From contig CALUTD010000007.1 of NCBI GenBank assembly GCA_944323625.1, positions 1-64,000 of the forward strand: a stretch of 64,000 bases of DNA, given 5' to 3'. The stretch comes from Candidatus Gastranaerophilales bacterium. Lineage in GTDB: Bacteria > Cyanobacteriota > Vampirovibrionia > Gastranaerophilales > Gastranaerophilaceae. The position numbers were made by a program, and so were the translations under genes. The notes under the pieces were generated by a model. It saw nothing but the letters and a program-made list of their open reading frames with translations. It was not told the origin of the DNA and made no database searches. Shown here piece by piece: positions 1 to 64,000 of the stretch. Every line of letters starts with the position of its first letter. Position 1 is the first letter of the stretch.

Positions 1-114
1 AAAGAAATATATGCTGTCAAATTTTATTTTTTATTTAATTTATAATATATATTTTCGACATATTAGAACTTTAATTCTGTCATCGAATTACTTAACATAT
101 ACAAGGATGACATC
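1..114. repeat. Left copy of a 114-bp dispersed inverted repeat
   Basis: This stretch recurs in reverse complement at 40324-40437 with about 112 of 114 bases identical by hand alignment. The two differences are near positions 85 and 93. It ends in GGATGACATC and contains the 28-bp core (75-102) that recurs through the window. It has no coding capacity and lies only in intergenic DNA, so a non-autonomous dispersed element is the best description. Confidence 0.85.
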
Positions 115-212
115 ATGAGTTTATATATGCTAAAATATGTTTTTAAAATGATAATTTACTTATTTGTTCTCATCATAAAACAAATTCTGTCATAAAATTA
201 CGTAACATATAC
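100..212. repeat. Second dispersed repeat unit, inverted copy at 4441-4556
   Basis: From GGATGACATCATGAG to the second 28-bp core (185-212), this segment matches the reverse complement of 4441-4556 with scattered differences. It overlaps the end of the 1-114 unit, so the two repeat units are nested or composite. It abuts the broken pilin tail at 225-308. Confidence 0.7.
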
Positions 213-224
213 ACTTAGTACAAA

Positions 225-308
225 TTACCATGGATAGTCATCTTTTATTCGCCAGCCGTCAATTGCGATTACAGCAGCGCATGCTGTTCCGATTCCGGGA
301 CGACCTGA
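225..308 (-). pseudogene. C-terminal fragment of a type IV pilin-like gene
   Basis: Read on the minus strand, this encodes 27 residues ending DGWRIKDDYPW and a TAA stop. It matches the C-terminus of the pilin-like protein ending at 24586 (GTACAAVIAIDGW, then QIKDDYPW). An in-frame TGA at 321-323 lies just upstream, and no start or pilin N-terminus exists in the adjacent repeat DNA. It is therefore a decayed remnant or recombined tail of the local pilin family, bordered by dispersed repeats. Confidence 0.8.
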
Positions 309-622
309 TAATTGAAGAAATCACAAGTCTAATGTATAAATATTAAAATCTAACTCAAAAAATGTATAAATATTTTCTAAGTATAAAATGACATATTTAA
401 TTAACAATTTTTTAAATTTGTAATATATCTTCACAAAAATATATAACATAAAATCTTTTTGAAAAAAGCAAGTATGTAAGATTTTCACTAATTTTATATT
501 TTATAAATTTATATTTAATAAAAAATAAAAATAAAAAACATGTTTAAAAAATTAAATAAACAGGCATATATAATAATAGTTGTGCGAGATAAAACTAAAA
601 AATAAGAAACGTCAGGAAAGTT
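309..622. other. AT-rich intergenic DNA
   Basis: Very AT-rich stretch with a short direct duplication (AATGTATAAATATT at about 332 and 362). No ORF with a ribosome binding site, no RNA gene and no clear promoter was seen. Confidence 0.5.
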
Positions 623-895
623 ATGATTCTAGAGTACAAAGTTAATGATTTACACGTTCAGCCGGCATGGTTAAAGACTCTATATGAACTTGTAGAAGAG
701 TTAAATTGCAAATGCCAAACTTATATTGACGAATCTTATAATCGAAGCAACAAAAATTTTGACAGAATGAGGACAATAAAAATATACGGCTCAGAAACCA
801 TGCTTGTTTGGTTTAAGTTAAGAATGGAGAGATATTCTCATTTTATATTTAATTTTAATGAACAGCCCGATATCAAGAGTGATTTTGTAGAGTAG
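623..895 (+). CDS. Small hypothetical protein (90 aa)
   Basis: An uncharacterised 90-residue acidic protein with no signal peptide or membrane segment. The ATG follows a plausible ribosome binding site (CAGGAAAG, 612-619). A strong terminator lies directly behind it, so it is probably a monocistronic real gene. I recognise no family. The mix of aromatic and charged residues suggests a small soluble cytoplasmic domain. Confidence 0.55.
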   Translation: MILEYKVNDLHVQPAWLKTLYELVEELNCKCQTYIDESYNRSNKNFDRMRTIKIYGSETMLVWFKLRMERYSHFIFNFNEQPDIKSDFVE

Positions 896-914
896 AAAAA
901 GTAGATAGTTGATA

Positions 915-942
915 AAATACCGTTTTGCGGTATTTTTTTTTA
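915..942. terminator. Bidirectional intrinsic terminator
   Basis: AAATACCG (915-922), a five-base loop and CGGTATTT (928-935), continuing into a T run. It lies between convergent small genes and can serve both; the minus-strand gene ends at 940. Confidence 0.9.
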
Positions 943-1182
943 GTCTTTTAATGCTTCAAAAGCAATAATGTTGTTGTCGCAAATACATATGCTGTCACGG
1001 TGTTGAATTTCATGCGCGCCATCCGAAAAGTACATTTCAACATTTTCAAGGCATATAATATCATCATCATCATAAGATTCGTCCAAACATCCTGTAGCAC
1101 AGAATTTTATTGTACAAACACGTACCTTTTTAGTACAATTTTTGTTTAAAATATTTAATAAAGATTTTTTTGTACTTCTCAT
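940..1182 (-). CDS. Small hypothetical protein with acidic patch (80 aa)
   Basis: 80 residues with a basic N-terminus (MRSTKKSLL), several cysteines in the first half (CTKK, CTIKFCATGC) and a DDDD patch near the middle. A good ribosome binding site (AAGGAG) precedes the ATG at the usual distance. No family was recognised. The spaced cysteines could bind metal, but the pattern is not a standard zinc finger. It is convergent with the 623-895 gene and shares its terminator. Confidence 0.55.
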   Translation of the reverse strand: MRSTKKSLLNILNKNCTKKVRVCTIKFCATGCLDESYDDDDIICLENVEMYFSDGAHEIQHRDSICICDNNIIAFEALKD

Positions 1183-1366
1183 AAATAACTCCTTTTTAAA
1201 AAGAATAAATTATCATACAGATTTTTGCATTCCCCTCAAGGGTGCAATTTTTATTTGATAAAAAATAATGTAAATTAAGTATTCGTTTTTGTAATAAAAA
1301 GGATTAAAATAGTTTTAAAATAGTTTATTTTCAACTAAAATAAGAATCGGAAAAGGAAGGTATTAT

Positions 1367-1996
1367 TTGAGCGGTAATTTTGATGATTTAGAAACGACAA
1401 CAAGAAAATCGTCTGTTATACAAGAGAGGATGAGTCTTGTATCAAGTCATATGTATAAGCAATTTCTTGAATATCAGCAATCCAACGCTAATACCGCAAT
1501 ATTATATGAACAAATGCTAAGGAATATGGACGTTACCGTGGAATATTTAAGACAATCTTTTACTGCCCGCGGCATTCCTTCAGAAAATATATATTATGAA
1601 TATGATAAAAACAGGCACATTGCGCTTTTAAATATTTTATGGCATTCAATTACATTTTTTACGAATATGAAGGATAAGCCAAAAGCACTTCACAGAGAGA
1701 AAGATGTTCCTTTGTTTACGGGCAGAATAATAGCAATAAAAGGTACTTTGCCCGAGTTAATGCATGGTTATAATGATGAGATTGAGCAAAAACTTTTAGA
1801 TTTGGAAGTTGCCTCTTTATATGTACCTGCAGATAAATCTAACAAAGCAATTATAAAAATAAGGCATTTAGGTAATCAGGAATTTTTAATAAATCAGATG
1901 GAAGCCCCTAGAGAGTTTCTTTTAAGAGTAATAGAAACTATTTGCGGTGGTGGTAATTACCATAAAGAAGGTTCAAGAGTAACCATAAGCATTTAA
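1367..1996 (+). CDS. Conserved-looking hypothetical protein (209 aa), TTG start
   Basis: Soluble 209-residue protein with no signal peptide or membrane helices. The start chosen is TTG at 1367, because AAGGAAGG lies seven bases upstream and no in-frame ATG is nearby. The N-terminal half is helical and polar. The C-terminal half looks alpha/beta, with a region around FTGRIIAIKGTLPEL and a C-terminal CGGGNYHKEGSR motif. I cannot assign a function. It stands alone upstream of the LuxR-type gene. Confidence 0.65.
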   Translation: MSGNFDDLETTTRKSSVIQERMSLVSSHMYKQFLEYQQSNANTAILYEQMLRNMDVTVEYLRQSFTARGIPSENIYYEYDKNRHIALLNILWHSITFFTNMKDKPKALHREKDVPLFTGRIIAIKGTLPELMHGYNDEIEQKLLDLEVASLYVPADKSNKAIIKIRHLGNQEFLINQMEAPREFLLRVIETICGGGNYHKEGSRVTISI

Positions 1997-2070
1997 TTTT
2001 TTATATTTTATATAAAACATTTTAAATAGGAAAATATGTTAGCTTAAACTATATATTAATATAGTATACT

Positions 2071-2095
2071 TAAAAAGGAGAAAAACATGGAATAA
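2071..2095 (+). promoter_or_regulatory. Minimal leader ORF (Met-Glu-stop) with its own RBS
   Basis: AAAAAGGAG (2072-2080) is followed at normal spacing by ATG GAA TAA (2087-2095). The regulator at 2122 then has a second RBS (AGGAGGAA, about 2110). A start-stop minimal ORF of this type could hold ribosomes upstream of the regulator, or could be accidental. A TATACT-like -10 lies at about 2064-2069. Confidence 0.4.
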
Positions 2096-2121
2096 AGAAT
2101 AATCAGCAGGAGGAATGAATT

Positions 2122-2478
2122 ATGCCATATTTTAAAATATCTAAGGATGATGTTGCCTTGAATGTAACTGATAATAAAAATAAAAACACAAGTTTGATTG
2201 AAATAACTGTTAATCTTCATTATTTGAAAGAAAAATTGCATGAACTCGAAAATATAACAATAAGCGAAATTTCAGAAAATATGGCAATAACAAAAAGAGA
2301 AGTTGAAATTCTTAAGTGTTTATCTCAGGGAAAACAGAATAAAGAAATTGCACAAAATATGAATATAAGTGTTCATACAGTAAAAGTACACATACATAAT
2401 ATATTTTCAAAGTTATCATCAACAGACAGAACAGAAGCTGTAATAAAAGCCATTAAGGCAAGATTGATAAATGTATAA
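2122..2478 (+). CDS. LuxR/GerE-type HTH regulator without receiver domain
   Basis: 118 residues. The C-terminal part (about residues 55-115) is a LuxR/GerE helix-turn-helix: ITKREVEILKCLSQGKQNKEIA, then NISVHTVKVHIHNIFSKL, with the family's conserved TxREvEiLxxlxxGxxnkeIA pattern and VKxHxxNIxxKL recognition helix. The N-terminal 50 residues are too short for a response-regulator receiver and look like an independent helical segment. It is likely a stand-alone transcription factor. A strong RBS (AGGAGG) precedes ATG 2122. Its targets are unknown; the next gene encodes the NifU-like protein. Confidence 0.85.
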   Translation: MPYFKISKDDVALNVTDNKNKNTSLIEITVNLHYLKEKLHELENITISEISENMAITKREVEILKCLSQGKQNKEIAQNMNISVHTVKVHIHNIFSKLSSTDRTEAVIKAIKARLINV

Positions 2479-2589
2479 ATAAATTAAAACTCTCTATACA
2501 CAATTCTTTTTGTTTACAATATAATTGTAGCAGGCATATTTGTTATAAGTATAATATAACGAAATATATATTAAGAAACAGGAGGTCTG

Positions 2590-3291
2590 ATGAGTAATAT
2601 GCAAACTACACATGAAATTGACAATCAGTGTTGTGTAAGAAGAGGCGTAAAAGGTGTGCCTGCTCCAATCCCTCAAGAAGGTGAATGGACAAAATGTAAA
2701 GAAATTAAAGATATTTCGGGTTTAACACATGGCTGCGGCTGTTGTGCCCCGCAGCAAGGTACTTGCAAATTAACATTAAACGTAAAAGACGGTGTAATTC
2801 AAGAAGCACTTGTGGAAACATTAGGATGTTCAGGCATGACACACTCTGCAGCAATGGCAGGTGAGATACTTCCCGGTAAAACCATACTTGAAGCTTTAAA
2901 TACCGATTTGGTTTGTGATGCTATAAACGTTGCGATGAGAGAATTATTCCTTCAAATTGTATACGGAAGAACTCAAACTGCTTTTTCGGAAGGCGGACTC
3001 CCGATAGGTGCCGGATTGGAAGACTTAGGAAAAGGGCTTCGTTCTCAAGTTGGTACAATTCATTCTACAAAACAAAAAGGGGTAAGATATTTAGAATTGG
3101 CTGAAGGTTATATTCTTGAACTCGGTTTAGATAAAAATGATGAAGTAATCGGATACAAATTCGTAAACCTCGGAAAAGTTATGGATGCCATAAAGGCCGG
3201 TAAAGATCCTAAAGAAGCTTATGAAAAAAATATAGGAACTTATGGCAGATTTAATGATGCGGTTAAAACAATTGATCCTCGCAAACAATAA
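2590..3291 (+). CDS. NifU/IscU-like iron-sulfur scaffold paired with GGGtGRT protein
   Basis: 233-residue protein with an IscU/NifU-N-like core. Cysteine-bearing motifs are seen as HGCGCCAPQQGTC, LGCSGMTHSAA and DLVCDAINVAMREL, corresponding to the three cluster-ligand positions of the family. An N-terminal extension carries an extra CC pair, and a C-terminal tail (residues 150-233) is not part of IscU. This protein type is known to be encoded next to GGGtGRT proteins, as here (37-bp gap). It likely assembles or carries an Fe-S cluster in the cytoplasm. The start at 2590 follows AGGAGG. Confidence 0.8.
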   Translation: MSNMQTTHEIDNQCCVRRGVKGVPAPIPQEGEWTKCKEIKDISGLTHGCGCCAPQQGTCKLTLNVKDGVIQEALVETLGCSGMTHSAAMAGEILPGKTILEALNTDLVCDAINVAMRELFLQIVYGRTQTAFSEGGLPIGAGLEDLGKGLRSQVGTIHSTKQKGVRYLELAEGYILELGLDKNDEVIGYKFVNLGKVMDAIKAGKDPKEAYEKNIGTYGRFNDAVKTIDPRKQ

Positions 3292-3328
3292 TTATAGGTA
3301 GAATTATTAAGAATAAGGGAAATAAACT

Positions 3329-4327
3329 ATGGTAAAATTTGAAGGACAGGACAGACGTCAAAAAACGTTAGATAAAGTTCTTAAAGAATACGGTTTTAAA
3401 TCATTGGAAGAAGCTAACGAGTTATGTTTGTCAAAAGGTATAAATGTTGATGAAATAGTAAAAGGCATACAGCCGATTGCATTTGATAATGCATCTTGGG
3501 CTTATACATTAGGCTGTGCTATTGCAATAAAAAAAGGTATAAAGAATGCTGCAGATGCAGCTGAAGCTATAGGTTTAGGCCTGCAGGCTTTTGCTGTCCC
3601 CGGCTCTGTAGGTGATACAAGAAAAGTAGGCTTGGGCCACGGTAATTTAGGCGCTATGCTTTTAAGAGAAGAAACAAAATGTTTCTGTTTCTTGGCCGGT
3701 CATGAATCTTTTGCCGCAGCTGAAGGCGCTATCGGTATTGCAAGAAATGCAAATAAAGTAAGAAAAGAACCTTTAAGAGTTATATTAAACGGTTTAGGTA
3801 AAGATGCCGCTTATATTATTTCAAGAATTAACGGTTTTACAGCCGTTGAAACTGAATATGATTATAAAACAGGTGAATTAAAAGTTAAAAAAGAAACACC
3901 ATTCTCTGAAGGCGAAAGAGCAAAAGTAAAATGCTATGGTGCTGATGATGTTTCAGAAGGTGTTGCGATTATGATAAAAGAAGGTGTTGATGTTTCTATT
4001 ACAGGTAACTCAACTAACCCGACAAGATTTCAACATCCTGTTGCAGGAACTTATAAAAAATGGTGCTGGGAAAACGGAAGAAAATATTTCTCTGTAGCAT
4101 CAGGCGGCGGTACAGGAAGAACACTTCACCCGGATAACGTTGCTGCAGGTCCTGCTTCATACGGTATGACAGATACTATGGGAAGAATGCATGGTGATGC
4201 ACAATTTGCAGGTTCTTCATCAGTCCCGGCCCATGTTGAAATGATGGGTGTAATCGGTATGGGTAATAACCCGATGGTAGGTGCTACTGTTGCAGTTGCG
4301 GTTGCCGTTGAAAAAGCTATGAATTAG
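3329..4327 (+). CDS. GGGtGRT family protein
   Basis: 332-residue protein carrying the diagnostic SGGGTGRTLHPDN motif (about residues 258-270) that names the GGGtGRT family. Other conserved blocks seen are FAVPGSVGDTRKVGLGHGNLGAM, LAGHESFAAAEGA and a glycine-rich C-terminus with GMGNNPMVGATVAVAV. The biochemical role of the family is unknown. Linkage to a NifU-like scaffold suggests an Fe-S-related role. The two genes form an operon ending at the terminator at 4342-4380. Confidence 0.9.
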   Translation: MVKFEGQDRRQKTLDKVLKEYGFKSLEEANELCLSKGINVDEIVKGIQPIAFDNASWAYTLGCAIAIKKGIKNAADAAEAIGLGLQAFAVPGSVGDTRKVGLGHGNLGAMLLREETKCFCFLAGHESFAAAEGAIGIARNANKVRKEPLRVILNGLGKDAAYIISRINGFTAVETEYDYKTGELKVKKETPFSEGERAKVKCYGADDVSEGVAIMIKEGVDVSITGNSTNPTRFQHPVAGTYKKWCWENGRKYFSVASGGGTGRTLHPDNVAAGPASYGMTDTMGRMHGDAQFAGSSSVPAHVEMMGVIGMGNNPMVGATVAVAVAVEKAMN

Positions 4328-4341
4328 TTTTTATATTATTA

Positions 4342-4380
4342 ACAAAAAGACTCGAATTATAAAATTCGGGTCTTTTTGTT
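4342..4380 (+). terminator. Intrinsic terminator after the GGGtGRT gene
   Basis: ACAAAAAGACTCGAATT (4342-4358) pairs with AATTCGGGTCTTTTTGT (4363-4379), a 17-bp stem with one G:U and a T-rich 3' arm. Confidence 0.9.
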
Positions 4381-4440
4381 GTAATGAAATGAAAATAAAC
4401 CACATGCTATGTAGGTCACTTCTTGAAAGCTTTAGAGGTG

Positions 4441-4556
4441 TGTTTATGTATGTGTTACGTAATTCGATGACAGAATTTGTTTTTATAATGAGAACAAAAG
4501 AGTAAATTATTGTCTCAAAAACTTAGCATATATAAACTCATGATGTCATCCTGAAA
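4441..4556. repeat. Inverted copy of the 100-212 dispersed repeat
   Basis: The reverse complement aligns with 100-212, including the 28-bp core (4448-4475) and the terminal CATGATGTCATCC box. It starts a nest of repeats filling the long gap after the GGGtGRT operon. Confidence 0.75.
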
Positions 4557-4940
4557 AGTCTAAAAATCAAGCAATTTATTGCGTAGATTTTGACTTGTTC
4601 AGGATCTTACCAATAGGGAATTACACAGTAATTCCATAAAATTTGATATTCATAGTTTCATGTTATCATTCCATGCCGGTAAGATCCTGAGCTCGCTTCG
4701 CTCCTCAGGATGACATATATTACTGTAAAAAGAAGCACTCCCCTCCGTCAACCTGAACCGGCAGAGCCAGTTAAAAACCCGCCGCTGCGGTCGGAAAATC
4801 CGCTTTCAGGATGACGGCAAGATAATTATATGTTACACAATTCAGTGACAAAAAGAAAAACTCATATTGTCATTCTGAAAGTGCAGAAAAATTAATTTAT
4901 CCATATCAGTTAATTTTTCGCACTGTTCAGAATCTTACCA
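4550..4940. repeat. Cluster of hairpin elements bounded by GTCATCCTGAA / TTCAGGATGAC
   Basis: At least four imperfect hairpins share terminal boxes. Element 1 (about 4550-4605) runs from CATCCTGAAAAGTC to GACTTGTTCAGGATC. Element 2 (about 4684-4712) is GATCCTGAG, a loop, then CTCAGGATGACA. Element 3 (about 4747-4815) runs from GTCAACCTGAA to TTTCAGGATGACGG and contains the GC-rich AACCCGCCGCTGCGG also seen at 14305-14380. Element 4 (about 4877-4935) runs from GTCATTCTGAAAGTGC to GCACTGTTCAGAATC. Elements 1 and 4 both end in CTTACCAATA. They look like REP/MITE-like non-coding repeats. Confidence 0.7.
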
Positions 4941-5030
4941 ATAAAGAATTTTTATTTAATATTTTTGAAATATTAGAAATTCAATTTTTGTCATCGAATA
5001 ATGTAACATATACAAGGATGACATAATAGG
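4827..5030. repeat. Two further copies of the 28-bp core repeat
   Basis: Cores lie at about 4827-4855 (reverse orientation, diverged) and 4985-5013 (forward, TTTTTGTCATCGAATAATG then TAACATATAC), the latter continuing into AAGGATGACATAATAG. Its left flank resembles 58-75 (ATATTAGAA). Confidence 0.65.
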
Positions 5031-5090
5031 GGGAGTAATAAAGGGGAGGCTCTTTAGAGCTAAGCAGATAATTGTGGCTTATAACCGTAG

Positions 5091-5124
5091 AAACAAACTA
5101 CATGTTTAACATGTAGTTTGTTTT
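5091..5124. terminator. Perfect 14-bp hairpin, terminator-like
   Basis: AAACAAACTACATG (5091-5104), loop TTTAA and the exact complement CATGTAGTTTGTTT (5110-5123), followed by T then AG. No gene ends here, so it may belong to the repeat nest or terminate an unrecognised transcript. Confidence 0.6.
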
Positions 5125-5147
5125 AGAATACTGTTATTTTTGGTTAA

Positions 5148-5156
5148 GGGGGGGGG
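5148..5156 (+). repeat. G9 homopolymer tract
   Basis: Nine consecutive G in otherwise AT-rich DNA, flanked by TTAA and TAAAAAAAAGG. Unlike the five G10 boxes it is not preceded by YAC. It lies about 110 bp upstream of the small ORF at 5267. Confidence 0.85.
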
Positions 5157-5266
5157 TAAAAAAAAGGATAAATATTAATATATGTAAAACAGTCAATATT
5201 TTTTTATTAAAAAAAACATATTGTTTGTTTTTAAAGCATATGTGAAAGTACAAAAAAGAATTAAAA

Positions 5267-5533
5267 ATGAAAATACAAATTTTACCAAATATTTTAGAGC
5301 AAATAACTCATATAAATTCTTCACTACCAAAACTTCAATTACAGCCAAAATACAATGTTTCTATGAAAGGCAGGGCTGAGGATTCTTATTGGTATTTGGC
5401 TATGGTTAAGTATGATGATAATTTTGAAGATGATATTGAAGAAGAAAAAAATAGAGAAGAAATAGCAGAAAAAAGAGAAAAAAGAGAAAAAAGAGAATTT
5501 TATGTAGAATGTCAATGCTTTATGTTTATCTGA
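5267..5533 (+). CDS. Small hypothetical ORF with charged KRE repeat (88 aa), doubtful
   Basis: 88 residues. The C-terminal third is low-complexity (EEEKNREEIAEKREKREKRE), produced by a short purine-rich DNA repeat at about 5468-5492, and the tail is hydrophobic (ECQCFMFI). No convincing RBS precedes the ATG. It sits between repeats, so it may be a decayed gene or chance ORF. No family was recognised. Confidence 0.3.
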   Translation: MKIQILPNILEQITHINSSLPKLQLQPKYNVSMKGRAEDSYWYLAMVKYDDNFEDDIEEEKNREEIAEKREKREKREFYVECQCFMFI

Positions 5534-5763
5534 ATATGCTTTGTGAATGCATTAAGACTAAAAATTTGTATTTTTAAATAATGAATTCAAATCTCTTACC
5601 GCTGGATTATTGTTTTTTGTAATTTAATTTTACGATGAAATAATATGTAGCTCCACAGAATAAAATTATTCTATTTTTAAGTTTTGTATGGATTAAATTG
5701 GTGTGTGTGAGGGTGGGGAGGGAAAAACACAAGTGCTAAAATGTTTGTTGAAACTAGAGTATG

Positions 5764-6201
5764 TTATTTGGTTAAATTATTTTGGATTTTTAGAAGTATA
5801 CTAATGCAGAAATTTAAATCATTATCAGAGATTCCGTCAAGGCACTTTTTTCTTGATTCTTGTATAAAAGGAGTAATTAAATCTTTAATTTCCTTACCCT
5901 TTTCGGTAATTTGAATTTTATTAACAAGTCTTTTATCTACACTTGGCAATTTATTAATTAAACCTTTTTCTTCAAGTACTTTAATGAGTCGTGCCATATT
6001 AGAACGATCTTTATATAAAAGACCACACAATTGCATTTGATGGAGATTTGAATCATCATCAAGAATACTCAAAATAAGAAATTGCTCAGGAGTAATATCA
6101 AAGCCATGCTTAGCAAAACTTTTCAAATTATAAACTTTAATCTGTCTGCCTGTTTCAACAAGAGTATGACAGAATATATTTTTTGGAGTTTTTGTATACA
6201 T
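5764..6201 (-). CDS. MarR-family transcriptional regulator
   Basis: 145-residue MarR-type winged-helix regulator. The wHTH is visible as LTPEQFLILSIL-like (here ITPEQFLILSILDDD), then LCGLLYKDRSNMARLIKVLEEKGLI and the wing KLPSVDKRLVNKIQITEKGKEI, where the family's D-R in the wing is present. Helices at both ends form the dimer interface. The RBS AAGGAGG precedes the ATG, and a perfect 8-1-8 inverted repeat sits just upstream, suggesting autorepression. It is divergent from the MalQ-like gene at 6336, which it may also control. Confidence 0.88.
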   Translation of the reverse strand: MYTKTPKNIFCHTLVETGRQIKVYNLKSFAKHGFDITPEQFLILSILDDDSNLHQMQLCGLLYKDRSNMARLIKVLEEKGLINKLPSVDKRLVNKIQITEKGKEIKDLITPFIQESRKKCLDGISDNDLNFCISILLKIQNNLTK

Positions 6202-6211
6202 GAAAACCTCC

Positions 6212-6228
6212 TTATGATATTATCATAA
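6212..6228. promoter_or_regulatory. Likely MarR operator (TTATGATA-T-TATCATAA)
   Basis: Perfect inverted repeat with a one-base centre, located immediately upstream of the marR RBS in the 134-bp divergent gap before the MalQ-like gene. Size and symmetry fit MarR dimer sites. Binding is inferred, not shown. Confidence 0.65.
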
Positions 6229-6335
6229 TGCAAAGTGTGAAAAAATGAAAAAAAGAAAAATTTTTTAATAAAAATATAGCAAAATTTTTTTTTACGATTA
6301 TTATAATAATAGGTCTTATTTAGGAGTATGTGTGT

Positions 6336-8195
6336 ATGAAAATTATGAATGTGCAGTCAAAGGTGGCTTTTGGCAGAGCTTTATCTTCAAGCGAAAAAGA
6401 AGAATATAAAAATGTTGTGAATGAGGCAAAAAATCAACTGGGTATTGATAAAACAAGTGCTACAATTTTTGATTTTAGTGTGCCTGCAAAAGGCAATGAT
6501 ACGGGAATAGGAACCAGCTTTTCTTATAATGCACAAGAAATGGCAGCTTTTTTAAAGACAATGTGCGGAATAAATGCAATACAATTGCAGCCTCAGGGTG
6601 AAATTTCAAATTTTGTTCGTTCACCATATTCCGGAACAGGTTTTTCTTTAGGCATGCACCTTATAGATTTAAATAAACTTTCCTCTGATGAATACGGTAA
6701 TTTATTAACATACGATGATTTGCAATCTCCATATATGACAAGAGCAAAAAAATTAAATAATGTTGATTATGATAATGTGTTTTCACAAGACGGCCAAAAA
6801 GCTATGCTAAAAACAGCATATACAAGATTTGAAACACTTGATAAAAAACATCCTTTAAAAAAAGAATTTGAAAAATTTAAAAAAGAAAACACATACTGGC
6901 TGGAAAAAGATGCCCTGTTTGAAGCTGCTGCAGAAGTAAACGGCTCGGAAGATATGAAAACTTGGCCAGTTAGAGACCAAAATGTTTTTGAAACAAAAAA
7001 GGGCGATAAAGAACGTATTAGTCAATTAAAAGAAGTTGTTGATGCAGATGGTCATAATGTAGTAGATTTTGAAGAGTTTGTTCAGTTTATTGCGGATAAA
7101 CAACAAAAAGAAGCAAAAGCAAACTTTAACAATCAAGGAATTGATATATACGGTGATTGTCAAATAGGATTTTCTCAAAAAGATTTATGGGCACATAAAT
7201 CGGCATTTCACCCTACGCATGAGTTTGGATGTGATATAGGCGACGGCAAATATTCATGCTGGTCACCCGCTATTGATTTTTCAAAAATCGATGGAGATGC
7301 CGGTGAATTATTATATAATAAATTTGATTTATTCTTTAAACGATATGACGGCGTGAGAATTGATGCGGCATGGCAGTTAATACATCCTATGATTTGTGAA
7401 CCCTTAACAAATAAAGGCGAAGCTGTATTTGATAATAACGGAAATAAACTGGGTAAAAAACTCGCCAAACAACCAAAAGTTGCTAAAAATGGACAACATA
7501 TAATCAAAGATATAATATTAAAGGCTGCAGATAAAAATAAAGTTTCTCATGATAAGGTGTTACTCGAATTATTGGGTGGTAATTCCTGGGATTCTTTGGA
7601 TTCAATAAAAGGAACAAAAACTCCGTTGATTCATATTACAAGATATGGAAAAGAAGACTGGGGACGTGTAAAATATTATGAAGCCAAAGGAGAAAGCAAG
7701 TATCAAAATATGAAACCGGGTGATTACATAATAGGCCCCGGAACTCATGATGATGACAGTCTTATAGAACAATCGGAAACTGCACAGCCAAGAGCAAAAT
7801 ATTTAGCTAAAGATTTACATCTTTCTGAACGTGAACTTAAGGCTTCTCCAAAAAAATTATCTGATGCAATATTCGCTGAATTGTTTACGACAAAAAATCA
7901 GTTTGCAACATTGCCTGATATTTTAGGTGAAAGAAGAAGAATAAATACTCCTAATACAACTGAAGATAACTGGTCATATAGAGCACCTCAGGATTATGAA
8001 CGTCAATACCATATAAATCTTTCGCAAGGTAAAGGTTTAAATTTGCCTGATGCTTTAAGTAAAGCACTAAAAGCAAAACAAAACGGTAATAATTCTGAAT
8101 TAACAAATAAATTAGATTATTTTGCCAATATTTTACGTTCTAAAGACGGTGCAATGACAACAATAGAGGCTGATGGATTTAATTATAACGCATAA
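6336..8195 (+). CDS. malQ: Divergent 4-alpha-glucanotransferase (GH77, MalQ-like)
   Basis: 619 residues from ATG 6336 (TAGGAG at 6321-6326 gives good spacing; an in-frame GTG at 6330 is closer and less likely). GH77 signatures are recognisable but divergent: DGVRIDAAWQLIHP (nucleophile Asp), VLLELLGG (candidate acid/base Glu), GTHDDDS (transition-state Asp) and INTPNTTEDNWSYRAP near the C-terminus. The enzyme moves alpha-1,4-glucan segments in glycogen or maltodextrin metabolism. The N-terminal 15 residues (MKIMNVQSKVAFGRALS) are an extension, and about 100 residues after position 180 look like a charged insertion. It is probably regulated by the divergent MarR protein. Confidence 0.82.
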   Translation: MKIMNVQSKVAFGRALSSSEKEEYKNVVNEAKNQLGIDKTSATIFDFSVPAKGNDTGIGTSFSYNAQEMAAFLKTMCGINAIQLQPQGEISNFVRSPYSGTGFSLGMHLIDLNKLSSDEYGNLLTYDDLQSPYMTRAKKLNNVDYDNVFSQDGQKAMLKTAYTRFETLDKKHPLKKEFEKFKKENTYWLEKDALFEAAAEVNGSEDMKTWPVRDQNVFETKKGDKERISQLKEVVDADGHNVVDFEEFVQFIADKQQKEAKANFNNQGIDIYGDCQIGFSQKDLWAHKSAFHPTHEFGCDIGDGKYSCWSPAIDFSKIDGDAGELLYNKFDLFFKRYDGVRIDAAWQLIHPMICEPLTNKGEAVFDNNGNKLGKKLAKQPKVAKNGQHIIKDIILKAADKNKVSHDKVLLELLGGNSWDSLDSIKGTKTPLIHITRYGKEDWGRVKYYEAKGESKYQNMKPGDYIIGPGTHDDDSLIEQSETAQPRAKYLAKDLHLSERELKASPKKLSDAIFAELFTTKNQFATLPDILGERRRINTPNTTEDNWSYRAPQDYERQYHINLSQGKGLNLPDALSKALKAKQNGNNSELTNKLDYFANILRSKDGAMTTIEADGFNYNA

Positions 8196-8216
8196 TTAAA
8201 TCTAGTGTCGCCCGCA

Positions 8217-8452
8217 CTTCTTGGTTACCGGCGATAAACGTGCCTACGGTTGTCTGCTGTCGCAGCCAAGCCTACGCACTCTGCCGGTAATCCGCTTTTC
8301 GCCGACTCATCGTCGCCGAAAAGATGAGGCTCACCTTCTTGGTTGCTCGCGTTAAACGGCATTACGGTCAGGGCTTCATCATCCCTGCCCTTCAGCCTCT
8401 GCTCGCAATCCGCTTTTCAAGGCGCCACTCACCTAGCAGCTACGCTGCGTCG
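8217..8452. repeat. GC-rich tandem direct repeat, two units of about 118 bp
   Basis: CTTCTTGGTT recurs at 8217 and 8335, and TCTGCYSGYAATCCGCTTTTC at 8280 and 8398, giving a period of 118 bp. Unit 1 has an internal stem (TTACCGGC with GCCGGTAA) and an imperfect TTTTCGCCGAC / GTCGCCGAAAA hairpin. Base composition is far richer in GC than the surroundings. ORFs of 64-83 codons across it have no RBS and cross the repeat, so I treat them as spurious. Confidence 0.7.
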
Positions 8453-8500
8453 GATACAAGCTCACAAGCATCACCTTCGGTTCTGCTGTTCGTTTTGTAT

Positions 8501-8544
8501 CAAAATTTCACTCACAACACTTCGTGTCTTATCGTGAAATTTTG
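8501..8544. repeat. Hairpin, 11-bp perfect stem
   Basis: CAAAATTTCAC (8501-8511) pairs with GTGAAATTTTG (8534-8544). A nested ACAC-TTCG-TGT hairpin lies in the loop. It is part of the GC-rich repeat region after the MalQ-like gene and has no T tail. Confidence 0.7.
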
Positions 8545-8561
8545 TTCGGACAATTTAAGAG

Positions 8562-8597
8562 AAAGAGACGGATAAATTTATTTATCCGTCTCTTTTT
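8562..8597. terminator. Bidirectional intrinsic terminator
   Basis: AAAGAGACGGATAAA pairs with TTTATCCGTCTCTTT, flanked by A and T runs. It sits just after the stop side of the minus-strand Skp gene. Confidence 0.9.
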
Positions 8598-8611
8598 AAT
8601 ATTCATTTAAA

Positions 8612-9079
8612 CTATTTAACCTGTTTTGCAATTTCATCGGTAATATCAATACCGCCTGATAATACTACTCCTTTTGCAAGAACTAAATTATAACCGTTTG
8701 TTTTTGCATTTGCGTTAATAATATTGGTAATATTTTTATCAATTTCAAGCAATTTAGTTTCATAATTTTTAGCAATTGATGATCTTTTTGTTTGGAATTC
8801 TTTATTATATTTTTCTTCCAAAGATTTCTTTTTTGCTTCATCTTTTTCTTTATCAAGAGAAACTTTTGCGTTCTCAACAAATTTTGCCAAATCCTGACTC
8901 TTTTTCTTTTGTTCTTCTTTTAGAGCTTTAACTTGCGAAGATGAAGAAATAATTTTCTGTACATCAACAACCGCAACTTTATAGTCTGACGGAACATCAG
9001 AAATAGCATAATTACCCGCTGTTAATCCTAAAGTAAAAGTTAATAAAGAAATTGTAAGTATTTTCCAATTGTTTTTCAT
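8612..9079 (-). CDS. Skp/OmpH-family periplasmic chaperone
   Basis: 155 residues with a signal peptide (KNNWKILTISLLTFTLGLTAG). The mature start YKVAVVDVQKIISSSSQVK is the typical OmpH beta-strand/helix opening. Residues 50-120 are a long charged coiled coil (KALKEEQKKKSQDL, KDEAKKKSLEEKYNKEF), and the C-terminal strand returns to the body (NLVLAKGVVLSGGIDITDEI). The trimeric family chaperones outer-membrane proteins in the periplasm, which supports a diderm envelope. It has its own RBS (AAGGAG) and ends at a strong terminator, so it is probably monocistronic. Confidence 0.9.
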   Translation of the reverse strand: MKNNWKILTISLLTFTLGLTAGNYAISDVPSDYKVAVVDVQKIISSSSQVKALKEEQKKKSQDLAKFVENAKVSLDKEKDEAKKKSLEEKYNKEFQTKRSSIAKNYETKLLEIDKNITNIINANAKTNGYNLVLAKGVVLSGGIDITDEIAKQVK

Positions 9080-9162
9080 ATCTAACTCCTTTTATTATGA
9101 GTAGATTATAACATTTTATTTACAAATTTTCAAATTAACTGATTGATTGAACTTTCATTTAA

Positions 9163-9190
9163 TTACATTATTTTTTAAGCATGATATAAT
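9163..9190 (+). promoter_or_regulatory. Promoter for the AI-2E transporter gene
   Basis: TTACAT (9163-9168), a 16-bp spacer and TATAAT (9185-9190), 24 bp upstream of the ATG, with AAGGAGAAGAG as RBS between. Confidence 0.6.
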
Positions 9191-9214
9191 TGAGCAAAAT
9201 AAGGAGAAGAGTAA

Positions 9215-10264
9215 ATGTTTTGGAATAATAACAAATTGAATGTAAAAAACATACTTTTTACCATAATGATAATATTTTTAATATGGTTTATCGTGCAAAT
9301 AGATAATGTTGCACTATTAGCTTTTGGTTCATTTGTTCTTGCATGTGCTCTTAATCCTGCCGTTGATAAGCTTAGCAGTTACAAATATATTTCAAGAAGT
9401 TTAGCTTCAACTATAGTTATTTTGAGTACAATATTAGTAATTATATTGTTTTTAATACCTATAATAAGTATTTCTTATCAGGAAATTCACCAGCTTGTTA
9501 ATAATATACCCGGATTTATAAATAATACTATGGATTATTTATCAAACAAAACAATAATGGGTAAAACACTTTTGGAATATATAAATATAGAATCAATAAC
9601 GGGGCAATCATCGCAGATGGCTTCAGGGTTGGTTAATAAGTCAATAGATATAACTAAAGCTTTAATGGAAACTCTTACAATAACTTTAACAATGGGTATT
9701 ATTGTATTTTATATGATTAATGAAAAAAATCTTATAAGAAATTCTATATTAATAATGTTCCCACCCAGAATGAAAGTAAGAGCAAAAGAAGTTTATGAAT
9801 GTATTGAACAAAAAGTTGGCGGATATGTAATAGCACAAATTCTTTCGATGTCTACTGTTGCTATATTTACAGCTATCGGTTTATTAATATTAAGAGTACC
9901 TTATGCAGTATTGTTAGGCTTAATTGCCGGGTTATTTGATATAGTTCCTATAGTAGGTCCTACAATAGCATTTGTACTCGGAATTATATGCGCATTGCAA
10001 AAAGGCTGGGTAATTGTTGTTCTTACTGCAGTTGTTTATCTTGCCGCTCAATATTTATCAAATAATTTTGTAAGACCATTAGTATTTGGTAAGTTTTTAA
10101 ATTTGCACCCTTTGATAATAATATTTTCTTTTTTGATTGCAGCACAATTTATGGGAGTTTGGGGCGTGATTCTTTCTCCTGCAATTGCTGCTATGCTTTT
10201 AACTTTGTTTGACGAATTATATTTAAAAACAATTAATTATAAGATTAAAGAAGAAGATAAATAA
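9215..10264 (+). CDS. AI-2E family transporter
   Basis: 349-residue polytopic membrane protein with the AI-2E (PF01594) layout: paired N-terminal helices (NILFTIMIIFLIWFIV, LLAFGSFVLACALNP), a large non-membrane loop of coiled character (residues 95-150), then a C-terminal block of helices with GLFDIVPIVGPTIAF and the family-typical LNLHPLIIIFSFLIAAQFMGVWG. Members include TqsA and Na+/H+ exchangers, so the substrate is undetermined. The stop codon overlaps the start of the radical SAM gene by one base (TAATG), so the two are translationally coupled. Confidence 0.92.
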   Translation: MFWNNNKLNVKNILFTIMIIFLIWFIVQIDNVALLAFGSFVLACALNPAVDKLSSYKYISRSLASTIVILSTILVIILFLIPIISISYQEIHQLVNNIPGFINNTMDYLSNKTIMGKTLLEYINIESITGQSSQMASGLVNKSIDITKALMETLTITLTMGIIVFYMINEKNLIRNSILIMFPPRMKVRAKEVYECIEQKVGGYVIAQILSMSTVAIFTAIGLLILRVPYAVLLGLIAGLFDIVPIVGPTIAFVLGIICALQKGWVIVVLTAVVYLAAQYLSNNFVRPLVFGKFLNLHPLIIIFSFLIAAQFMGVWGVILSPAIAAMLLTLFDELYLKTINYKIKEEDK

Positions 10265-11811
10265 TGTCTGAAGTATGTTTATACAGAACAAATAAAACCG
10301 GACAAACAAAACTCAAAGTATGGTGTGCATTCCCGGCTGTATATAATTTCGGGATGTCGGCTCTTGGGTATTTAACAGTTTTTCGATATATTGACAGTAT
10401 AGACGGAATATTTGCCGAGAGAATTTTTACAGATACTGAGCAAACTCATCTGAGTGCTTTAGATGTAGATGTTTTATCTTTTTCATTCTCATTTGAACTT
10501 GATTATATTGGGATTTTAAATATCCTGGAAAAATATAATATTCCGTTTTTAGCAAAAGACAGAAATGAAAATCACCCGTTAATATACGGAGGAGGCCCTG
10601 TTTTGAGTGCAAACCCTGAGCCGTTTTGCGAGTTTTTTGATTTTATTATGATTGGAGATGCGGAACCGAATATTAAAGAAATTTTTGAGGTTTTAAAAAA
10701 TAATATTAATAAAACAAAACAGGAAAAGTTAAAATTATTATCCAAAATAGAAGGAGTTTATATCCCATCTTTAAAAAAACGGGTGAAAAAAGTTTCGGCT
10801 CCTTTGTCAGAATGCATAACAACCCCTATTTTAAGTGACAAAAGTTTTTTCAAAGATACATATATAATTGAAATAGAACGTGGTTGTCCTCAGAGCTGCG
10901 GCTTTTGTTTGACATCATATATTAATAATCCCGTAAGATTTTGTAATTATGAAAAAATTATTGAAAAAATAGATGAAGCTATGAAATATACAAATAAAAT
11001 AGCACTTCTCGGGGCTTTAATATGCGCTCATCCTAGAATTGATGATATTTGCAGATATATTATTAATAAAGTTGAGGAAGGTAAAGAGCTTGAAGTATCT
11101 GTTTCATCATTAAGAGCCGATTATGTTTCGGATACTACACTTGAGATGCTTCGAAAATGCGGTCAAAAAACTGCTACTATCGCAATAGAAGCAGGAAGTG
11201 AAAGATTAAGAAAAGTTATAAACAAACATCTTTCAAAAGATGCCGTTATGTCAGTTGTTGATAAGATGGTACATCATGGATTTAACGGTCTAAAAATATA
11301 TGGAATAATAGGACTTCCCACTGAAACATACGAAGATTTGGATGACTTTGTAAATATTACCTGCGAAATAAAGAAAAAATACAAAAAATTTATTTTAACT
11401 CCGAGTTTTTCAACATTTGTACCAAAAGCTTTAACACCGTTTCAATTTGCTAAAAGAGATGATATAAAGACTCTTGAAAAAAAAATAGAATACTTGAAAA
11501 AGCAATTTGCTAAAACGGGAATAAAAGCAAGGTTTTCCAGTGCAAAATGGGATTATGTTCAAGCAATACTTTCAAGGGGGTCAAGAGAATTAACTCCTTA
11601 TTTGATTGAGGTATATAAAAATGGTGCTAATCTTGGCGCTTTTAAACAAATATATAAAGATTTTTATAATAAGGGCATGCTGCCTGATTCTGATGAATTC
11701 GGATTAAAAGAACTTTCCCCCGAAAAAGAACTTCCATGGGATTTTATAGAATATCCTAAATCAAAAGAATTTTTAATTTCAGAATATAAAAGACTTTTGG
11801 CTTTAAGATAA
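10264..11811 (+). CDS. B12-binding-like radical SAM protein
   Basis: 515 residues. The N-terminal 160 residues resemble a degenerate cobalamin-binding Rossmann domain (DVLSFSFSFELDYIGIL, PLIYGGGPVLSANPEP, FFDFIMIGDAEP) of the type that precedes TIM-barrel radical SAM domains. The [4Fe-4S] motif is ERGCPQSCGFC (CX3CX2C) at about residue 212. GSERLRKVINKHL and GLKIYGIIGLPTET follow as expected of Elp3/MiaB-like barrels. The substrate is unknown. It is coupled to the upstream AI-2E gene by a one-base overlap. It may be a tRNA- or cell-wall-related enzyme, but nothing in the context decides. Confidence 0.85.
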   Translation: MSEVCLYRTNKTGQTKLKVWCAFPAVYNFGMSALGYLTVFRYIDSIDGIFAERIFTDTEQTHLSALDVDVLSFSFSFELDYIGILNILEKYNIPFLAKDRNENHPLIYGGGPVLSANPEPFCEFFDFIMIGDAEPNIKEIFEVLKNNINKTKQEKLKLLSKIEGVYIPSLKKRVKKVSAPLSECITTPILSDKSFFKDTYIIEIERGCPQSCGFCLTSYINNPVRFCNYEKIIEKIDEAMKYTNKIALLGALICAHPRIDDICRYIINKVEEGKELEVSVSSLRADYVSDTTLEMLRKCGQKTATIAIEAGSERLRKVINKHLSKDAVMSVVDKMVHHGFNGLKIYGIIGLPTETYEDLDDFVNITCEIKKKYKKFILTPSFSTFVPKALTPFQFAKRDDIKTLEKKIEYLKKQFAKTGIKARFSSAKWDYVQAILSRGSRELTPYLIEVYKNGANLGAFKQIYKDFYNKGMLPDSDEFGLKELSPEKELPWDFIEYPKSKEFLISEYKRLLALR

Positions 11812-11973
11812 CGAATTTTTATTATGTTAAATTGTGAAAATTTTTTATGCCTAATATTTAACTAATATGAAGCAAGTTCTTTAAAAAATTTTGTGTTTAT
11901 GTAAAGATTAATACTAAAGGCGTAAGCTTAGTATAATTCAATTTAAGTAGTAAATAATAAAGGAAAAATCGAA
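11812..11973 (+). promoter_or_regulatory. Leader/promoter region of fusA
   Basis: A TATAAT -10 lies at about 11931-11936, with no clear -35 at the ideal distance. A CTAA...TTAG interrupted palindrome covers 11914-11931. The RBS AAAGGAAAAA precedes ATG 11974. Confidence 0.4.
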
Positions 11974-14058
11974 ATGGCAAGAAAAGTTCCATTAGAAAGA
12001 GTAAGAAACTTTGGTATTGCTGCTCACATAGACGCAGGTAAAACAACTACCACAGAACGTATTCTTTTCTACACAGGTAAAACTCATAAAATCGGTGAAG
12101 TACATGATGGTGCTGCAGTTACCGACTTTATGGATCAAGAACGTGAAAGAGGTATAACAATTCAATCCGCAGCAGTAACTGCAATGTGGAAAAATCATCA
12201 GTTCAACATTATTGATACCCCCGGGCACGTTGACTTTACAATTGAAGTTGAACGTTCTCTTCGTGTATTAGATGGTGTTGTAGCTGTATTTTGCGCGGTA
12301 GGCGGTGTTCAATCACAGTCAGAAACAGTTTGGAGACAGGCTAACAGATATGAAGTACCAAGAATGGTATTTGTTAATAAAATGGATAGAACAGGTGCAA
12401 ACTTCTATCGTGTTGTTGACCAAATTAAAACAAGATTAGGTGCAAATGCAGTTCCAATCCAGCTTCCTATCGGTGCAGAAGACAAGTTTACAGGTTTAAT
12501 TAACCTTATGACAATGAAAGCTGAAATTTATACAAACGATTTGGGTACTGATATAAGAGAAGAAGAAGTTCCTGCCGATATGCTTGAAAAAGCTCAAGAA
12601 TACAGGGCAGCTATGGTTGAAGCTATCTCTGAATTTGATGATGACTTAATGATGAAATTCTTGGAAGGTGAAGAACCTACAGTTGAAGAACTTAAAAAAG
12701 TTTTAAGAAAAGCAGTATGCGAAAACAAAATTGTTCCTGTTACTTGCGGTACAGCTTTCAAAAATAAAGGTGTTCAATTATTGTTAGATGCCGTTGTTGA
12801 TTATATGCCTTCTCCTTTGGATGTTAAAGCTATAGAAGGAGAACTAGAAGACGGAACTAAAGTTGCAAGACATTCATCAGAAGATGAACCTTTTGCGGCA
12901 CTTGCTTTCAAAATCATGACAGACCCTTATGTAGGTCGTTTAACATTCTTAAGAGTATATTCGGGTAAATTAACATCAGGCTCTTATGTTCTAAACGCTA
13001 CAAACGGTAAAAAAGAACGTATTTCAAGATTAGTACAAATGTATGCCGATCAGAGAAACGAAATTACCGAAGTATATGCAGGTGATATTTGTGCGGCGGT
13101 AGGTTTAAAGGATACAACAACAGGTGATACTTTATGTGAAGAAAATGCTCCTATCATATTAGAAAAAATGGAATTCCCCGAACCTGTTATATCTGTTGCT
13201 ATTGAACCTAAAACAAAAGCTGATCAGGATAAAATGGGTATTGCACTTCAAAAACTTGCAGAAGAAGATCCTTCTTTCAGAGTTAAATCCGATACGGAAA
13301 CAGGTCAAACAATTATCTCGGGTATGGGTGAACTTCACCTTGATATTATTGTTGACCGTTTATTAAGAGAATTCAAAGTAGATGCTAATGTTGGTAAACC
13401 TCAGGTTGCATATCGTGAAACTATCTTAGGAAATTCGGATCAGGATTCTAAATTCATCAGACAGTCAGGTGGTAAAGGTCAATACGGGCACGTTAAAATC
13501 AGAATTTCTCCTGCCGGTGAAAATGAAGGATTTGTCTTTGAAAATAAAATCGTCGGTGGTGCTATTCCTAAAGAATATATTGAACCTGCAAGAAAAGGTA
13601 TGGAAGAAGCGCTTGAAGGCGGTATATTAGCAGGTTATCCTATGATTGACGTTAAAGTTGAACTTTATGACGGTTCTTACCACGAAGTTGACTCTTCAGA
13701 AATGGCATTTAAAATTGCCGGTTCAATGGCTATAAAAGATGGCTGTAAAAAGGCAAGACCTTGCATATTAGAACCTATGATGAAGGTTGAAATTGAAATT
13801 CCCGATGAATATACAGGTGCTATTATCGGAGATATTTCAAGACGCCGTGGCCGTATCGAAGGTCAAGAACCTGTCGGTAATACAGGAAACGTTATAGTAA
13901 GAGCTACAGTTCCATTGGGTAATATGTTTGGTTACGCTACCGACTTACGTTCAAATACTCAAGGTAGAGGTACATTCTCTATGGAATTCTTAAAATATGA
14001 ACAAGTTCCGACTAACGTTCAGGAAGAAATTATTTCAAAATCAGGTGCAAAAGCTTAA
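11974..14058 (+). CDS. fusA: Translation elongation factor G
   Basis: 694 residues, full length. GTPase motifs are intact: P-loop [14 protein letters not shown], switch [10 protein letters not shown] and NKMD. The GTP-binding domain is followed by domains II-V, with [10 protein letters not shown] and GQYGHVKI in the expected order. It catalyses ribosomal translocation. Here it stands alone, with its own promoter and a strong terminator at 14077, and no rpsL, rpsG or tuf neighbours. This is the canonical-looking EF-G rather than an EF-G2 or TetM-type paralogue, since all conserved motifs are standard. Confidence 0.97.
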
Positions 14059-14076
14059 TTGAAATAAGAAGCAGAT

Positions 14077-14106
14077 ATAAAAGAGAGGCAAAAGCCTCTC
14101 TTTTAT
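14077..14106 (+). terminator. Intrinsic terminator after fusA
   Basis: ATAAAAGAGAGGC, loop AAAA, GCCTCTCTTTTAT: a 13-bp perfect stem with a T-rich arm, 19 bp after the fusA stop. Confidence 0.93.
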
Positions 14107-14126
14107 TGTAATGAACTTGAAAGTAC

Positions 14127-14386
14127 ATAAAGCCGGCTATGCAGGAAAACAAGCTGGGTAATGTCAAAAATAAGTTAATCAAATTAGAAGCCGGCTATGC
14201 AGTAAAATAGGTTGGATAATCTCAAAAATGAGTTAAGCAAGTTAGAAGCCGGCTATGCAGGAAAACAAGTTGGGTAATGTCAAAAATAGGTTAAGCCAGT
14301 TAGGAACCCGCCGCTGCGCTAAAAATAAGTTGGATAAAGTCAAAAATAGGTTAAGCCAGTTAGGAACCCGCCGCTGCGGGAAAATT
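14127..14386. repeat. Tandem array of about five 58-60 bp units running into murI
   Basis: AGCCGGCTATGCAG starts units at 14131, 14189 and 14247 (58-bp period). Units four and five (from about 14304 and 14364) replace it with AACCCGCCGCTGCG (59- and 60-bp steps). Each unit continues with AAAAYAAGTTGGRTAAWGTC and AAAAATARGTTAAGCCAGTTA. The last unit overlaps the 3' end of murI and supplies its final codons and stop. Confidence 0.88.
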
Positions 14387-15151
14387 CACATCTTTAACAT
14401 TATAAAATAATCTTGAAGAAGATTTAAATTGCTCAGGATTTGCACTGACATAAAATTTTGGTTCATACAATTTTTGGTTATTTATAAGATTATTACATTT
14501 TAGGTCATCAAATATACTTTGAGCAAAATATTTTGCAGGATTAATAAATATATTCTCAGGCGCAAATTCAGACAATATATTAATTAAATATGGATAGTGA
14601 GTACAGCCTAAAATTATTTTCTCAGGGTTATGTTTAAGAACTTCATTAAGATGAAATTTAATATCTTCTCTGCTATCGTTTTCCATTTGGAGTTCATGTT
14701 CAACTATATTAACCCAGTTTGGACACGGATGCTCAAATACCTGAACATTAGGATTATATTTTTGTATTTCTTTTTTATATGCATGTGAATTTATTGTTGC
14801 ATTTGTTGCTAATACACCTATTTTTGAGTAATTTTTTAGCGCAATTTGTTTTGAAACATTTTGAACTATCGGGTATATTTTAAAATCATATTTTGATTTT
14901 AATGCATCATAAGCTGTTGCCGACGTTGTATTACATGCCATGACAACTGCTTTAACATTTTTAGATTTGAAAAAATCAAAAATATTTGACGTAATACTTA
15001 CAAGTTCTTCAAAAGACTTATTACCATAGGGTAGATTAAGAGTATCTCCAAAGTAAATATAATTTTCGTCGGGCAGTAGTTGTATAAGCTCTGCAAAAAC
15101 ACTTAATCCCCCGACTCCTGAATCAAATATTCCTATGGGTCTGTTATTCAT
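14360..15151 (-). CDS. murI: Glutamate racemase
   Basis: 263 residues. It interconverts L- and D-glutamate for peptidoglycan. Conserved blocks are IGIFDSGVGGLSVF at the N-terminus, both catalytic cysteines (VVMACNTTSATAY and ILGCTHYPYL) and the substrate-binding DTLNLPYGN. The last residues, FPAAAGS and the TAA stop, are encoded by the tandem GC-rich repeat (14360-14386), so the natural C-terminus has been replaced or extended by repeat DNA. The start abuts the AMIN amidase gene (2-bp gap), forming a two-gene cell-wall operon. Confidence 0.95.
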   Translation of the reverse strand: MNNRPIGIFDSGVGGLSVFAELIQLLPDENYIYFGDTLNLPYGNKSFEELVSITSNIFDFFKSKNVKAVVMACNTTSATAYDALKSKYDFKIYPIVQNVSKQIALKNYSKIGVLATNATINSHAYKKEIQKYNPNVQVFEHPCPNWVNIVEHELQMENDSREDIKFHLNEVLKHNPEKIILGCTHYPYLINILSEFAPENIFINPAKYFAQSIFDDLKCNNLINNQKLYEPKFYVSANPEQFKSSSRLFYNVKDVNFPAAAGS

Positions 15152-15153
15152 TT

Positions 15154-17166
15154 TTAATACTCCGTTAAATAATTAATGATACCTTCTGCTATTGCTTGTG
15201 CAGAATCTGTTTGACGTTTCTCTGACTGCATTGAATTCCGTTCTTTGTCATTTGAAATAAAACCTAATTCCAGCAACACCGCAGGTGCTTCTGTGTGGTT
15301 TATAACATAAAATTTTGACTTAAACAAGCCTCTATCTAATGCATCAATTTTTGATATTAACTCTTTATGCATAACCTTTGCAACATTATAACCATTTTGA
15401 GAATAATAATGAGTTTCAATACCGTTTATTTCACTCTTTACACTTGCATTAATGTGAATACTTACATAAATATCTGCATTATTTGAATTTGCAATATCAA
15501 CTCTGTCTTGAAGAGTCAGTGTTTTATCGACTGATCTTGTCATAATAATTTTTTTAAACCCTTTTTCTTTTAAAATATCTCTTACTTTAAGAGCAATATC
15601 AAGTGTAAGATTTTTTTCTAAAACTCCGTACCTCATTGCGCCTGTGTCATTTCCACCATGCCCGGGGTCTATAATTATTGTTTTGTTTTTGATTTTTTTT
15701 ATTCTTTCAGTTTCTGCTTTACTTTGTTTTTTATCTTTTTTTATAACAGGCTTTTTATTTTTAATATTATCTGATAAGTCCTCACTATTCAATTTAGATT
15801 CAGGAATAACAGGTTTTCTTATGGTTGTTGATTCTCTAGGCGGTTCAACAAGTAATGGTTTTTCCATTTGTTTTTGTTTTGTAAAGACGAATCTGAGCTG
15901 CTGTGCATTAAGTGTCTCATAACAATCAACCAATATATTTGAAGAAGCAGGAAAGAATATTTGATAAGTGTTTGAGCTAAGCTGTTTTGCTATAAATCCG
16001 GTTTTGTTTTCCTGTGCAACTTTGTTAAAGGAATTAGTATCAAATTCAGTCAGATTATAAATAATAGCATTTATTCCATTATTTTCTCTTTTTAAAGAAT
16101 ATACAATCGGATTTGTAAATATAATATTTATTACATCTGTTTCTGTATTAATATTTTGTTCTTTAAAATAAGTAAGTTTTGCTAAAGGTGTCGTATATTT
16201 TACAAGGGATGTGTTATTTTTATTGGCAATTGTTATTGATTGAAGATCAGACGAATAGATAGGAATATAAATATTCGGCGTGGAAGTTGTTATAACAATT
16301 CTTGCAGTTGAAGGTTCAAATTGTCCTATTTTAAATGTTGTATTTTCGGCCAACTTAAATTCTTTATTCCTTAATTCTTGCAGTACTATTGTGTTTGGCA
16401 AATCATATACAACTCTTGAAGGGTCTGAAAGAATTATAGGTTTTTTAACATTAATAACTCCAATACCGGATATTAAAAGATTTCCATTCTGAATAACCGC
16501 TTTTTCAAGAAAAAATCTTGATTTTAAACGTGCCTGTTTTTGTTCTATATTTGGTCTTACAAGTTCATTATCATCTTCTTTAAAGGCCTGCTGTACTTTT
16601 TGGAATATTTCATCAGATTCAGTTTTTTCCTCGGGAATTACAACCGTTTTGTCATAATAGTCAATTGCACTTTTGGATGTTTCTCTGTAAATTTGTGTCA
16701 GATAAGGTTGCAATGGAATTTCATTGCTTAATTTTATTATTATATTATTTTTGAATTTTAAAACTTTAATTTCAGAAGAATTATAATCGGGCGATTTATA
16801 AATTACAATACGAACAATATTTGGTTCGGTTGAATTTTGAGCAATTCTTACCTGCTGCAGTCTGCTGTTTTTTATATTATAAACTGCATTAGGAAATGTA
16901 ATTATTGCATTTTCTATATCAAAAAATATCCTGTCGGGTTCAGTCAATTGTTTTTTTGTTATCTTTATTTCCGCGGAATCTTCAACGGTTGAGGTACCTA
17001 AAAATATAATAGAATCCGAATTATCAAAATTTATACTATTTATTTTAATATCCTGAGCGGCATATACACTTTGTAAAAAAGCCGAATTCTCTCCGTACTT
17101 TGTATATAGCGGAGCAAAAGCTAAAAATAAATTTATAAAAAATAATATCAGTAACTTTTGTATCAT
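15154..17166 (-). CDS. AMIN-domain N-acetylmuramoyl-L-alanine amidase
   Basis: 670 residues. After a signal peptide (residues 1-36, ending near VYAAQ) come tandem AMIN-like beta domains (about 40-140 and 225-330), a charged low-complexity linker (about 445-490) and an Amidase_3 catalytic domain at the C-terminus. The zinc and catalytic motifs are intact: IIIDPGHGGNDTG, LEKNLTLDIA, YVSIHINAS and the final VLLELGFISN glutamate. It cleaves the lactyl-amide bond between MurNAc and the stem peptide in the periplasm, with AMIN domains targeting the septum or envelope. Several AMIN domains in one enzyme fit the cyanobacterial AmiC type. It is co-transcribed with murI. Confidence 0.92.
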   Translation of the reverse strand: MIQKLLILFFINLFLAFAPLYTKYGENSAFLQSVYAAQDIKINSINFDNSDSIIFLGTSTVEDSAEIKITKKQLTEPDRIFFDIENAIITFPNAVYNIKNSRLQQVRIAQNSTEPNIVRIVIYKSPDYNSSEIKVLKFKNNIIIKLSNEIPLQPYLTQIYRETSKSAIDYYDKTVVIPEEKTESDEIFQKVQQAFKEDDNELVRPNIEQKQARLKSRFFLEKAVIQNGNLLISGIGVINVKKPIILSDPSRVVYDLPNTIVLQELRNKEFKLAENTTFKIGQFEPSTARIVITTSTPNIYIPIYSSDLQSITIANKNNTSLVKYTTPLAKLTYFKEQNINTETDVINIIFTNPIVYSLKRENNGINAIIYNLTEFDTNSFNKVAQENKTGFIAKQLSSNTYQIFFPASSNILVDCYETLNAQQLRFVFTKQKQMEKPLLVEPPRESTTIRKPVIPESKLNSEDLSDNIKNKKPVIKKDKKQSKAETERIKKIKNKTIIIDPGHGGNDTGAMRYGVLEKNLTLDIALKVRDILKEKGFKKIIMTRSVDKTLTLQDRVDIANSNNADIYVSIHINASVKSEINGIETHYYSQNGYNVAKVMHKELISKIDALDRGLFKSKFYVINHTEAPAVLLELGFISNDKERNSMQSEKRQTDSAQAIAEGIINYLTEY

Positions 17167-17331
17167 ATTAATAATAATAAACTTTCCAGGATGAATATCA
17201 AATATTTAACAAAAAATAATTATATTGTCTGAGCTAAAAGTTTGTTCGAGCGCATTGGCCATAGGCTGCAGCAAAACGAAAGAGGAAGAGATAAAAGACG
17301 GGCGGAATAAAGAAAATTGTAAATAAAGACA

Positions 17332-17802
17332 TTATCTATGATATGGCTCATTTGCGTTAATTTTAAAAGCTCTATATATTTGTTCTTCTAAAATAAGTCT
17401 TATCATTTGATGAGTAAATGTCATTTTTGAAAAACTCAATTTTAAAGATGAGATGTCGCTTATATTATTTGCTAAACCGTTTGCTCCGCCTATAACAAAA
17501 GTAGTATCATTTATACCGCTATTTGAAATATCTTTTATCTTTTTTGCAAATTCTTCCGAGGAATACATTTTTCCCTTAATTTCTAAGGTTATTATGTAAG
17601 AGTCCTGCTTTATATGTTGCATAATTCTTTGCGCTTCAATCTCTTTATACTTCTCAACCATTGATTCATCATTTATCTGCTCTGCTTGTACTTCAATAAC
17701 AGAAAAACTGCAAAAAGCGGAAAGTCTTTTTTCGTACTCTTTCAATGCTTCTTTTAAATATTGTTCTTTAATTTTTCCTACGGCTATTATTTTTATATTC
17801 AT
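17332..17802 (-). CDS. rlmH: 23S rRNA (pseudouridine1915-N3)-methyltransferase RlmH
   Basis: 156 residues, the family's usual length. It is a SPOUT methyltransferase with MNIKIIAVGKIKEQYLKEAL at the start, the SAM-binding loop FVIGGANGL and the C-terminal knot helix SFSKMTFTHQMIRLILEEQIYRAFKI ending NEPYHR. It methylates pseudouridine 1915 in helix 69 of assembled 70S ribosomes. It is divergent from the flavoprotein gene at 17930. Confidence 0.96.
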   Translation of the reverse strand: MNIKIIAVGKIKEQYLKEALKEYEKRLSAFCSFSVIEVQAEQINDESMVEKYKEIEAQRIMQHIKQDSYIITLEIKGKMYSSEEFAKKIKDISNSGINDTTFVIGGANGLANNISDISSLKLSFSKMTFTHQMIRLILEEQIYRAFKINANEPYHR

Positions 17803-17929
17803 AAATTTTATTATACAAAATTAGATTGAGTAAAGTAAATTGTTTTTGAATATTTATTCAAATTCAAAAACGTTTAAGTTACAATCAACATGTTTTGAAA
17901 AAATAAAAAGTACAAAAGTGGAGAAGAAA

Positions 17930-19303
17930 ATGTATAATGCAGCTATTATAGGTGGCGGTCCGGCCGGAATATTTGCCGCGCTTGAAATAATGAAACTTAA
18001 ACCCGATTGGAAAGTAATACTTGTTGAAAAAGGTGTTCGCATAGAAGAAAGAAAATGTCTTTTAAGAGAAGGTTATGAAAAATGTCCCGGGTGTAAAAAA
18101 TGCGGATTATTATGCGGTTGGGGTGGTGCAGGTGCCTTTTCTGACGGCAAACTTACACTTACTCCCGATGTGGGCGGTCATTTGCTTGATTACATGCCGA
18201 GAAATAAGGTAGAAGAATTGATTAAATATACTGATGATACATATTTAAAATTCGGTGCTGCCGATGAAGTTTTTGGTACTGACAGAGAAGTTTTTGCCGA
18301 TATTGAAAGAGCTGCAACACTTGCAGAACTTAAACTTGTTCATTCACCTGTCCGCCATTTAGGTACTGAAAGAAGCCTGGATGTTTTGAAAAATATGCAG
18401 GATTATTTGGATAAAAAAATTACTATTTTATATGATACGGTAGCAGAAAGGTTAATCGTTGAAAATGAGCAGGTAAAAGGTTTTATCACAAAGGATAATC
18501 AAAAAATAGAAGCGGAATATATTATTGTAGCCCCGGGAAGAGAAGGTGCCGATTGGCTTACTCATGAATTCGCAAAAAATAGAATAGGAATGGTTAATAA
18601 TGCTGTTGATGTAGGAGTCAGAGTTGAGCTTCCGGCTCCGGTTTTTGAACCTATTACCGAAAAATTATATGAATCAAAATTAATATATCACTCACCAACA
18701 TTTGGTGATGAAGTAAGAACATTCTGTATGAATCCTTATGGCGAAGTAGTAACCGAAAATTATTCCGGAATTTCAACCGTTAACGGTCATAGCTATGCTA
18801 ATTACAGAACTGCAAATACAAACTTTGCTCTTCTTGTATCGGAAAAATTCACAGAGCCCTTTAAAGAGCCTATTGCTTACGGGCAGCACGTTGCAAGATT
18901 AGCTAATATGCTTGCGGGCGGTGTGCTTGTTCAGAGATTTGGAGATTTACTTGACGGAAGACGTTCGACTCCCGAAAGAATAAAAAGCAGTATTATTACT
19001 CCGACTCTTTCTTGTGCAACTCCCGGAGATTTAAGTCTTGTTCTTCCATACAGACAAATGACGGCTATTATTGAAATGCTTTATGCACTAGATAAAATAG
19101 CCCCCGGAACTGCTTCAAGATATACTCTTTTATACGGTATAGAAGTTAAATTCTACTCAGCACGTGTAAAATTAACAGATGATTTAGAAACTGAGGGAGT
19201 TAAAAACCTCTATGCAATCGGTGATGGCGCCGGGGTTACACGAGGTTTAATACAAGCTTCGGCTTCAGGTATTCATACTGCCAGAGTTATATGTTCAAAA
19301 TAA
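17930..19303 (+). CDS. FAD-dependent dehydrogenase (HI0933/YhiN-like or related flavoprotein)
   Basis: 457 residues from ATG 17930 (GGAGAAG RBS; the longer frame from 17840 has no RBS and the Rossmann motif starts right after 17930). Dinucleotide-binding GGGPAGIFAALEIM is followed by EKG and an unusual cysteine cluster, CPGCKKCGLLCGWGGAGAFSDGKL (about residues 49-72). A C-terminal YAIGDGAGVTRGLIQASASG FAD loop completes the fold. The cluster could bind Fe-S or zinc. Annotated relatives are called NAD(P)/FAD-dependent oxidoreductases of unknown substrate. It ends at a strong terminator. Confidence 0.85.
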   Translation: MYNAAIIGGGPAGIFAALEIMKLKPDWKVILVEKGVRIEERKCLLREGYEKCPGCKKCGLLCGWGGAGAFSDGKLTLTPDVGGHLLDYMPRNKVEELIKYTDDTYLKFGAADEVFGTDREVFADIERAATLAELKLVHSPVRHLGTERSLDVLKNMQDYLDKKITILYDTVAERLIVENEQVKGFITKDNQKIEAEYIIVAPGREGADWLTHEFAKNRIGMVNNAVDVGVRVELPAPVFEPITEKLYESKLIYHSPTFGDEVRTFCMNPYGEVVTENYSGISTVNGHSYANYRTANTNFALLVSEKFTEPFKEPIAYGQHVARLANMLAGGVLVQRFGDLLDGRRSTPERIKSSIITPTLSCATPGDLSLVLPYRQMTAIIEMLYALDKIAPGTASRYTLLYGIEVKFYSARVKLTDDLETEGVKNLYAIGDGAGVTRGLIQASASGIHTARVICSK

Positions 19304-19308
19304 ACTTC

Positions 19309-19348
19309 AAAATAATAAATTGTCTAAAAAGACAATTTATTATTTTAA
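19309..19348 (+). terminator. Intrinsic terminator
   Basis: AAAATAATAAATTGTC (19309-19324), loop TAAAAA and the exact complement GACAATTTATTATTTT (19331-19346). Confidence 0.88.
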
Positions 19349-19422
19349 TATAACCTGATAACTTAAAAGGGTATCAATATTGATTATCCATTCGATACAG
19401 TTAAGAGGAGAAGTTGAGTAAG

Positions 19423-21147
19423 ATGTCCCATATCAAAAAATATTACAGCTTAATTTTATCGGGAATACTTTTAATATTATGCTATTATTTGTATTGTATT
19501 AATATTTCCGGCTATCCTTTTATTGATACGGATGAAACAAAATTTGTTTCTATTGCAAAAGAAATGCTAAACCATAATGATTGGATAAATATTAAGTTGA
19601 ATGGAGAGCCCGTTTTTGACTGTCCTCCGCTATTTTTTTGGATTACTAATATTTCTTGCTTGATATTTGGGAAAATTAGCGCCTTATCAGTCAGATTTCC
19701 AATTTCAGTTTGTGCTGTCCTTGCGGTTTTGTTTTTGTTTTTCTCCGTAAATAAAATTTTGAGAAAAACAAGCGCAATTATTATTTCTTTAATTTATGCT
19801 TTGAGTTTAGGGATATTAATTTTTTCAAGACTAGCAACAAATGATTTATTATCTTCTTCTTTAATTATGTTCTCTGTATTATTCTTATATCTTTTAATAT
19901 TTTCAAAAAAAGAAAAATACAGAATGTTATTATGGACCGGAGTATTTTTATTTAGTGCTTTATCGGTATTATCTTCAGGTCTTTTTGGATTTTTTATTCC
20001 TTTATTTGCCTCCTGTTCTATGTTAATATTTACGGGTCGTTCAAGAGAATTGTTAAAATTTAAAAATTTACTTCCGGGAACTTTTATATTCTTATTTTTA
20101 GTCTGTCCATGGTATTATTTGATGTTCAATAAACACGGCATTTTATATGTTAATGAGTGTTTACAGATTTATAATTTTCTTAAATATACAGGGTTTAAAG
20201 AATGTTTTTATACTTTATGCCTGTTTTTAATACTGTTCTTTCCATGGTCTTTTGCATTTTTATGGATGCTCGGCGCAAAGTTTAAAGATATTATTAATTC
20301 TGTTATCTCATATTTTATTGATAACTCGGAAGAAAAATTAAGAGAAAAATGGAAAAAACTTAAACAAATTGATAAATTTATATCTTTAAATACAATATTA
20401 TTTTTTACTTCGTTAATTTTCGCTTTACTATACGGTGCAAAATATACATACCTTATTTTATTTCTTCTTTTTCCTGCCTCATGTATTTCAGGTTACTACT
20501 GGTATGAATATATAGTTAAGAAAAAACATGATAAAAGTATATTTTTTGCAACTTTAATACCTGATATACTTCTCATTATTTGTTCTTTAGTTGCTCTTTT
20601 CGGGCATAATATACTGAATAAGTGGATTTTCGAAAGTTTAAGCTACTTAGTTATTCCGCTTATTATAATCTTTTTTATTATTCCTGTTATAGGTATATTT
20701 GCTGTTATATTAAAAGGAAGAACAATTGCTTTTATATCCAATATTGTACTTATGATTAGTTTATCATTTATAATAACGCCAAGTATTTTTAACTTTTTGA
20801 CTCTCAAAGGCGGAGAAAATGATTTAATAAATTTTGCTCAAATAGCAAAAAAAGACAAAGTAAAATTAAGTGCTTTTATTTCATCAAAAAAATATAGCCT
20901 GCTTTATTATTATGATAATAATATAACATTTTATGATAACAAGGATTTTGAAAAACTCAGAGAATATTTAAAAGCAAATCCAAATGATTATGTAGTTACG
21001 GAAATAAAAGATTTATGGACAATAGAAGATAAAAAGATAAAATACATGCTTCTTGATGCAGGAAAGCGATATTGTTTAATTCAACATATGAACTATGATA
21101 TTGAATTGCTTGAAGATAATTCGGAACCGGAAATAATTGTTTATTAG
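19423..21147 (+). CDS. ArnT/PMT-like glycosyltransferase (GT83/GT39 type)
   Basis: About 574 residues with about ten or more hydrophobic helices. The first periplasmic loop has the family's acidic motif (PFIDTDETKFVSIAKEMLNHNDW), where the D-E pair is the catalytic signature of ArnT/PMT enzymes. KLNGEPVFDCPPLFFWI matches the usual substrate-lipid loop. The C-terminal soluble part follows the last helix. It transfers a sugar from a polyprenyl-phosphate carrier to an envelope acceptor. ATG 19423 is preferred over TTG 19414 because GAGGAG is only three bases from the TTG. It heads a run with yidD, uppS and rdgB, and uppS makes the carrier lipid. Confidence 0.85.
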   Translation: MSHIKKYYSLILSGILLILCYYLYCINISGYPFIDTDETKFVSIAKEMLNHNDWINIKLNGEPVFDCPPLFFWITNISCLIFGKISALSVRFPISVCAVLAVLFLFFSVNKILRKTSAIIISLIYALSLGILIFSRLATNDLLSSSLIMFSVLFLYLLIFSKKEKYRMLLWTGVFLFSALSVLSSGLFGFFIPLFASCSMLIFTGRSRELLKFKNLLPGTFIFLFLVCPWYYLMFNKHGILYVNECLQIYNFLKYTGFKECFYTLCLFLILFFPWSFAFLWMLGAKFKDIINSVISYFIDNSEEKLREKWKKLKQIDKFISLNTILFFTSLIFALLYGAKYTYLILFLLFPASCISGYYWYEYIVKKKHDKSIFFATLIPDILLIICSLVALFGHNILNKWIFESLSYLVIPLIIIFFIIPVIGIFAVILKGRTIAFISNIVLMISLSFIITPSIFNFLTLKGGENDLINFAQIAKKDKVKLSAFISSKKYSLLYYYDNNITFYDNKDFEKLREYLKANPNDYVVTEIKDLWTIEDKKIKYMLLDAGKRYCLIQHMNYDIELLEDNSEPEIIVY

Positions 21148-21162
21148 TGGTAAAATACAGAT

Positions 21163-21372
21163 ATGATAAAAAAATTACTTGTAAAACTAATAAACATATA
21201 TCAATTCTTTTCGAGAATGACTCCTCCCGTGTGTCGATTTTATCCTACATGCTCAGAATATGCAAAACAGGCCATAATTAAATATGGAATATTTAAAGGA
21301 GGATTTTTAGCACTAAAGAGAGTTTTGAAATGTCATCCTCTTCACCCGGGAGGTTATGACCCTGTTCCATAA
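21163..21372 (+). CDS. yidD: Membrane protein insertion efficiency factor YidD
   Basis: 69 residues with the family signature [15 protein letters not shown], then [26 protein letters not shown]. It is a small amphipathic protein that aids YidC-dependent insertion at the inner membrane. It is usually next to rpmH/rnpA/yidC, but here it lies between a glycosyltransferase and uppS. The RBS is weak and only 15 bp separate it from the upstream stop, so translational coupling is plausible. Confidence 0.95.
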
Positions 21373-21395
21373 GAATTTAATACGTTGAGAAAAAT

Positions 21396-22139
21396 ATGCC
21401 GGATACTTTATTTAAACTTGAAGATATAAAAAATACAGTTAAAGAATCAAATTTAAATCATATTGCAATCATTATGGACGGAAACAGAAGATGGGCAAAA
21501 CAAAGAATGCTGCCATCTGCTGCCGGACATAAAAAAGGGGTAGAATCTTTAAGAACTGCAATTAAAGCATGTAAAAAATTTGGTATTAAATATCTTACTG
21601 TTTATGCTTTTTCTACTGAAAATTGGAAAAGAGAAAAAACAGAAGTTGATTTTCTTATGGAACTTTTGGCAAAAACCATTGTTAATGAACTTCCCTTGTT
21701 TCAGGAAAATAATATTCGTTTAATGTTTATCGGAAACAGAAATCAGTTAAAAGATGATTTAAAAAATATATTAAACTATGGAGAAGAACAAACAAAGAAT
21801 AATGACGGAGTTACCCTTATAATTGCATTTAACTACGGTGCAAGGAGCGAAATAGTTAATGCTGTAAAACAAATTGCCGAAAATGTAAAAAATGGATTTA
21901 TAGATATATTTGATATAACAGAAGATATGTTTAGCCAATATTTATATACGGCAGAAATTCCGGTGCCGGAATTGGTTATAAGAACAGGCGGTGAATTGCG
22001 TCTAAGTAATTTTCTTCTTTGGCAGTGTGCATATGCAGAATTTTACTCAACAGAAAAATACTGGCCGGATTTTGATGAAAATTCTTTATGCGAAGCAATA
22101 TTTGAATTTAGTAAAAGAAAAAGAAGATTTGGGAAATAA
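21396..22139 (+). CDS. uppS: Isoprenyl transferase (undecaprenyl diphosphate synthase)
   Basis: 247 residues, cis-prenyltransferase family. Region I is HIAIIMDGNRRWAKQR with the catalytic Asp. YAFSTENWKREKTEV and the C-terminal ELVIRTGGELRLSNFLLWQCAYAEFY follow. It makes the C55 lipid carrier for peptidoglycan and other envelope polymers. One family detail is that the usual RTSGE/RTGGE..LSNFLLWQ block is intact. rdgB starts 4 bp after its stop. Confidence 0.96.
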   Translation: MPDTLFKLEDIKNTVKESNLNHIAIIMDGNRRWAKQRMLPSAAGHKKGVESLRTAIKACKKFGIKYLTVYAFSTENWKREKTEVDFLMELLAKTIVNELPLFQENNIRLMFIGNRNQLKDDLKNILNYGEEQTKNNDGVTLIIAFNYGARSEIVNAVKQIAENVKNGFIDIFDITEDMFSQYLYTAEIPVPELVIRTGGELRLSNFLLWQCAYAEFYSTEKYWPDFDENSLCEAIFEFSKRKRRFGK

Positions 22140-22143
22140 CAAA

Positions 22144-22740
22144 ATGATAAAAATAATAATTGCAACTTCAAACCCTCATAAACTGGAGGAAATCAATAAA
22201 ATAAATACAAATCCCAACATTGTTTTTGATGTGGTGAAGGGCGAATTTAATCCTGATGAAAACGGCAAAAATTTTAACGAAAATGCACAGATAAAAGCAA
22301 AAGAAGCAGCAAAGATTATGAAAACATATTGTTTGGCAGATGATTCAGGGTTATGTATTGATGCACTTGAAGGAGCACCGGGTATACACTCCGCAAGATA
22401 TGCAAATACACAAGAAGAAAAGATTGAAAAAGTTTTAGAACAACTAAAATGTGTTCCTTATGACTATAGAACCGCTCATTTTGTCTGTTCAATGGTTCTT
22501 GTAGATGCGCAAGGAAATAATGTTCATTCCGAAGAAGGCAGAGTATATGGTTATATAGATGACAAAGCCAAAGGAACTAATGGTTTTGGGTATGACCCTA
22601 TATTTTTTGTTCCCGAATATAATAAAACAATGGCAGAATTGCCGGAAGAAGTAAAAAATAAAATATCTCACAGAGCAAAAGCTTTAAACCCAATGATTGA
22701 TTGGATAAGTAATAATATTATTCCAAATCTGAAAGATTAA
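22144..22740 (+). CDS. rdgB: XTP/dITP diphosphatase (RdgB/HAM1)
   Basis: 198 residues from ATG 22144; the open frame continues upstream inside uppS, but the domain begins at MIKIIIATSNPHKLEE. Conserved SNPHK substrate loop, LADDSGLCIDALEGAPGIHSARY and GTNGFGYDPIFF are present. It hydrolyses non-canonical purine triphosphates (XTP, dITP) to monophosphates, preventing their incorporation into DNA and RNA. Its 3' end overlaps the convergent XRE gene by 23 bp. Confidence 0.95.
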   Translation: MIKIIIATSNPHKLEEINKINTNPNIVFDVVKGEFNPDENGKNFNENAQIKAKEAAKIMKTYCLADDSGLCIDALEGAPGIHSARYANTQEEKIEKVLEQLKCVPYDYRTAHFVCSMVLVDAQGNNVHSEEGRVYGYIDDKAKGTNGFGYDPIFFVPEYNKTMAELPEEVKNKISHRAKALNPMIDWISNNIIPNLKD

Positions 22741-23005
22741 AATCTTCGGGAAATTCTTTTTTTACTTCTTTTACAAGCTCTGAAAATGGAATATTTAAGC
22801 CTTCGCAGATTCTCCACAACGTTGTAAATTGAGGATCTTTTTGCCCCTTTTCTATAAGCGAAATTACTGTTTTTGATGTCTGCAACTGGTTTGCCAGCAA
22901 GTTCAAGGACAAATTATTTTTTATCCTGTATTTATTTATGATTTTTCCCAAGACAATAATAACTTTTTGTTTATTGTCCTGCAATTTTTTATTATCTGTT
23001 TGCAT
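22718..23005 (-). CDS. XRE-family HTH regulator, likely repressor of the adjacent pilin-like gene
   Basis: 95 residues with a Cro/C1 helix-turn-helix at about 15-75 (IINKYRIKNNLSLNLLANQLQTSKTVISLIEKGQKDPQFTTLWRICEGLNIPFSELV) and a short acidic tail. No sensor domain is present. It is divergent from the pilin-like gene at 23074. A 32-bp perfect palindrome in the 68-bp gap is the obvious operator for a dimeric regulator of this type, so autoregulation and control of the pilin gene are inferred. Confidence 0.88.
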   Translation of the reverse strand: MQTDNKKLQDNKQKVIIVLGKIINKYRIKNNLSLNLLANQLQTSKTVISLIEKGQKDPQFTTLWRICEGLNIPFSELVKEVKKEFPEDFNLSDLE

Positions 23006-23028
23006 ACTTTAAATTTTAATGGTATCAT
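23000..23028 (+). promoter_or_regulatory. Promoter of the pilin-like gene at 23074
   Basis: TTGCAT (23000-23005), a 17-bp spacer and TATCAT (23023-23028). The expected start site near 23035 falls inside the palindrome at 23031-23062, the arrangement of a repressed promoter. Confidence 0.6.
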
Positions 23029-23030
23029 TA

Positions 23031-23062
23031 TTTTGTTTGGACTCGTACGAGTCCAAACAAAA
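23031..23062. promoter_or_regulatory. 32-bp perfect palindrome, likely operator
   Basis: TTTTGTTTGGACTCGT and its exact reverse complement ACGAGTCCAAACAAAA, with no spacer. It fills the gap between the divergent XRE gene and the pilin-like gene, and the pilin RBS (AGGGGAGAG) follows directly. A terminator is unlikely because there is no loop and it lies upstream of both genes. Confidence 0.8.
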
Positions 23063-23073
23063 GGGGAGAGTTT

Positions 23074-23733
23074 ATGAAAAAAAATTTTACTTTATCAGAA
23101 GTACTTATAACTTTAGTTATAATCGGAATAATTGCTGCAATAACAGTACCTTTAATTGTTTCATCATATCAAAAAAAAATTTTAGCAAGCCAATTTAAAA
23201 AAATGTATTCAACAATGGAGAATGCAATTAATTTTGTTAATGCACAAAGCGGAACTTCAATGGAATGTTATTTGTATGATTTTTATAAATCAGAATCACC
23301 TTATCATACTTCTGAATGTACTGAATTTTGGGAAGAATTTCTAAAACAAATAAATATAATAAAAGTATGCGAAAAGGATGACACAACATGCCGTCCGAAA
23401 TACAAAACAAAAGAAGAGGTTCTTCAAGCAGGAGGTACACAACAAGAACGCAGTTGTTCACATCCTATAAGTTCAATGAAGGGATTTGTATTATCTGACG
23501 GTTCTATATTTTATTTATACTATATGCCCACTACGGGATTGCCGAATTCTCATGTATCAACTTTTTTTGGAATTGATGTAAATGGAATAAAAGGACCTAA
23601 CAAATGGGGATATGATTTATTTTATTTGAATCTTAATAAAAAAAGCCTCAATAATTCTACAGTCGCAATAACTGCATTATGTGAACTGATAGAAAAGGGC
23701 GGACAATCGGCAGAAAGTCTTCTTCAAGAATAA
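23074..23733 (+). CDS. Type IV pilin-like protein (prepilin), no G tract
   Basis: 219 residues. After the short leader MKKN comes the class III-like prepilin motif FTLSEVLITLVIIGIIAAITVP with Glu at +5, predicting cleavage before Phe5; the usual Gly at -1 is replaced by Asn. A hydrophobic N-terminal helix is followed by a cysteine-containing globular domain. IDVNGIKGPNKWGYDLF matches the Asp/Asn-rich loop shared by the other local paralogues. Unlike them, it lacks the C-terminal DDYPW tail and has no poly-G box. Control appears to be through the XRE palindrome. It is probably a surface pilin or pseudopilin. Confidence 0.88.
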   Translation: MKKNFTLSEVLITLVIIGIIAAITVPLIVSSYQKKILASQFKKMYSTMENAINFVNAQSGTSMECYLYDFYKSESPYHTSECTEFWEEFLKQINIIKVCEKDDTTCRPKYKTKEEVLQAGGTQQERSCSHPISSMKGFVLSDGSIFYLYYMPTTGLPNSHVSTFFGIDVNGIKGPNKWGYDLFYLNLNKKSLNNSTVAITALCELIEKGGQSAESLLQE

Positions 23734-23736
23734 AAG

Positions 23737-23765
23737 TTTACAAAAAATAAAATATAGATTATAAT
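23737..23765 (+). promoter_or_regulatory. Promoter of the phase-variable pilin-like gene at 23793
   Basis: TTTACA (23737-23742), a 17-bp spacer and TATAAT (23760-23765). AAGGAA lies before the ATG. The intact promoter supports the view that the frameshifted gene is switched rather than dead. Confidence 0.55.
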
Positions 23766-23792
23766 TATTGAATATAATGTAAGGAATTATTT

Positions 23793-24586
23793 ATGTTAAT
23801 CAATAAAAACATTACTTCAATTACCCCCCCCCCGTAGCTTTTAGCAGGTCATTTACTCTCTCGGAAGTTTTAATTACCCTTGTTATTATAGGTATAATTG
23901 CAGCTATAACAATTTCTAATCTCTTAATATCTTTTCAGAAAAAAGAAACTGTATCTAAACTCCAAGCTGCTTATTCAATTGTATCTCAAGGGGCAAATAA
24001 AGCATTATTAGATTGGGGTAATATTGCCGATTGGGATTTATCACTTTCTACAAAAGATTACGGACAAAAATATATTAAACCTTATTTTTCTTTTGTAAAA
24101 GAATGTACCGAAATGTCTGACGGCTGCTGGGTAACAGACGGATTTAACGGATATTACGATTTAGCCGGCAATAAGATAACAACTTCAGTACCGTATTCTC
24201 TTGTTCTGAATAACGGTATGATTTTAGGTATAAACAAAATTAACAGAACAAATATTTTATCATACATAGTAGATATAAACGGCAGTAAAAAACCAAACAA
24301 ACTGGGACGTGATATTTTTTCATTTTATATATACAGTTCAAGTTTTTCCTTTTGTAATGGTGCAAAAATATATCCCGGTAAAGACGGGCTTTATCCGGGT
24401 GGAGCCCATGATTGCGGGCCTGCGCATGCATTTTTCTCCAGAAAAGAACTTTTAAGTACCAGTTTATTGAGAGGATGTAATAAAAAAGCAAGTGATGGCG
24501 GCGGTAATCGCCCCGGAGTCGGAACAGCTTGCGCGGCCGTAATTGCTATTGACGGCTGGCAAATAAAAGATGATTATCCTTGGTAA
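23793..24586 (+). CDS. Phase-variable pilin-like gene, OFF by frameshift at C10
   Basis: ATG 23793 opens a leader, MLINKNITSI-T, that enters a run of ten C (23824-23833). With ten C the frame reaches TAG at 23835 after Pro-Pro-Pro, giving a 14-residue peptide. With one more C (or two fewer) it continues as TPPPVAFSRS, then FTLSEVLITLVIIGIIAAIT, and stays open to TAA at 24586: about 264 residues. The downstream part has the VDINGSKKPNKLGRDIF loop, paired cysteines and the tail IAIDGWQIKDDYPW. There are no other stops, so the defect is only tract length. The 474-bp ORF from 24113 is the tail of this gene, not a separate one. Confidence 0.85.
23824..23833. repeat. G10 box (minus strand GCTAC-G10-TAATT) in pilin leader
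   Basis: Ten C on the plus strand. On the complementary strand it reads GCTACGGGGGGGGGGTAATT, the same box as at 34191 and 35733. It lies at codons 11-14 of the 23793 gene. Confidence 0.95.
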
Positions 24587-24638
24587 GTAAACAATTATTA
24601 AATAATTCTTGTTTATTCATATAAATTATAATCAAGAC

Positions 24639-24655
24639 TACCGGCTAAGCCGGTA
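24639..24655. repeat. Short GC-rich hairpin (TACCGGC-TAA-GCCGGTA)
   Basis: 7-bp perfect stem in AT-rich DNA between the pilin-like gene and the next gene. It has no T tail. It resembles the ACCGGC/GCCGGT stems in the 8217 repeat. Confidence 0.5.
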
Positions 24656-24744
24656 ATCTGAAAACAAAATAAGAATAATTTATAAAGTTGTAAAATGTAT
24701 ATTAAAAGATTAAAGAAATAAAAGATTTTTGATATAATATTTGT

Positions 24745-25425
24745 ATGAAAAAGTTTATATTATTAATAATTTTTGTGATATTAACAGTATTTACGCTGCC
24801 CTCGAAAGCGGACATAATACCATTGAGTACAAAAAGCATAAAATATTACGGAATTGGGGTTTTAAATATGCCTCAAAACTATAAGGTATATCAGTATCCG
24901 TATTTTGATTCAAAAGTTCTACGAGAAGTAAATTACGAAAATATAAAAAAGTCTGCAATTGTTAATTCTATAGATATGCGAAAAGTATCTTATGTTGCGT
25001 ATGTTCCATCTAATAATGTTGCGCTTTTAGCTGTAGACTTAAATCCCGGAAATAATTGGTACAGCGTATTTTTAAATCAGAAAACCGGCGAAACCGGCTG
25101 GGTATATACAGAAGATGAAAGTGCATTTCTTACATACAGAGGATTGTTTTATAAATATGGGAAACAATACGGAATAAGGTTCTTTAATGATTTAACAAAA
25201 GAAGAAAAAGTACTTTATTCAAAAGAAGATAAATCTTCTCAGGTACTTGAAGAATTAACATATCCGCAATTTGTAAATTTTACGGTAATACGCGGTAATT
25301 GGTTGTTAGCGGTTGTAAATGACAACATGTCACCTCATGCAAAAGTAGGCTGGTTTAACTGGCGTAATGATGACGGAACATTAAATATGTTCCCGAATTT
25401 TAAAGAGCAGCCGACTTCGCATTAA
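24745..25425 (+). CDS. Secreted protein with SH3-like domains, hypothetical
   Basis: 226 residues. A clear signal peptide (MKKFILLIIFVILTVFTLPSKA) is followed by two beta-rich segments. Residues 40-130 (NMPQNYKVYQYPYFDSKVLREV, then GNNWYSVFLNQKTGETGWVYTED) and 150-215 (KVLYSKEDKSSQVLEEL, NWLLAVVNDNMSPHAKVGWFNW) look like bacterial SH3 repeats (opening ...vy..p...skvl, closing GWv). Such proteins often bind the cell wall. No catalytic domain is present. Its nearest neighbours are a pilin-like gene and a small hypothetical. Confidence 0.75.
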   Translation: MKKFILLIIFVILTVFTLPSKADIIPLSTKSIKYYGIGVLNMPQNYKVYQYPYFDSKVLREVNYENIKKSAIVNSIDMRKVSYVAYVPSNNVALLAVDLNPGNNWYSVFLNQKTGETGWVYTEDESAFLTYRGLFYKYGKQYGIRFFNDLTKEEKVLYSKEDKSSQVLEELTYPQFVNFTVIRGNWLLAVVNDNMSPHAKVGWFNWRNDDGTLNMFPNFKEQPTSH

Positions 25426-25429
25426 TTTA

Positions 25430-25696
25430 TCAGTTATTATCTTTATTATGTTCCGGTAAAGATGCCGCATATTCTGCAAGTATTCTTGCTATATCCGAGC
25501 CTTTAATTACTACTTCCAAAATTAATTGAACATTTATAAGTATTTTATCGGTATATTCAAGCTCATCAGTATCAAAAATTTCAAATTCAAGGAAATCATA
25601 ACCAACATAATTTATTCTTCCGTAGCCTTCGGAAGAGCCCCATTTCATAAAAACCAACTGTCTTTCAAATAATTTTAATTTATCTGCCAATCTCAT
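25430..25696 (-). CDS. Small hypothetical protein (88 aa)
   Basis: Soluble 88-residue protein, beta-rich in the middle (GRINYVGYDFLEFEIFDTDELEY) with a helical C-terminus (IARILAEYAASLPEH). A good start context places ATG at 25696. It is convergent with the SH3-like gene (4-bp gap). The fold could be Sm/LSm-like, but this is a guess from strand pattern and no family was recognised. Confidence 0.65.
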   Translation of the reverse strand: MRLADKLKLFERQLVFMKWGSSEGYGRINYVGYDFLEFEIFDTDELEYTDKILINVQLILEVVIKGSDIARILAEYAASLPEHNKDNN

Positions 25697-25817
25697 TTAA
25701 GTAGTTTCTCCCTATATTTAATTATAATAATGTTTTGGTACATTTTGTCAATTGTATAACATAAGAAACTAAACAAAAATTTTCAATAGCTGTGTTATGC
25801 AAAAAAATATTGTTAAT

Positions 25818-26603
25818 TTAATCCATATATTTTAAATTTGAGCTTATTCTATAATCTGCCTCTGTTGTACTTTTAATATCTTCTAAAGAAAATAAAGGAT
25901 TAATTTCTGTTAAAACAAGCCCCTCTTTTGTTACTTGAAAAACACATTTTTCAGTAATAATCATATTGGCCTCGCGATATGCAGTAAGAGGAAGAGTACA
26001 TTTCTTAACAATTTTTATTTCATTTTTAGATGTATGAGTCATTGCAACAATGACTTTTTTAGAACCTACAATTAAATCCATAGAACCGCCTATACCGGGA
26101 ACAAACTTGCCCGGTATCTGCCAGCTTGCAATACTTCCTTCTTCATCCACTTGAAGAGCCCCTAAAACAACCGCATCAATATGTCCTCCGCGCATTATTG
26201 TAAATGCTGTTTGAGAGTCATAAAAACATGCACCCTTTACCGTTTGTACATATGTGCCTCCGGCATTTACAATTTTTGTATCATAATCAGGTCCTTCCTG
26301 ATCTTTTCCAAGGCCCAATATACCATTTTCCGATTGAAAAATAATATTCATATCCTCAGAAACATAGTTTGCCGCTTCTGTCGGAAGCCCTATACCTAAA
26401 GTTACAATATCATTTTCTTTAAATTCTTTTGCCACTCTTTTAGCTATAATTTTTTTTATTTCATCTTTTGAAAGCTGCAATGTATCGCAGCCGGATTTTT
26501 CACATATACTGCAAGGAGAAAATGATTTTTCTTTTAATGCAAAATTCGGTTTATTATTCGTATTTGCTTCAAATCTGTCTTTAAGATTAGATTTTACTGC
26601 CAT
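25818..26603 (-). CDS. 3-oxoacid CoA-transferase, subunit B
   Basis: 261 residues. The catalytic Glu lies in IIFQSENGILGLG, and the family opening KKIIAKRVAKEFKENDIVTLGIGLPTEAANYV begins at about residue 49. It transfers CoA between acyl donors (acetoacetate/succinate or butyrate/acetate type; the substrate cannot be set from sequence). About 48 residues precede the normal start and carry CSICEKSGC, absent from usual ScoB/AtoA proteins. The RBS (AAAGGAGAA) lies in the last codons of subunit A, so the two subunits are translationally coupled. Confidence 0.9.
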   Translation of the reverse strand: MAVKSNLKDRFEANTNNKPNFALKEKSFSPCSICEKSGCDTLQLSKDEIKKIIAKRVAKEFKENDIVTLGIGLPTEAANYVSEDMNIIFQSENGILGLGKDQEGPDYDTKIVNAGGTYVQTVKGACFYDSQTAFTIMRGGHIDAVVLGALQVDEEGSIASWQIPGKFVPGIGGSMDLIVGSKKVIVAMTHTSKNEIKIVKKCTLPLTAYREANMIITEKCVFQVTKEGLVLTEINPLFSLEDIKSTTEADYRISSNLKYMD

Positions 26604-27254
26604 TTAATTTGTTCTCCTTTCAACAATATAATCAATGAAGATACCGGGAATTATGACCTCGTTAGGGTCAATGTAATCTACAATTTCATCTGCTTGAACT
26701 ATAACTGTTTCTGCTGCAGTAGCCATTGCAGGGTTAAAATTTCTTGTTGTTCCTTTAAAGACGACATTTCCGTATCTATCGGCTTTTGTACCGTAAATAA
26801 TCGCGAAATCCGCCCCCAATGGTTCTTCAAATATATATTTTTTATCTTTTATTTGAATAATTTGTTTTCCTTCTTCAAGAATTGTTCCTATCCCTGTCGG
26901 AGTAAGAACTCCGCCGAGCCCCGAACCTTTTGCGTGTATTTTTTCTATTAATGTTCCCATCGGATAAATTTCTACATCAAGTTGGCCCGACAACATTTTT
27001 TGTCCTGTTATAGGATTTGTTCCTATATGACTTGCAATAACTTTTTTTACAAGTCCGTTCTTAATTAATTTACCTTTGTCTGCATCTTGAAATGAAGTAT
27101 CATTGCATATTAAAGTTAAATTGCCAATATTTAATTTAACTATTTCATCAATAATATTATCGGGTACACCGCAACTTAAAAACCCACCGACCATAATTGT
27201 CGATCCTTCTTTGATTAATTGCGCGGCTTCTTTTGGAGTTATTATTTTCTTCAA
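26604..27254 (-). CDS. 3-oxoacid CoA-transferase, subunit A
   Basis: 216 residues, TTG start at 27254. Family motifs are KEGSTIMVGGFLSCGVPDNIID, the oxyanion-loop GSGLGGVLTPTGIGT and ADFAIIYGTKADRYGNVVF. It forms a heteromeric enzyme with the downstream subunit B. The pair may serve ketone-body or short-chain fatty acid activation in a fermentative metabolism. No thiolase or dehydrogenase partner lies nearby. Confidence 0.92.
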   Translation of the reverse strand: MKKIITPKEAAQLIKEGSTIMVGGFLSCGVPDNIIDEIVKLNIGNLTLICNDTSFQDADKGKLIKNGLVKKVIASHIGTNPITGQKMLSGQLDVEIYPMGTLIEKIHAKGSGLGGVLTPTGIGTILEEGKQIIQIKDKKYIFEEPLGADFAIIYGTKADRYGNVVFKGTTRNFNPAMATAAETVIVQADEIVDYIDPNEVIIPGIFIDYIVERRTN

Positions 27255-27424
27255 ATGTTTATCTCTTTTATGGTTGCTACAATGATAATAGTAGCATAGA
27301 ATAACTTATTTTTAAATTATTTTTTATAATTTTAATTAAAAATAAAATCATTATTTTGTATGATAACAAATTATTGTAATTTTTGTATATTAAACAAATA
27401 AATAGAATATTTGTTTGGGGAAAT

Positions 27425-28297
27425 ATGGGGAAAATTAATACCAAAAAAGTTAAAATTCAAGAAATTAAACCTGATTTACGAGTTGTAAAAAAGGTTAAAA
27501 CAAAACCGTACAGTGATATTGATTTAAATAACTGGCGCGAATATCCTGAAGTTAAAACTGATACCTGGTGGGAATTTGCATCAAGAGATAATACCCATGG
27601 TCATTCTAATGAGTATCATGGTAATTATATTCCTCAAATTGCAAGACAGTTATATGAAAGATTCACTAAAAAAGGTGATGTCGTTTTGGATTTATTTTTA
27701 GGTTCCGGAACTTCTGCTATTGAAGCACTAAATATGGAAAGAAGATGTATCGGTGTTGAATTAAAATCCGAACAGGTTGAAATTGTTAGTAATAAGTTTT
27801 CTCAGAAAGAACTTGTAACTGATGTAAATTTAATTTGCCATGACAGTGCAGATGAAAAAGTAAAAGAAAAAATTCAGGCAAGACTTGATGTTATGAGGCG
27901 CGATAAGGCTCAATTTTTAGTTCTTCATCCGCCTTATGACGATATTATTAAATTTTCAGATAAGAAAGAAGATTTATCAAATTGCGCAACTACGGAAGAA
28001 TTCTATAATTTGTTTAAAAAAGTAGCCCAAAACGGTTATGATATGTTAGAAAAAGGCAGATTTGCAGCCTTAATAATAGGTGACAAATATGCAAACGGTG
28101 AAATAGTTACTTTAAGCTCTGATTGTGCAAATAAAATGCGTGAAATAGGGTTTAAAATGAAAGCCGTAATTGTTAAAAATATGGAAGGCAATGAAAGAAC
28201 AAAAGGCAAAAATGCGAATCTATGGCGCTATAGGGCTTTAAACGGAGGCTTTTACATTTTTAAGCACGAATATATTTATGTATTCCAAAAAGTTTAG
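27425..28297 (+). CDS. Orphan DNA methyltransferase (N6_N4 type)
   Basis: 290 residues from ATG 27425 (GGGG just upstream; the longer frame from TTG 27383 has no RBS). The SAM-binding motif I is VVLDLFLGSGTSAIEAL, followed by GVELKSEQ, and the catalytic motif IV is FLVLHPPYDDI, in the order I before IV. The N-terminal WWEFASRDNTHGHSNEYHGNYIPQIARQL belongs to the family's motif X-like region. It methylates adenine N6 or cytosine N4 in DNA; which one cannot be decided. No restriction endonuclease or specificity subunit is nearby, so it may be a regulatory orphan or part of a larger system elsewhere. Confidence 0.83.
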   Translation: MGKINTKKVKIQEIKPDLRVVKKVKTKPYSDIDLNNWREYPEVKTDTWWEFASRDNTHGHSNEYHGNYIPQIARQLYERFTKKGDVVLDLFLGSGTSAIEALNMERRCIGVELKSEQVEIVSNKFSQKELVTDVNLICHDSADEKVKEKIQARLDVMRRDKAQFLVLHPPYDDIIKFSDKKEDLSNCATTEEFYNLFKKVAQNGYDMLEKGRFAALIIGDKYANGEIVTLSSDCANKMREIGFKMKAVIVKNMEGNERTKGKNANLWRYRALNGGFYIFKHEYIYVFQKV

Positions 28298-28378
28298 CTG
28301 TAACAGAGCAGGTATACTTTTTGCTTCTTGTTAGTATGTAATCGAATTATGTAGCTTTTTATAATACTAATTCGCTAT

Positions 28379-28639
28379 CTATATAAAATTCTTAATTTCT
28401 TGTTGAAGTTCAGTTGATATGTCAGATTTTAAATAATATTCTATTCTTTTTTTTCTGAATGTATTTTCAATACAATCATGATTTTTACAAATGTAAACGG
28501 AACGACCAAGGGTTTTTGAATCATTATTTATTTTTAATACACCTGTTAAATGGTCTTTCGTTATACGAATTAAATCTTCTTTAGACTTTATTGTTTTGCA
28601 AAAAACACATTGTCGTTTAAACTTTTTATTCTTACTCAA
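28379..28639 (-). CDS. ylxR: YlxR (DUF448) family protein
   Basis: 86 residues with the family pattern RQCVFCKTIKSKEDLIRI and GRSVYICKNHDCIENTFRKKR. It is a small basic nucleic-acid-binding protein, normally between nusA and infB. Here it is the last gene of the glyA-def-fmt operon, and its start overlaps the stop of the PurD-like gene (ATGA). A regulatory role for YlxR has been reported in some bacteria. Confidence 0.92.
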   Translation of the reverse strand: MSKNKKFKRQCVFCKTIKSKEDLIRITKDHLTGVLKINNDSKTLGRSVYICKNHDCIENTFRKKRIEYYLKSDISTELQQEIKNFI

Positions 28640-29799
28640 ATTCTTACTTCCTTTTGTTCATCATCATTAATTAGGGAATTAAAGAATTTTTCGCTGCATT
28701 TATCTTGTATTTCATTATAAAGATAAGTTTTAGCTCTATTTAAAGTTGATGCAGTCGAAGTAAATATGTAATTTTGTTTATCTTCTGATTCCAATAATTC
28801 AGTATCTTCTTCAAAATTATCTAGAATTATGTTTTTTTTATTTATCGCAAGAGTATATGAAAAATCATCAAAGAAGTCCAAATTCCTATCAGGCAGAGAA
28901 GAATTTCCTGCTTCTATCATAAGTGAAAGCAAATCATCATTAAAAATTGATAAAAATGCCTGAAAATCATAACTCTGAAATCCATTATATAATTCCAAAA
29001 TATAAAAATTGTTATTAACAAATTTTGTCTTCAAGCCGATTATTCCAATATAAGAATTAGAATACTGCTTTATATCATCAAGTAACGGATATATAACTTT
29101 ATTAAGGATAGTGCTTATTGTATTAAAAGATACTTTCTCGCTCGGTGCTATTATTTTTGTGAATCCGTTTTCTTCCGTACGTTCTAATGCTATAAGCGGA
29201 TAAGCATTATAGCCATCAGTTATAAAGTATATATATATAGGTCTTGAATCAATATAATTTTCAATAATTATCTTGTCATTACCATTTTCAAATAGTTTTT
29301 GGATTCCTTTTTTTGCTTTTAAGAAAGTATCAAAAACTTCGCTTTCTCGTGAAATAATAGTTAAATCATTTTGTATAACAAGAGGATATTTAGATTTTCT
29401 TATATAGTCAAAAGCAAGATTTTCACGGTCAAAAATACCAAATTTAGGCGTATTTATTTTTAATTTATACATTATTTTTTTAGCTACACTTGTAAGATAT
29501 GTTATTCTTGCAGATTCAGAAAACGGTGCAAAAATCGAAAAGCCTTCTTTATGCAGCACATCTGCTATCCCGTTAATAATTGCTATAGGAGAAGTTGCAA
29601 TCGTAAATTCTATTTGATTATATTTTATAAAATCACAAATAGATGCAATATCATTTTCTTTTATGTTAATAGGAATATATTCCCCATTTTCATGAGGAAC
29701 ATTTGTTGTAACATAAATATCATTTTGTTCATTCTGTCTTTTTAAATACTGAGCAAGTAAAACAGCATTTAAATCCGAACCTGCAATTAATATATTCAT
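28636..29799 (-). CDS. PurD-like ATP-grasp protein, probably catalytically degenerate
   Basis: 387 residues with the overall phosphoribosylamine-glycine ligase layout: N domain MNILIAGSDLNAVLLAQYL, ATSPIAIINGIADVLHKEGFSIFAPFSESARITYLTSVAKKIM, then an ATP-grasp region. The active-site blocks are eroded. PurD's VVKADGLAAGKGV is VIQNDLTIISRES, GPNTGGMGAYSPAP becomes ENGFTKIIAPSE, and metal-binding EFNxRFGDPETQ becomes ELYNGFQSYDFQ. The fold is kept but glycine and metal ligands are lost, so a pseudoenzyme or a changed substrate is likely. It is translationally coupled to aroH upstream and ylxR downstream. Confidence 0.75.
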   Translation of the reverse strand: MNILIAGSDLNAVLLAQYLKRQNEQNDIYVTTNVPHENGEYIPINIKENDIASICDFIKYNQIEFTIATSPIAIINGIADVLHKEGFSIFAPFSESARITYLTSVAKKIMYKLKINTPKFGIFDRENLAFDYIRKSKYPLVIQNDLTIISRESEVFDTFLKAKKGIQKLFENGNDKIIIENYIDSRPIYIYFITDGYNAYPLIALERTEENGFTKIIAPSEKVSFNTISTILNKVIYPLLDDIKQYSNSYIGIIGLKTKFVNNNFYILELYNGFQSYDFQAFLSIFNDDLLSLMIEAGNSSLPDRNLDFFDDFSYTLAINKKNIILDNFEEDTELLESEDKQNYIFTSTASTLNRAKTYLYNEIQDKCSEKFFNSLINDDEQKEVRI

Positions 29800-30167
29800 A
29801 CTTGTGTTATATCTTTTCTTAAAACCTGAGCCCCTTTTAAATATACATGGTTTATATCACTTTGTGCAAGGTTTGTATTTATAACAATAAGAATTCTTAA
29901 GCATTTTGTTATTGAATTTTCTATTTTCATCTCGTTCATACAAACCATTGGAACCTCTGCCCAATCTTTAAATTCTTCCCTTGCTATTTTTGCAGGATAT
30001 ATACAATTTATGTCATCCGTCAAGGTAAAGATAACATGCGAAATATCTTTATTTTCAAAATTATTCCTGTTTTTAATTTCGGAAATAAGACTTACTACAG
30101 ATGTTCTTACGGCATTTTGTGTATTACTGTCAATAGTAATTGCGCCTCTTATACCTCTTTGATACAT
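29796..30167 (-). CDS. aroH: Chorismate mutase, AroH class
   Basis: 123 residues, the usual size of the trimeric AroH type. MYQRGIRGAITIDSNTQNAV, FTLTDDINCIYPAKIAREE, VPMVCMNEM, the Arg of CLRILI and HVYLKGAQVLR match the Bacillus AroH fold and active-site residues. It converts chorismate to prephenate for Phe/Tyr synthesis. The RBS (GGAGAAG) lies inside fmt, with which it overlaps by 19 bp. Confidence 0.92.
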   Translation of the reverse strand: MYQRGIRGAITIDSNTQNAVRTSVVSLISEIKNRNNFENKDISHVIFTLTDDINCIYPAKIAREEFKDWAEVPMVCMNEMKIENSITKCLRILIVINTNLAQSDINHVYLKGAQVLRKDITQV

Positions 30168-31111
30168 ATTTCTTCTCCAAATTTCATATCAGGTTTTATT
30201 TTAGCCCCATTTGCGAAGTCAAAAGCATTCATGGCCCCTTTACTTTCAGGTTTGACTTTTGTTATAAGCACACAGCCATTTTTTGCGGCAACTTTTATTC
30301 CGTCTTTTGAAACGCTTAATATTTTTGAACATTCACAATCAACATGTTCATTTATTACTTTTGATTCAATAATCTTGAACATTTTATTGTTAAAAAAAGT
30401 ATAAGCACAAGGGAAATCAACCATTGAACGAATTTGATTATGTATTTCAATTGCAGTTCTGTTCCAATCTATTAAACCGTCAGCCTTACTGAACTTTGCG
30501 GCAAATGTTACAAATTCTTCTTCTTGTTTTTTTGGCGTTAATGTTTTGTTATAAAGTCCTTTTAATGTGGAACATAAAAGCGCAGGTGATTTTTCGCTTA
30601 TTATCTCTTTTAATTCAATATCATTCATATTATCAGTAATATTAATTTCACAAGTTTCACAAATATCACCGGCATCTAATGCCAAGACCGTAAGCATTGT
30701 AGTTATTCCTGTTTTTTTATCTCCGTTATATAAACATCTTTGTATCGGGTTTGCCCCTCTGTATTTAGGAAGTAAAGAAGCATGAAGATTTACGGTCGCT
30801 ATTTTGGGGATATCAAGCACTTCTTGCGAAAGAATTTGTCCGAATGCAAAGGTTACAAAAAAATCCGGATTTAATTCTTTTAATTTGTTTTTTAATTCTT
30901 CATCTTTGCTTATTTTTTCAGTTTGAAAACATGGAATATTATTTTCAAGTGCAAAAACTTTAACAGGGGGAGGAGTAAGTTTATTCCCTCTGCCTTTTTG
31001 TCTGTCGGGCTGCGTTACGACTGCCGAAACATTTATTTCTTTATTATTATTAAGTTCTTCTAAGCTTTTAACTGAGATTTCGGGAGTTGCCATATAAACT
31101 ATATTAATCAA
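30149..31111 (-). CDS. fmt: Methionyl-tRNA formyltransferase
   Basis: About 320 residues. I choose the TTG at 31111 because GGAGG lies nine bases upstream and the product then begins MINIVYMATPEISVKSLEEL, the family N-terminus. The longer frame to 31168 runs through the end of def. Formyl-transfer motifs are VNLHASLLPKYRGANPIQRC and GITTMLTVLALDAGDI. The C-terminal tRNA-binding domain includes QIRSMVDFPCAYTFFN. It formylates initiator Met-tRNA. It follows def with an 8-bp overlap, the classic def-fmt pair. Confidence 0.93.
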   Translation of the reverse strand: MINIVYMATPEISVKSLEELNNNKEINVSAVVTQPDRQKGRGNKLTPPPVKVFALENNIPCFQTEKISKDEELKNKLKELNPDFFVTFAFGQILSQEVLDIPKIATVNLHASLLPKYRGANPIQRCLYNGDKKTGITTMLTVLALDAGDICETCEINITDNMNDIELKEIISEKSPALLCSTLKGLYNKTLTPKKQEEEFVTFAAKFSKADGLIDWNRTAIEIHNQIRSMVDFPCAYTFFNNKMFKIIESKVINEHVDCECSKILSVSKDGIKVAAKNGCVLITKVKPESKGAMNAFDFANGAKIKPDMKFGEEICIKEV

Positions 31112-31694
31112 CAGGTTTTTCCTCCGATTGCGGATTGTTTTGTATTTCTTCTTCAAGGTCTTTTTCATCTAAAAGGTAATTTGAGTCAACAGGCGGCAAA
31201 CCTTTTTCAGCAAGTATTCTATCTGCTTCAAAACGATTTCTGCAATGATCTATAAATAATACTCCGTCAAGATGGTCAAATTCATGTTGAATTGCTCTGG
31301 CTAAAAGACTTCCTTCTCCGGCTTCAAGTATAAACGGTTTACCCTTTATATTTAAAGCCTTAACTTTTACGTATTTATATCTTCTTACATTTGTATATGC
31401 TTCAGGGAAACTCAAACAACCTTCATAAGAGTTAATTGCGCCTTCTTTTTTTAATATTTTAGGGTTAATAAACGTAATAGGGTTCATTGTTTTTGGATCT
31501 GTTCCGACATCTATAACAAAGACACGAAGATTTTCACCGATTTGAGGTGCTGCAAGTCCGACTCCGTTTAATTCATACAGAGTATCATACAAATCCTCAA
31601 CTAACATCTGAACTTTTTTAGATATTTTATGAACTTCTTTTGATTTTTCTCTTAAAGACGGAGTTCCATACTTAACTATTTTTCTTATTGCCAT
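31104..31694 (-). CDS. def: Peptide deformylase
   Basis: 196 residues with all three motifs: GVGLAAPQIG, EGCLSFPE and the metal-binding QHEFDHLDG. It removes the N-formyl group from nascent proteins. The C-terminus (about 25 residues, LEEEIQNNPQSEEKPVD) is a charged tail beyond the core fold. It is encoded just upstream of fmt. Confidence 0.96.
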   Translation of the reverse strand: MAIRKIVKYGTPSLREKSKEVHKISKKVQMLVEDLYDTLYELNGVGLAAPQIGENLRVFVIDVGTDPKTMNPITFINPKILKKEGAINSYEGCLSFPEAYTNVRRYKYVKVKALNIKGKPFILEAGEGSLLARAIQHEFDHLDGVLFIDHCRNRFEADRILAEKGLPPVDSNYLLDEKDLEEEIQNNPQSEEKPVD

Positions 31695-31696
31695 AT

Positions 31697-32746
31697 TTAT
31701 TTCCCTTCACCAATTTTGGCATATCTGTTTAATATTATCATTATAGCAGATATTATGACAGCATACAGAAAATATTTTGTAGTATCCGATGCTGCAAGGT
31801 ATGTTGCCAATAATCCCATTAATATTGAAAATATAACGAGCACAAACACAGCCTGATTTTGAGACAAACCTATTTTCAGCAGTTTATGATGTATATGCCC
31901 GGCATCTGCAACAAAAGGAGAAATTCCTTTTATGATTCTTCTTAGCGAAGAATATGTTATATCAATAATCGGAACAGCAAGTATTAAGAGAGGAACATAC
32001 ATTTTTAAATCCGTTGATTTCATCTGAAACATTATAGATAGAGCAGCAAGTAAAAAACCTGCGAACAGTGCCCCAGAATCTCCCATAAATATTTTTGCGG
32101 GATGAAAATTATAAGTTAAAAACCCGAGCATTGATCCCGCCAAAATAAAAGCTATTAAACTGCTTACATTATCGGCCGGAACAAGTGCAATAGCAAGCAA
32201 GCCCAAAGAAACCGAACTTACCGTTATTACAGAACCTGCAAGCCCGTCAACTCCATCAATAAAATTAACGGCATTACTTATTCCGACAATCCAAGCTATA
32301 GTTCCCAAATATGACAGAACCGGAGGAATACTCCATAAACCGTAAAACGGGATATAAATACTCGTAATTTTTACTCCGAGGAAAAACACAATTGAAGCAA
32401 TAGTTATTTGTATTACAAATTTAAATTTTGCCTCAAGCCCATATATATCATCTATTAATCCGAGCAAAAACATAAGCGAACTGCCTAAAAGTAAACCTGA
32501 TAGTAATGAACGGTGAGGATAATAACTTAATAAAATAAGAGCAAAAAATGATAATATAGTGCATACCCAAATTGACACACCCCCTAACCTTGGAATTGGA
32601 TGAGAGTGTATCTTCCTTTTTCCGGGATTATCCATTAATCCTTTTTTTTCAGAATAATGTATTATCAAAGGAACTATAAACAGACCTAAAATAAAAGCTA
32701 TTACTGTTCCTATTATATTTGCTTCGGATAATTGAAGAAAAGTCAT
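31697..32746 (-). CDS. Polyprenyl-phosphate GlcNAc-1-phosphate transferase (GT4, WecA/TagO-like)
   Basis: 349 residues with about ten membrane helices. Conserved cytoplasmic motifs are GKRKIHSHPIPRLGG, LGLIDDIYGL (the DD pair), NAVNFIDGVDGLAG, FHPAKIFMGDSGAL and the C-terminal AGHIHHKLL. This pattern fits the WecA/TagO/RgpG branch, not MraY. It starts polymer or O-antigen synthesis by moving GlcNAc-1-P onto undecaprenyl phosphate. It is placed between glyA (2-bp gap) and def (2-bp gap). Confidence 0.92.
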   Translation of the reverse strand: MTFLQLSEANIIGTVIAFILGLFIVPLIIHYSEKKGLMDNPGKRKIHSHPIPRLGGVSIWVCTILSFFALILLSYYPHRSLLSGLLLGSSLMFLLGLIDDIYGLEAKFKFVIQITIASIVFFLGVKITSIYIPFYGLWSIPPVLSYLGTIAWIVGISNAVNFIDGVDGLAGSVITVSSVSLGLLAIALVPADNVSSLIAFILAGSMLGFLTYNFHPAKIFMGDSGALFAGFLLAALSIMFQMKSTDLKMYVPLLILAVPIIDITYSSLRRIIKGISPFVADAGHIHHKLLKIGLSQNQAVFVLVIFSILMGLLATYLAASDTTKYFLYAVIISAIMIILNRYAKIGEGK

Positions 32747-32748
32747 AA

Positions 32749-33990
32749 TTAATCCTCATAAAGCGGATATTTTTTACATAAAGCCAAAGAACGATGTCTT
32801 AACTCTTTAAGTTTTTCTTCAGAATCTGAATTTTTAACAGCTTCGGCTATAATTTTTCCGACTTCTTTCATATCTTCTTCTTTAAACCCTCTTGTTGTAA
32901 CAGCAGGAGAACCAAGTCTTACACCGCTGGTAACAAAAGGACTTTGCGGGTCATTGGGCACTGTATTTTTATTAGCGGTAATCCCGACTTTTTCAAGTAC
33001 ATTTGCAATATCTTTACCGGTTTTGTTCATTTTCCTCAAATCTAAAGTCATTAAATGATTATCCGTACCATTACCTACAATATCCAAACCTTCTTCAATT
33101 AAAGAGTTTGCAAGTGCTTTAGCATTTAATACAACCTGTTTTGCATATACTTTAAAATCATCAGATAAAGCTTCTTTTAAAGCAATTGCTTTTGCGGCTA
33201 TAATATGTTCCAACGGGCCTCCCTGCATACCGGGAAATACCGCTTTATCAATACCTGCGGCATGCTCTTGTTTACACATAATAATGCCGCCTCTTGGTCC
33301 TCTTAATGTTTTATGAGTAGTTGTTGTAACAAAGTCGGCATAAGGGAACGGACTGGGGTGTTCGCCTGTTGCAACCAAAGCCGCAATATGTGCTATATCT
33401 GCTAAAAGTAAAGCACCAACTTCATCAGCTATTTCTTTGAATTTCTTGAAATCTATTATTTTTGAATAATTACTTGCACCGGCAATTATAAGTTTTGGCT
33501 TATTTTCAAGAGCAAGTTGTCTTACATTTTCATAATCAATCTCACCGTTATTATTAATTCCGTATGAAACTATATTAAAATAAAGTCCGGAAAAATTAAC
33601 GGGAGAACCGTGAGATAAATGTCCGCCGTTTGATAAATCCATCCCCATAACCGTATCACCCGGTTTTACTGCATACATAAATACGGCCATATTCGCCTGA
33701 GCACCACTATGCGGTTGTACATTGGCATGGTCTGCATTAAAAAGTTTTTTTGCTCTTTCCTGCGCTAACTCTTCAATTTTATCAATATTTTCACATCCGT
33801 TATAAAATCTTTTATAAGGTTTCCCTTCTGCATACTTATTTGTTAACACGGTACCGGCTGCCGCCATTACGGCTTTAGACGTGAAATTTTCACTTGCTAT
33901 TAATTCAATTGTTGTCTGCTGTCTTTCAAATTCTTTTTCTATCAGTTCAGCCACTTCAGGGTCTGTTTTCCTTATTACTTCTATTTCCAT
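32749..33990 (-). CDS. glyA: Serine hydroxymethyltransferase
   Basis: 413 residues from ATG 33990; the GTG at 33996 is only two bases from the RBS GGGGAGG. PLP-lysine motif is [15 protein letters not shown], with [16 protein letters not shown] and the C-terminal [16 protein letters not shown]. It converts serine and tetrahydrofolate to glycine and methylene-THF. First gene of a seven-gene minus-strand operon, whose formyl-THF-using member is fmt. Confidence 0.96.
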
Positions 33991-34166
33991 GCGCACATCC
34001 TCCCCTAATCTCTCTATTTTACATGTTTCAATTATATATTAAAATAATTAACTTGTAAAAAAAATATTATAACTGAAAAATGATAAATACTTTAAATAAT
34101 AATTTAAATTATTATTTGCAAAAATTAATAAATATATGATAATATAAATTAAAAAGGAGGAAAACT

Positions 34167-34208
34167 ATGAATATATTAAATAAACGCCACGGGGGGGGGG
34201 TAATTTAA
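34167..34208 (+). CDS. Short leader ORF containing a G10 box
   Basis: ATG 34167 follows an excellent RBS (AAAAAGGAGG). It reads MNILNKRH, then GGG, V, I and stops at TAA 34206-34208 (13 residues). With eleven G it would extend to 34 residues, ending in a TGA inside the terminator hairpin at 34255-34278. With nine G it stops at once. The extended frame (GGGGNLKSKNSF) resembles the leader of the pilin-like protein at 41033 (GGGEKNNLNFQNSF), so it may be a decayed pilin leader or a phase-variable attenuator. Confidence 0.5.
   Translation: MNILNKRHGGGVI
34191..34200. repeat. G10 box (GCCAC-G10-TAATT)
   Basis: Ten G on the plus strand at codons 9-12 of the short leader ORF. Flanks match the boxes at 23824 and 35733. 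Confidence 0.95.
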
Positions 34209-34254
34209 AATCTAAAAACAGTTTTTTATTATATTTTCTTAAAATAAATTTCAG

Positions 34255-34287
34255 TCAATATTTCATTTGAAATATTGATTTTATTTG
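34255..34287 (+). terminator. Intrinsic terminator between leader ORF and pilin-like gene
   Basis: TCAATATTTCA (34255-34265), loop TT, TGAAATATTGA (34268-34278), then TTTTATTTG. It would end leader transcripts before the gene at 34344. Confidence 0.7.
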
Positions 34288-34343
34288 TTTAAATATTTAT
34301 AAATATTGGTATATAATTATTGTTACATAGGGGAATTTAAAAT

Positions 34344-35009
34344 ATGAAAAAGATGAAATCATTTACTTTGGCAGAGGTACTAATAACACTTGTAATTATC
34401 GGTATAATTGCAGCAATAACTGTTCCTGTAGTTATGTCAAATGTTCAAAAGCAGGATACAATTTCTAAGTTAAAAAAGGTATATGCTATGGTATCTCAAG
34501 CTGCAAATTTAACAAAAATAGATAATGGTTTGTTAATTGATCATTATATAGATAATGACAGTACTCCTACTGAAGAAATGCTAAATTATTTTAAAAATAC
34601 ATATTTCATACCTTATCTTCAGATACAAAAGGAGTGTACAGGATATGCAGAATGCGGGTACGAAAAGGCTTTGCCTTGGACAACAATATCAGGAGAAGAA
34701 TATCTCTTTCCTGATATGAATAATGGTGCATACTATTTATTAGACGGAACTTTTGTTGCTTTAGATGTGGATTTTGATTGGGCAGATTTATATATAGATA
34801 TAAACGGACCTAAAAAACCTAATAAATATGGACGTGATGTTTTTGTTATTGAAATTAAAGGTCAAAATAATGTCAATAAGGTTACCGGCGGATGGTGCAG
34901 CAGTGCTGCTTCCGTTAATAATGATTGTAGTTCGACAGGAAGAGGCTTGTGCTGTCTTCAGAAGTTAATAAATGACAACTGGGAGTTCAAAGATGACTAT
35001 CTTTGGTAA
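34344..35009 (+). CDS. Type IV pilin-like protein (prepilin)
   Basis: 221 residues. The leader MKKMKS precedes FTLAEVLITLVIIGIIAAITVP, with Glu at +5 and Ser at -1 in place of Gly. The globular domain has two cysteine pairs (KECTGYAECG; WCSS...DCSS...CCLQ), the loop IDINGPKKPNKYGRDVFV and the tail NDNWEFKDDYLW. Start ATG 34344 follows GGGGAATTT. It has no G tract in its own coding sequence, but a G10 leader ORF and a terminator lie upstream. It is convergent with the pilin-like gene at 35049-35773. Confidence 0.88.
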   Translation: MKKMKSFTLAEVLITLVIIGIIAAITVPVVMSNVQKQDTISKLKKVYAMVSQAANLTKIDNGLLIDHYIDNDSTPTEEMLNYFKNTYFIPYLQIQKECTGYAECGYEKALPWTTISGEEYLFPDMNNGAYYLLDGTFVALDVDFDWADLYIDINGPKKPNKYGRDVFVIEIKGQNNVNKVTGGWCSSAASVNNDCSSTGRGLCCLQKLINDNWEFKDDYLW

Positions 35010-35048
35010 CATTGCTTTTTTTGCAGTTAATTTGGCTTGCACTTGTAT

Positions 35049-35773
35049 TCAATTTACGGATTGAGTTATATTCCATGGATAATCACTCTTAATCTCCCAG
35101 CCATCCTTCATCAAAAGGGTTGAACATGCAGTATATCCATTGCCATAATATCCAGGATTTTTACATAATTCAATATTTTCTTCTCTTGTTTTATCCATAT
35201 AAGGCGGTGTTAATGTTCCGTCATCATGAAGTGTAAACCAAAACATCTGTCTTGTAGGTTTAGTATAGCCTGAATAAGTTGCTTGAGCATGTAAATTATT
35301 CCATCCGTAAGTTCCGCTCGGCGACATTAAACATGCATAAGGTTGTTTCCCTGTTTCACATCTATCTGCTGCACATGTTGCATATCCGCATATAGCCTGA
35401 CTTCCATCTTGAAAAACAAACAGTACACCATTTGTAAAATAACCCATAACGTGTATATTTCTTTCAATTTTTATACTATTAATATGTTTTGAAATGTATT
35501 TATCAAATAATTCTTCCATATTTTCATATTCCCATGAAGAGAATTGGCCGTTTTCTGTTTCTGCGAGCCTTATTGCCTGATTGAAAGTTGAATATAATTT
35601 TTTAACCTGATTTGCAACCTTTACTTTTTGGTATTGATTAATCATTATTGGAACGGTTATAGCCGCTATAATTCCGATTATCACAAGAGAAATTAAAACT
35701 TCTGATAAAGTAAAAGATTTATATTCCGCCACGGGGGGGGGGTATTTAAAGAGCTATTTTTCAATTTTTTCAT
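35049..35773 (-). CDS. Phase-variable pilin-like gene, OFF by frameshift at C10
   Basis: On the minus strand ATG 35773 (RBS AGGAGAAA) opens MKKLKNSSLNT and then a run of ten C. Ten C gives TPPPWRNINLLLYQKF and a stop. Eleven C restores TPPPVAEYKS, then FTLSEVLISLVIIGIIAAITVP, open to 35049. The downstream ORF can be read only from the GTG at 35732, which lacks an RBS and would still leave a short usable leader. The globular part has four or more cysteines and the tail KDGWEIKSDYPW. It lacks the DINGxKxPN loop of its relatives, having SPSGTYGWNNLH instead. Confidence 0.83.
35733..35742. repeat. G10 box (GCCAC-G10-TATTTAAA) in pilin leader
   Basis: Ten G on the plus strand, read as C10 by the minus-strand pilin-like gene. 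The flanks match the 34191 box closely although the gene runs in the opposite direction. Confidence 0.95.
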
Positions 35774-35800
35774 AATTTCTCCTATTATTATGTATAAATA

Positions 35801-35828
35801 ATTATAGCGTACTTTCGGTTTTTGTAAA
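35801..35828 (-). promoter_or_regulatory. Promoter of the minus-strand pilin-like gene
   Basis: Read on the minus strand: TTTACA (35828-35823), a 16-bp spacer and TATAAT (35806-35801), 28 bp upstream of ATG 35773. Confidence 0.6.
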
Positions 35829-35908
35829 TAAGTAACTTTCTGATTACAAATAATTTTAAATATGCTATGTTTGGCATATAATCCCAATAGAAAAGGAGAA
35901 GTAAGAAA

Positions 35909-37138
35909 ATGATAATTCCGAGTATAGACTTAATGGGCGGTAAAGCTGTTCAACTAAGACAGGGAAAAGAAAAAGTTTTAGAGCGTGAAAATGTTTTAGA
36001 ACTTGCGAAATACTATTCCCGTTTCGGTGAAATCAGTGTTATTGATTTGGATGCAGCTATGAATAAGGGAGATAATGAGGCTCTTATAAAAGAAATTTGT
36101 AAAATTGCCCATTGCAGAGTCGGCGGCGGAATTAGAGATACAGAAAAAGCAAAACGAATGCTTGCAAACGGAGCAAAACAAATAATTATAGGTACGGCAG
36201 CAAATGAAGAGTTTTTAACAAAACTCCCCAAAGATAAAGTAATTGTTGCTATTGATTCTAAAAAAGGGAAAGTGACTACTCAGGGTTGGACAAGAGAAGT
36301 TGATGCTTCTCCTGAAGACTATGTTAAAAGGTTTGATAACCTTTGTGCCGGATATCTTTATACAATAGTTGATAAAGAAGGTATGATGCAAGGTACTGAT
36401 ATTGAAGCAATAAGAAAAATTCGCAATTTGACAAAAAAAACTCTTATTGCAGCAGGCGGTATTTCTTCAATTGATGAAATAAAAACTCTTAATAAAATGA
36501 ATGTTTCAACCCAGCTTGGTATGTGTATATATACAGGCGCTGTCAAACTTGAAGATGCATATATTTCAGTTATGGATTTTGAAAAGCAAAACGGCTTAAT
36601 TCCTACCATTGTACAGGATATTGAAACAAAACAGGTATTAATGCTTGCATATTCAAATAAAGAATCGTTAAAGAAATCGTTATCTGACGGTTTGGCAACA
36701 TATTGGAGCCGTTCGAGAAATGAATTATGGACTAAAGGTTTAACATCCGGAAATACTCAAGAGTTAATAAGTGCCAAATTTGACTGTGACTGTGATTCGC
36801 TTCTGTTCAAGGTAAAACAAAATGGCGGCAGTGCTTGCCATACGGGGCGGTATTCCTGTTTTGAAGACAGAGAATTTTGTATAAACGAATTGTACAATTT
36901 ACTTATGGACAGAAAAGCTAAAATGCCCGAAGGCTCGTACACTACAAAATTGTTCAAAGATGAATTCAAACTTCAAAGAAAAATAATGGAGGAAGCGTTT
37001 GAATCGGTAAACTTTGAAAAAGGTGACGGACTTGAATGGGAAGCAAGTGATTTGGCATATCATATGCTTACGTTTATGGCGCTTCACAATGTAACGCCAC
37101 AGGATATTATAAATAATTTGGCCTCAAGAACGAAGTAA
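35909..37138 (+). CDS. Fused HisA-HisI-HisE, trifunctional histidine biosynthesis protein
   Basis: 409 residues. Residues 1-228 are HisA ([34 protein letters not shown], catalytic Asp in [22 protein letters not shown]). Residues 229-340 are phosphoribosyl-AMP cyclohydrolase HisI ([30 protein letters not shown], metal-binding [26 protein letters not shown]). Residues 345-409 are HisE pyrophosphohydrolase ([30 protein letters not shown]). The order of activities in the pathway is HisE, HisI, then HisA, so three successive steps are joined in one chain. HisD follows 8 bp later. Confidence 0.9.
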
Positions 37139-37146
37139 AGGGTATT

Positions 37147-38412
37147 ATGAAAATATTTAATTATCAAAATATTGACAAAAGTTTTTTTGAAAAAATTGAG
37201 TTTGAAAATATTCAATCAGTAAAAGAAATTATAGATGATGTAAGAAAAAACGGCGACAAAGCGATAAGAGAATACACTAAAAAATTTGGCGACGGTGATA
37301 TACAAAATTTCAGATTAACAGAAAAAGAAATAAAAGAAGCAATTGATTCGGTTGATAAAAAAACAATTGAAGCAATTGAATTCGGTATAAAAAATGTTCG
37401 CGAGTTCTCAATGGCGCAGCTTTCCGGATTAAAAGAAATTGAAGTTAATATAAACGGCAATATTTTAGGACATAAAATAATACCCATAGAGTCTGCCGGA
37501 TGTTATATTCCGGGAGGAAATTATCCCCTGCCTTCAAGTGCAATAATGACAATTGTTCCCGCAAAAACAGCAGGGGTAAAAAGAGTAATAGCGATGTCAC
37601 CAAAAATTCAACCCGTTACTATAGCTGCAGCATTTTTATCGGGTGCCGATGAAATATACAGAATCGGCGGAGTTCAGGCAATTGCCGCAATGGCGTACGG
37701 AAGTGAATCCATAGAAAAAGTTAATAAAATAACAGGACCCGGGAATAAATTTGTAACTTCCGCTAAAAAGCAAGTATATGGCGAATGCGGTATTGATTTT
37801 TTGGCAGGCCCGTCTGAAGTACTAATCATTGCAGATGACAGTTCTAATCCTGATTTTGTTGCTGCTGATATATTGGCACAATGCGAACATGATAAAGATG
37901 CAAGAGCGTTTTTAATATGTTTCTCGGAAGAATTCGCTAAAAAAGTTGATAAAAAAGCGAAAGAATATATAACAGCGCTTCCGACAAAAAATATAGCCGA
38001 AATTTCATACGAAAAATCATTTGCAGTAATTGTAGATTCTCTTGAAGAGGCAATAATATTGGCAGACAGAAAAGCGCCTGAGCACTTGGAGTTATGTATT
38101 AACAATGCACAAAAAGTATCAAATAAATTCAAAAATTATGGTTCTTTATTTATAGGCAGTTACAGCGCGGAAGTTTTCGGAGATTATGTTTCAGGTACAA
38201 ATCATACTTTACCTACAAATCAAGTTGCAAAGTATTCAGGCGGTTTAAGCGTTTTTGACTACATTAAAATCCAAACATACCAAATTATAAATAAAAGCGC
38301 TTTGGCACAAACCGCTCAAAACGCTTCAACACTTGCAAAAAATGAAGGGCTTTTGGCTCATAAACTTGCTTCTGATGTACGACTAAGAGAAGTTTCGTTT
38401 ATGAACGAATAA
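37147..38412 (+). CDS. hisD: Histidinol dehydrogenase
   Basis: 421 residues. Conserved blocks are GCYIPGGNYPLPSSAIMT, ITGPGNKFVTSAKKQVYG, IDFLAGPSEVLIIAD, ILAQCEHD and the C-terminal EHLELCINNA...GDYVSGTNHTLPT. It oxidises histidinol to histidine with NAD and zinc. Operon partner of the HisA-I-E fusion; hisG is separate, at 56857. Confidence 0.96.
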   Translation: MKIFNYQNIDKSFFEKIEFENIQSVKEIIDDVRKNGDKAIREYTKKFGDGDIQNFRLTEKEIKEAIDSVDKKTIEAIEFGIKNVREFSMAQLSGLKEIEVNINGNILGHKIIPIESAGCYIPGGNYPLPSSAIMTIVPAKTAGVKRVIAMSPKIQPVTIAAAFLSGADEIYRIGGVQAIAAMAYGSESIEKVNKITGPGNKFVTSAKKQVYGECGIDFLAGPSEVLIIADDSSNPDFVAADILAQCEHDKDARAFLICFSEEFAKKVDKKAKEYITALPTKNIAEISYEKSFAVIVDSLEEAIILADRKAPEHLELCINNAQKVSNKFKNYGSLFIGSYSAEVFGDYVSGTNHTLPTNQVAKYSGGLSVFDYIKIQTYQIINKSALAQTAQNASTLAKNEGLLAHKLASDVRLREVSFMNE

Positions 38413-38424
38413 AATAAATGAGTA

Positions 38425-38889
38425 TTAAGAAGCCATACATTCATTCATAATTTCTTCTATAGCAATATCAGAATTTAATTTTTCCTGAATTTCCGAAAGA
38501 TGTTTTTCGATATTAAATTTTATGCTTCTTTTGGTTCTGTTTTCATTTATTCCTTTGATAATTTCATCATAAACAATATATGAATTTAACTGCATAAAAG
38601 ACTTTATGTCTTTTGCTTTTTTATTTGTCTTAAGCAAATTTTCACTTTTGGATAATGTATATTTTAAAACAGAATCAATTATAAACTTATTTAATCTTAT
38701 TGATTGTTTGTTATTTTGATTAATAAGAGTATTCAATAAAACACGGCAATGAGTTTCAATTGTATTTGAAAGACTTTTTCTTTGTATCCATGGAATTGAT
38801 TTTGATAGATGTTTGCTGCAATTATTAAGTTTTGATTGTGCATACTTAACTGTCAAATACTTTTTAATGTTTTCTTTAATCATACTCAT
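38425..38889 (-). CDS. Hypothetical helical protein (154 aa)
   Basis: Basic, almost entirely helical protein with no membrane segment. Lysine-rich N-terminus (MSMIKENIKKYLTVKYAQ), repeated K/N/S stretches and an acidic C-terminus (NSDIAIEEIMNECMAS). No family was recognised. It lies convergent to hisD and downstream of clpP in the same direction. It may be lineage-specific. Confidence 0.6.
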   Translation of the reverse strand: MSMIKENIKKYLTVKYAQSKLNNCSKHLSKSIPWIQRKSLSNTIETHCRVLLNTLINQNNKQSIRLNKFIIDSVLKYTLSKSENLLKTNKKAKDIKSFMQLNSYIVYDEIIKGINENRTKRSIKFNIEKHLSEIQEKLNSDIAIEEIMNECMAS

Positions 38890-39011
38890 CGACTAATGTT
38901 CCTCTTTTACTGCTTTCTCAACTATATGAAATGTTATATCATAAAGTTTAAATAAATAACTACTCCAAACGTATGGTATATATAAGAGGCAAAATAGGTT
39001 AAAAAGCCGAT

Positions 39012-39602
39012 TTACAAAACCTTATCTATCAATCCGTATTCCATTGCTTCCTGAGCAGACATATAATTATCACGCTCAGTGTCTTCATATATTTTTTCAA
39101 CAGTTTGACCTGTATGTTTAGAAAGCAAAGTATTTAATTCTTTTTTCATTCTTAAAATTTCCTTTGCTTCTATTTCAATATCGGTTGCCTGACCTCTTGC
39201 GCCGCCAAGAGGTTGGTGTATCATAATTCTTGCACTCGGAAGCGCCATTCTTTTTCCTTTTGTACCTGCAGAAAGCAAAAAAGCCCCCATTGAAGCTGCT
39301 TCACCCAAACATATTGTACAAACATCCGCTCTTACATGGTTCATCGTATCATATATTGCCATTCCGGCTGTAATAACACCTCCTGGGCTGTTAATATACA
39401 TCATAATATCTTTTTCAGGGTTTTCGGCATCTAAAAGCAATAATTGTGCAACTATGGAATTAGCCATATCATCATCTATTTCTTCACCGAGGAAAATAAT
39501 TCTTTCTCTAAGCATTCTAGAGAAGATATCAAAAGAATTTTCACCGCGCGATGATGATTCAATTACCGTAGGTATATAACTCAATATTGTATTTTTATCC
39601 AT
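39012..39602 (-). CDS. clpP: ATP-dependent Clp protease proteolytic subunit
   Basis: 196 residues. Catalytic Ser in [14 protein letters not shown], His in [12 protein letters not shown] and Asp in [12 protein letters not shown] are all present. Fourteen subunits form the proteolytic barrel served by ClpX/ClpA/ClpC. No clpX or tig gene adjoins it here. ATG 39602 is the start giving the usual short processed N-terminus. Confidence 0.96.
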
Positions 39603-39704
39603 AATAACCTCTGAAATTTATTCAACATGTATTATTATATCACTCTCAATTAAAAAATATCTATACTGTTTAAATGTTAACAAATTAAATATATTTGATA
39701 AAAT

Positions 39705-40247
39705 ATGAGTATGATAATTGATTCGGATATAATTGCATACGATTTTATGACTGATTTTAACGGTCCTTCTCGGCTGTATCCTAATCCTCAGTATCCTGCA
39801 GGTGTTTATGATTCGGATAACCCTATATATAAATTTGGGCCCGAATCGAGTGCATACCCAAATTTAACACTTCCTTGCAATCTTTATGATGAATGGGGAA
39901 ATGAAATCCCTCAAGGATTTTATATGGCAGTACTTTCTGATGATATGAAGTTTATTGAACTCTATCAGAGCAATAAATTAAAAGCTCGAGTAAAAGTGGT
40001 TAAACTTGTTGAAAAAATGTATACAAATGAAGAATTAAAGGAAGAAGACGAAATTATCAACAGACTTCAAGAAGCACAGCGCAAACAAAAATTAAAAAAA
40101 ATCCGTGAAGCGGAAGAAGAACTTACGGCTTTTAAAGAAAAAAACGCCGCCAATTCTTATGCACGAATATATGATTCAGGGCAAGGCTACTACATTTTAA
40201 AATACAATAGACTGGGGAAAAGAGCCGAAGGGATTATTCAGAAATAA
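39705..40247 (+). CDS. Hypothetical protein with C-terminal coiled coil (180 aa)
   Basis: 180 residues. The N-terminal 95 residues are aspartate/proline/tyrosine-rich (FNGPSRLYPNPQYPAGVYD, PNLTLPCNLYDEWGNEIPQGFY). A coiled coil follows (about 110-150, NEELKEEDEIINRLQEAQRKQKLKK). No signal peptide. The family is unknown to me. The NEIPQGFYMA...DMKFIELYQ region resembles small beta-sandwich modules, but this is weak. Confidence 0.6.
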   Translation: MSMIIDSDIIAYDFMTDFNGPSRLYPNPQYPAGVYDSDNPIYKFGPESSAYPNLTLPCNLYDEWGNEIPQGFYMAVLSDDMKFIELYQSNKLKARVKVVKLVEKMYTNEELKEEDEIINRLQEAQRKQKLKKIREAEEELTAFKEKNAANSYARIYDSGQGYYILKYNRLGKRAEGIIQK

Positions 40248-40271
40248 AGAAATAATTTTAGGGTTTATTAT

Positions 40272-40495
40272 TTATTTCACTGTCTTTAAGGTATACATTA
40301 CATAGTTCGGTGACAAAAACAAAGATGTCATCCTTGTATATGTTACGTAATTTGATGACAGAATTAAAGTTCTAATATGTCGAAAATATATATTATAAAT
40401 TAAATAAAAAATAAAATTTGACAGCATATATTTCTTTCCCACAGCGACGTGTTTATAGTAATTTAGAATTGTTGTGGTAGAAACCACAACCTACA
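40272..40495. repeat. Dispersed repeat block, including right copy of the 114-bp inverted repeat
   Basis: 40324-40437 is the inverted near-identical partner of 1-114. Two 28-bp cores sit at about 40291-40318 and 40336-40363, both in reverse orientation. A GTTGTGGT-AGAA-ACCACAAC hairpin follows at 40473-40492. No gene. Confidence 0.85.
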
Positions 40496-40519
40496 TTTGA
40501 AACTTTTTGCTCGAACATA

Positions 40520-40858
40520 CTAATTATAAGAAAAATATCTGTCAAAATCTACATCGTCAAAATTACACAAGAGCCTGTATACATCATCATCTTCATCCAT
40601 TTTTTGAAATTTATATTCATCGAATTTCCATAATTTAGGATTAATTCCGTAGACTCTGATTATTTCTTTATCCAATAATATTTTCAATTTTTTCTTTACA
40701 ACATCAAGAGGCATATCAAGGCATTTAGAAAGTTCGACAGCAGATATACCGCCCTCCCTTGAACATTTTTCGGGAGTCAGAAACATAAGTTCCAAACCTA
40801 CTTTTTTTAAATCTGTGTCTTCTTGCATTTCCATTTTTTTACCTTCTGTCATTAACAT
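40520..40858 (-). CDS. Hypothetical winged-helix-like protein (112 aa)
   Basis: 112 residues with a winged-helix pattern in the middle: GISAVELSKCLDMPLDVVKKKLKILLDKEIIRVYG. A highly acidic C-terminus (KMDEDDDVYRLLCNFDDVDFDRYF) follows. The start could be ATG 40858 or the internal ATG 40834, which has the better RBS (AGAAGGT). It may be a DNA-binding regulator; no partner gene is evident. Confidence 0.6.
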   Translation of the reverse strand: MLMTEGKKMEMQEDTDLKKVGLELMFLTPEKCSREGGISAVELSKCLDMPLDVVKKKLKILLDKEIIRVYGINPKLWKFDEYKFQKMDEDDDVYRLLCNFDDVDFDRYFSYN

Positions 40859-40980
40859 GTTCGACAGATTTTTAAATTTCTTTAATTATATTTTACAATT
40901 AAATAATTTTATTGTCACAAATGTTTATTTTTTAGGTCTATATTAAAAACAATGAGAATCTAAAATATTGTAAATAATAA

Positions 40981-41008
40981 TTGCAAAGAACAGGGAATGT
41001 ATTATAAT
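40981..41008 (+). promoter_or_regulatory. Promoter of the phase-variable pilin-like gene at 41033
   Basis: TTGCAA (40981-40986), a 16-bp spacer and TATAAT (41003-41008), with AAAAAAGGAG between it and the ATG. Confidence 0.65.
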
Positions 41009-41032
41009 ATAAATAAAAAAGGAGATAAAATT

Positions 41033-41779
41033 ATGTATAAATCAATTAACTGCTACGGGGGGGGGGAAAAAAATAACTTAAATTTTCAAAACTCTTTCTC
41101 TAAAAATAAATTCACATTTACTCTTGCCGAAGTTTTGATTACTCTTGTTGTTATAGGAATAATTGCTGCAATTACTGTTCCCATTGCAATGGCAAACCAT
41201 AAAAAAATCGAAACCGCTAACAGAATTAAAAAATTTTATTCAAACTTTACAAATGCTATTAAACAGGCAGAAATAGAGCATGGAATTCCTTCTTACTCGT
41301 GGCCACAGGTCGGTAATACAAATGAAGAATTTTTTAATACTTATCTAGCAAAATATATTTCATACTCAAAAATTGTTACTAACCCGTCTGATATGTATTC
41401 AGATCTTATGGGAGGCGAATTGTTAATATATTTAAATGACGGTATGATTGTTGGTATTGCAAGCGGTTATCCCACTAAATCCATTACATTAGATGTAAAT
41501 GGAGAAAAAGGTCCAAACAGTCCCAGTAGAGATATATTTGATTTTGAACTAATGACTGGTTATGATGGTGCCCCTCCTTCCAATAATGATAGATATTTAT
41601 TTACTCCAACATGTGCAGATTATAACTCAGAAGGAGAAACCGATGATTATTCAAGGCAAGGAATAATAAATGCAATGAAAGATTTAAAAGGCACAAATTC
41701 ATATGCAATTTGGTGTGGATCAACATTATTTATGATGGACGGCATGGAATTTAAAGATGATTACCCTTATCGTTTATAA
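41033..41779 (+). CDS. Phase-variable pilin-like gene, ON (G10 in frame)
   Basis: 248 residues from ATG 41033 (RBS AAAAAAGGAG; the upstream TTG is not needed). The leader MYKSINCY-GGG-EKNNLNFQNSF is unusually long, 28 residues. Its three Gly codons come from the ten-G run at 41057-41066. FTLAEVLITLVVIGIIAAITVP follows, with Glu at +5 and Thr at -1. The globular part carries LDVNGEKGPNSPSRDIFDFEL and the tail MDGMEFKDDYPYRL. Loss or gain of one G would truncate it, so it is the ON counterpart of 23793 and 35773. Confidence 0.9.
   Translation: MYKSINCYGGGEKNNLNFQNSFSKNKFTFTLAEVLITLVVIGIIAAITVPIAMANHKKIETANRIKKFYSNFTNAIKQAEIEHGIPSYSWPQVGNTNEEFFNTYLAKYISYSKIVTNPSDMYSDLMGGELLIYLNDGMIVGIASGYPTKSITLDVNGEKGPNSPSRDIFDFELMTGYDGAPPSNNDRYLFTPTCADYNSEGETDDYSRQGIINAMKDLKGTNSYAIWCGSTLFMMDGMEFKDDYPYRL
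41057..41066. repeat. G10 box (GCTAC-G10-AAAAAAA) in pilin leader
   Basis: Ten G, codons 9-12 of the 41033 gene, followed by A7, itself a slippage-prone run. The box has the same 5' flank as 23824 (minus strand). Confidence 0.95.
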
Positions 41780-41783
41780 GAAA

Positions 41784-42890
41784 TCAAATTCTAAATGTTG
41801 TTGAGAATTTAATTCTTTGTTTAATAGTATTATTTTGGTCATATTGTCTGCTGGCATTAATTTCAAATTCCAGGTTATGACTGCTCTTTTTAGGTTTATA
41901 AGTCAAAACAAACTCATCTTGCATATTTTCTTGAGTTACATTCCTTATAAATCTTGTTTTAAGATAAAGTGAATCCGAAATCCTGAATTCAGGCACAAAA
42001 TAAAAACTGGTATCAGTAAGAGCAGAATTTGAATATCTGCTTTGTCCAACCTGAGCATTTAATTTTAGCCTTTTATATCTGTATTCACCAAAAAAACCGC
42101 CGGTTGTTGTATCATAATCAGTATTATCCTTATTGTAAAATGCACTGCCAAGTACAAAACTTCCCGTATTTTTTGGCAAATTTATATCATTAGAAGAAAG
42201 TACAGCCCCGCCTGACCCCAAGCTGCTATATGGTGATGAAAAAGAACCCACCGCAAGATTAAGCGAGTCTCCCTTATAGGATATTACTGAACCGGTATTA
42301 TACATAGATTCATTAGATCTTACAAAAAGAACAGATGTACTTATTGAATCATTTAAAAAAGTCTGCCCCAAAGAAGCGGAAAGGGAAGGCGAAACATCTA
42401 TATTAAGCGACTGTGAATTAACAACCCCCGGGATTGGTGCCATTTGCGATGAATTATAAAATGCCTGCGAAAATGATTTTGACCCATCCCAAATCATATT
42501 CTCCGCTTTTATATTACGTTCAATGTTGTATTGTGTTTCATTTACCTGCAATTTAAAAACTCTGTCACTGTTAACAGAATCAATTGCACCTTCGTCTATA
42601 TCATCAAGTCTGAGTTCAACTGAATTTTCTTCAAATCTTTTGGCAACATCAAGCATTGCCTCATCTTCAAATCTGTCATCCGTTATTTCTTCATTAGTTT
42701 GTTTCGGTTCTTCTTCTTCATTTATTTCCAATGTCTGAACGTATCTGCCCAAATCACTGAAATTTTGAGGATTGTTTTCCTGCTTATCCTTACATATTAC
42801 AGGCATTGCAGTATAAAATATTAACACGGTAAATAATAATATCTTTTTCATATTATAATTTTGAATTAAAATTGCCATAAATTCAATCAT
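41784..42890 (-). CDS. Predicted outer-membrane beta-barrel protein
   Basis: Up to 368 residues; the signal peptide MKKILLFTVLIFYTAMPVIC starts at an internal ATG (42851), which is the likelier start. An acidic region (residues about 55-130) is followed by roughly ten amphipathic strands (e.g. GGFFGEYRYKRLKLNAQVGQ, SFYFVPEFRISDSLYLKTRFI, EFEINASRQYD) ending TFRI, with the terminal aromatic/hydrophobic pattern of OM barrels. The family is not recognised. It lies convergent to a pilin-like gene with a 4-bp gap. Confidence 0.7.
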   Translation of the reverse strand: MIEFMAILIQNYNMKKILLFTVLIFYTAMPVICKDKQENNPQNFSDLGRYVQTLEINEEEEPKQTNEEITDDRFEDEAMLDVAKRFEENSVELRLDDIDEGAIDSVNSDRVFKLQVNETQYNIERNIKAENMIWDGSKSFSQAFYNSSQMAPIPGVVNSQSLNIDVSPSLSASLGQTFLNDSISTSVLFVRSNESMYNTGSVISYKGDSLNLAVGSFSSPYSSLGSGGAVLSSNDINLPKNTGSFVLGSAFYNKDNTDYDTTTGGFFGEYRYKRLKLNAQVGQSRYSNSALTDTSFYFVPEFRISDSLYLKTRFIRNVTQENMQDEFVLTYKPKKSSHNLEFEINASRQYDQNNTIKQRIKFSTTFRI

Positions 42891-43125
42891 TAAAATATAC
42901 CATATCTCGAATTGAATTTTTTAAATAAATTTTACATATTGTTTATATCGTTTGTTAAGAATTGTAAAGTTAAATTTTAGACACCTTAAAACTAATAATA
43001 GTAAGCTTTTCAAGATAAATTTGTATTCCACAAAAAAATTTTTTAGTATATATTTTTAAAATAACTAGCAAAAAAATTTCATAACAGGGTTTAAAATATA
43101 ATGCAAATGTAACACGGAGATAATT

Positions 43126-43491
43126 ATGACTGAAATTAATAATAAACTGCCTCATATAGGTTTAAATAATATAGAATATCAAACTCAAAAACCTGCTCAG
43201 GAATATAAAGCACCTGCCGGCACTGATGAAGAAAAACAGCAGGACGATATAAAAGATACCGGAGTACTCGGACGTTCTCAGGTAAGGACTGCAAATGGCG
43301 CCGATATATCAAAAAGTGTAAACTCTGCTGTTGAGCTTGCTAAAAATAATCCTGCACTGCTTAATTGTTCAGATAAAATGTTTGATGAAATGTATAATCA
43401 ATTCTTAAAACAAGGCATGACCGAAAAAGACGCATATATAAATGCATGTTTGGCCGAAGGTGAATTTGTTGAAACTGCGCAAAACAGGTAA
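43126..43491 (+). CDS. Hypothetical protein (121 aa)
   Basis: Soluble acidic protein. The N-terminal 50 residues are disordered and charged (GTDEEKQQDDIKDTG). The C-terminal part is helical (SVNSAVELAKNNPALL, DKMFDEMYNQFLKQGMTEKDAYINACLAEGEFV). The RBS (CGGAGATAA) supports the ATG. No family was recognised. Confidence 0.6.
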   Translation: MTEINNKLPHIGLNNIEYQTQKPAQEYKAPAGTDEEKQQDDIKDTGVLGRSQVRTANGADISKSVNSAVELAKNNPALLNCSDKMFDEMYNQFLKQGMTEKDAYINACLAEGEFVETAQNR

Positions 43492-43568
43492 TTTTTTATC
43501 AAAAAGTTGATAACTTCCTATAATAGTGCTAATATATTCTCATTGCTTGATTTTGTTAGAAAGAGAAT

Positions 43569-44312
43569 ATGGAAAAGTTAAAACCTGTTGAAGCAAAGGA
43601 CAGAATAATTCTTGCACTTGATTTTGATACTGTTGAGGAAGTTATCAAATATGTTGATTTACTAAAGGATTATGTAGGTTTTTTTAAGGTTGGGCTTCAA
43701 TTATTTACTTCTTGCGGATTTGAGGCTGCAGAAATAATAAAAGCAAGAGGGGCAAAAGTCTATTTTGACGGCAAGTTTTCGGATATTCCCAATACAGTTG
43801 CCCAATCAAGTATAAATTTGATGAAAAAAGGAATAGATTTTTTTAATATTAATGCGGTAGGCGGCTCCAAAATGATGACAAATGTTGTTTCTGCCTGCAA
43901 TAGTTATGCAAAGAAGAATAATTTAGAACAACCTGTTATACTTGCTGTCACACTGCTTTCAAGCTTTGGGCAGAAAACTCTTACAAATGAACTTGGGGTT
44001 GAAATGAATATTTCTAATTATGTGTTAAAACTTGCAAAAAATGCAAAAGAAGCAGGTGTTAACGGAGTTGTTGCACCCGAAGCGGATGCAGCTCAGATAA
44101 AAAAAGAATTGGGTGAAGATTTCATAGTTGTTTGTCCCGCAGTTCGCCCTGACTGGGCAATAGTTAATGATCAAATAAGAATTGTATCCCCGTCAGATGC
44201 AATAAAATCAGGGGCAGATTATATTGTTATAGGTCGCCCGGTTACACATGCCCAAGATCCTGTTGTGGCTGTTAAACTTATTATTTCTGAAATAGAAGAA
44301 GCACTTAAATAG
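43569..44312 (+). CDS. pyrF: Orotidine 5'-phosphate decarboxylase
   Basis: 247 residues. The substrate/catalytic block AKVYFDGKFSDIPNTVA holds the Lys and Asp pair. ILALDFDTVEE and FFKVGLQLF at the N-terminus and IVIGRPVTHAQDPV at the C-terminus match the bacterial PyrF barrel. It produces UMP. ald starts 12 bp after its stop. Confidence 0.95.
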   Translation: MEKLKPVEAKDRIILALDFDTVEEVIKYVDLLKDYVGFFKVGLQLFTSCGFEAAEIIKARGAKVYFDGKFSDIPNTVAQSSINLMKKGIDFFNINAVGGSKMMTNVVSACNSYAKKNNLEQPVILAVTLLSSFGQKTLTNELGVEMNISNYVLKLAKNAKEAGVNGVVAPEADAAQIKKELGEDFIVVCPAVRPDWAIVNDQIRIVSPSDAIKSGADYIVIGRPVTHAQDPVVAVKLIISEIEEALK

Positions 44313-44324
44313 AAGGAATTTGTT

Positions 44325-45455
44325 ATGATTATCGGAGTTCCAAAAGAAATAAAAATAAAAGAAGACAGAGTCGCCATGACACCTTATCATGCTCATTCTC
44401 TTGTTTCTGACGGTCATAAGGTTATAATTGAAAAGTCCGCAGGGCTTGGCAGCGGATTTACTGATGAAGAATATATTAAAGAAGGTGCAGTTATTGCTGC
44501 CAGTGCTGAAGAAGTATATAGGGACTCTCAAATTATTGTAAAAGTTAAAGAACCTTTACCTTCCGAATATAAACTGCTTAAAAAAAATCAAATTCTATTT
44601 ACATTTCTACATTTGGCTGTTGAAAAAGAACTGACAAAAGTATTGATTGATAAAAAAATTACAAGTATTGCTTATGAAACCATACAGACAAAAGACGGTA
44701 AATTGCCTTTGTTAATACCTATGAGCGAAGTAGCCGGCAAAATGTCAGTTCAAATAGCGGCAAGACTGCTTGAAAATATAAACAAGGGAAAAGGAATACT
44801 TTTAGGCGGTGTAGCAGGCGTACCACCGGCTAAAGTTTTAATAGTAGGAGCGGGAAATGTCGGTATTAATGCAGTTAAAATTGCAGTTGGTATGGGCGCT
44901 GATGTCAGTGTTGCCGATGTTGATACCGAGAAATTAAGATATATTGATGATATTTTCGGTCAAAAAATTAAAACTTATATTTCAAATACAGCAACATTAA
45001 AAGAACTTACACAAATAAGTGATGTTGTTATAGGTGCGGTTTTAATCCCCGGATATAAAGCACCCTGCATTATAACAGAAGAAATGGTTAAAAATATGAA
45101 AAAAGGTTCTGTAATTATAGATGTTTCTATTGACCAAGGTGGTATTGTAGAAACTGTAGACAGAATTCAAACTCTTGATAATCCGGCATTTGAAAAATAC
45201 GGAGTAATTCATTATTCGGTTGCTAACATCCCCGGCAGTGTCGCAAGAACTTCAACTATCGCACTTACAAATGAAACTATGAAATATTTATCAAAAATTG
45301 CAAATGACGGATTAATTGATGCAGTAAAAAAAGATGAATCACTTGCAAAAGGTATAAATACTTTTAACGGTTTTGTAACAAACAAGGGTGTCGCAAAATC
45401 TTTAAATATAGAGTACACACAACTCCCAAGTATTATCGGTTTCAGTTTTGATTAA
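44325..45455 (+). CDS. ald: Alanine dehydrogenase
   Basis: 376 residues. Opening MIIGVPKEIKIKEDRVAMTP and EKSAGLGSGFTDEEY, the NAD-binding loop VLIVGAGNVGINAVKIAVGMGADVSVADVD and VANIPGSVARTSTIALTN match Ald throughout. It interconverts alanine with pyruvate and ammonia. It has its own RBS (AAGGAATTT) and follows pyrF. Confidence 0.95.
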   Translation: MIIGVPKEIKIKEDRVAMTPYHAHSLVSDGHKVIIEKSAGLGSGFTDEEYIKEGAVIAASAEEVYRDSQIIVKVKEPLPSEYKLLKKNQILFTFLHLAVEKELTKVLIDKKITSIAYETIQTKDGKLPLLIPMSEVAGKMSVQIAARLLENINKGKGILLGGVAGVPPAKVLIVGAGNVGINAVKIAVGMGADVSVADVDTEKLRYIDDIFGQKIKTYISNTATLKELTQISDVVIGAVLIPGYKAPCIITEEMVKNMKKGSVIIDVSIDQGGIVETVDRIQTLDNPAFEKYGVIHYSVANIPGSVARTSTIALTNETMKYLSKIANDGLIDAVKKDESLAKGINTFNGFVTNKGVAKSLNIEYTQLPSIIGFSFD

Positions 45456-45558
45456 TTATTAAAAATATGTAACATTTCCAAAATAAAAACGCAATTTTTT
45501 CTCCTGAAAATTCTTTATTATAATATAAGACATATATATCGCACAGGGGAAATAAAAT

Positions 45559-45810
45559 ATGGCTGTTGGGGCTAGAGATAAAATAGATAAAGAATTAGTC
45601 AGAAAATATGCAAAACTCAAAATGGATAATCCTGACACAACAAAGTTAGTAGATTCACAAAAAATGCTTGATGCAATGAATGATTATGCAATGATGTCAA
45701 GAAATATGATTCAAATGAATTCAAAATTGAAAGATATATGTTCAAACGTAACTTCAAAATCGGTAGTGTATTTGAAATTGAATTTTATACCGCCACGTCC
45801 GAGAAAATGA
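45559..45810 (+). CDS. Small hypothetical protein (83 aa)
   Basis: Soluble helical 83-residue protein rich in Met and Lys (DAMNDYAMMSRNMIQMNSKLKDIC), with a basic proline-rich tail (LNFIPPRPRK). The RBS is CAGGGGAAA. A strong terminator follows. No family recognised. Confidence 0.55.
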   Translation: MAVGARDKIDKELVRKYAKLKMDNPDTTKLVDSQKMLDAMNDYAMMSRNMIQMNSKLKDICSNVTSKSVVYLKLNFIPPRPRK

Positions 45811-45843
45811 TAAAAATGTAAACATATTAACAAAAGCTTATTT

Positions 45844-45886
45844 AAAAAAGATTAACTTTTAATTACAATAAAGTTAATCTTTTTTA
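45844..45886 (+). terminator. Intrinsic terminator
   Basis: AAAAAAGATTAACTTT pairs exactly with AAAGTTAATCTTTTTT (45870-45885), loop of ten bases, 3' T run. Confidence 0.9.
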
Positions 45887-45900
45887 TTTGGTAATCAGGC

Positions 45901-46473
45901 ATGAAAAAAATAATACTGGCATCAACATCTCCAAGAAGGCGTGAATTATTAAAACAAGCAGGCTTTAGTTTTGATATTTGTCCTCCCGATTATGAAGAAC
46001 ACATGGAAAACAAGTTGTTTTCTTACGAATTTATAAAAAGCATTGCCGAAAATAAAGGTAAATCCGTAATAAAAACAATAAAAGATTCTGCAGCCGTAAT
46101 TAGTGCAGATACTGTAGTAATTTATGATAATAAAATTCTTGGGAAACCTAAAAATTATGAAGAAGCATACACGATGTTAACAACTTTGAAAGGAAAAAGT
46201 CATAAAGTAGTGACTGCTGTTTGTGTAATAGACCATGACTCCGGGAAAAAAATCATTAATACAGAAACAAGTGAAGTTGTCTTTAACAATGTTGCTGATG
46301 AAGAAATAAAAGAATATATTAACAATTTTAAGCCCTATGATAAAGCAGGTTCTTACGGGATACAAGAACTTCCCTCCAATTTCGTAAAAGAAATAAAAGG
46401 AGATTATGATAATATTGTAGGCTTGCCGGTAAGAATGTTAATAAAAATGCTGGAAAAAATTCAATTAGTGTAA
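45901..46473 (+). CDS. maf: Maf-like nucleoside triphosphate pyrophosphatase
   Basis: 190 residues. IILASTSPRRRELLKQAGF carries the SxxRR signature. AVISADTVVIYDNKILGKP and YDKAGSYGIQE follow. It hydrolyses dTTP/UTP or modified nucleotides to monophosphates. It heads a plus-strand cluster of maf, apt, flhB-like and sigma genes with short gaps. Confidence 0.94.
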   Translation: MKKIILASTSPRRRELLKQAGFSFDICPPDYEEHMENKLFSYEFIKSIAENKGKSVIKTIKDSAAVISADTVVIYDNKILGKPKNYEEAYTMLTTLKGKSHKVVTAVCVIDHDSGKKIINTETSEVVFNNVADEEIKEYINNFKPYDKAGSYGIQELPSNFVKEIKGDYDNIVGLPVRMLIKMLEKIQLV

Positions 46474-46506
46474 AATATAATTAAAGGAGTTAAGAAGGAG
46501 AATATA

Positions 46507-47034
46507 ATGAATAATGTGCAGCTAGTCAAAGAAAGAATAAGAAATATAAAAAATTTTCCGATTGAAGGAATAATTTTCAGAGATATTACAACAGCAATAA
46601 AAGACAAAGAAGCTTTAAGAGAAATGATAAATTTTCTAACGGAAAAATTTATAAACAAAAATATAGATTATGTTGCGGTTGTTGAGTCAAGAGGTTTTGT
46701 ATTCGGCAGTGCACTTGCGTACAACATAAATGCCGGCTGCATTTTAATAAGAAAACCCGGCAAATTGCCTGCAGAAACAATTAGTGAAGAATACCAGCTT
46801 GAATATGGAAAAGACAAACTTGAAATTCATAAAGATGCTATAGAACAGGGTAAAAATGTAATAGTAGTAGATGATTTGCTTGCAACAGGCGGAACTGTTA
46901 ATGCAGCTTGCAAATTATTAAAAAAAGCAGGGGCAAACGTTAAAGCAGCAGCGTTTATAGTTGAACTTTCAGATCTTAACGGAAGAAATAATCTTCCTCA
47001 GGATGTAGAAGTAGTATCAATGGTTACATACTAA
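46507..47034 (+). CDS. apt: Adenine phosphoribosyltransferase
   Basis: 175 residues. The PRPP-binding loop is VIVVDDLLATGGT. VESRGFVFGSALAY, RKPGKLPAETISEEYQLEYG and the N-terminal FPIEGIIFRDIT are diagnostic for Apt. It salvages adenine to AMP. The RBS AAGGAG precedes ATG 46507. Confidence 0.96.
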   Translation: MNNVQLVKERIRNIKNFPIEGIIFRDITTAIKDKEALREMINFLTEKFINKNIDYVAVVESRGFVFGSALAYNINAGCILIRKPGKLPAETISEEYQLEYGKDKLEIHKDAIEQGKNVIVVDDLLATGGTVNAACKLLKKAGANVKAAAFIVELSDLNGRNNLPQDVEVVSMVTY

Positions 47035-47051
47035 TAAAATAATAAAAATAA

Positions 47052-48128
47052 ATGGGTGACGAGAATAAACAATTTGAGGCAAGCCAGCAAAAACTGCAAA
47101 AGGCAAGGCGTGACGGGCAGGTTGTAAAATCAAAGGATTTTTCAACTGCTATTGCGCTTCTTGTTATGTTTATTGTTATAATAAAAATTTCACCTTTTAT
47201 TTGGGACCAAATTTCTATTCTATTTGTATATTTATACGACAAAATTCCTGATAAACATCTTGAAGATATAGGGTATGTACACTTATTTTCTGCAACAATA
47301 ATACCTGCAGCACTTATTATAGGCCCTATATTAATACTCGCTGGATTTATTGCAATAATGGGAGATTTGATACAAGTAGGCCCGTTAGTCACTACAAAAC
47401 CGTTAGAGCCGTCATTTGACAAACTTAATCCGACAAAATATTTTAAAAATTTGATGTCGCCAAAAACTGCATTTGAACTTGTAAAAAATATTGTAAAAGT
47501 TGCGCTTTTAGGCTTAATAGGCTGGATGGTATATAATGACCATTTAGAAGCAATAATAGGTCTTGTTGCAGTAGATAACAGTTTTGCAATAATGAATGAA
47601 TTTGGTTCATTATTGATAGATTTTATAGTAAAAGCAGGTATAGCATTTTTGATAATAGCCGCAGCGGATTACGGAATGGTCAGATGGAAATTTATGCAGG
47701 ATCAAAAAATGTCATTTAAAGAAGTAAAAGATGAGTATAAGAACTCGGAAGGCGATCCTCATGTTAAAGCGGCATTAAGACAAAGAAGGCAGCAAATGCT
47801 TCAAAAAAAGATGATGGATGCAGTGCCTGAAGCTGATTTTGTAGTTACAAATCCATCTCATATTGCCTGTGCACTAAAGTATGAAGCGGAAAAAATGGAA
47901 TCACCTAAACTTTTAGCAAAAGGTAGTGAATTGTTTGCAAAAAAAATTATTGAAATAGCTCGCGAACATCAAGTACCTGTTATAGAAAATCCTCCTGTCG
48001 CAAGAGCTATTTACAGGATGGTAGATATAAATGCTTCTATCCCGCCCGAACTTTATAAAGCCGTAGCCGAAATATTGATTTTTGTATATAATTTGAAAAA
48101 TACACAAAAAGGTAGTAATATAAAGTAA
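47052..48128 (+). CDS. FlhB/SctU-like type III secretion switch protein, NPSH variant
   Basis: 358 residues. Four membrane helices (about 33-50, 82-105, 145-165, 185-205) are followed by the cytoplasmic FlhB_C domain. The basic linker KVKDEYKNSEGDPHVKAALRQRRQQM is typical. The autocleavage motif reads NPSH at 267-270 where the family has NPTH. The N-terminus (QFEASQQKLQKARRDGQVVKSKDF) is standard. It normally gates type III export in flagella or injectisomes. No other export genes lie nearby. It is followed 21 bp later by a flagellar-type sigma factor. Its start has only a weak RBS. Confidence 0.87.
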   Translation: MGDENKQFEASQQKLQKARRDGQVVKSKDFSTAIALLVMFIVIIKISPFIWDQISILFVYLYDKIPDKHLEDIGYVHLFSATIIPAALIIGPILILAGFIAIMGDLIQVGPLVTTKPLEPSFDKLNPTKYFKNLMSPKTAFELVKNIVKVALLGLIGWMVYNDHLEAIIGLVAVDNSFAIMNEFGSLLIDFIVKAGIAFLIIAAADYGMVRWKFMQDQKMSFKEVKDEYKNSEGDPHVKAALRQRRQQMLQKKMMDAVPEADFVVTNPSHIACALKYEAEKMESPKLLAKGSELFAKKIIEIAREHQVPVIENPPVARAIYRMVDINASIPPELYKAVAEILIFVYNLKNTQKGSNIK

Positions 48129-48149
48129 GATAGTTAACAGAATTAAACA

Positions 48150-48809
48150 ATGCACGCGAAAATAAAAGATTACATTAATATAATCGAAAAGGTTGCAAGA
48201 GTTGAACATAAACGTATTCCGCCTCATATGGTGGATTATGATGAGCTTGTAAGTATTGGTATTATTGCAATCCAAGTTATGATAAAAGATAAAACCGATG
48301 AAGAACTTCAAAGGTATAATAATGCATATATTGCAACCGCTGTAAGATGGGCAATAAGAAATGAATTAAGAAACAGATATAAATGGTATTCATTAAAGCA
48401 TAATTCTGAAAATAATGAAGAACAAGCAGAAAGTGATGTTTCTGATGATGAAAATACGGTAACTCCCGGAAAAGTCAGAGAAGCAATCTATGAAACTATA
48501 CTTTCTATAGATTCTTTAGCAGCTGCTGCTTCTGATAATGATTCTCCATATGATTTTATAAAAGATCCTTCGGCGCTGCCTGATGAGAAAGCTGAAATAT
48601 CCGAACTCGGAAAAACAATAAGAGAAGCAATAGCTCAATTACCCAAAAAAGAAAGAACAATAATAGAATACAGGTTTTATCGAAATATGCAGGTAAAAGA
48701 AATAGCCCAAATACTGGGTTTATCTTCCTCTAGAATAACAAGAATTATTCAGGCTTCTTTAAATATAGTAAGAGAATATTTAAACAAAAAAGAACATTAC
48801 GGATATTAA
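48150..48809 (+). CDS. FliA-like sigma-70 family factor
   Basis: 219 residues. Region 2 (HMVDYDELVSIGIIAIQVMI, then YIATAVRWAIRNELRNRYKW) and region 4 (IAQLPKKERTIIEYRFYRNMQVKEIAQILGLSSSRITRIIQAS) match the sigma-28/SigD group. The PPH-YDEL opening and the SSSRITRI recognition helix are the best signs. The middle (residues 85-145) is an acidic linker rather than a normal region 3. It is likely an alternative sigma factor, next to an FlhB-like gene. It ends at a terminator. Confidence 0.85.
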   Translation: MHAKIKDYINIIEKVARVEHKRIPPHMVDYDELVSIGIIAIQVMIKDKTDEELQRYNNAYIATAVRWAIRNELRNRYKWYSLKHNSENNEEQAESDVSDDENTVTPGKVREAIYETILSIDSLAAAASDNDSPYDFIKDPSALPDEKAEISELGKTIREAIAQLPKKERTIIEYRFYRNMQVKEIAQILGLSSSRITRIIQASLNIVREYLNKKEHYGY

Positions 48810-48846
48810 AAAGACCTTCTAAAATACATATTGAAGGCCTTTTTAT
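48808..48846. terminator. Intrinsic terminator
   Basis: AAAAAGACCTTC pairs with GAAGGCCTTTTT (one A-C mismatch), loop of 13 bases, 3' T run. Confidence 0.8.
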
Positions 48847-48867
48847 TTATATTATATGTTCTAAATT

Positions 48868-49275
48868 TTACTTTGCATTTTTAACTGCATCTACAATACT
48901 TCCAACAGCAATTCCAATATTTGCCAAACCGCCTACCACACCTAAAGCAATAGAAGCAGGAGGGAAAACAGAAGCTAATACACCGCCGGCTACCGGCAAA
49001 GCAGCAGCAGCCAATGAACCGCCGAGGAATATTATACCTTTTTTATTATCTCCATTTATAAGCTGGCCAAGCCCGGGAATAAAACCTGATGCAATACCTA
49101 CACCTATTTTTTTAGCAGTTGAAGCTTTTTTCTTTTCGGGAGCAATTTCTTTTTTATCTGAAAATTCTACCGTATCAACAGGATCAGATAAGTCAACTCT
49201 TTTAGCTTCTTTTACCGGTGATGATTCTTGTCCGAAATTAACACTTTGTGCATGGTTAATACCATTTACATTCAT
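48868..49275 (-). CDS. Hypothetical two-helix membrane protein (135 aa)
   Basis: The N-terminal half is hydrophilic (MNVNGINHAQSVNFGQ, then charged KKEIAPEKKKASTAK). The C-terminal half has SGFIPGLGQLINGDNKKGIIFLGG, a TM2-like amphipathic turn, and two glycine/alanine-rich hydrophobic helices. The short SVNFGQ near the start resembles KVAFGR (malQ-like) and NVSFKA (51438). The RBS AAAGGAG precedes the ATG. Function unknown. Confidence 0.65.
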   Translation of the reverse strand: MNVNGINHAQSVNFGQESSPVKEAKRVDLSDPVDTVEFSDKKEIAPEKKKASTAKKIGVGIASGFIPGLGQLINGDNKKGIIFLGGSLAAAALPVAGGVLASVFPPASIALGVVGGLANIGIAVGSIVDAVKNAK

Positions 49276-49311
49276 TATATAACTCCTTTATATCTACATG
49301 TTTATTAAATA

Positions 49312-49383
49312 TTAAACATGAAAAAACTTTCCATTATTTATTTTAAATTCCTCCCCCCCCCCGTAGAAAATCCAATGATACAT
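49312..49383 (-). CDS. Orphan short ORF with a G10 box (23 aa)
   Basis: On the minus strand, MYHWIFY-GGG-EEFKINNGKFFHV then TAA. The start MY...Y-GGG-E matches the leader of the ON pilin-like gene at 41033 (MYKSINCY-GGG-E). No pilin domain follows in any frame, and no RBS precedes it. It is either a decayed pilin leader or a small peptide in the 5' region of the minus-strand gene at 48868. Confidence 0.4.
   Translation of the reverse strand: MYHWIFYGGGEEFKINNGKFFHV
49353..49362. repeat. G10 box (minus strand TCTAC-G10-AGGAATTTAAA)
   Basis: Ten C on the plus strand. Read on the minus strand it follows TCTAC, like the other boxes. It lies 78 bp upstream of the start of the 48868-49275 gene. 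Confidence 0.92.
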
Positions 49384-49427
49384 TGAAAAATTAAAGTTTA
49401 CATATTGTAACATTTTTAATTTTGTAT

Positions 49428-49808
49428 TTAATTAACAAAACAATCTTCTGAAGGAATTTCAAAAACTTTTATACCTTTATCCGTTTCTTTAATTCGTTCA
49501 ATATATTTATAATCTGACGAATTAAAAATTATAATTGCAACAGCAGGTTTTTTACCGGTTTTTTTTGAGTAATATAAAGCTTGACCAATACTTTCAGCCC
49601 ATTTCTTAGCATAATCAAACTCTATTGCATATTCATTTGTAAGACAATCCACACGAGTTTTATCCGGCAGCCGATATTCGATTTTACCACTACAATATTT
49701 ATTTACATAATCCTTTTCATGCATTTTATCATAACGAAAATCTTGTGCTCTTATACTTTCTGAACAAATTATAAATATAAATATGCTTATGTATACTCTT
49801 ATAATCAT
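49428..49808 (-). CDS. Secreted PD-(D/E)XK-like protein, hypothetical
   Basis: 126 residues with a signal peptide (MIIRVYISIFIFIICSESIRAQ). The mature part reads YRLPDKTRVDCLTNEYAIEFDYAKKWAESIGQALYYSKKTGKKPAVAIII. The spacing of Asp (RVD), Glu (IEFD) and the following Lys fits a restriction-endonuclease-like core, a pattern I know from small exported proteins of unknown function. Whether it cuts nucleic acid is not known. Lone gene. Confidence 0.6.
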   Translation of the reverse strand: MIIRVYISIFIFIICSESIRAQDFRYDKMHEKDYVNKYCSGKIEYRLPDKTRVDCLTNEYAIEFDYAKKWAESIGQALYYSKKTGKKPAVAIIIFNSSDYKYIERIKETDKGIKVFEIPSEDCFVN

Positions 49809-50024
49809 TTAATTATTATAAAACCATGTAGTCTAAAAGCATATAACCATTGCGGCTAATAAAAATATAGCCGTATGGCTAATGAAAATTTCAAAAATAA
49901 AACTTTGATTTAACTAATAAAATCATTAATACATTAAACAGTGTATTTTAAATTTTATAAAAAAAGCAGATACTAATATATGTAGAGTAAAAGCGGATTA
50001 AGGTGTAATTTAAGGCGGCAAAAA

Positions 50025-51392
50025 TTGTATAATTCCATTTACCCTTCATACGTAAACCCGTATGTAAATGTAAATAACAGACAAATACAAAGAAAACAAG
50101 ATGATGAGAAGAGTTCTCAATCATCAAAACAGACTGAAAATAATCCGCAGCAAAATAATCGTAAAAATAATACAACAGCATCATATTTTCCCACGGGGGA
50201 AAAAGTAGCTATAGATTATACAAAACGCCAAATTAACATAGATCAGGTTTTAACTGATTTTAAAAACACTGCCAATGCAATAGGCGCTCCTGATGAAATA
50301 AAAGAAGAAGTCAGTTCTTATTTGAGTTTGATATCAACTCAATCTCAAAAAGATAACCCTAATAAACAAATAATTCAATCTAACTTAAAAAATGCTTCTC
50401 AAATACTTGATGAATATATAACAAATACATTAAAAAAACCGTCGAAAGTTGTTGAAAACTGGGTTGATGCCCTTTTTATGCAGCAAATTGATTATAAAAC
50501 ACAACAGCAGCCTTCGATACAAAATCAAGAAAAAAGTATTTTACAATTAAACCAAAATCAGGATATTTCTGAGGTTTCTACCGTTAACAAAAATACAAGT
50601 AAATCAGATATATACATTCCTTCAGATCCTCAATTAAAAAGAATGTTTATTCAGGCAAAGAAATATGCAGCTATAGATAATAAAGAAAAAGCGTTGAATG
50701 CTTTTCAAAATACACTGGATTATGCCCAATCGATAGGAGAAGGAGAAGCATGCGCAATAGTTCATTATGAACAGGGACTTTTATATGACAATAATGATGA
50801 TATAGAAAAAGCTTTATATAACTACAATAATGCCGCAAAACAAAGCTCTGACAATAATATAAAAGCAAAAGCACATATAAAAATGGGAAAGATATATGAT
50901 GATTTTGTAAAATTTGAATCTGCAGTAGACCATTACTGCGCAGCTGTTTCTTTTGCAGGAGAATCAGATAATTTGAAACTTCAATCTCAAGCACTGTCAG
51001 ATTTAGCACAAATTCATGCAGAAAGATACGATAAAACAAATGCACTAACTTTTATGTCACTTGCCGATACCGCTGCAGAAGAAACAAAAGATAAAAAAGT
51101 AATAGGTTTGATTTCATCTAAAAACGGTAAAAACTGTGAAAGATTAAACGAAAATTCTCAGGCATTAAAATATTATTCAAATTCTGCAAAATCATTTTAT
51201 GATATTGATGATAATATAAACCTTGCAAAAAAATACCAAAGTGCCGCATTGATAATGTTAAAATACGGAAACAGCGCAAAAGCAAAAAATCTACTTTCAA
51301 AAGCATTTGTTGCCGCTTCTTCTACTTCAGACAGCGAATTAAAAAGCTCTATTGCAACTCAAATAGCCAATCTAAATAATGCGAAAGTATAA
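50025..51392 (+). CDS. TPR-repeat protein with disordered N-terminus, TTG start
   Basis: 455 residues from TTG 50025 (AAGGCGG RBS). The N-terminal 60 residues are Asn/Gln/Ser-rich (SSQSSKQTENNPQQNN), with a predicted helical segment to about 150. From about residue 205 there are six or so tetratricopeptide repeats (e.g. KYAAIDNKEKALNAFQNTL, HYEQGLLYDNNDDIEKALYNYNNA, KAHIKMGKIYDDFVKFESAV). No signal peptide. It is probably a cytoplasmic scaffold. The gene is followed by two other lineage-type hypotheticals. Confidence 0.8.
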   Translation: MYNSIYPSYVNPYVNVNNRQIQRKQDDEKSSQSSKQTENNPQQNNRKNNTTASYFPTGEKVAIDYTKRQINIDQVLTDFKNTANAIGAPDEIKEEVSSYLSLISTQSQKDNPNKQIIQSNLKNASQILDEYITNTLKKPSKVVENWVDALFMQQIDYKTQQQPSIQNQEKSILQLNQNQDISEVSTVNKNTSKSDIYIPSDPQLKRMFIQAKKYAAIDNKEKALNAFQNTLDYAQSIGEGEACAIVHYEQGLLYDNNDDIEKALYNYNNAAKQSSDNNIKAKAHIKMGKIYDDFVKFESAVDHYCAAVSFAGESDNLKLQSQALSDLAQIHAERYDKTNALTFMSLADTAAEETKDKKVIGLISSKNGKNCERLNENSQALKYYSNSAKSFYDIDDNINLAKKYQSAALIMLKYGNSAKAKNLLSKAFVAASSTSDSELKSSIATQIANLNNAKV

Positions 51393-51437
51393 AAAATACT
51401 TAAGGCAAAATTTTTTTTGTTCGTTTTTTCTGTAAGT

Positions 51438-51851
51438 ATGAAAAATGTTTCATTTAAAGCTAATCTGATAGTAAATCAAAACCTATACAATTCTCTGCCC
51501 AAACAGACAGAAGAAAATTATGTTGAAAATCTTATAACCGATTACAAAAAATTTCTTGATAACAAATTTATCAAAGAAGCTACAAAAAATGATACTATCG
51601 AAATATCAAGGATAAAATATCAAGGAGGGTTTGCAATCGGGTTAAAATATACATCAGACACTCTTTCAGAGCCTATAGAAAGCGGTATATACACTAATAG
51701 CAAAATTCCGTCTGTAACTCCGGGAAGTCTGAGTTTTCAAACACAGCAATTTATAATAAAGAAATCGGGGATAAAGCTTTATTTTCTTGAAAATCATAAA
51801 GACAGATTTATGAGAGCTATAAAAGAAATATTAAAAACAGATAAAAAATAA
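51438..51851 (+). CDS. Hypothetical protein with NVSFKA N-terminus (137 aa)
   Basis: 137 residues from ATG 51438; the longer frame from 51417 lacks a start context. The N-terminus MKNVSFKANLIVNQNLYN resembles other proteins here that open with a short hydrophobic-x-F-x motif. The rest is alpha/beta with no recognised family (KNDTIEISRIKYQGGFAIGLKY). It sits in a string of small genes after the TPR gene. Confidence 0.55.
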   Translation: MKNVSFKANLIVNQNLYNSLPKQTEENYVENLITDYKKFLDNKFIKEATKNDTIEISRIKYQGGFAIGLKYTSDTLSEPIESGIYTNSKIPSVTPGSLSFQTQQFIIKKSGIKLYFLENHKDRFMRAIKEILKTDKK

Positions 51852-51915
51852 TTTCTAGTCAATAGCAAATTTAATTTTTACGGGTTTTAATTATTAAAAA
51901 ATGAAAGGAAAAGTA

Positions 51916-52464
51916 ATGAGTATAACAATGTCAGGTGTAAATCTTTTTTCTCCTAAAGTATGCACTCAAGAACAAATAAAAGAAATGAAAAGTGCAGAAG
52001 AACAATTTAACAAAGCCTATCCTTATAAATTGGAGCCTTTTACACATGGTGTAAGTGACAACGGAACAATAGGAGGTATTGCAAAATCTAAAAGAGGTTC
52101 CGGCTTTGATAAAATAGCATACTGCAATAAACCTGACGGTACGTTAATTACAACATATTATTTCTATCCTCGTCAATATTATATTGCTGGTGATGCAAAA
52201 AGAAAAGATATTGATAAATATATTAACACTCCAAGTGGAAATGTTACTAAGGTTGGGATACAAGAAGAATTTTGGGGTAGTACTGCACCAAAAAGTATAA
52301 AAAAAACATATATTACAAACAGTGGAACTAGAGGTTATATTTTAAAACAGACAGATATTGACGGAAATCGTATACGAGAAGTAAAATATCCGTCAGGGAA
52401 TATTTATAAAAAAGTTACCGGTCCTGATGGTGAAATTATTGAATATACAAAAACAAAAGAATAA
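51916..52464 (+). CDS. Hypothetical protein with WG/YD-like repeats (182 aa)
   Basis: 182 residues from ATG 51916, where AAAGGAAAA gives an RBS (ATG 51901 has none). N-terminus MSITMSGVNLFSPK. The C-terminal 70 residues have a repeat-like beta pattern (GYILKQTDIDGNRIREVKYPSGNIYKKVTGPDGEIIEYTKTKE), as in RHS/YD-type or MORN-like beta strands. Function unknown. Terminator follows. Confidence 0.55.
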   Translation: MSITMSGVNLFSPKVCTQEQIKEMKSAEEQFNKAYPYKLEPFTHGVSDNGTIGGIAKSKRGSGFDKIAYCNKPDGTLITTYYFYPRQYYIAGDAKRKDIDKYINTPSGNVTKVGIQEEFWGSTAPKSIKKTYITNSGTRGYILKQTDIDGNRIREVKYPSGNIYKKVTGPDGEIIEYTKTKE

Positions 52465-52493
52465 TTTTAATTTAATATATTTCAGGAATTGAA

Positions 52494-52540
52494 AAATAGC
52501 AGAAGAACAAGTATTATTAAAATTCTTCTGCTATTTATTT
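52494..52540 (+). terminator. Intrinsic terminator
   Basis: AAATAGCAGAAGAA (52494-52507) pairs exactly with TTCTTCTGCTATTT (52523-52536), 3' T-rich. Confidence 0.88.
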
Positions 52541-52618
52541 AATTATTATTTTTTTATTTTGTATTGCAAATTTCTTTATGATTTAATTATATATATAGCC
52601 GTGTTAAAGGGATAGAAA

Positions 52619-55270
52619 ATGAGTTCAACAAAAATCGAAGATTTACCCACAGTTTACAATGCAAAAGAAACAGAAGAAAAAATTTATAAATTTTGGGAAG
52701 AAAATGAATGTTTTAAGGCCAATGCAAAATCAAAAAAAGAACCTTATTCAATTGTAATACCACCTCCAAATGTTACGGGCGTATTACATATGGGGCATGC
52801 ACTCGATGAAACCCTTCAGGATATTTTAGTAAGATACCATAGAATGGCAGGTTATGAAACATTATGGATGCCGGGAACAGACCATGCCGGAATTGCAACA
52901 CAAAATGTGGTAGAAAAAAAATTAAGAGCTGAAGGTAAAACCCGCTTTGATTTAGGAAGAGAAAAATTTGTTGAACTTACTTGGGAATGGGCTAATGAGC
53001 ACAAAAATGCCATTTTGAATCAGTGTAAAAGACTGGGAGCTTCTTTTGATATGTCTAGAGCACGTTTTACACTTGATAAAGGATGTTCAGAAGCTGTTAA
53101 AGAAGTTTTTGTTAAACTTTATGAAAAAGATTTAATATATAAAGGAGCATATATAGTAAACTGGTGTCCAAGATGTCAAAGTGCTATCTCTGATATTGAA
53201 ACCGATTATGAAACAGAACAAAGCTATTTATGGGAAATAAGTTACCCTCTTAAAGACGAACAAGGCGCAATAGTTGTTGCAACAACAAGACCTGAAACAA
53301 TATACGGGGATGTAGCAGTAGCAGTTAACCCCAATGACTTCAAATATAAAGATTTAATAGGTAAAACAGTTATTGTTCCGCTCTCGGGCAGAGAAGTACC
53401 TATTATTGCGGATGAATATGTAGATAAACATTTTGGTACGGGGGCTTTAAAAATTACTCCCGCACATGATCCTAATGACTACGAAGTAGGCAAACGTCAT
53501 AATTTAAAACCGATTTGGGTAATAGATGAAGAAGGGAAAATGAAAAATTGTCCCGAAGTTCATATTGACGTGCAGGGGCTTTCAAGAGAAGAAGCAAGAC
53601 AAAAAACAGTTGAATTGCTTAAATATAATAACAGGCTTGTAAGAATAAAACCGATAGAACACAATGTTGGCAAGTGCCAAAGATGTAATACTACAATAGA
53701 ACCTTTATTATCCGAACAGTGGTTTGTAAGAATGGCTCCACTTGCCAAAGCGGCAATTGAAGCTGTTGAAAACGGAAATATAAAATTTGTTCCCGAAAGA
53801 TGGACAAAAAATTATTTGGGCTGGATGACAAATATTCGTGATTGGTGTATTTCCCGTCAATTGTGGTGGGGACATCAAATACCTGCGTATTATCATAATG
53901 AAACGGGCGAAATGGTTGTAGCAAAAGAAAATCCTGACCCGACTAAATATACTCAAGATTCTGATGTTCTTGATACATGGTTTTCATCAGGGTTATGGCC
54001 ATTTTCTACAATGGGTTGGCCTAATACTGAAGCTGATGATTTTAAAAAATTCTATCCGACTTCTACTCTTGTAACCGGATTTGATATAATTTTCTTTTGG
54101 GTTGCAAGAATGATAACAATGGGTGAAGAATTTACAAAAAAAGCACCGTTTTCAACAGTATATATTCACGGTTTAATTCGTGATGAATTCGGTCAAAAAA
54201 TGTCCAAATCAAAAGGAAATACTATAGACCCTGTCGGGATTATTGATAAATATGGTTGTGACGCTTTAAGGTTTACTTTGACTTCACTGTGCACTTATGG
54301 AGGTCAAGATATTAAAATTAGTGATGAAAAATTTGAATATGGCAGAAATTTTGCAAATAAAATTTGGAATGCTTCAAGGTTTGTATTAATGAATCTTGAA
54401 GGAGTTGATAATAAAAATATCGATTTTGATAAATTAACACTTGCCGATAAATGGATTTTGAATAAATTAAATGAAACGGCTAAGGAAACAAATGAAAATA
54501 TTAAAAATTACAGAATCGGTGAAATGGCGCATACTTTATATGATTTCTTTTGGAATTCATACTGTGATTGGTATGTTGAAATTGCCAAAATTCAATTGCA
54601 GGATGAAAGTTTAAAACTTAACACCCAAAGAGTTTTAAAATATGTGCTTGATATGACATTAAGACTTCTACATCCTATTATGCCTCATATAACAGAATCA
54701 ATATGGCAATTACTTCCTAGAGATAATTCTGTTAAAGCAATAATGCTCGCAGAATTCCCGACATTTAAAGAAGAACTTGCTTTTAACGAAGAAAATACTC
54801 AAATGGAACTTGTATTTGAAACAATTAAATCTTTAAGAAACGTAAGGCAGAGCTTTAATATACCTGTTTCAACAAAAGTTAACATTGAGATACTTGCTTC
54901 TGATACAAAAGAAGAAGAAATATTTAAAAAGGTGGAAGCATATATTCACCGTTTGGCAAGAGTTGAAAATATTAAATATGTCGATGAAACACATACAACC
55001 CATAAACAAGCGGCATCTTGCGTTGTAAGTAATTCTAAAATCGTTATTCCGCTTGCAGGATTGATTGATATTAATGAAGAAATCAAAAGGCAAGATAAAA
55101 AAATGGAAAAATTACTTTCAGAGAAAAACAGTCTGCTTGCAAGAGTTAACAATGTTAAATTCATGACAAATGCAAAGCCTGAACTAATTGAACAAACAAA
55201 GAACAGAATTGAAGAAATAACAATTCAAGAAAAGGCAATAAATGATTTAATTGAGTCATTGAAAGATTAA
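52619..55270 (+). CDS. valS: Valyl-tRNA synthetase
   Basis: 883 residues, class I. HIGH motif PPPNVTGVLHMGHALDETLQD near residue 50 and KMSKS at 527-531 (GQKMSKSKGN). The CP1 editing domain (VATTRPETIYGDVAVAVNP, KITPAHDPNDYEVG), anticodon-binding domain and a C-terminal coiled coil (EIKRQDKKMEKLLSEKNSLLARVN) are all present. It charges tRNA-Val. No T-box was seen upstream. Confidence 0.98.
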   Translation: MSSTKIEDLPTVYNAKETEEKIYKFWEENECFKANAKSKKEPYSIVIPPPNVTGVLHMGHALDETLQDILVRYHRMAGYETLWMPGTDHAGIATQNVVEKKLRAEGKTRFDLGREKFVELTWEWANEHKNAILNQCKRLGASFDMSRARFTLDKGCSEAVKEVFVKLYEKDLIYKGAYIVNWCPRCQSAISDIETDYETEQSYLWEISYPLKDEQGAIVVATTRPETIYGDVAVAVNPNDFKYKDLIGKTVIVPLSGREVPIIADEYVDKHFGTGALKITPAHDPNDYEVGKRHNLKPIWVIDEEGKMKNCPEVHIDVQGLSREEARQKTVELLKYNNRLVRIKPIEHNVGKCQRCNTTIEPLLSEQWFVRMAPLAKAAIEAVENGNIKFVPERWTKNYLGWMTNIRDWCISRQLWWGHQIPAYYHNETGEMVVAKENPDPTKYTQDSDVLDTWFSSGLWPFSTMGWPNTEADDFKKFYPTSTLVTGFDIIFFWVARMITMGEEFTKKAPFSTVYIHGLIRDEFGQKMSKSKGNTIDPVGIIDKYGCDALRFTLTSLCTYGGQDIKISDEKFEYGRNFANKIWNASRFVLMNLEGVDNKNIDFDKLTLADKWILNKLNETAKETNENIKNYRIGEMAHTLYDFFWNSYCDWYVEIAKIQLQDESLKLNTQRVLKYVLDMTLRLLHPIMPHITESIWQLLPRDNSVKAIMLAEFPTFKEELAFNEENTQMELVFETIKSLRNVRQSFNIPVSTKVNIEILASDTKEEEIFKKVEAYIHRLARVENIKYVDETHTTHKQAASCVVSNSKIVIPLAGLIDINEEIKRQDKKMEKLLSEKNSLLARVNNVKFMTNAKPELIEQTKNRIEEITIQEKAINDLIESLKD

Positions 55271-55497
55271 AATTAATTTGTTTTTCGCACGGTGCTTATT
55301 TTGTATATGTCGCACACTTCGGACATATTACCTCTAAAGTTCAGTAAAGGTTCGAAAACTCGTATTTTAACAGACACAGCTAAGTGTGATGATTTTCACT
55401 GAACAATTTAATTTGCTTAATATAGCCTGATTGTATATGTACTCTTTTTGTAATTTTTGAAGTACAATAGTACCATTACAAGAGGATTAATTTTAAA
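55271..55497. other. Intergenic region between valS and the LCP gene
   Basis: It contains an ATATGTC...GACATAT hairpin (55305-55328) and a long-range GTTCAGT/ACTGAAC inverted pair (about 55338-55405). No ORF or tRNA was found. Confidence 0.5.
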
Positions 55498-56835
55498 ATG
55501 TCAGAGTTAAAAGATAAAGAAGAGCAATACAGTATTTTCTTAAAATACAAAGAAAGCAGTAAAGATGAAGATAAAAATCTTACAGAAACTTTAAAAAAAG
55601 TAGTTATAGTCTTTTTGATTGTTGTGCTTGGGGTTTGTGTTTCTTTTGTTATAAATAACTATGAAGAAATAAAATCTTATATTTTAAATTTTACACAGAT
55701 TAAAATTGCAGATATAAAAGAAGCACAAAAAGCAGATTTAACTCCATCAAAATTCAATTTTAAAATGCTTAACAGATATCAAAATATTTTACTTTTAGGG
55801 GTTGATTCAAACGGTCCTAATACACTTCCTTATTCGGGAGTCCGCTCTGATACAATAATAATATTAAGTGTTGATGTTTACGGTAAAAGTTTAAATGCAA
55901 TTTCGGTACCTCGCGACAGTAAAGTTTATTTGGCAGATGAGCATGGCATTCAAAAAATTAATGCAGCATATGCAATTGGCGGAATAGATTTAACAAAGAA
56001 AACAATTGAAGAAACGTTGGGTATAAAAATTCATAATTATGTTGTAGTTAATGCTGAAGGAGTCAGAAAACTCATTGATACTATAGGGGGAGTTCCGGTT
56101 CATATTGACAATTCTATGCATTATAGAGATTTTTCGGGTAAATTGAATATCAATTTTTCAAAAGGCGATTATGTATTGAATGGTCAAGAAGCAGAAGAAT
56201 TTTTAAGATTCAGAAAAGACTCATTAGGTGATATAGGCCGAGTACACCGCCAACAAAAATTTATAAAAGCTTTAATTGAACAGGTAAAATCACCTGAAAC
56301 ACTAAGAAAAATACCCGAAGCACTTAAAATTGCAAGTCTTTATACAAGAACTGATTTAAATTTATATCAAATGTCGCAATACGCTGCACTTGCAAGAGAA
56401 ATAGACTTAAATAAAGTTGAGTTTATGATGCTTCCGGGGGCTCCAAATAAAAAGGGAATAATAAGTTACTGGATTCTTGACCCTGATAAAACTCAACAAG
56501 CTATCAACAGATTAATCTACAGAAAAAAAATAGAAATGGCAAAAGATGATATATCAATTGGTATACTTTATTCAAAAGATAAAGAACTTGAAGCTTTTTC
56601 ACTAAAAGAACAGCTAAAATCATCAGGGTACGATGTTAATTGTATCGGTAAATCTTCTCAAATCCGCAGCTCCGAAATTGTAGGATTTAATAATCAAATT
56701 ACAAAAGACATGATAAAAGCAATGCAGAGGAATGCTCCTGAAATATCAACTTTTGGCTACACACATAACCCTATAAGAACACTGTGTAATACAAGTGATA
56801 TTGTTATTACTCTTAAAGGAGACGAATTAATTTAA
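55498..56835 (+). CDS. LytR-CpsA-Psr (LCP) family glycopolymer ligase
   Basis: 445 residues. A cytoplasmic N-terminus and one membrane helix (about 33-52, VVIVFLIVVLGVCVSFVI) precede the LCP domain: NILLLGVDSN, RSDTIIILSVDVYGKSLNAISVPRDS, INAAYAIGG and EEFLRFRKDSLGDIGRVHRQQKFI hold the Asp/Arg pyrophosphate- and metal-binding residues. A LytR_C-like domain closes the protein. LCP enzymes transfer polyprenyl-linked polymers to cell wall or other envelope acceptors. Head of a short operon with hisG and mazG. Confidence 0.9.
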   Translation: MSELKDKEEQYSIFLKYKESSKDEDKNLTETLKKVVIVFLIVVLGVCVSFVINNYEEIKSYILNFTQIKIADIKEAQKADLTPSKFNFKMLNRYQNILLLGVDSNGPNTLPYSGVRSDTIIILSVDVYGKSLNAISVPRDSKVYLADEHGIQKINAAYAIGGIDLTKKTIEETLGIKIHNYVVVNAEGVRKLIDTIGGVPVHIDNSMHYRDFSGKLNINFSKGDYVLNGQEAEEFLRFRKDSLGDIGRVHRQQKFIKALIEQVKSPETLRKIPEALKIASLYTRTDLNLYQMSQYAALAREIDLNKVEFMMLPGAPNKKGIISYWILDPDKTQQAINRLIYRKKIEMAKDDISIGILYSKDKELEAFSLKEQLKSSGYDVNCIGKSSQIRSSEIVGFNNQITKDMIKAMQRNAPEISTFGYTHNPIRTLCNTSDIVITLKGDELI

Positions 56836-56856
56836 AACAGATTGGAAGGTATGAAA

Positions 56857-57723
56857 ATGGATATGTTAAAAATAGCTATTCCAAATAAAGGAAGGCTGTC
56901 TGAGAAAATATATGATTTATTAAATTGTGCCGGATTAATATTCCCTTCAAAGGATGAAAGAACTCTTCAGGTTACAACGAAAGATAAAAAATATTCAATA
57001 ATTTTTGTCAGAACACAAGATATTCCAATGTTTGTTGAAAACGGAATTGCAGATATAGGGTTTACGGGATTTGATATTTTAACTGAATTAAAATCAGATG
57101 TTGATAAAATAATGGATTTAGATTTCGGATACTGTGAAATGGTTGTTGCGGTTAAAGAAGAGGATAAATATCAAAAATCTGATGATTTGCCGAATGATTT
57201 AAAAGTTGCAACATCTTTCCCTAATATAGCGAAAGAATATTTTACCAAAATGGGGAAAAATCCTAAAATAATAGAAGTATCCGGAGCAACAGAAATAACA
57301 CCGCGCCTTGGTTTATCAGATGTTGTTGTTGATATTACTTCAACAGGTTCCACTCTAAAATCCAATAAATTAAGAGTTATAGATAACATATTAAAGTCAA
57401 GCGCAATTGTTATTTCAAACAAATATTTAAGTGAAGCTAAAAAAGAAAAGACACAGGTTATCTTAAGAGCACTTAAATCAGTAATAGATGCAAGAGAAAA
57501 GAAATATTTAATGGCACATGTTCCAAAACGTTCGGTTGAAGAAATAAGGTCTTTTCTTCCCGGATTATCATCACCTACTATAATGGCATTAGCCGGAGAT
57601 GACGAACATGTTGTTATGCATGTTGTTGTTGATGCCGATAAAGTTTTTGACAGTATAGATAAGTTAAAAAAACTTGGCGGACAGGGAATTTTAATTATGA
57701 CAGTTGATCAGATGGTGAGATAA
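56857..57723 (+). CDS. hisG: ATP phosphoribosyltransferase, long form
   Basis: 288 residues from ATG 56857 (GGAAGG seven bases upstream; ATG 56851 is too close). IAIPNKGRLSEKIYDLL and ADIGFTGFDILTE open the catalytic part. DVVVDITSTGSTLKSNKLR is the PRPP-binding block. The C-terminal 75 residues (SPTIMALAGDDEHVVMHVVVDADKVFDSIDKLKKLGGQGILIM) form the regulatory ACT-like domain of the long type, which is feedback-inhibited by histidine. It is the first enzyme of histidine synthesis and is separate from the hisAIE-hisD pair at 35.9 kb. Its stop overlaps the mazG start (TAATG). Confidence 0.95.
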   Translation: MDMLKIAIPNKGRLSEKIYDLLNCAGLIFPSKDERTLQVTTKDKKYSIIFVRTQDIPMFVENGIADIGFTGFDILTELKSDVDKIMDLDFGYCEMVVAVKEEDKYQKSDDLPNDLKVATSFPNIAKEYFTKMGKNPKIIEVSGATEITPRLGLSDVVVDITSTGSTLKSNKLRVIDNILKSSAIVISNKYLSEAKKEKTQVILRALKSVIDAREKKYLMAHVPKRSVEEIRSFLPGLSSPTIMALAGDDEHVVMHVVVDADKVFDSIDKLKKLGGQGILIMTVDQMVR

Positions 57724-58493
57724 TGAATTATCCTAATATAGAAAGATTAATAGAAATTATAGATATACTCAGAAGCGAAAACGGCTGCAAATGGGACAGG
57801 GAACAGACTCATTATTCTTTGAGAAAAAATATGCTTGAAGAAGCTTATGAAGCTGTTGATGCTATTGATGATAATGATATGAAACATCTTCAAGAAGAAC
57901 TGGGGGATGTTCTTTTGCAGGTTGTACTTCATTCTCAAATTGCAAAAGAATCAAATTCTTTTAATATTGAAGATGTAGCAAAGGGAATTTCGGATAAACT
58001 TATACATCGTCATCCGCATGTTTTCGGTGATGTGAAAGTAGCTTCGACTGATGAGATTCTTGATAATTGGGAAAAGTTAAAAAAAGAGGAAAAACCACAC
58101 AGAACATCAGTAATGGATGGTATTTCAAAATCTCAAAGTGCGCTTATGAGTGCTCAAAAAATAAGTAAAAAAGCAGTAAGTGTCGGTTTTGAATGGCCTG
58201 ATGAAACTTCTCTGCAAGATTGTGTTCTTTCTGAAATTAAGGAATTTAAAGAAGCTAAAACTAAAGAAGAAAAAGAAGAAGAACTCGGAGATGTACTTTT
58301 TGCGGTTGTTAACCTTGCAAGATGGAATAAAATAGATGCAGAGCAGGCATTGTTAAAAGCTAATAAAAAATTTATAAATCGTTTTAAATCTATGGAAGCT
58401 AATGCACATAAGGAGCTTGAACATCTTACACTTCAAGAATGGGATGAATTATGGCAAAAAGCTAAACAAATTCAACATAAATCTCTTAAATAA
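57723..58493 (+). CDS. mazG: Nucleoside triphosphate pyrophosphohydrolase MazG
   Basis: 256 residues, two MazG domains in tandem. Domain 1 has CKWDREQTHYSLRKNMLEEAYEAVDAI and LGDVLLQVVLHSQIA; domain 2 has EIKEFKEAKTKEEKEEELGDVLFAVVNLARW. The EExxE-D metal motifs are intact in both. It hydrolyses all (d)NTPs. It is coupled to hisG by a one-base overlap. The 3' end overlaps the convergent gene at 58472 by 22 bp. Confidence 0.94.
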   Translation: MNYPNIERLIEIIDILRSENGCKWDREQTHYSLRKNMLEEAYEAVDAIDDNDMKHLQEELGDVLLQVVLHSQIAKESNSFNIEDVAKGISDKLIHRHPHVFGDVKVASTDEILDNWEKLKKEEKPHRTSVMDGISKSQSALMSAQKISKKAVSVGFEWPDETSLQDCVLSEIKEFKEAKTKEEKEEELGDVLFAVVNLARWNKIDAEQALLKANKKFINRFKSMEANAHKELEHLTLQEWDELWQKAKQIQHKSLK

Positions 58494-59362
58494 AATTTTA
58501 TATTAATATTCAATTTACTTATATTATTATATAATTCTTCGTTTTGCTTAATTTTATAATGTTTATCGGAAGAAATTATAATTACATTTGTTATATCAAT
58601 AACTCTTTCATTAATATCAAAAAAAGCTTTATAGTATACTTTATCAGAGTAATTGCCTTTAAATACAAGATTTTGTTCAAAATAACGTTTATAAACAGGG
58701 AAAAAATCTTTAAAAAATATGTTGTTTTTATTTCCAAAATCAGTCCCTGCACACATATTTGACACAAATATTCCTGATTTCTTCAACGATTTTTTAATGT
58801 TTTCAAAATATTCTTCACCTAAAAATCTCAAGTCTATCCCATCATTGTTTGCAACATCAACAACAATTAAATCATATTTCTTTTTGTTATTGCGAAGGTA
58901 TGTTATTCCATCTTGCAAAATAAAATTAAATTTAGAAGAAGGCTTAAAATTGAAAAATTCTTCTGCAATAAATACAATATTCTCCTCTAAGTCAATAACA
59001 TCAACAGTTTTTAAATCATTAAAAAGAAATTCATAATCATTTACTATTTTTCCCGAGCCCAACCCTATTAAAAGTACACTTTTTATTTTGTTATTCATAA
59101 GATAAGGGATGAGAAAATAATTTATATAAGGCAAATTACCGCTATATATTTCAGTATTAATAAAACCCGCCTGATAAGTGTCTTTATAATGTAAAAAACG
59201 TCCTATTTCATTTTCAACAACTTTTATCGTGTGAAAATTTGAATCACACTCAAAAAGAACTTTATCATTAAAAGATTTGTTGTTTATAATATTTAAAAGT
59301 TCTGTTTTTGGAGGCTTTTGAGCAAGTTTTTCAGGTATTAAAACTAATTCATCTCTGTTCAT
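58472..59362 (-). CDS. Spermidine synthase-like methyltransferase-fold protein
   Basis: 296 residues with a polyamine aminopropyltransferase-like fold. SAM-like binding VLLIGLGSGKIVNDYEFL, acidic loop VDVIDLEENIVFIAEEFF, LQDGITYLRNNKKKYDLIVVDVANND and GRFLHYKDTYQAG are in the expected order. The usual aminopropyl active-site Tyr/Asp residues are partly altered (e.g. VANNDGID in place of DSTDP), so it may act on another substrate. No polyamine genes adjoin. The function is inferred from fold only. Confidence 0.7.
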   Translation of the reverse strand: MNRDELVLIPEKLAQKPPKTELLNIINNKSFNDKVLFECDSNFHTIKVVENEIGRFLHYKDTYQAGFINTEIYSGNLPYINYFLIPYLMNNKIKSVLLIGLGSGKIVNDYEFLFNDLKTVDVIDLEENIVFIAEEFFNFKPSSKFNFILQDGITYLRNNKKKYDLIVVDVANNDGIDLRFLGEEYFENIKKSLKKSGIFVSNMCAGTDFGNKNNIFFKDFFPVYKRYFEQNLVFKGNYSDKVYYKAFFDINERVIDITNVIIISSDKHYKIKQNEELYNNISKLNINIKFYLRDLC

Positions 59363-59443
59363 AAAAATTATTATACAAAAATTTTATTTTTTTTCATAGA
59401 ATAAAATACCTTCTTTATCAATGCTATTTTTCAAACTTATAAA

Positions 59444-60289
59444 TTAACCTTTTATAGCCCCTTCACTATTACCCGATACAAAATATTTTTGCATACAAAT
59501 AAAGAATATTATAATGGGTATAATTGAAATAATAGAACCTGCCGCAATATAACGCCAATTAGCACTAAACATTCCCTGAAGGTCATTTACTCCTACAGGA
59601 AGAGTGTACAAATCTTTATTTGTTAAAACGATACTGGGCCATAAAAATTCACCCCAGGAGCCTATAAATGTAAATATAGCCAAAACCGCCAAAGTAGGAG
59701 CCGTCATGGGCAATAATATTTTAAACCAAATATTTAATATACTGCATCCGTCAATAAATGCAGCTTCTTCCATTTCTTTAGGAATCGTTAAAAATGCCTG
59801 CCTCATCAAAAATATTCCAAATGCATTTACTGCAAAAGGTAAAATTAAACCTAAATATCCTGCAGTTAATCCATACGAATCAACTAGATGTAATTTTAAA
59901 ACCAGTAAATACACGGGAAGCATTATTGCTTGAAACGGAATCATTATTGTTACAAGAATTAAAGTAAATATAAAATTTTTTCCTTTAAAGTTCATTCTTG
60001 CAAGAGGATAAGCAGCGAGCGATGAAAATATTAAATTTAAAATTACAGTAAACCCCGCAACAATAAAACTATTTAAAAAATATAACAGAAAAGGAATTTT
60101 TTTCCATACCCCGGTAAAATTTTCAAAAGTTAAATTTTTTGGTATAAAATACGGTGGATATTGAAATATATTTTCATCAATACCTTTTAAAGCAGTTGAA
60201 AGCAGCCATAATAAAGGAAATAAAGACAAAAATGAAATTAAAATCAAAAATAAGTGACAGCTAAAGCCTTTCAAAAATTTTTTTGTCAT
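59444..60289 (-). CDS. Carbohydrate ABC transporter permease (MalG-like)
   Basis: 281 residues with six membrane helices. The EAA loop reads EEAAFIDGCSILNIWFKILLPMTAPTLA. Residues 1-40 and the late loop GEFLWPSIVLTNKDLYTLPVGVNDLQG are typical of MalG/UgpE. It forms the inner-membrane channel with the upstream MalF-like permease. The stop-start arrangement (60286-60289, ATGA) couples the two. Confidence 0.93.
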   Translation of the reverse strand: MTKKFLKGFSCHLFLILISFLSLFPLLWLLSTALKGIDENIFQYPPYFIPKNLTFENFTGVWKKIPFLLYFLNSFIVAGFTVILNLIFSSLAAYPLARMNFKGKNFIFTLILVTIMIPFQAIMLPVYLLVLKLHLVDSYGLTAGYLGLILPFAVNAFGIFLMRQAFLTIPKEMEEAAFIDGCSILNIWFKILLPMTAPTLAVLAIFTFIGSWGEFLWPSIVLTNKDLYTLPVGVNDLQGMFSANWRYIAAGSIISIIPIIIFFICMQKYFVSGNSEGAIKG

Positions 60290-61158
60290 AATTTATACCT
60301 CTTATTTTCAAAGAAGGTAATATTAATTAAAGAAAATATTAAAATTACAATCAAAAGAACAACTGATGCAGCTGCTGCCATTGATAAATCTAAATTTTCA
60401 AATGCTCGCTCATAAATATAATAAACTATTGTTTTTGTCGAATTTAAAGGTCCGCCTTTGGTCATAACATATATTTCCGCAAAAACTTTCAGAGCGGATA
60501 TAGATGAAATAATTACAACAAGAGCTATTGTCGGCATAATATGCGGTATTGTGACTGTCAAATGTTTTTTTATTTCATTAGCGCCATCTGTTTCAGCAGC
60601 TTCATAAAGTTCTTTTGGCACGCCCGTTAAAGCTGCAAGATATATCATCATATAATATCCAATCCCCTTATATATAGTAACAAGAGCCACCGAAAACATT
60701 GCAAACTTCGTATCTGTTAACCATCCGGCCGGATTCAATTTAAAAAGCGAAAGAAAATAATTTAATATTCCTTCTTGAGCATACATCCATTTAAATGCAA
60801 TAGCTACAACAACTATTGATATTACAACCGGAAGATAAATAAGTACTTTATATAAAGATACTCCTTTAATTTTTTGATTTATAAATATAGCAACAATTAA
60901 AGGCAATATTGAAAGAACAGGAACTACAAAAATTAAAAATAAAAAAGTATTAAACAAAACTTTATAAAATTCTCTTGAAGTCAAAAGTATTTTATAATTA
61001 TTTAAACCGGTAAAAGAGGGATTGTAAATATCAGTTGAAAAATCTTGCAAACTAAGTAAAATAGTTTGAAAAAAAGGAATAAAAAAGAAAACAAAAAGCA
61101 TTAGCGCTGCAGGCGCTATGAACATATACGGAATATATTTTTTGTAAAAATTATTCAC
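60286..61158 (-). CDS. Carbohydrate ABC transporter permease (MalF-like), GTG start
   Basis: About 290 residues; GTG 61158 is preferred since AGAGG lies six bases upstream, while the codons further out have no RBS. Helices include YMFIAPAALMLFVFFFIPF and VPVLSILPLIVAIFINQ. The EAA loop is YEAAETDGANEIKKHLTVTIPHIMPTI. Partner of the permease above in a sugar uptake transporter. No solute-binding protein or ATPase gene is in the window, so they are elsewhere or shared. Confidence 0.9.
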   Translation of the reverse strand: MNNFYKKYIPYMFIAPAALMLFVFFFIPFFQTILLSLQDFSTDIYNPSFTGLNNYKILLTSREFYKVLFNTFLFLIFVVPVLSILPLIVAIFINQKIKGVSLYKVLIYLPVVISIVVVAIAFKWMYAQEGILNYFLSLFKLNPAGWLTDTKFAMFSVALVTIYKGIGYYMMIYLAALTGVPKELYEAAETDGANEIKKHLTVTIPHIMPTIALVVIISSISALKVFAEIYVMTKGGPLNSTKTIVYYIYERAFENLDLSMAAAASVVLLIVILIFSLINITFFENKRYKL

Positions 61159-61245
61159 ATTATTCCTCTTTTTCATATACAATTATAAACATTATTGTCA
61201 ATATTTGCACGCGAAATGTTTTTATATATATATGAGGAGTGAAAT

Positions 61246-61920
61246 ATGAACATTATAAGAAAGATTAAATCGTTAATATTCCCCAAAAAGCAAAGCGGAG
61301 TATATAAAAACTCTACGACCAAATATGCAATGAATTCAAGTTGTACATTAAAATTATCTTCGGATACGGAACAAAAAAAGATTAAAATTGACGAAGAATT
61401 AAAAAAAGTTGTTAAAAAATATATAGATACACCTGAAAACTTAATACAATATATAAGAGCGCAGGGTGCTAAAGTGTATAAGATAAAAAATGCGGATAAA
61501 ATCCTTTCCGTAATCGGCGAAGAAGAGGGATTTTTAACTCCGTTAAAGGGAATAAAAGCTCTTTATTTGCGCTATTTTTTAGGTTTAAAACTAAAGTTTT
61601 CAACTAAGGCAATATTTGTATTTAGTACCGATAATACTGAAATTTATACAATTGCAAGAGCTCTTTATAGATATTCCGGATATAAAAATAATTTACCCGG
61701 GTATGATTATAAATCTCAAGAATTATTTAAAAAAGTTTACAATAACAAACGAAAACTAATAAAAATAAGAAGATTTTCAGTAAAAGACATGTATGCTTGT
61801 AAAGAAGCAATTGCAAGAGATTTAGAATCAATTAATTTTACAATACAATTATCCAACGAATATGAACAGGCCAAGAAAGCACTTAAAAAAATAAAAACAG
61901 AAAAAAGTGCAAAAGTATAA
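61246..61920 (+). CDS. Hypothetical protein (224 aa)
   Basis: Basic soluble protein (lysine-rich, including IRKIKSLIFPKKQSG and KIKTEKSAKV at the two ends). A central region (EEGFLTPLKGIKALYLRYFLG and STKAIFVFSTDNTEIY) is followed by helices. No family recognised. It is divergent from the sugar permeases and convergent with pyk. The RBS is GAGGAG with ATG 61246. Confidence 0.6.
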   Translation: MNIIRKIKSLIFPKKQSGVYKNSTTKYAMNSSCTLKLSSDTEQKKIKIDEELKKVVKKYIDTPENLIQYIRAQGAKVYKIKNADKILSVIGEEEGFLTPLKGIKALYLRYFLGLKLKFSTKAIFVFSTDNTEIYTIARALYRYSGYKNNLPGYDYKSQELFKKVYNNKRKLIKIRRFSVKDMYACKEAIARDLESINFTIQLSNEYEQAKKALKKIKTEKSAKV

Positions 61921-61970
61921 TTACTATCGTTTTAAAATCCAAGTTAAATTATCATTGTTATTTTTTCTCA

Positions 61971-62051
61971 TTGACCTGTTAATTTGATAACAAAAATTTT
62001 TAACAGGTCAAAAACAACAAACTACCGGGGCATCCGGTAGTTTGTTGTTTT
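61971..62051. terminator. Two stacked hairpins; bidirectional terminator
   Basis: Hairpin 1: TTGACCTGTTAA (61971-61982) with TTAACAGGTCAA (62000-62011). Hairpin 2: AAAACAACAAACTACCGG (62011-62028), loop GGCAT and its exact complement (62034-62051). Hairpin 2 has A- and T-rich ends and serves the convergent gene pair. Confidence 0.88.
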
Positions 62052-62070
62052 TGATATATAGCAAAAATAT

Positions 62071-63510
62071 TTATTGATTTTCTCCGATTTTGTGAACTCT
62101 TATTGTATTAATTGTACCTGTCATAAGCTTTGGAACCGAGTTAACAATTACAATATCATCACCTTTTTTAAATCCTGCACGAGTTATTAACAAATCATCT
62201 ATTTTATTAAATAACGCTTCATCAAGTACTTCGTTACAATTTTTATCTATATAAGTAAAAATACCCCAATATAAATTGAGTCTCCTGGCAGTAGTTTGAG
62301 AACTTGTTACTACTATAATCGGAGCTGAAGGCTTTAATTTAGATATAATTGGAGGAGTATATCCTTTTTCCGTAAATATTAAAATACCTTGTGCCCCAAG
62401 TTTTTTTGAAATATTTACAGCACTCGAAGCTATTGCCTGTGAAATAGGGTTAAGTTCTTCTATTAAATCAACATCATAATCTGTTTTTAAAAATCGGCTG
62501 TTTTCAACGGTTTGGGATATTAATGCCATCATTTTTACTGCTTCTACAGGATAATTTCCGGCAGCTGTTTCACCAGATAGCATGACAGCATCCGTTCCAT
62601 CATAAATAGCATTAGCTACATCACTTGCTTCCGCCCTTGTAGGAATAGGTTCATCAAGCATTGATTCAAGCATTTGAGTTGCAACTATACACGGCTTTTT
62701 ATGTTTATTTGTCATTTCTATTATGGTTTTTTGAGCAATAGGTACTTCCTGAGGTGACATTTCTATACCCAAATCACCTCTTGCAACCATTATTCCGTCT
62801 GCTTCTAATACAATTTCTTCAAGATTTTCTACTGCTTGAGGCTTTTCTATTTTCGCAATTATTGGTATTGCAATATCTCCATACGCTTTTGTATAATATC
62901 TTGCGCATTTTACATCTTCTGCTTTTCTAACAAAGGATAAAGCCAAATATTCAACTTTTTCTTCTATAGCGAACTTAATAAATTCTTTATCCTGAGAAGT
63001 AACAGCTTCAAGACTTGCCTGTGCTCCGGGAAGATTTATACCTTTGCGCGGTTTAATTAAACTTCCATGCTCAACTATTGTATGAACTTGGTTATTACAG
63101 ACTTTTGTAACTTTCAAGCCTATCTTCCCATCATCTAACAGAATTTTTTCACCTATTTTTACATCATTGGCTATACCTTCATAGTCAACCGGAATAATCC
63201 CGTTTCTTATTTCTTTGGTATGCTCAAGTATAACTTCTTCTCCTTTTTTTATTGCTATAGGCTCAGGAATCTGTCCCACTCTTATTTTAGGCCCCTGTAA
63301 ATCTATTAATATAGGAATGTTTTTATTTAATTCTTTTTCAATGTCCCTGATAAATTTAATTTTTTCTTTGTGTTCCTGCTTTGTACCATGAGATGTGTTA
63401 ATTCTAAACATGGTTACACCGGATTCAACAAGCTTTTTTATAGTGCCGTAATCACTGCTTGAAGGCCCTAAAGTAGCTACTATTTTTGTTTTAGTTTGTA
63501 TATCATTCAT
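62071..63510 (-). CDS. pyk: Pyruvate kinase
   Basis: 479 residues from ATG 63510 (AAAGGAAAG RBS); the frame continues upstream, but KTKIVATLGPSS starts the family N-terminus. MFRINTSHGT, LIDLQGPKIRVG, the catalytic IIAKIEKPQAVENLEEI, ARGDLGIEM and AVMLSGETAAGNYPVEAV are present. The C-terminal domain ends near NTIRVHKIG. It makes ATP and pyruvate from PEP in glycolysis. Monocistronic, with an upstream intergenic gap. Confidence 0.97.
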   Translation of the reverse strand: MNDIQTKTKIVATLGPSSSDYGTIKKLVESGVTMFRINTSHGTKQEHKEKIKFIRDIEKELNKNIPILIDLQGPKIRVGQIPEPIAIKKGEEVILEHTKEIRNGIIPVDYEGIANDVKIGEKILLDDGKIGLKVTKVCNNQVHTIVEHGSLIKPRKGINLPGAQASLEAVTSQDKEFIKFAIEEKVEYLALSFVRKAEDVKCARYYTKAYGDIAIPIIAKIEKPQAVENLEEIVLEADGIMVARGDLGIEMSPQEVPIAQKTIIEMTNKHKKPCIVATQMLESMLDEPIPTRAEASDVANAIYDGTDAVMLSGETAAGNYPVEAVKMMALISQTVENSRFLKTDYDVDLIEELNPISQAIASSAVNISKKLGAQGILIFTEKGYTPPIISKLKPSAPIIVVTSSQTTARRLNLYWGIFTYIDKNCNEVLDEALFNKIDDLLITRAGFKKGDDIVIVNSVPKLMTGTINTIRVHKIGENQ

Positions 63511-63750
63511 CTTTCTTTCCTTTAATATCTTATCGTCAAAATTATATATTAAACAAAATTTGTCATGTACTGTTTTTTCCTGAAAAATCAAATAATTTCA
63601 GTATATACATTAAGAAATGTTACAAAAAAGATAAAAAAATGAACTAAAAACTAAAGTAAAAAATTAAACTGCCGATAAGTATATTTGTAAGGTTAATTAA
63701 AAAAAACCAAAAAGTTAAATTAGATAGTTGTTCTTAAAGGATTCCCTGTT
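63511..63750. other. AT-rich divergent gap
   Basis: Divergent intergenic DNA between pyk and a truncated gene. No clear operator was seen. Confidence 0.4.
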
Positions 63751-64000
63751 ATGAAATTTATGAGAAGAGTTGTTGTGCTGTTCAGCGCATTAATTTTGTT
63801 GAGTTTATCAAATATTGCTTTAGCTTCAGATTTTACGGCTAATACAAAACAACCTGTATTAACTGCTGCATTAAACAGATTAGAAGCAATGAATAATAAA
63901 AAGGTTTTGAATGTAATTCAAGGTCAAAATTCTACAAATAAACCTATTAAAATAATGTTTAGAAATTTGGCAGCCTTGGGATATGGAACATGTGAAGCTG
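63751..64000 (+). CDS. Secreted hypothetical protein, cut by window edge
   Basis: From ATG 63751 (AAAGGATT RBS) the frame stays open to the end: 83 residues, MKFMRRVVVLFSALILLSLSNIALA, then SDFTANTKQPVLTAAL. A signal peptide with an ALA-S cleavage site is clear. No domain is visible in the short mature part, and the C-terminus is missing. Confidence 0.7.
   Translation, partial: MKFMRRVVVLFSALILLSLSNIALASDFTANTKQPVLTAALNRLEAMNNKKVLNVIQGQNSTNKPIKIMFRNLAALGYGTCEA

Follow-up and report, generated by a model that had tools for sequence, protein, structure and literature searches.

A putative poly-G-switched transcription attenuator ahead of pilin-like genes in a Gastranaerophilales bacterium

Introduction

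Phase-variable attenuation has been demonstrated in Streptococcus gallolyticus at two loci, pil1 and pil3, the expression of which is mostly OFF (PMC3894217). In the pil1 system, changes in a GCAGA repeat lengthen a leader peptide, and ribosomes destabilise the terminator that is situated before pil1 (PMC3894217). Leaders that end 39-49 nt upstream of this terminator are OFF, and a mostly-low profile is seen in isolates whose stop is 28 nt or more upstream; leaders that end 4 nt upstream, within or beyond the terminator are ON (PMC3894217). Mutants of the start codon and of the terminator moreover matched the prediction (PMC3894217).

Here we describe a locus of related layout in a 64 kb stretch of DNA (64,000 nucleotides, referred to as the window; GC content 31%) from a Gastranaerophilales bacterium, the assembly of which comprises 1.99 Mb in 37 contigs. 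In line with this lineage, the glyA product encoded in the window is 90% identical to MAG Tb.RUG.218. As for pil1, a repeat is found within an RBS-bearing leader ORF, followed by a putative intrinsic terminator and then a pilus gene. Likewise, it depends on the frame whether leader translation ends well ahead of the putative terminator or at, in or after it, in 20 of 20 aligned copies of the same genome and in 8 of 8 of a second species. The stop distances are close to those of pil1, with borderline cases here at 12 and 14 nt (ON) and 25 nt (OFF). The repeat is however a homopolymeric G tract rather than GCAGA pentamers, one in three frames is predicted to be ON as compared to two in three for pil1 (the out-of-frame repeat numbers), and the downstream genes are single and type IV pilin-like, whereas the S. 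gallolyticus switch precedes sortase pilus operons. Further differences are the approximately 22 copies per genome, the AT-rich hairpins, the conserved promoter-like element after the terminator and the very distant phylum. By analogy, the target would work like pil1; neither common descent nor sequence homology is claimed.

A homopolymer whose frame state alters transcription termination, as is proposed here, is also known from the poly-C tract of Neisseria meningitidis siaD, where termination however is Rho-dependent and occurs inside the target gene itself, as opposed to a separate leader. A literature search returned no paper on phase variation in pilins of Gastranaerophilales or Melainabacteria. 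The original prediction for this DNA had termed a tract-length switch acting on attenuation unusual, which is right, although a precedent exists in pil1 and pil3 (PMC3894217). The principle has been described in a single Streptococcus species, though not in the form or number seen here.

Results

The target cassette occupies the region from minus-strand glyA to a pilin-like gene of 221 codons' product length (221 aa), and comprises the following features (coordinates of the window).

34116..34143, + strand: P1, candidate leader promoter, TTGCAA-16-GATAAT (9/12 match)
34153..34160, + strand: RBS of the leader, AAAGGAGG (read from sequence)
34167..34208, + strand: leader ORF as sequenced (G10), MNILNKRHGGGVI, 13 codons and TAA, predicted OFF state
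34191..34200, + strand: G10 tract, putative slippage site, inside a conserved CGCYAC-G9/10 box (sequence)
34201..34208, + strand: TAATTTAA, source of the stops in the G9 and G10 frames (excess conservation 0.57)
34201..34252, + strand: spacer, open in the G8/G11 frame only (family length 47-54 nt, sequence poorly conserved)
34253..34280, + strand: putative terminator hairpin, 12 pairs, loop at 34265-34268 (fold, compensatory changes in 14 paralogs)
34268..34270, + strand: TGA ending the G8/G11 (predicted ON) leader, where the loop meets the 3' arm
34288..34317, + strand: P2, promoter-like element after the terminator, TTTAAA-18-TATAAT (10/12 match)
34329..34334, + strand: RBS of the pilin-like gene, AGGGGA (sequence)
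34344..35009, + strand: pilin-like protein, 221 aa, with its own start MKKMKSFTLAEVLITL (PF07963 N_methyl)

Direct reading of the sequence confirmed the anatomy originally predicted, namely a leader ORF (ATG at 34167-34169), the G10 tract, the hairpin and the pilin-like gene (34344-35009), the product of which matches PF07963 N_methyl above the cut-off (E 9.8e-6). The predicted codon counts are also correct, with 11 for G9, 13 for G10 and 34 for G11 (equivalently G8), the G11 stop being the TGA at 34268-34270 within the hairpin and the G9 and G10 stops falling 45-50 nt upstream of it. A U-rich tail follows the hairpin up to 34290. In a 21-locus alignment, the -10 region of P1, ATATATGATAATATAAA, is conserved family-wide (excess identity 0.58), and the stretch from the RBS to the ATG of the leader reaches 0.49. 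Leader-tract lengths across the family are 8-11, and in most family copies TAATTTAA is replaced by TAAATTAA, a double stop.

All three leader frames have ended by 34270, and the pilin has a separate RBS and starts at 34344; no tract length puts the pilin in frame in the manner of a translational contingency locus. Classical loci of that kind are present as 48 fused sister genes, with the same G-tract box and in the same genome and pilin family; unlike these, the target has its tract outside the pilin frame, the leader ending before the RBS and start of the pilin. An action of the tract on promoter spacing was rejected because the tract sits downstream of P1, with P2 following only about 90 nt or more beyond it, and translational coupling between leader and pilin was rejected because 73 nt separate the ON stop from the pilin ATG.

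The window contains six G or C runs of 9-10 nt and none of 6-8 nt. Genome-wide, there are 121 G runs of at least 8 nt, and YACG8 is found at 85 sites as compared to 0 for the reversed control; the arrangement exceeds chance. Classification of 92 distinct tracts identified 44 as G-strand, in-frame fusions near the start of a pilin gene and 4 as C tracts fused to pilin genes, while 21 display the target layout, one more does so with a lost start codon, and the remainder reside elsewhere. The fused genes encode leaders such as MNKSLNRHGGGGRNRLLFKNSF..FTLSEVLITL. The genome hosts ordinary pilin contingency genes plus a numerous second class, that of the target. Among the 48 fused genes, 4 are at an ON length, as are 2 of about 20 leaders, where random frames would give one third, all states being the consensus of one assembly per species, in which minority alleles may be hidden. 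For the fused pilins, the strong excess of OFF states could stem from few genes being ON at a time, from selection or from a consensus effect. Close paralogs are unequal in tract length (G8, G9 and G9 at C22; G10 and G9 at C30), which agrees with slippage.

As for the other tracts of the window, that at 41057-41066 is in-frame with a pilin-like gene and of ON length (G10), those at 35733-35742 and 23824-23833 are C tracts in the direction of the gene (..TPPPV..FTLSEVLI), in fused pilin-like genes and of OFF length, and those at 5148-5156 and 49353-49362 are intergenic with no pilin nearby. Elsewhere in the genome (C4:4.8-8.8k), three G10-G11 tracts are located within 4 kb, in sequence that by eye resembles sugar-nucleotide or surface-polysaccharide genes, an indication that phase variation may not be limited to pilins.

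When the target region was used as a nucleotide query, more than 20 loci that carry leader, hairpin, P2 and pilin were recovered, with about 22 copies in the genome. A covariance model of the hairpin and P2, from which the tract was left out, identified 23 sites, and every match uncut by contig ends has an upstream G tract, except C5:38.5k. For 20 aligned copies, with distances measured from the core stem, the spacer between tract and core hairpin is 47-54 nt, and the G9 and G10 stops lie 38-51 and 25-46 nt upstream of the core hairpin, respectively. In 17 of the 20, the G8/G11 frame has no stop before the hairpin is entered, and in the remaining three it ends 4, 12 and 14 nt short; the stops between nt 10 and the hairpin number 49, 30 and 5 in the three frames. 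One of these copies (C17:914) has ATC instead of the leader ATG, its frames being potential only. A further copy with a different hairpin, at C18, has the same layout with the ON stop inside the hairpin. A natural mutant, C1:69483, is a cassette without hairpin, and C5:38.5k has a pilin, a strong hairpin and a P2-like element but no leader ORF, with a C10/G10 tract upstream on the other strand.

Eight loci are present in a second species of the genus (G008). They were located through their tracts only, and their hairpin is unrelated to that of the first genome (TGCACCAAAC..GTTTGAGTGCATTTTTA; one copy folds with -12.4 kcal/mol). In all eight, the OFF stops lie 35-54 nt ahead of the hairpin and the ON stop 15-71 nt past the hairpin start, the ON class being G8/G11 in seven copies and G10 in one. 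Across both species, every scorable copy has two tract-length classes that stop 25-54 nt ahead of the hairpin and a third (G8/G11; G10 in one copy) that reaches the hairpin edge, its interior or beyond. The second species also harbours pilins arranged as divergent pairs that share one intergenic region, their tracts being separated by about 207-256 bp. In these pairs, a C-tract fused pilin lies opposite a G-tract leader or fused pilin. In a further genome (G019), the tract pilins looked at are of the fused type wherever the pilin is assignable.

The covariance model gave no match in 40 other genomes of the genus, and the cassettes therefore look like recent, species-level expansions. Similarly, the target appears to be a recent arrival at glyA, because neither a pilin nor a tract is found at this site in 15 named relatives. 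The pattern RBS-ATG-CNNYACG8-TARA had no match among 84,980 named species, a set from which the genome of the window or near genomes may be omitted, and viral contigs had no match to the leader-tract pattern.

The target hairpin folds with -11.1 kcal/mol (z = -4.7 against shuffles), and other gene ends in the window have comparable hairpins (-11.6 to -18.2 kcal/mol). Among 14 distinct paralogs, 92% of cells are paired and two-sided changes are present at 5 of 13 pairs, which is reached by 0 of 500 shuffles, while sliding the partner by 1-3 columns lowers the pairing to 40-49%. Compensatory arms are clear at C1:81.1k (CAACATTT/AAATGTTG) and C5:27.6k (GAAAATATTTC/GAAATATTTTC). The hairpin is predicted to terminate transcription. 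The AT-rich target hairpin was not scored by a simple terminator scan, which demands at least 3 G-C pairs.

The motif AAATATT(G) is present three times in 34269-34310, in the 3' arm of the hairpin and then twice before the -10 of P2; the later copies could compete for the 5' arm of the hairpin or act as a protein site. A DNA operator reading of the repeated AAATATTG motif is not favoured, since at C1:81.1k and C5:27.6k changes in one hairpin arm are matched in the opposite arm, with no such covariation towards the repeats downstream.

The spacers of the 20 copies are highly diverged, with a tree length of 4.9 substitutions per site. In a neutral simulation from an open ancestor, a mean of about 7 of the 20 copies keep the ON frame to the hairpin region. 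Four roots were used with 3000 runs each, none of which kept the frame open in all 20 copies; when the branches were halved, the fraction of such runs was at most 0.005. The simulation includes substitutions only, and indels would be expected to worsen the null. Conservation does not extend to the peptide: pN/pS is 1.26 for the leader spacer, whereas the corresponding stretch of the fused sister genes gives 0.76, and substitutions by codon position amount to 671, 878 and 790, without third-position concentration. Excess identity is 0.87 for the tract box, 0.79 for the -10 of P2 and about 0.7 for the hairpin arms, with the spacer (0.30), the leader codons (0.22) and the loop (0.11) drifting, values that come from a short alignment of paralogs which are not fully independent (duplication, possible gene conversion). 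Such a distribution is what would be expected if the position of the ribosome over the terminator matters. The proposed switch resembles trp-type attenuation in that ribosome position on the leader would decide terminator formation; unlike an amino-acid-responsive attenuator, however, the leader has neither a conserved peptide nor conserved regulatory codons, and the variable would be the frame, not amino acid supply.

The P2 block, AATATTGATAAATATTGGTATATAATTATT, is conserved in all copies (excess identity 0.65-0.79), so that both candidate promoters are conserved, P1 upstream of the leader and P2 downstream of the terminator. With at most 3 mismatches allowed, the P2 motif is found at 18 sites, all in these cassettes, and at 0 sites for the reversed control. 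The hairpin at C5:38.5k is followed by a related element, and the second species has a similar one. By eye, P2 looks like the own promoter of the pilin, older than the leader. Since a P2-like promoter follows the terminator in all copies, the attenuator reading is only partly supported, and the switch may therefore modulate a basal level rather than act as a strict on/off device. Judging from the sequence, we lean towards a scheme in which P2 provides basal expression and P1 adds a phase-variable boost. A promoter after the terminator that fully accounts for expression had been named in the original prediction as a possible refutation; a P2-like element is indeed present and, judged from sequence alone, might account for all expression without the leader.

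Discussion

We consider it probable that the target is a phase-variable, translation-controlled transcription attenuator. RNA polymerase would start at P1 and make a short leader mRNA, the reading frame of which would be set by slippage in the G tract. With G9 or G10, i.e. in two of three frames, the ribosome would stop early, allowing the hairpin to form and transcription to end (OFF), and the G10 allele of the window would represent this state. With G8 or G11, the ribosome would instead enter the hairpin and block its folding, the polymerase continuing into the pilin gene. The decisive variable would be the distance that the ribosome travels, not the peptide, with P2 probably supplying a basal level and the switch setting the dose. 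Tract instability within the population, termination at the hairpin, antitermination by the ribosome and the relative strength of P1 and P2 are the parts of this scheme that we infer. The originally predicted attenuator gains from the recurrence of its stop and hairpin geometry (about 22 loci, and 8 in the second species), the openness of the ON frame despite a drifting peptide, and the covarying hairpins. It is weakened by P2 being situated after the terminator, by the AT-rich hairpin that the terminator scan did not score, by the broken copies (C17:914, C1:69483) and by the incomplete independence of the paralogs.

The position of P2 also permits a different view, in which P2 alone drives the pilin, leader and hairpin are the remnant of a lost upstream fused pilin, and the hairpin insulates P2 from P1. 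Congruent with this, P2 is among the best conserved non-coding blocks, and C5:38.5k combines a P2-related element with pilin and hairpin without a leader. The leader spacer is furthermore similar to the N-terminal coding region of the fused sister pilins, which also speaks for the decayed pilin leader that was the alternative in the original prediction, as far as origin is concerned. Neither reading, however, accounts well for maintenance: conservation is seen for P1, the RBS, the tract, the stops of the two OFF frames and the hairpin arms, but not for the spacer, leader codons and loop, the ON frame extends to the hairpin region in 20 of 20 copies against the neutral mean of about 7, and the second species has equal geometry despite its different hairpin. 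We hence regard P2 acting alone, with the remainder as relic, as rather unlikely, and a decayed leader is likewise an unlikely explanation for the family.

It is also conceivable that no switching takes place at the DNA level, and that the G run gives a fixed mixture of frames through slippage during transcription or frameshifting by the ribosome, leaving each copy constitutively and partly ON. That nearly all tracts of the assembly are at OFF lengths would be tolerable for such a leaky mechanism, but rare ON states fit antigenic-type variation as well, and close paralogs differ in tract length (C22, C30), as predicted by DNA slippage; this explanation seems improbable to us. Still less credible is the idea that the leader product is a small, phase-variable peptide with its own function, in which case the hairpin would simply be the terminator of the leader and the pilin a separate gene. 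The leader has a good RBS and promoter, and the ON peptides, of 23-54 aa, are frequently hydrophobic, but the absence of peptide conservation (pN/pS 1.26, no third-position excess) argues against such a role, and the ON stop is often inside or past the terminator, which is odd for a gene preceding its own terminator.

Returning to the attenuator, a broader proposal can be made tentatively, and we deem it possible rather than probable: a surface-pilin repertoire of about 70 genes would share one G-tract box but employ two mechanisms, in-gene frame switching (on/off) and attenuation with a basal promoter (dose). Within the genus, the attenuators would have originated, or acquired new terminators, on at least two occasions. 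If the attenuator reading is true, attenuation switched by poly-G, which is among the commonest contingency elements, would represent a recurring solution, found more than 20-fold in one genome and also in a second species. Switching outside the frame of the target could then moreover escape surveys of phase variation that are restricted to interrupted genes. For these uncultured, non-photosynthetic gut relatives of cyanobacteria, the findings suggest large, switchable pilin repertoires.
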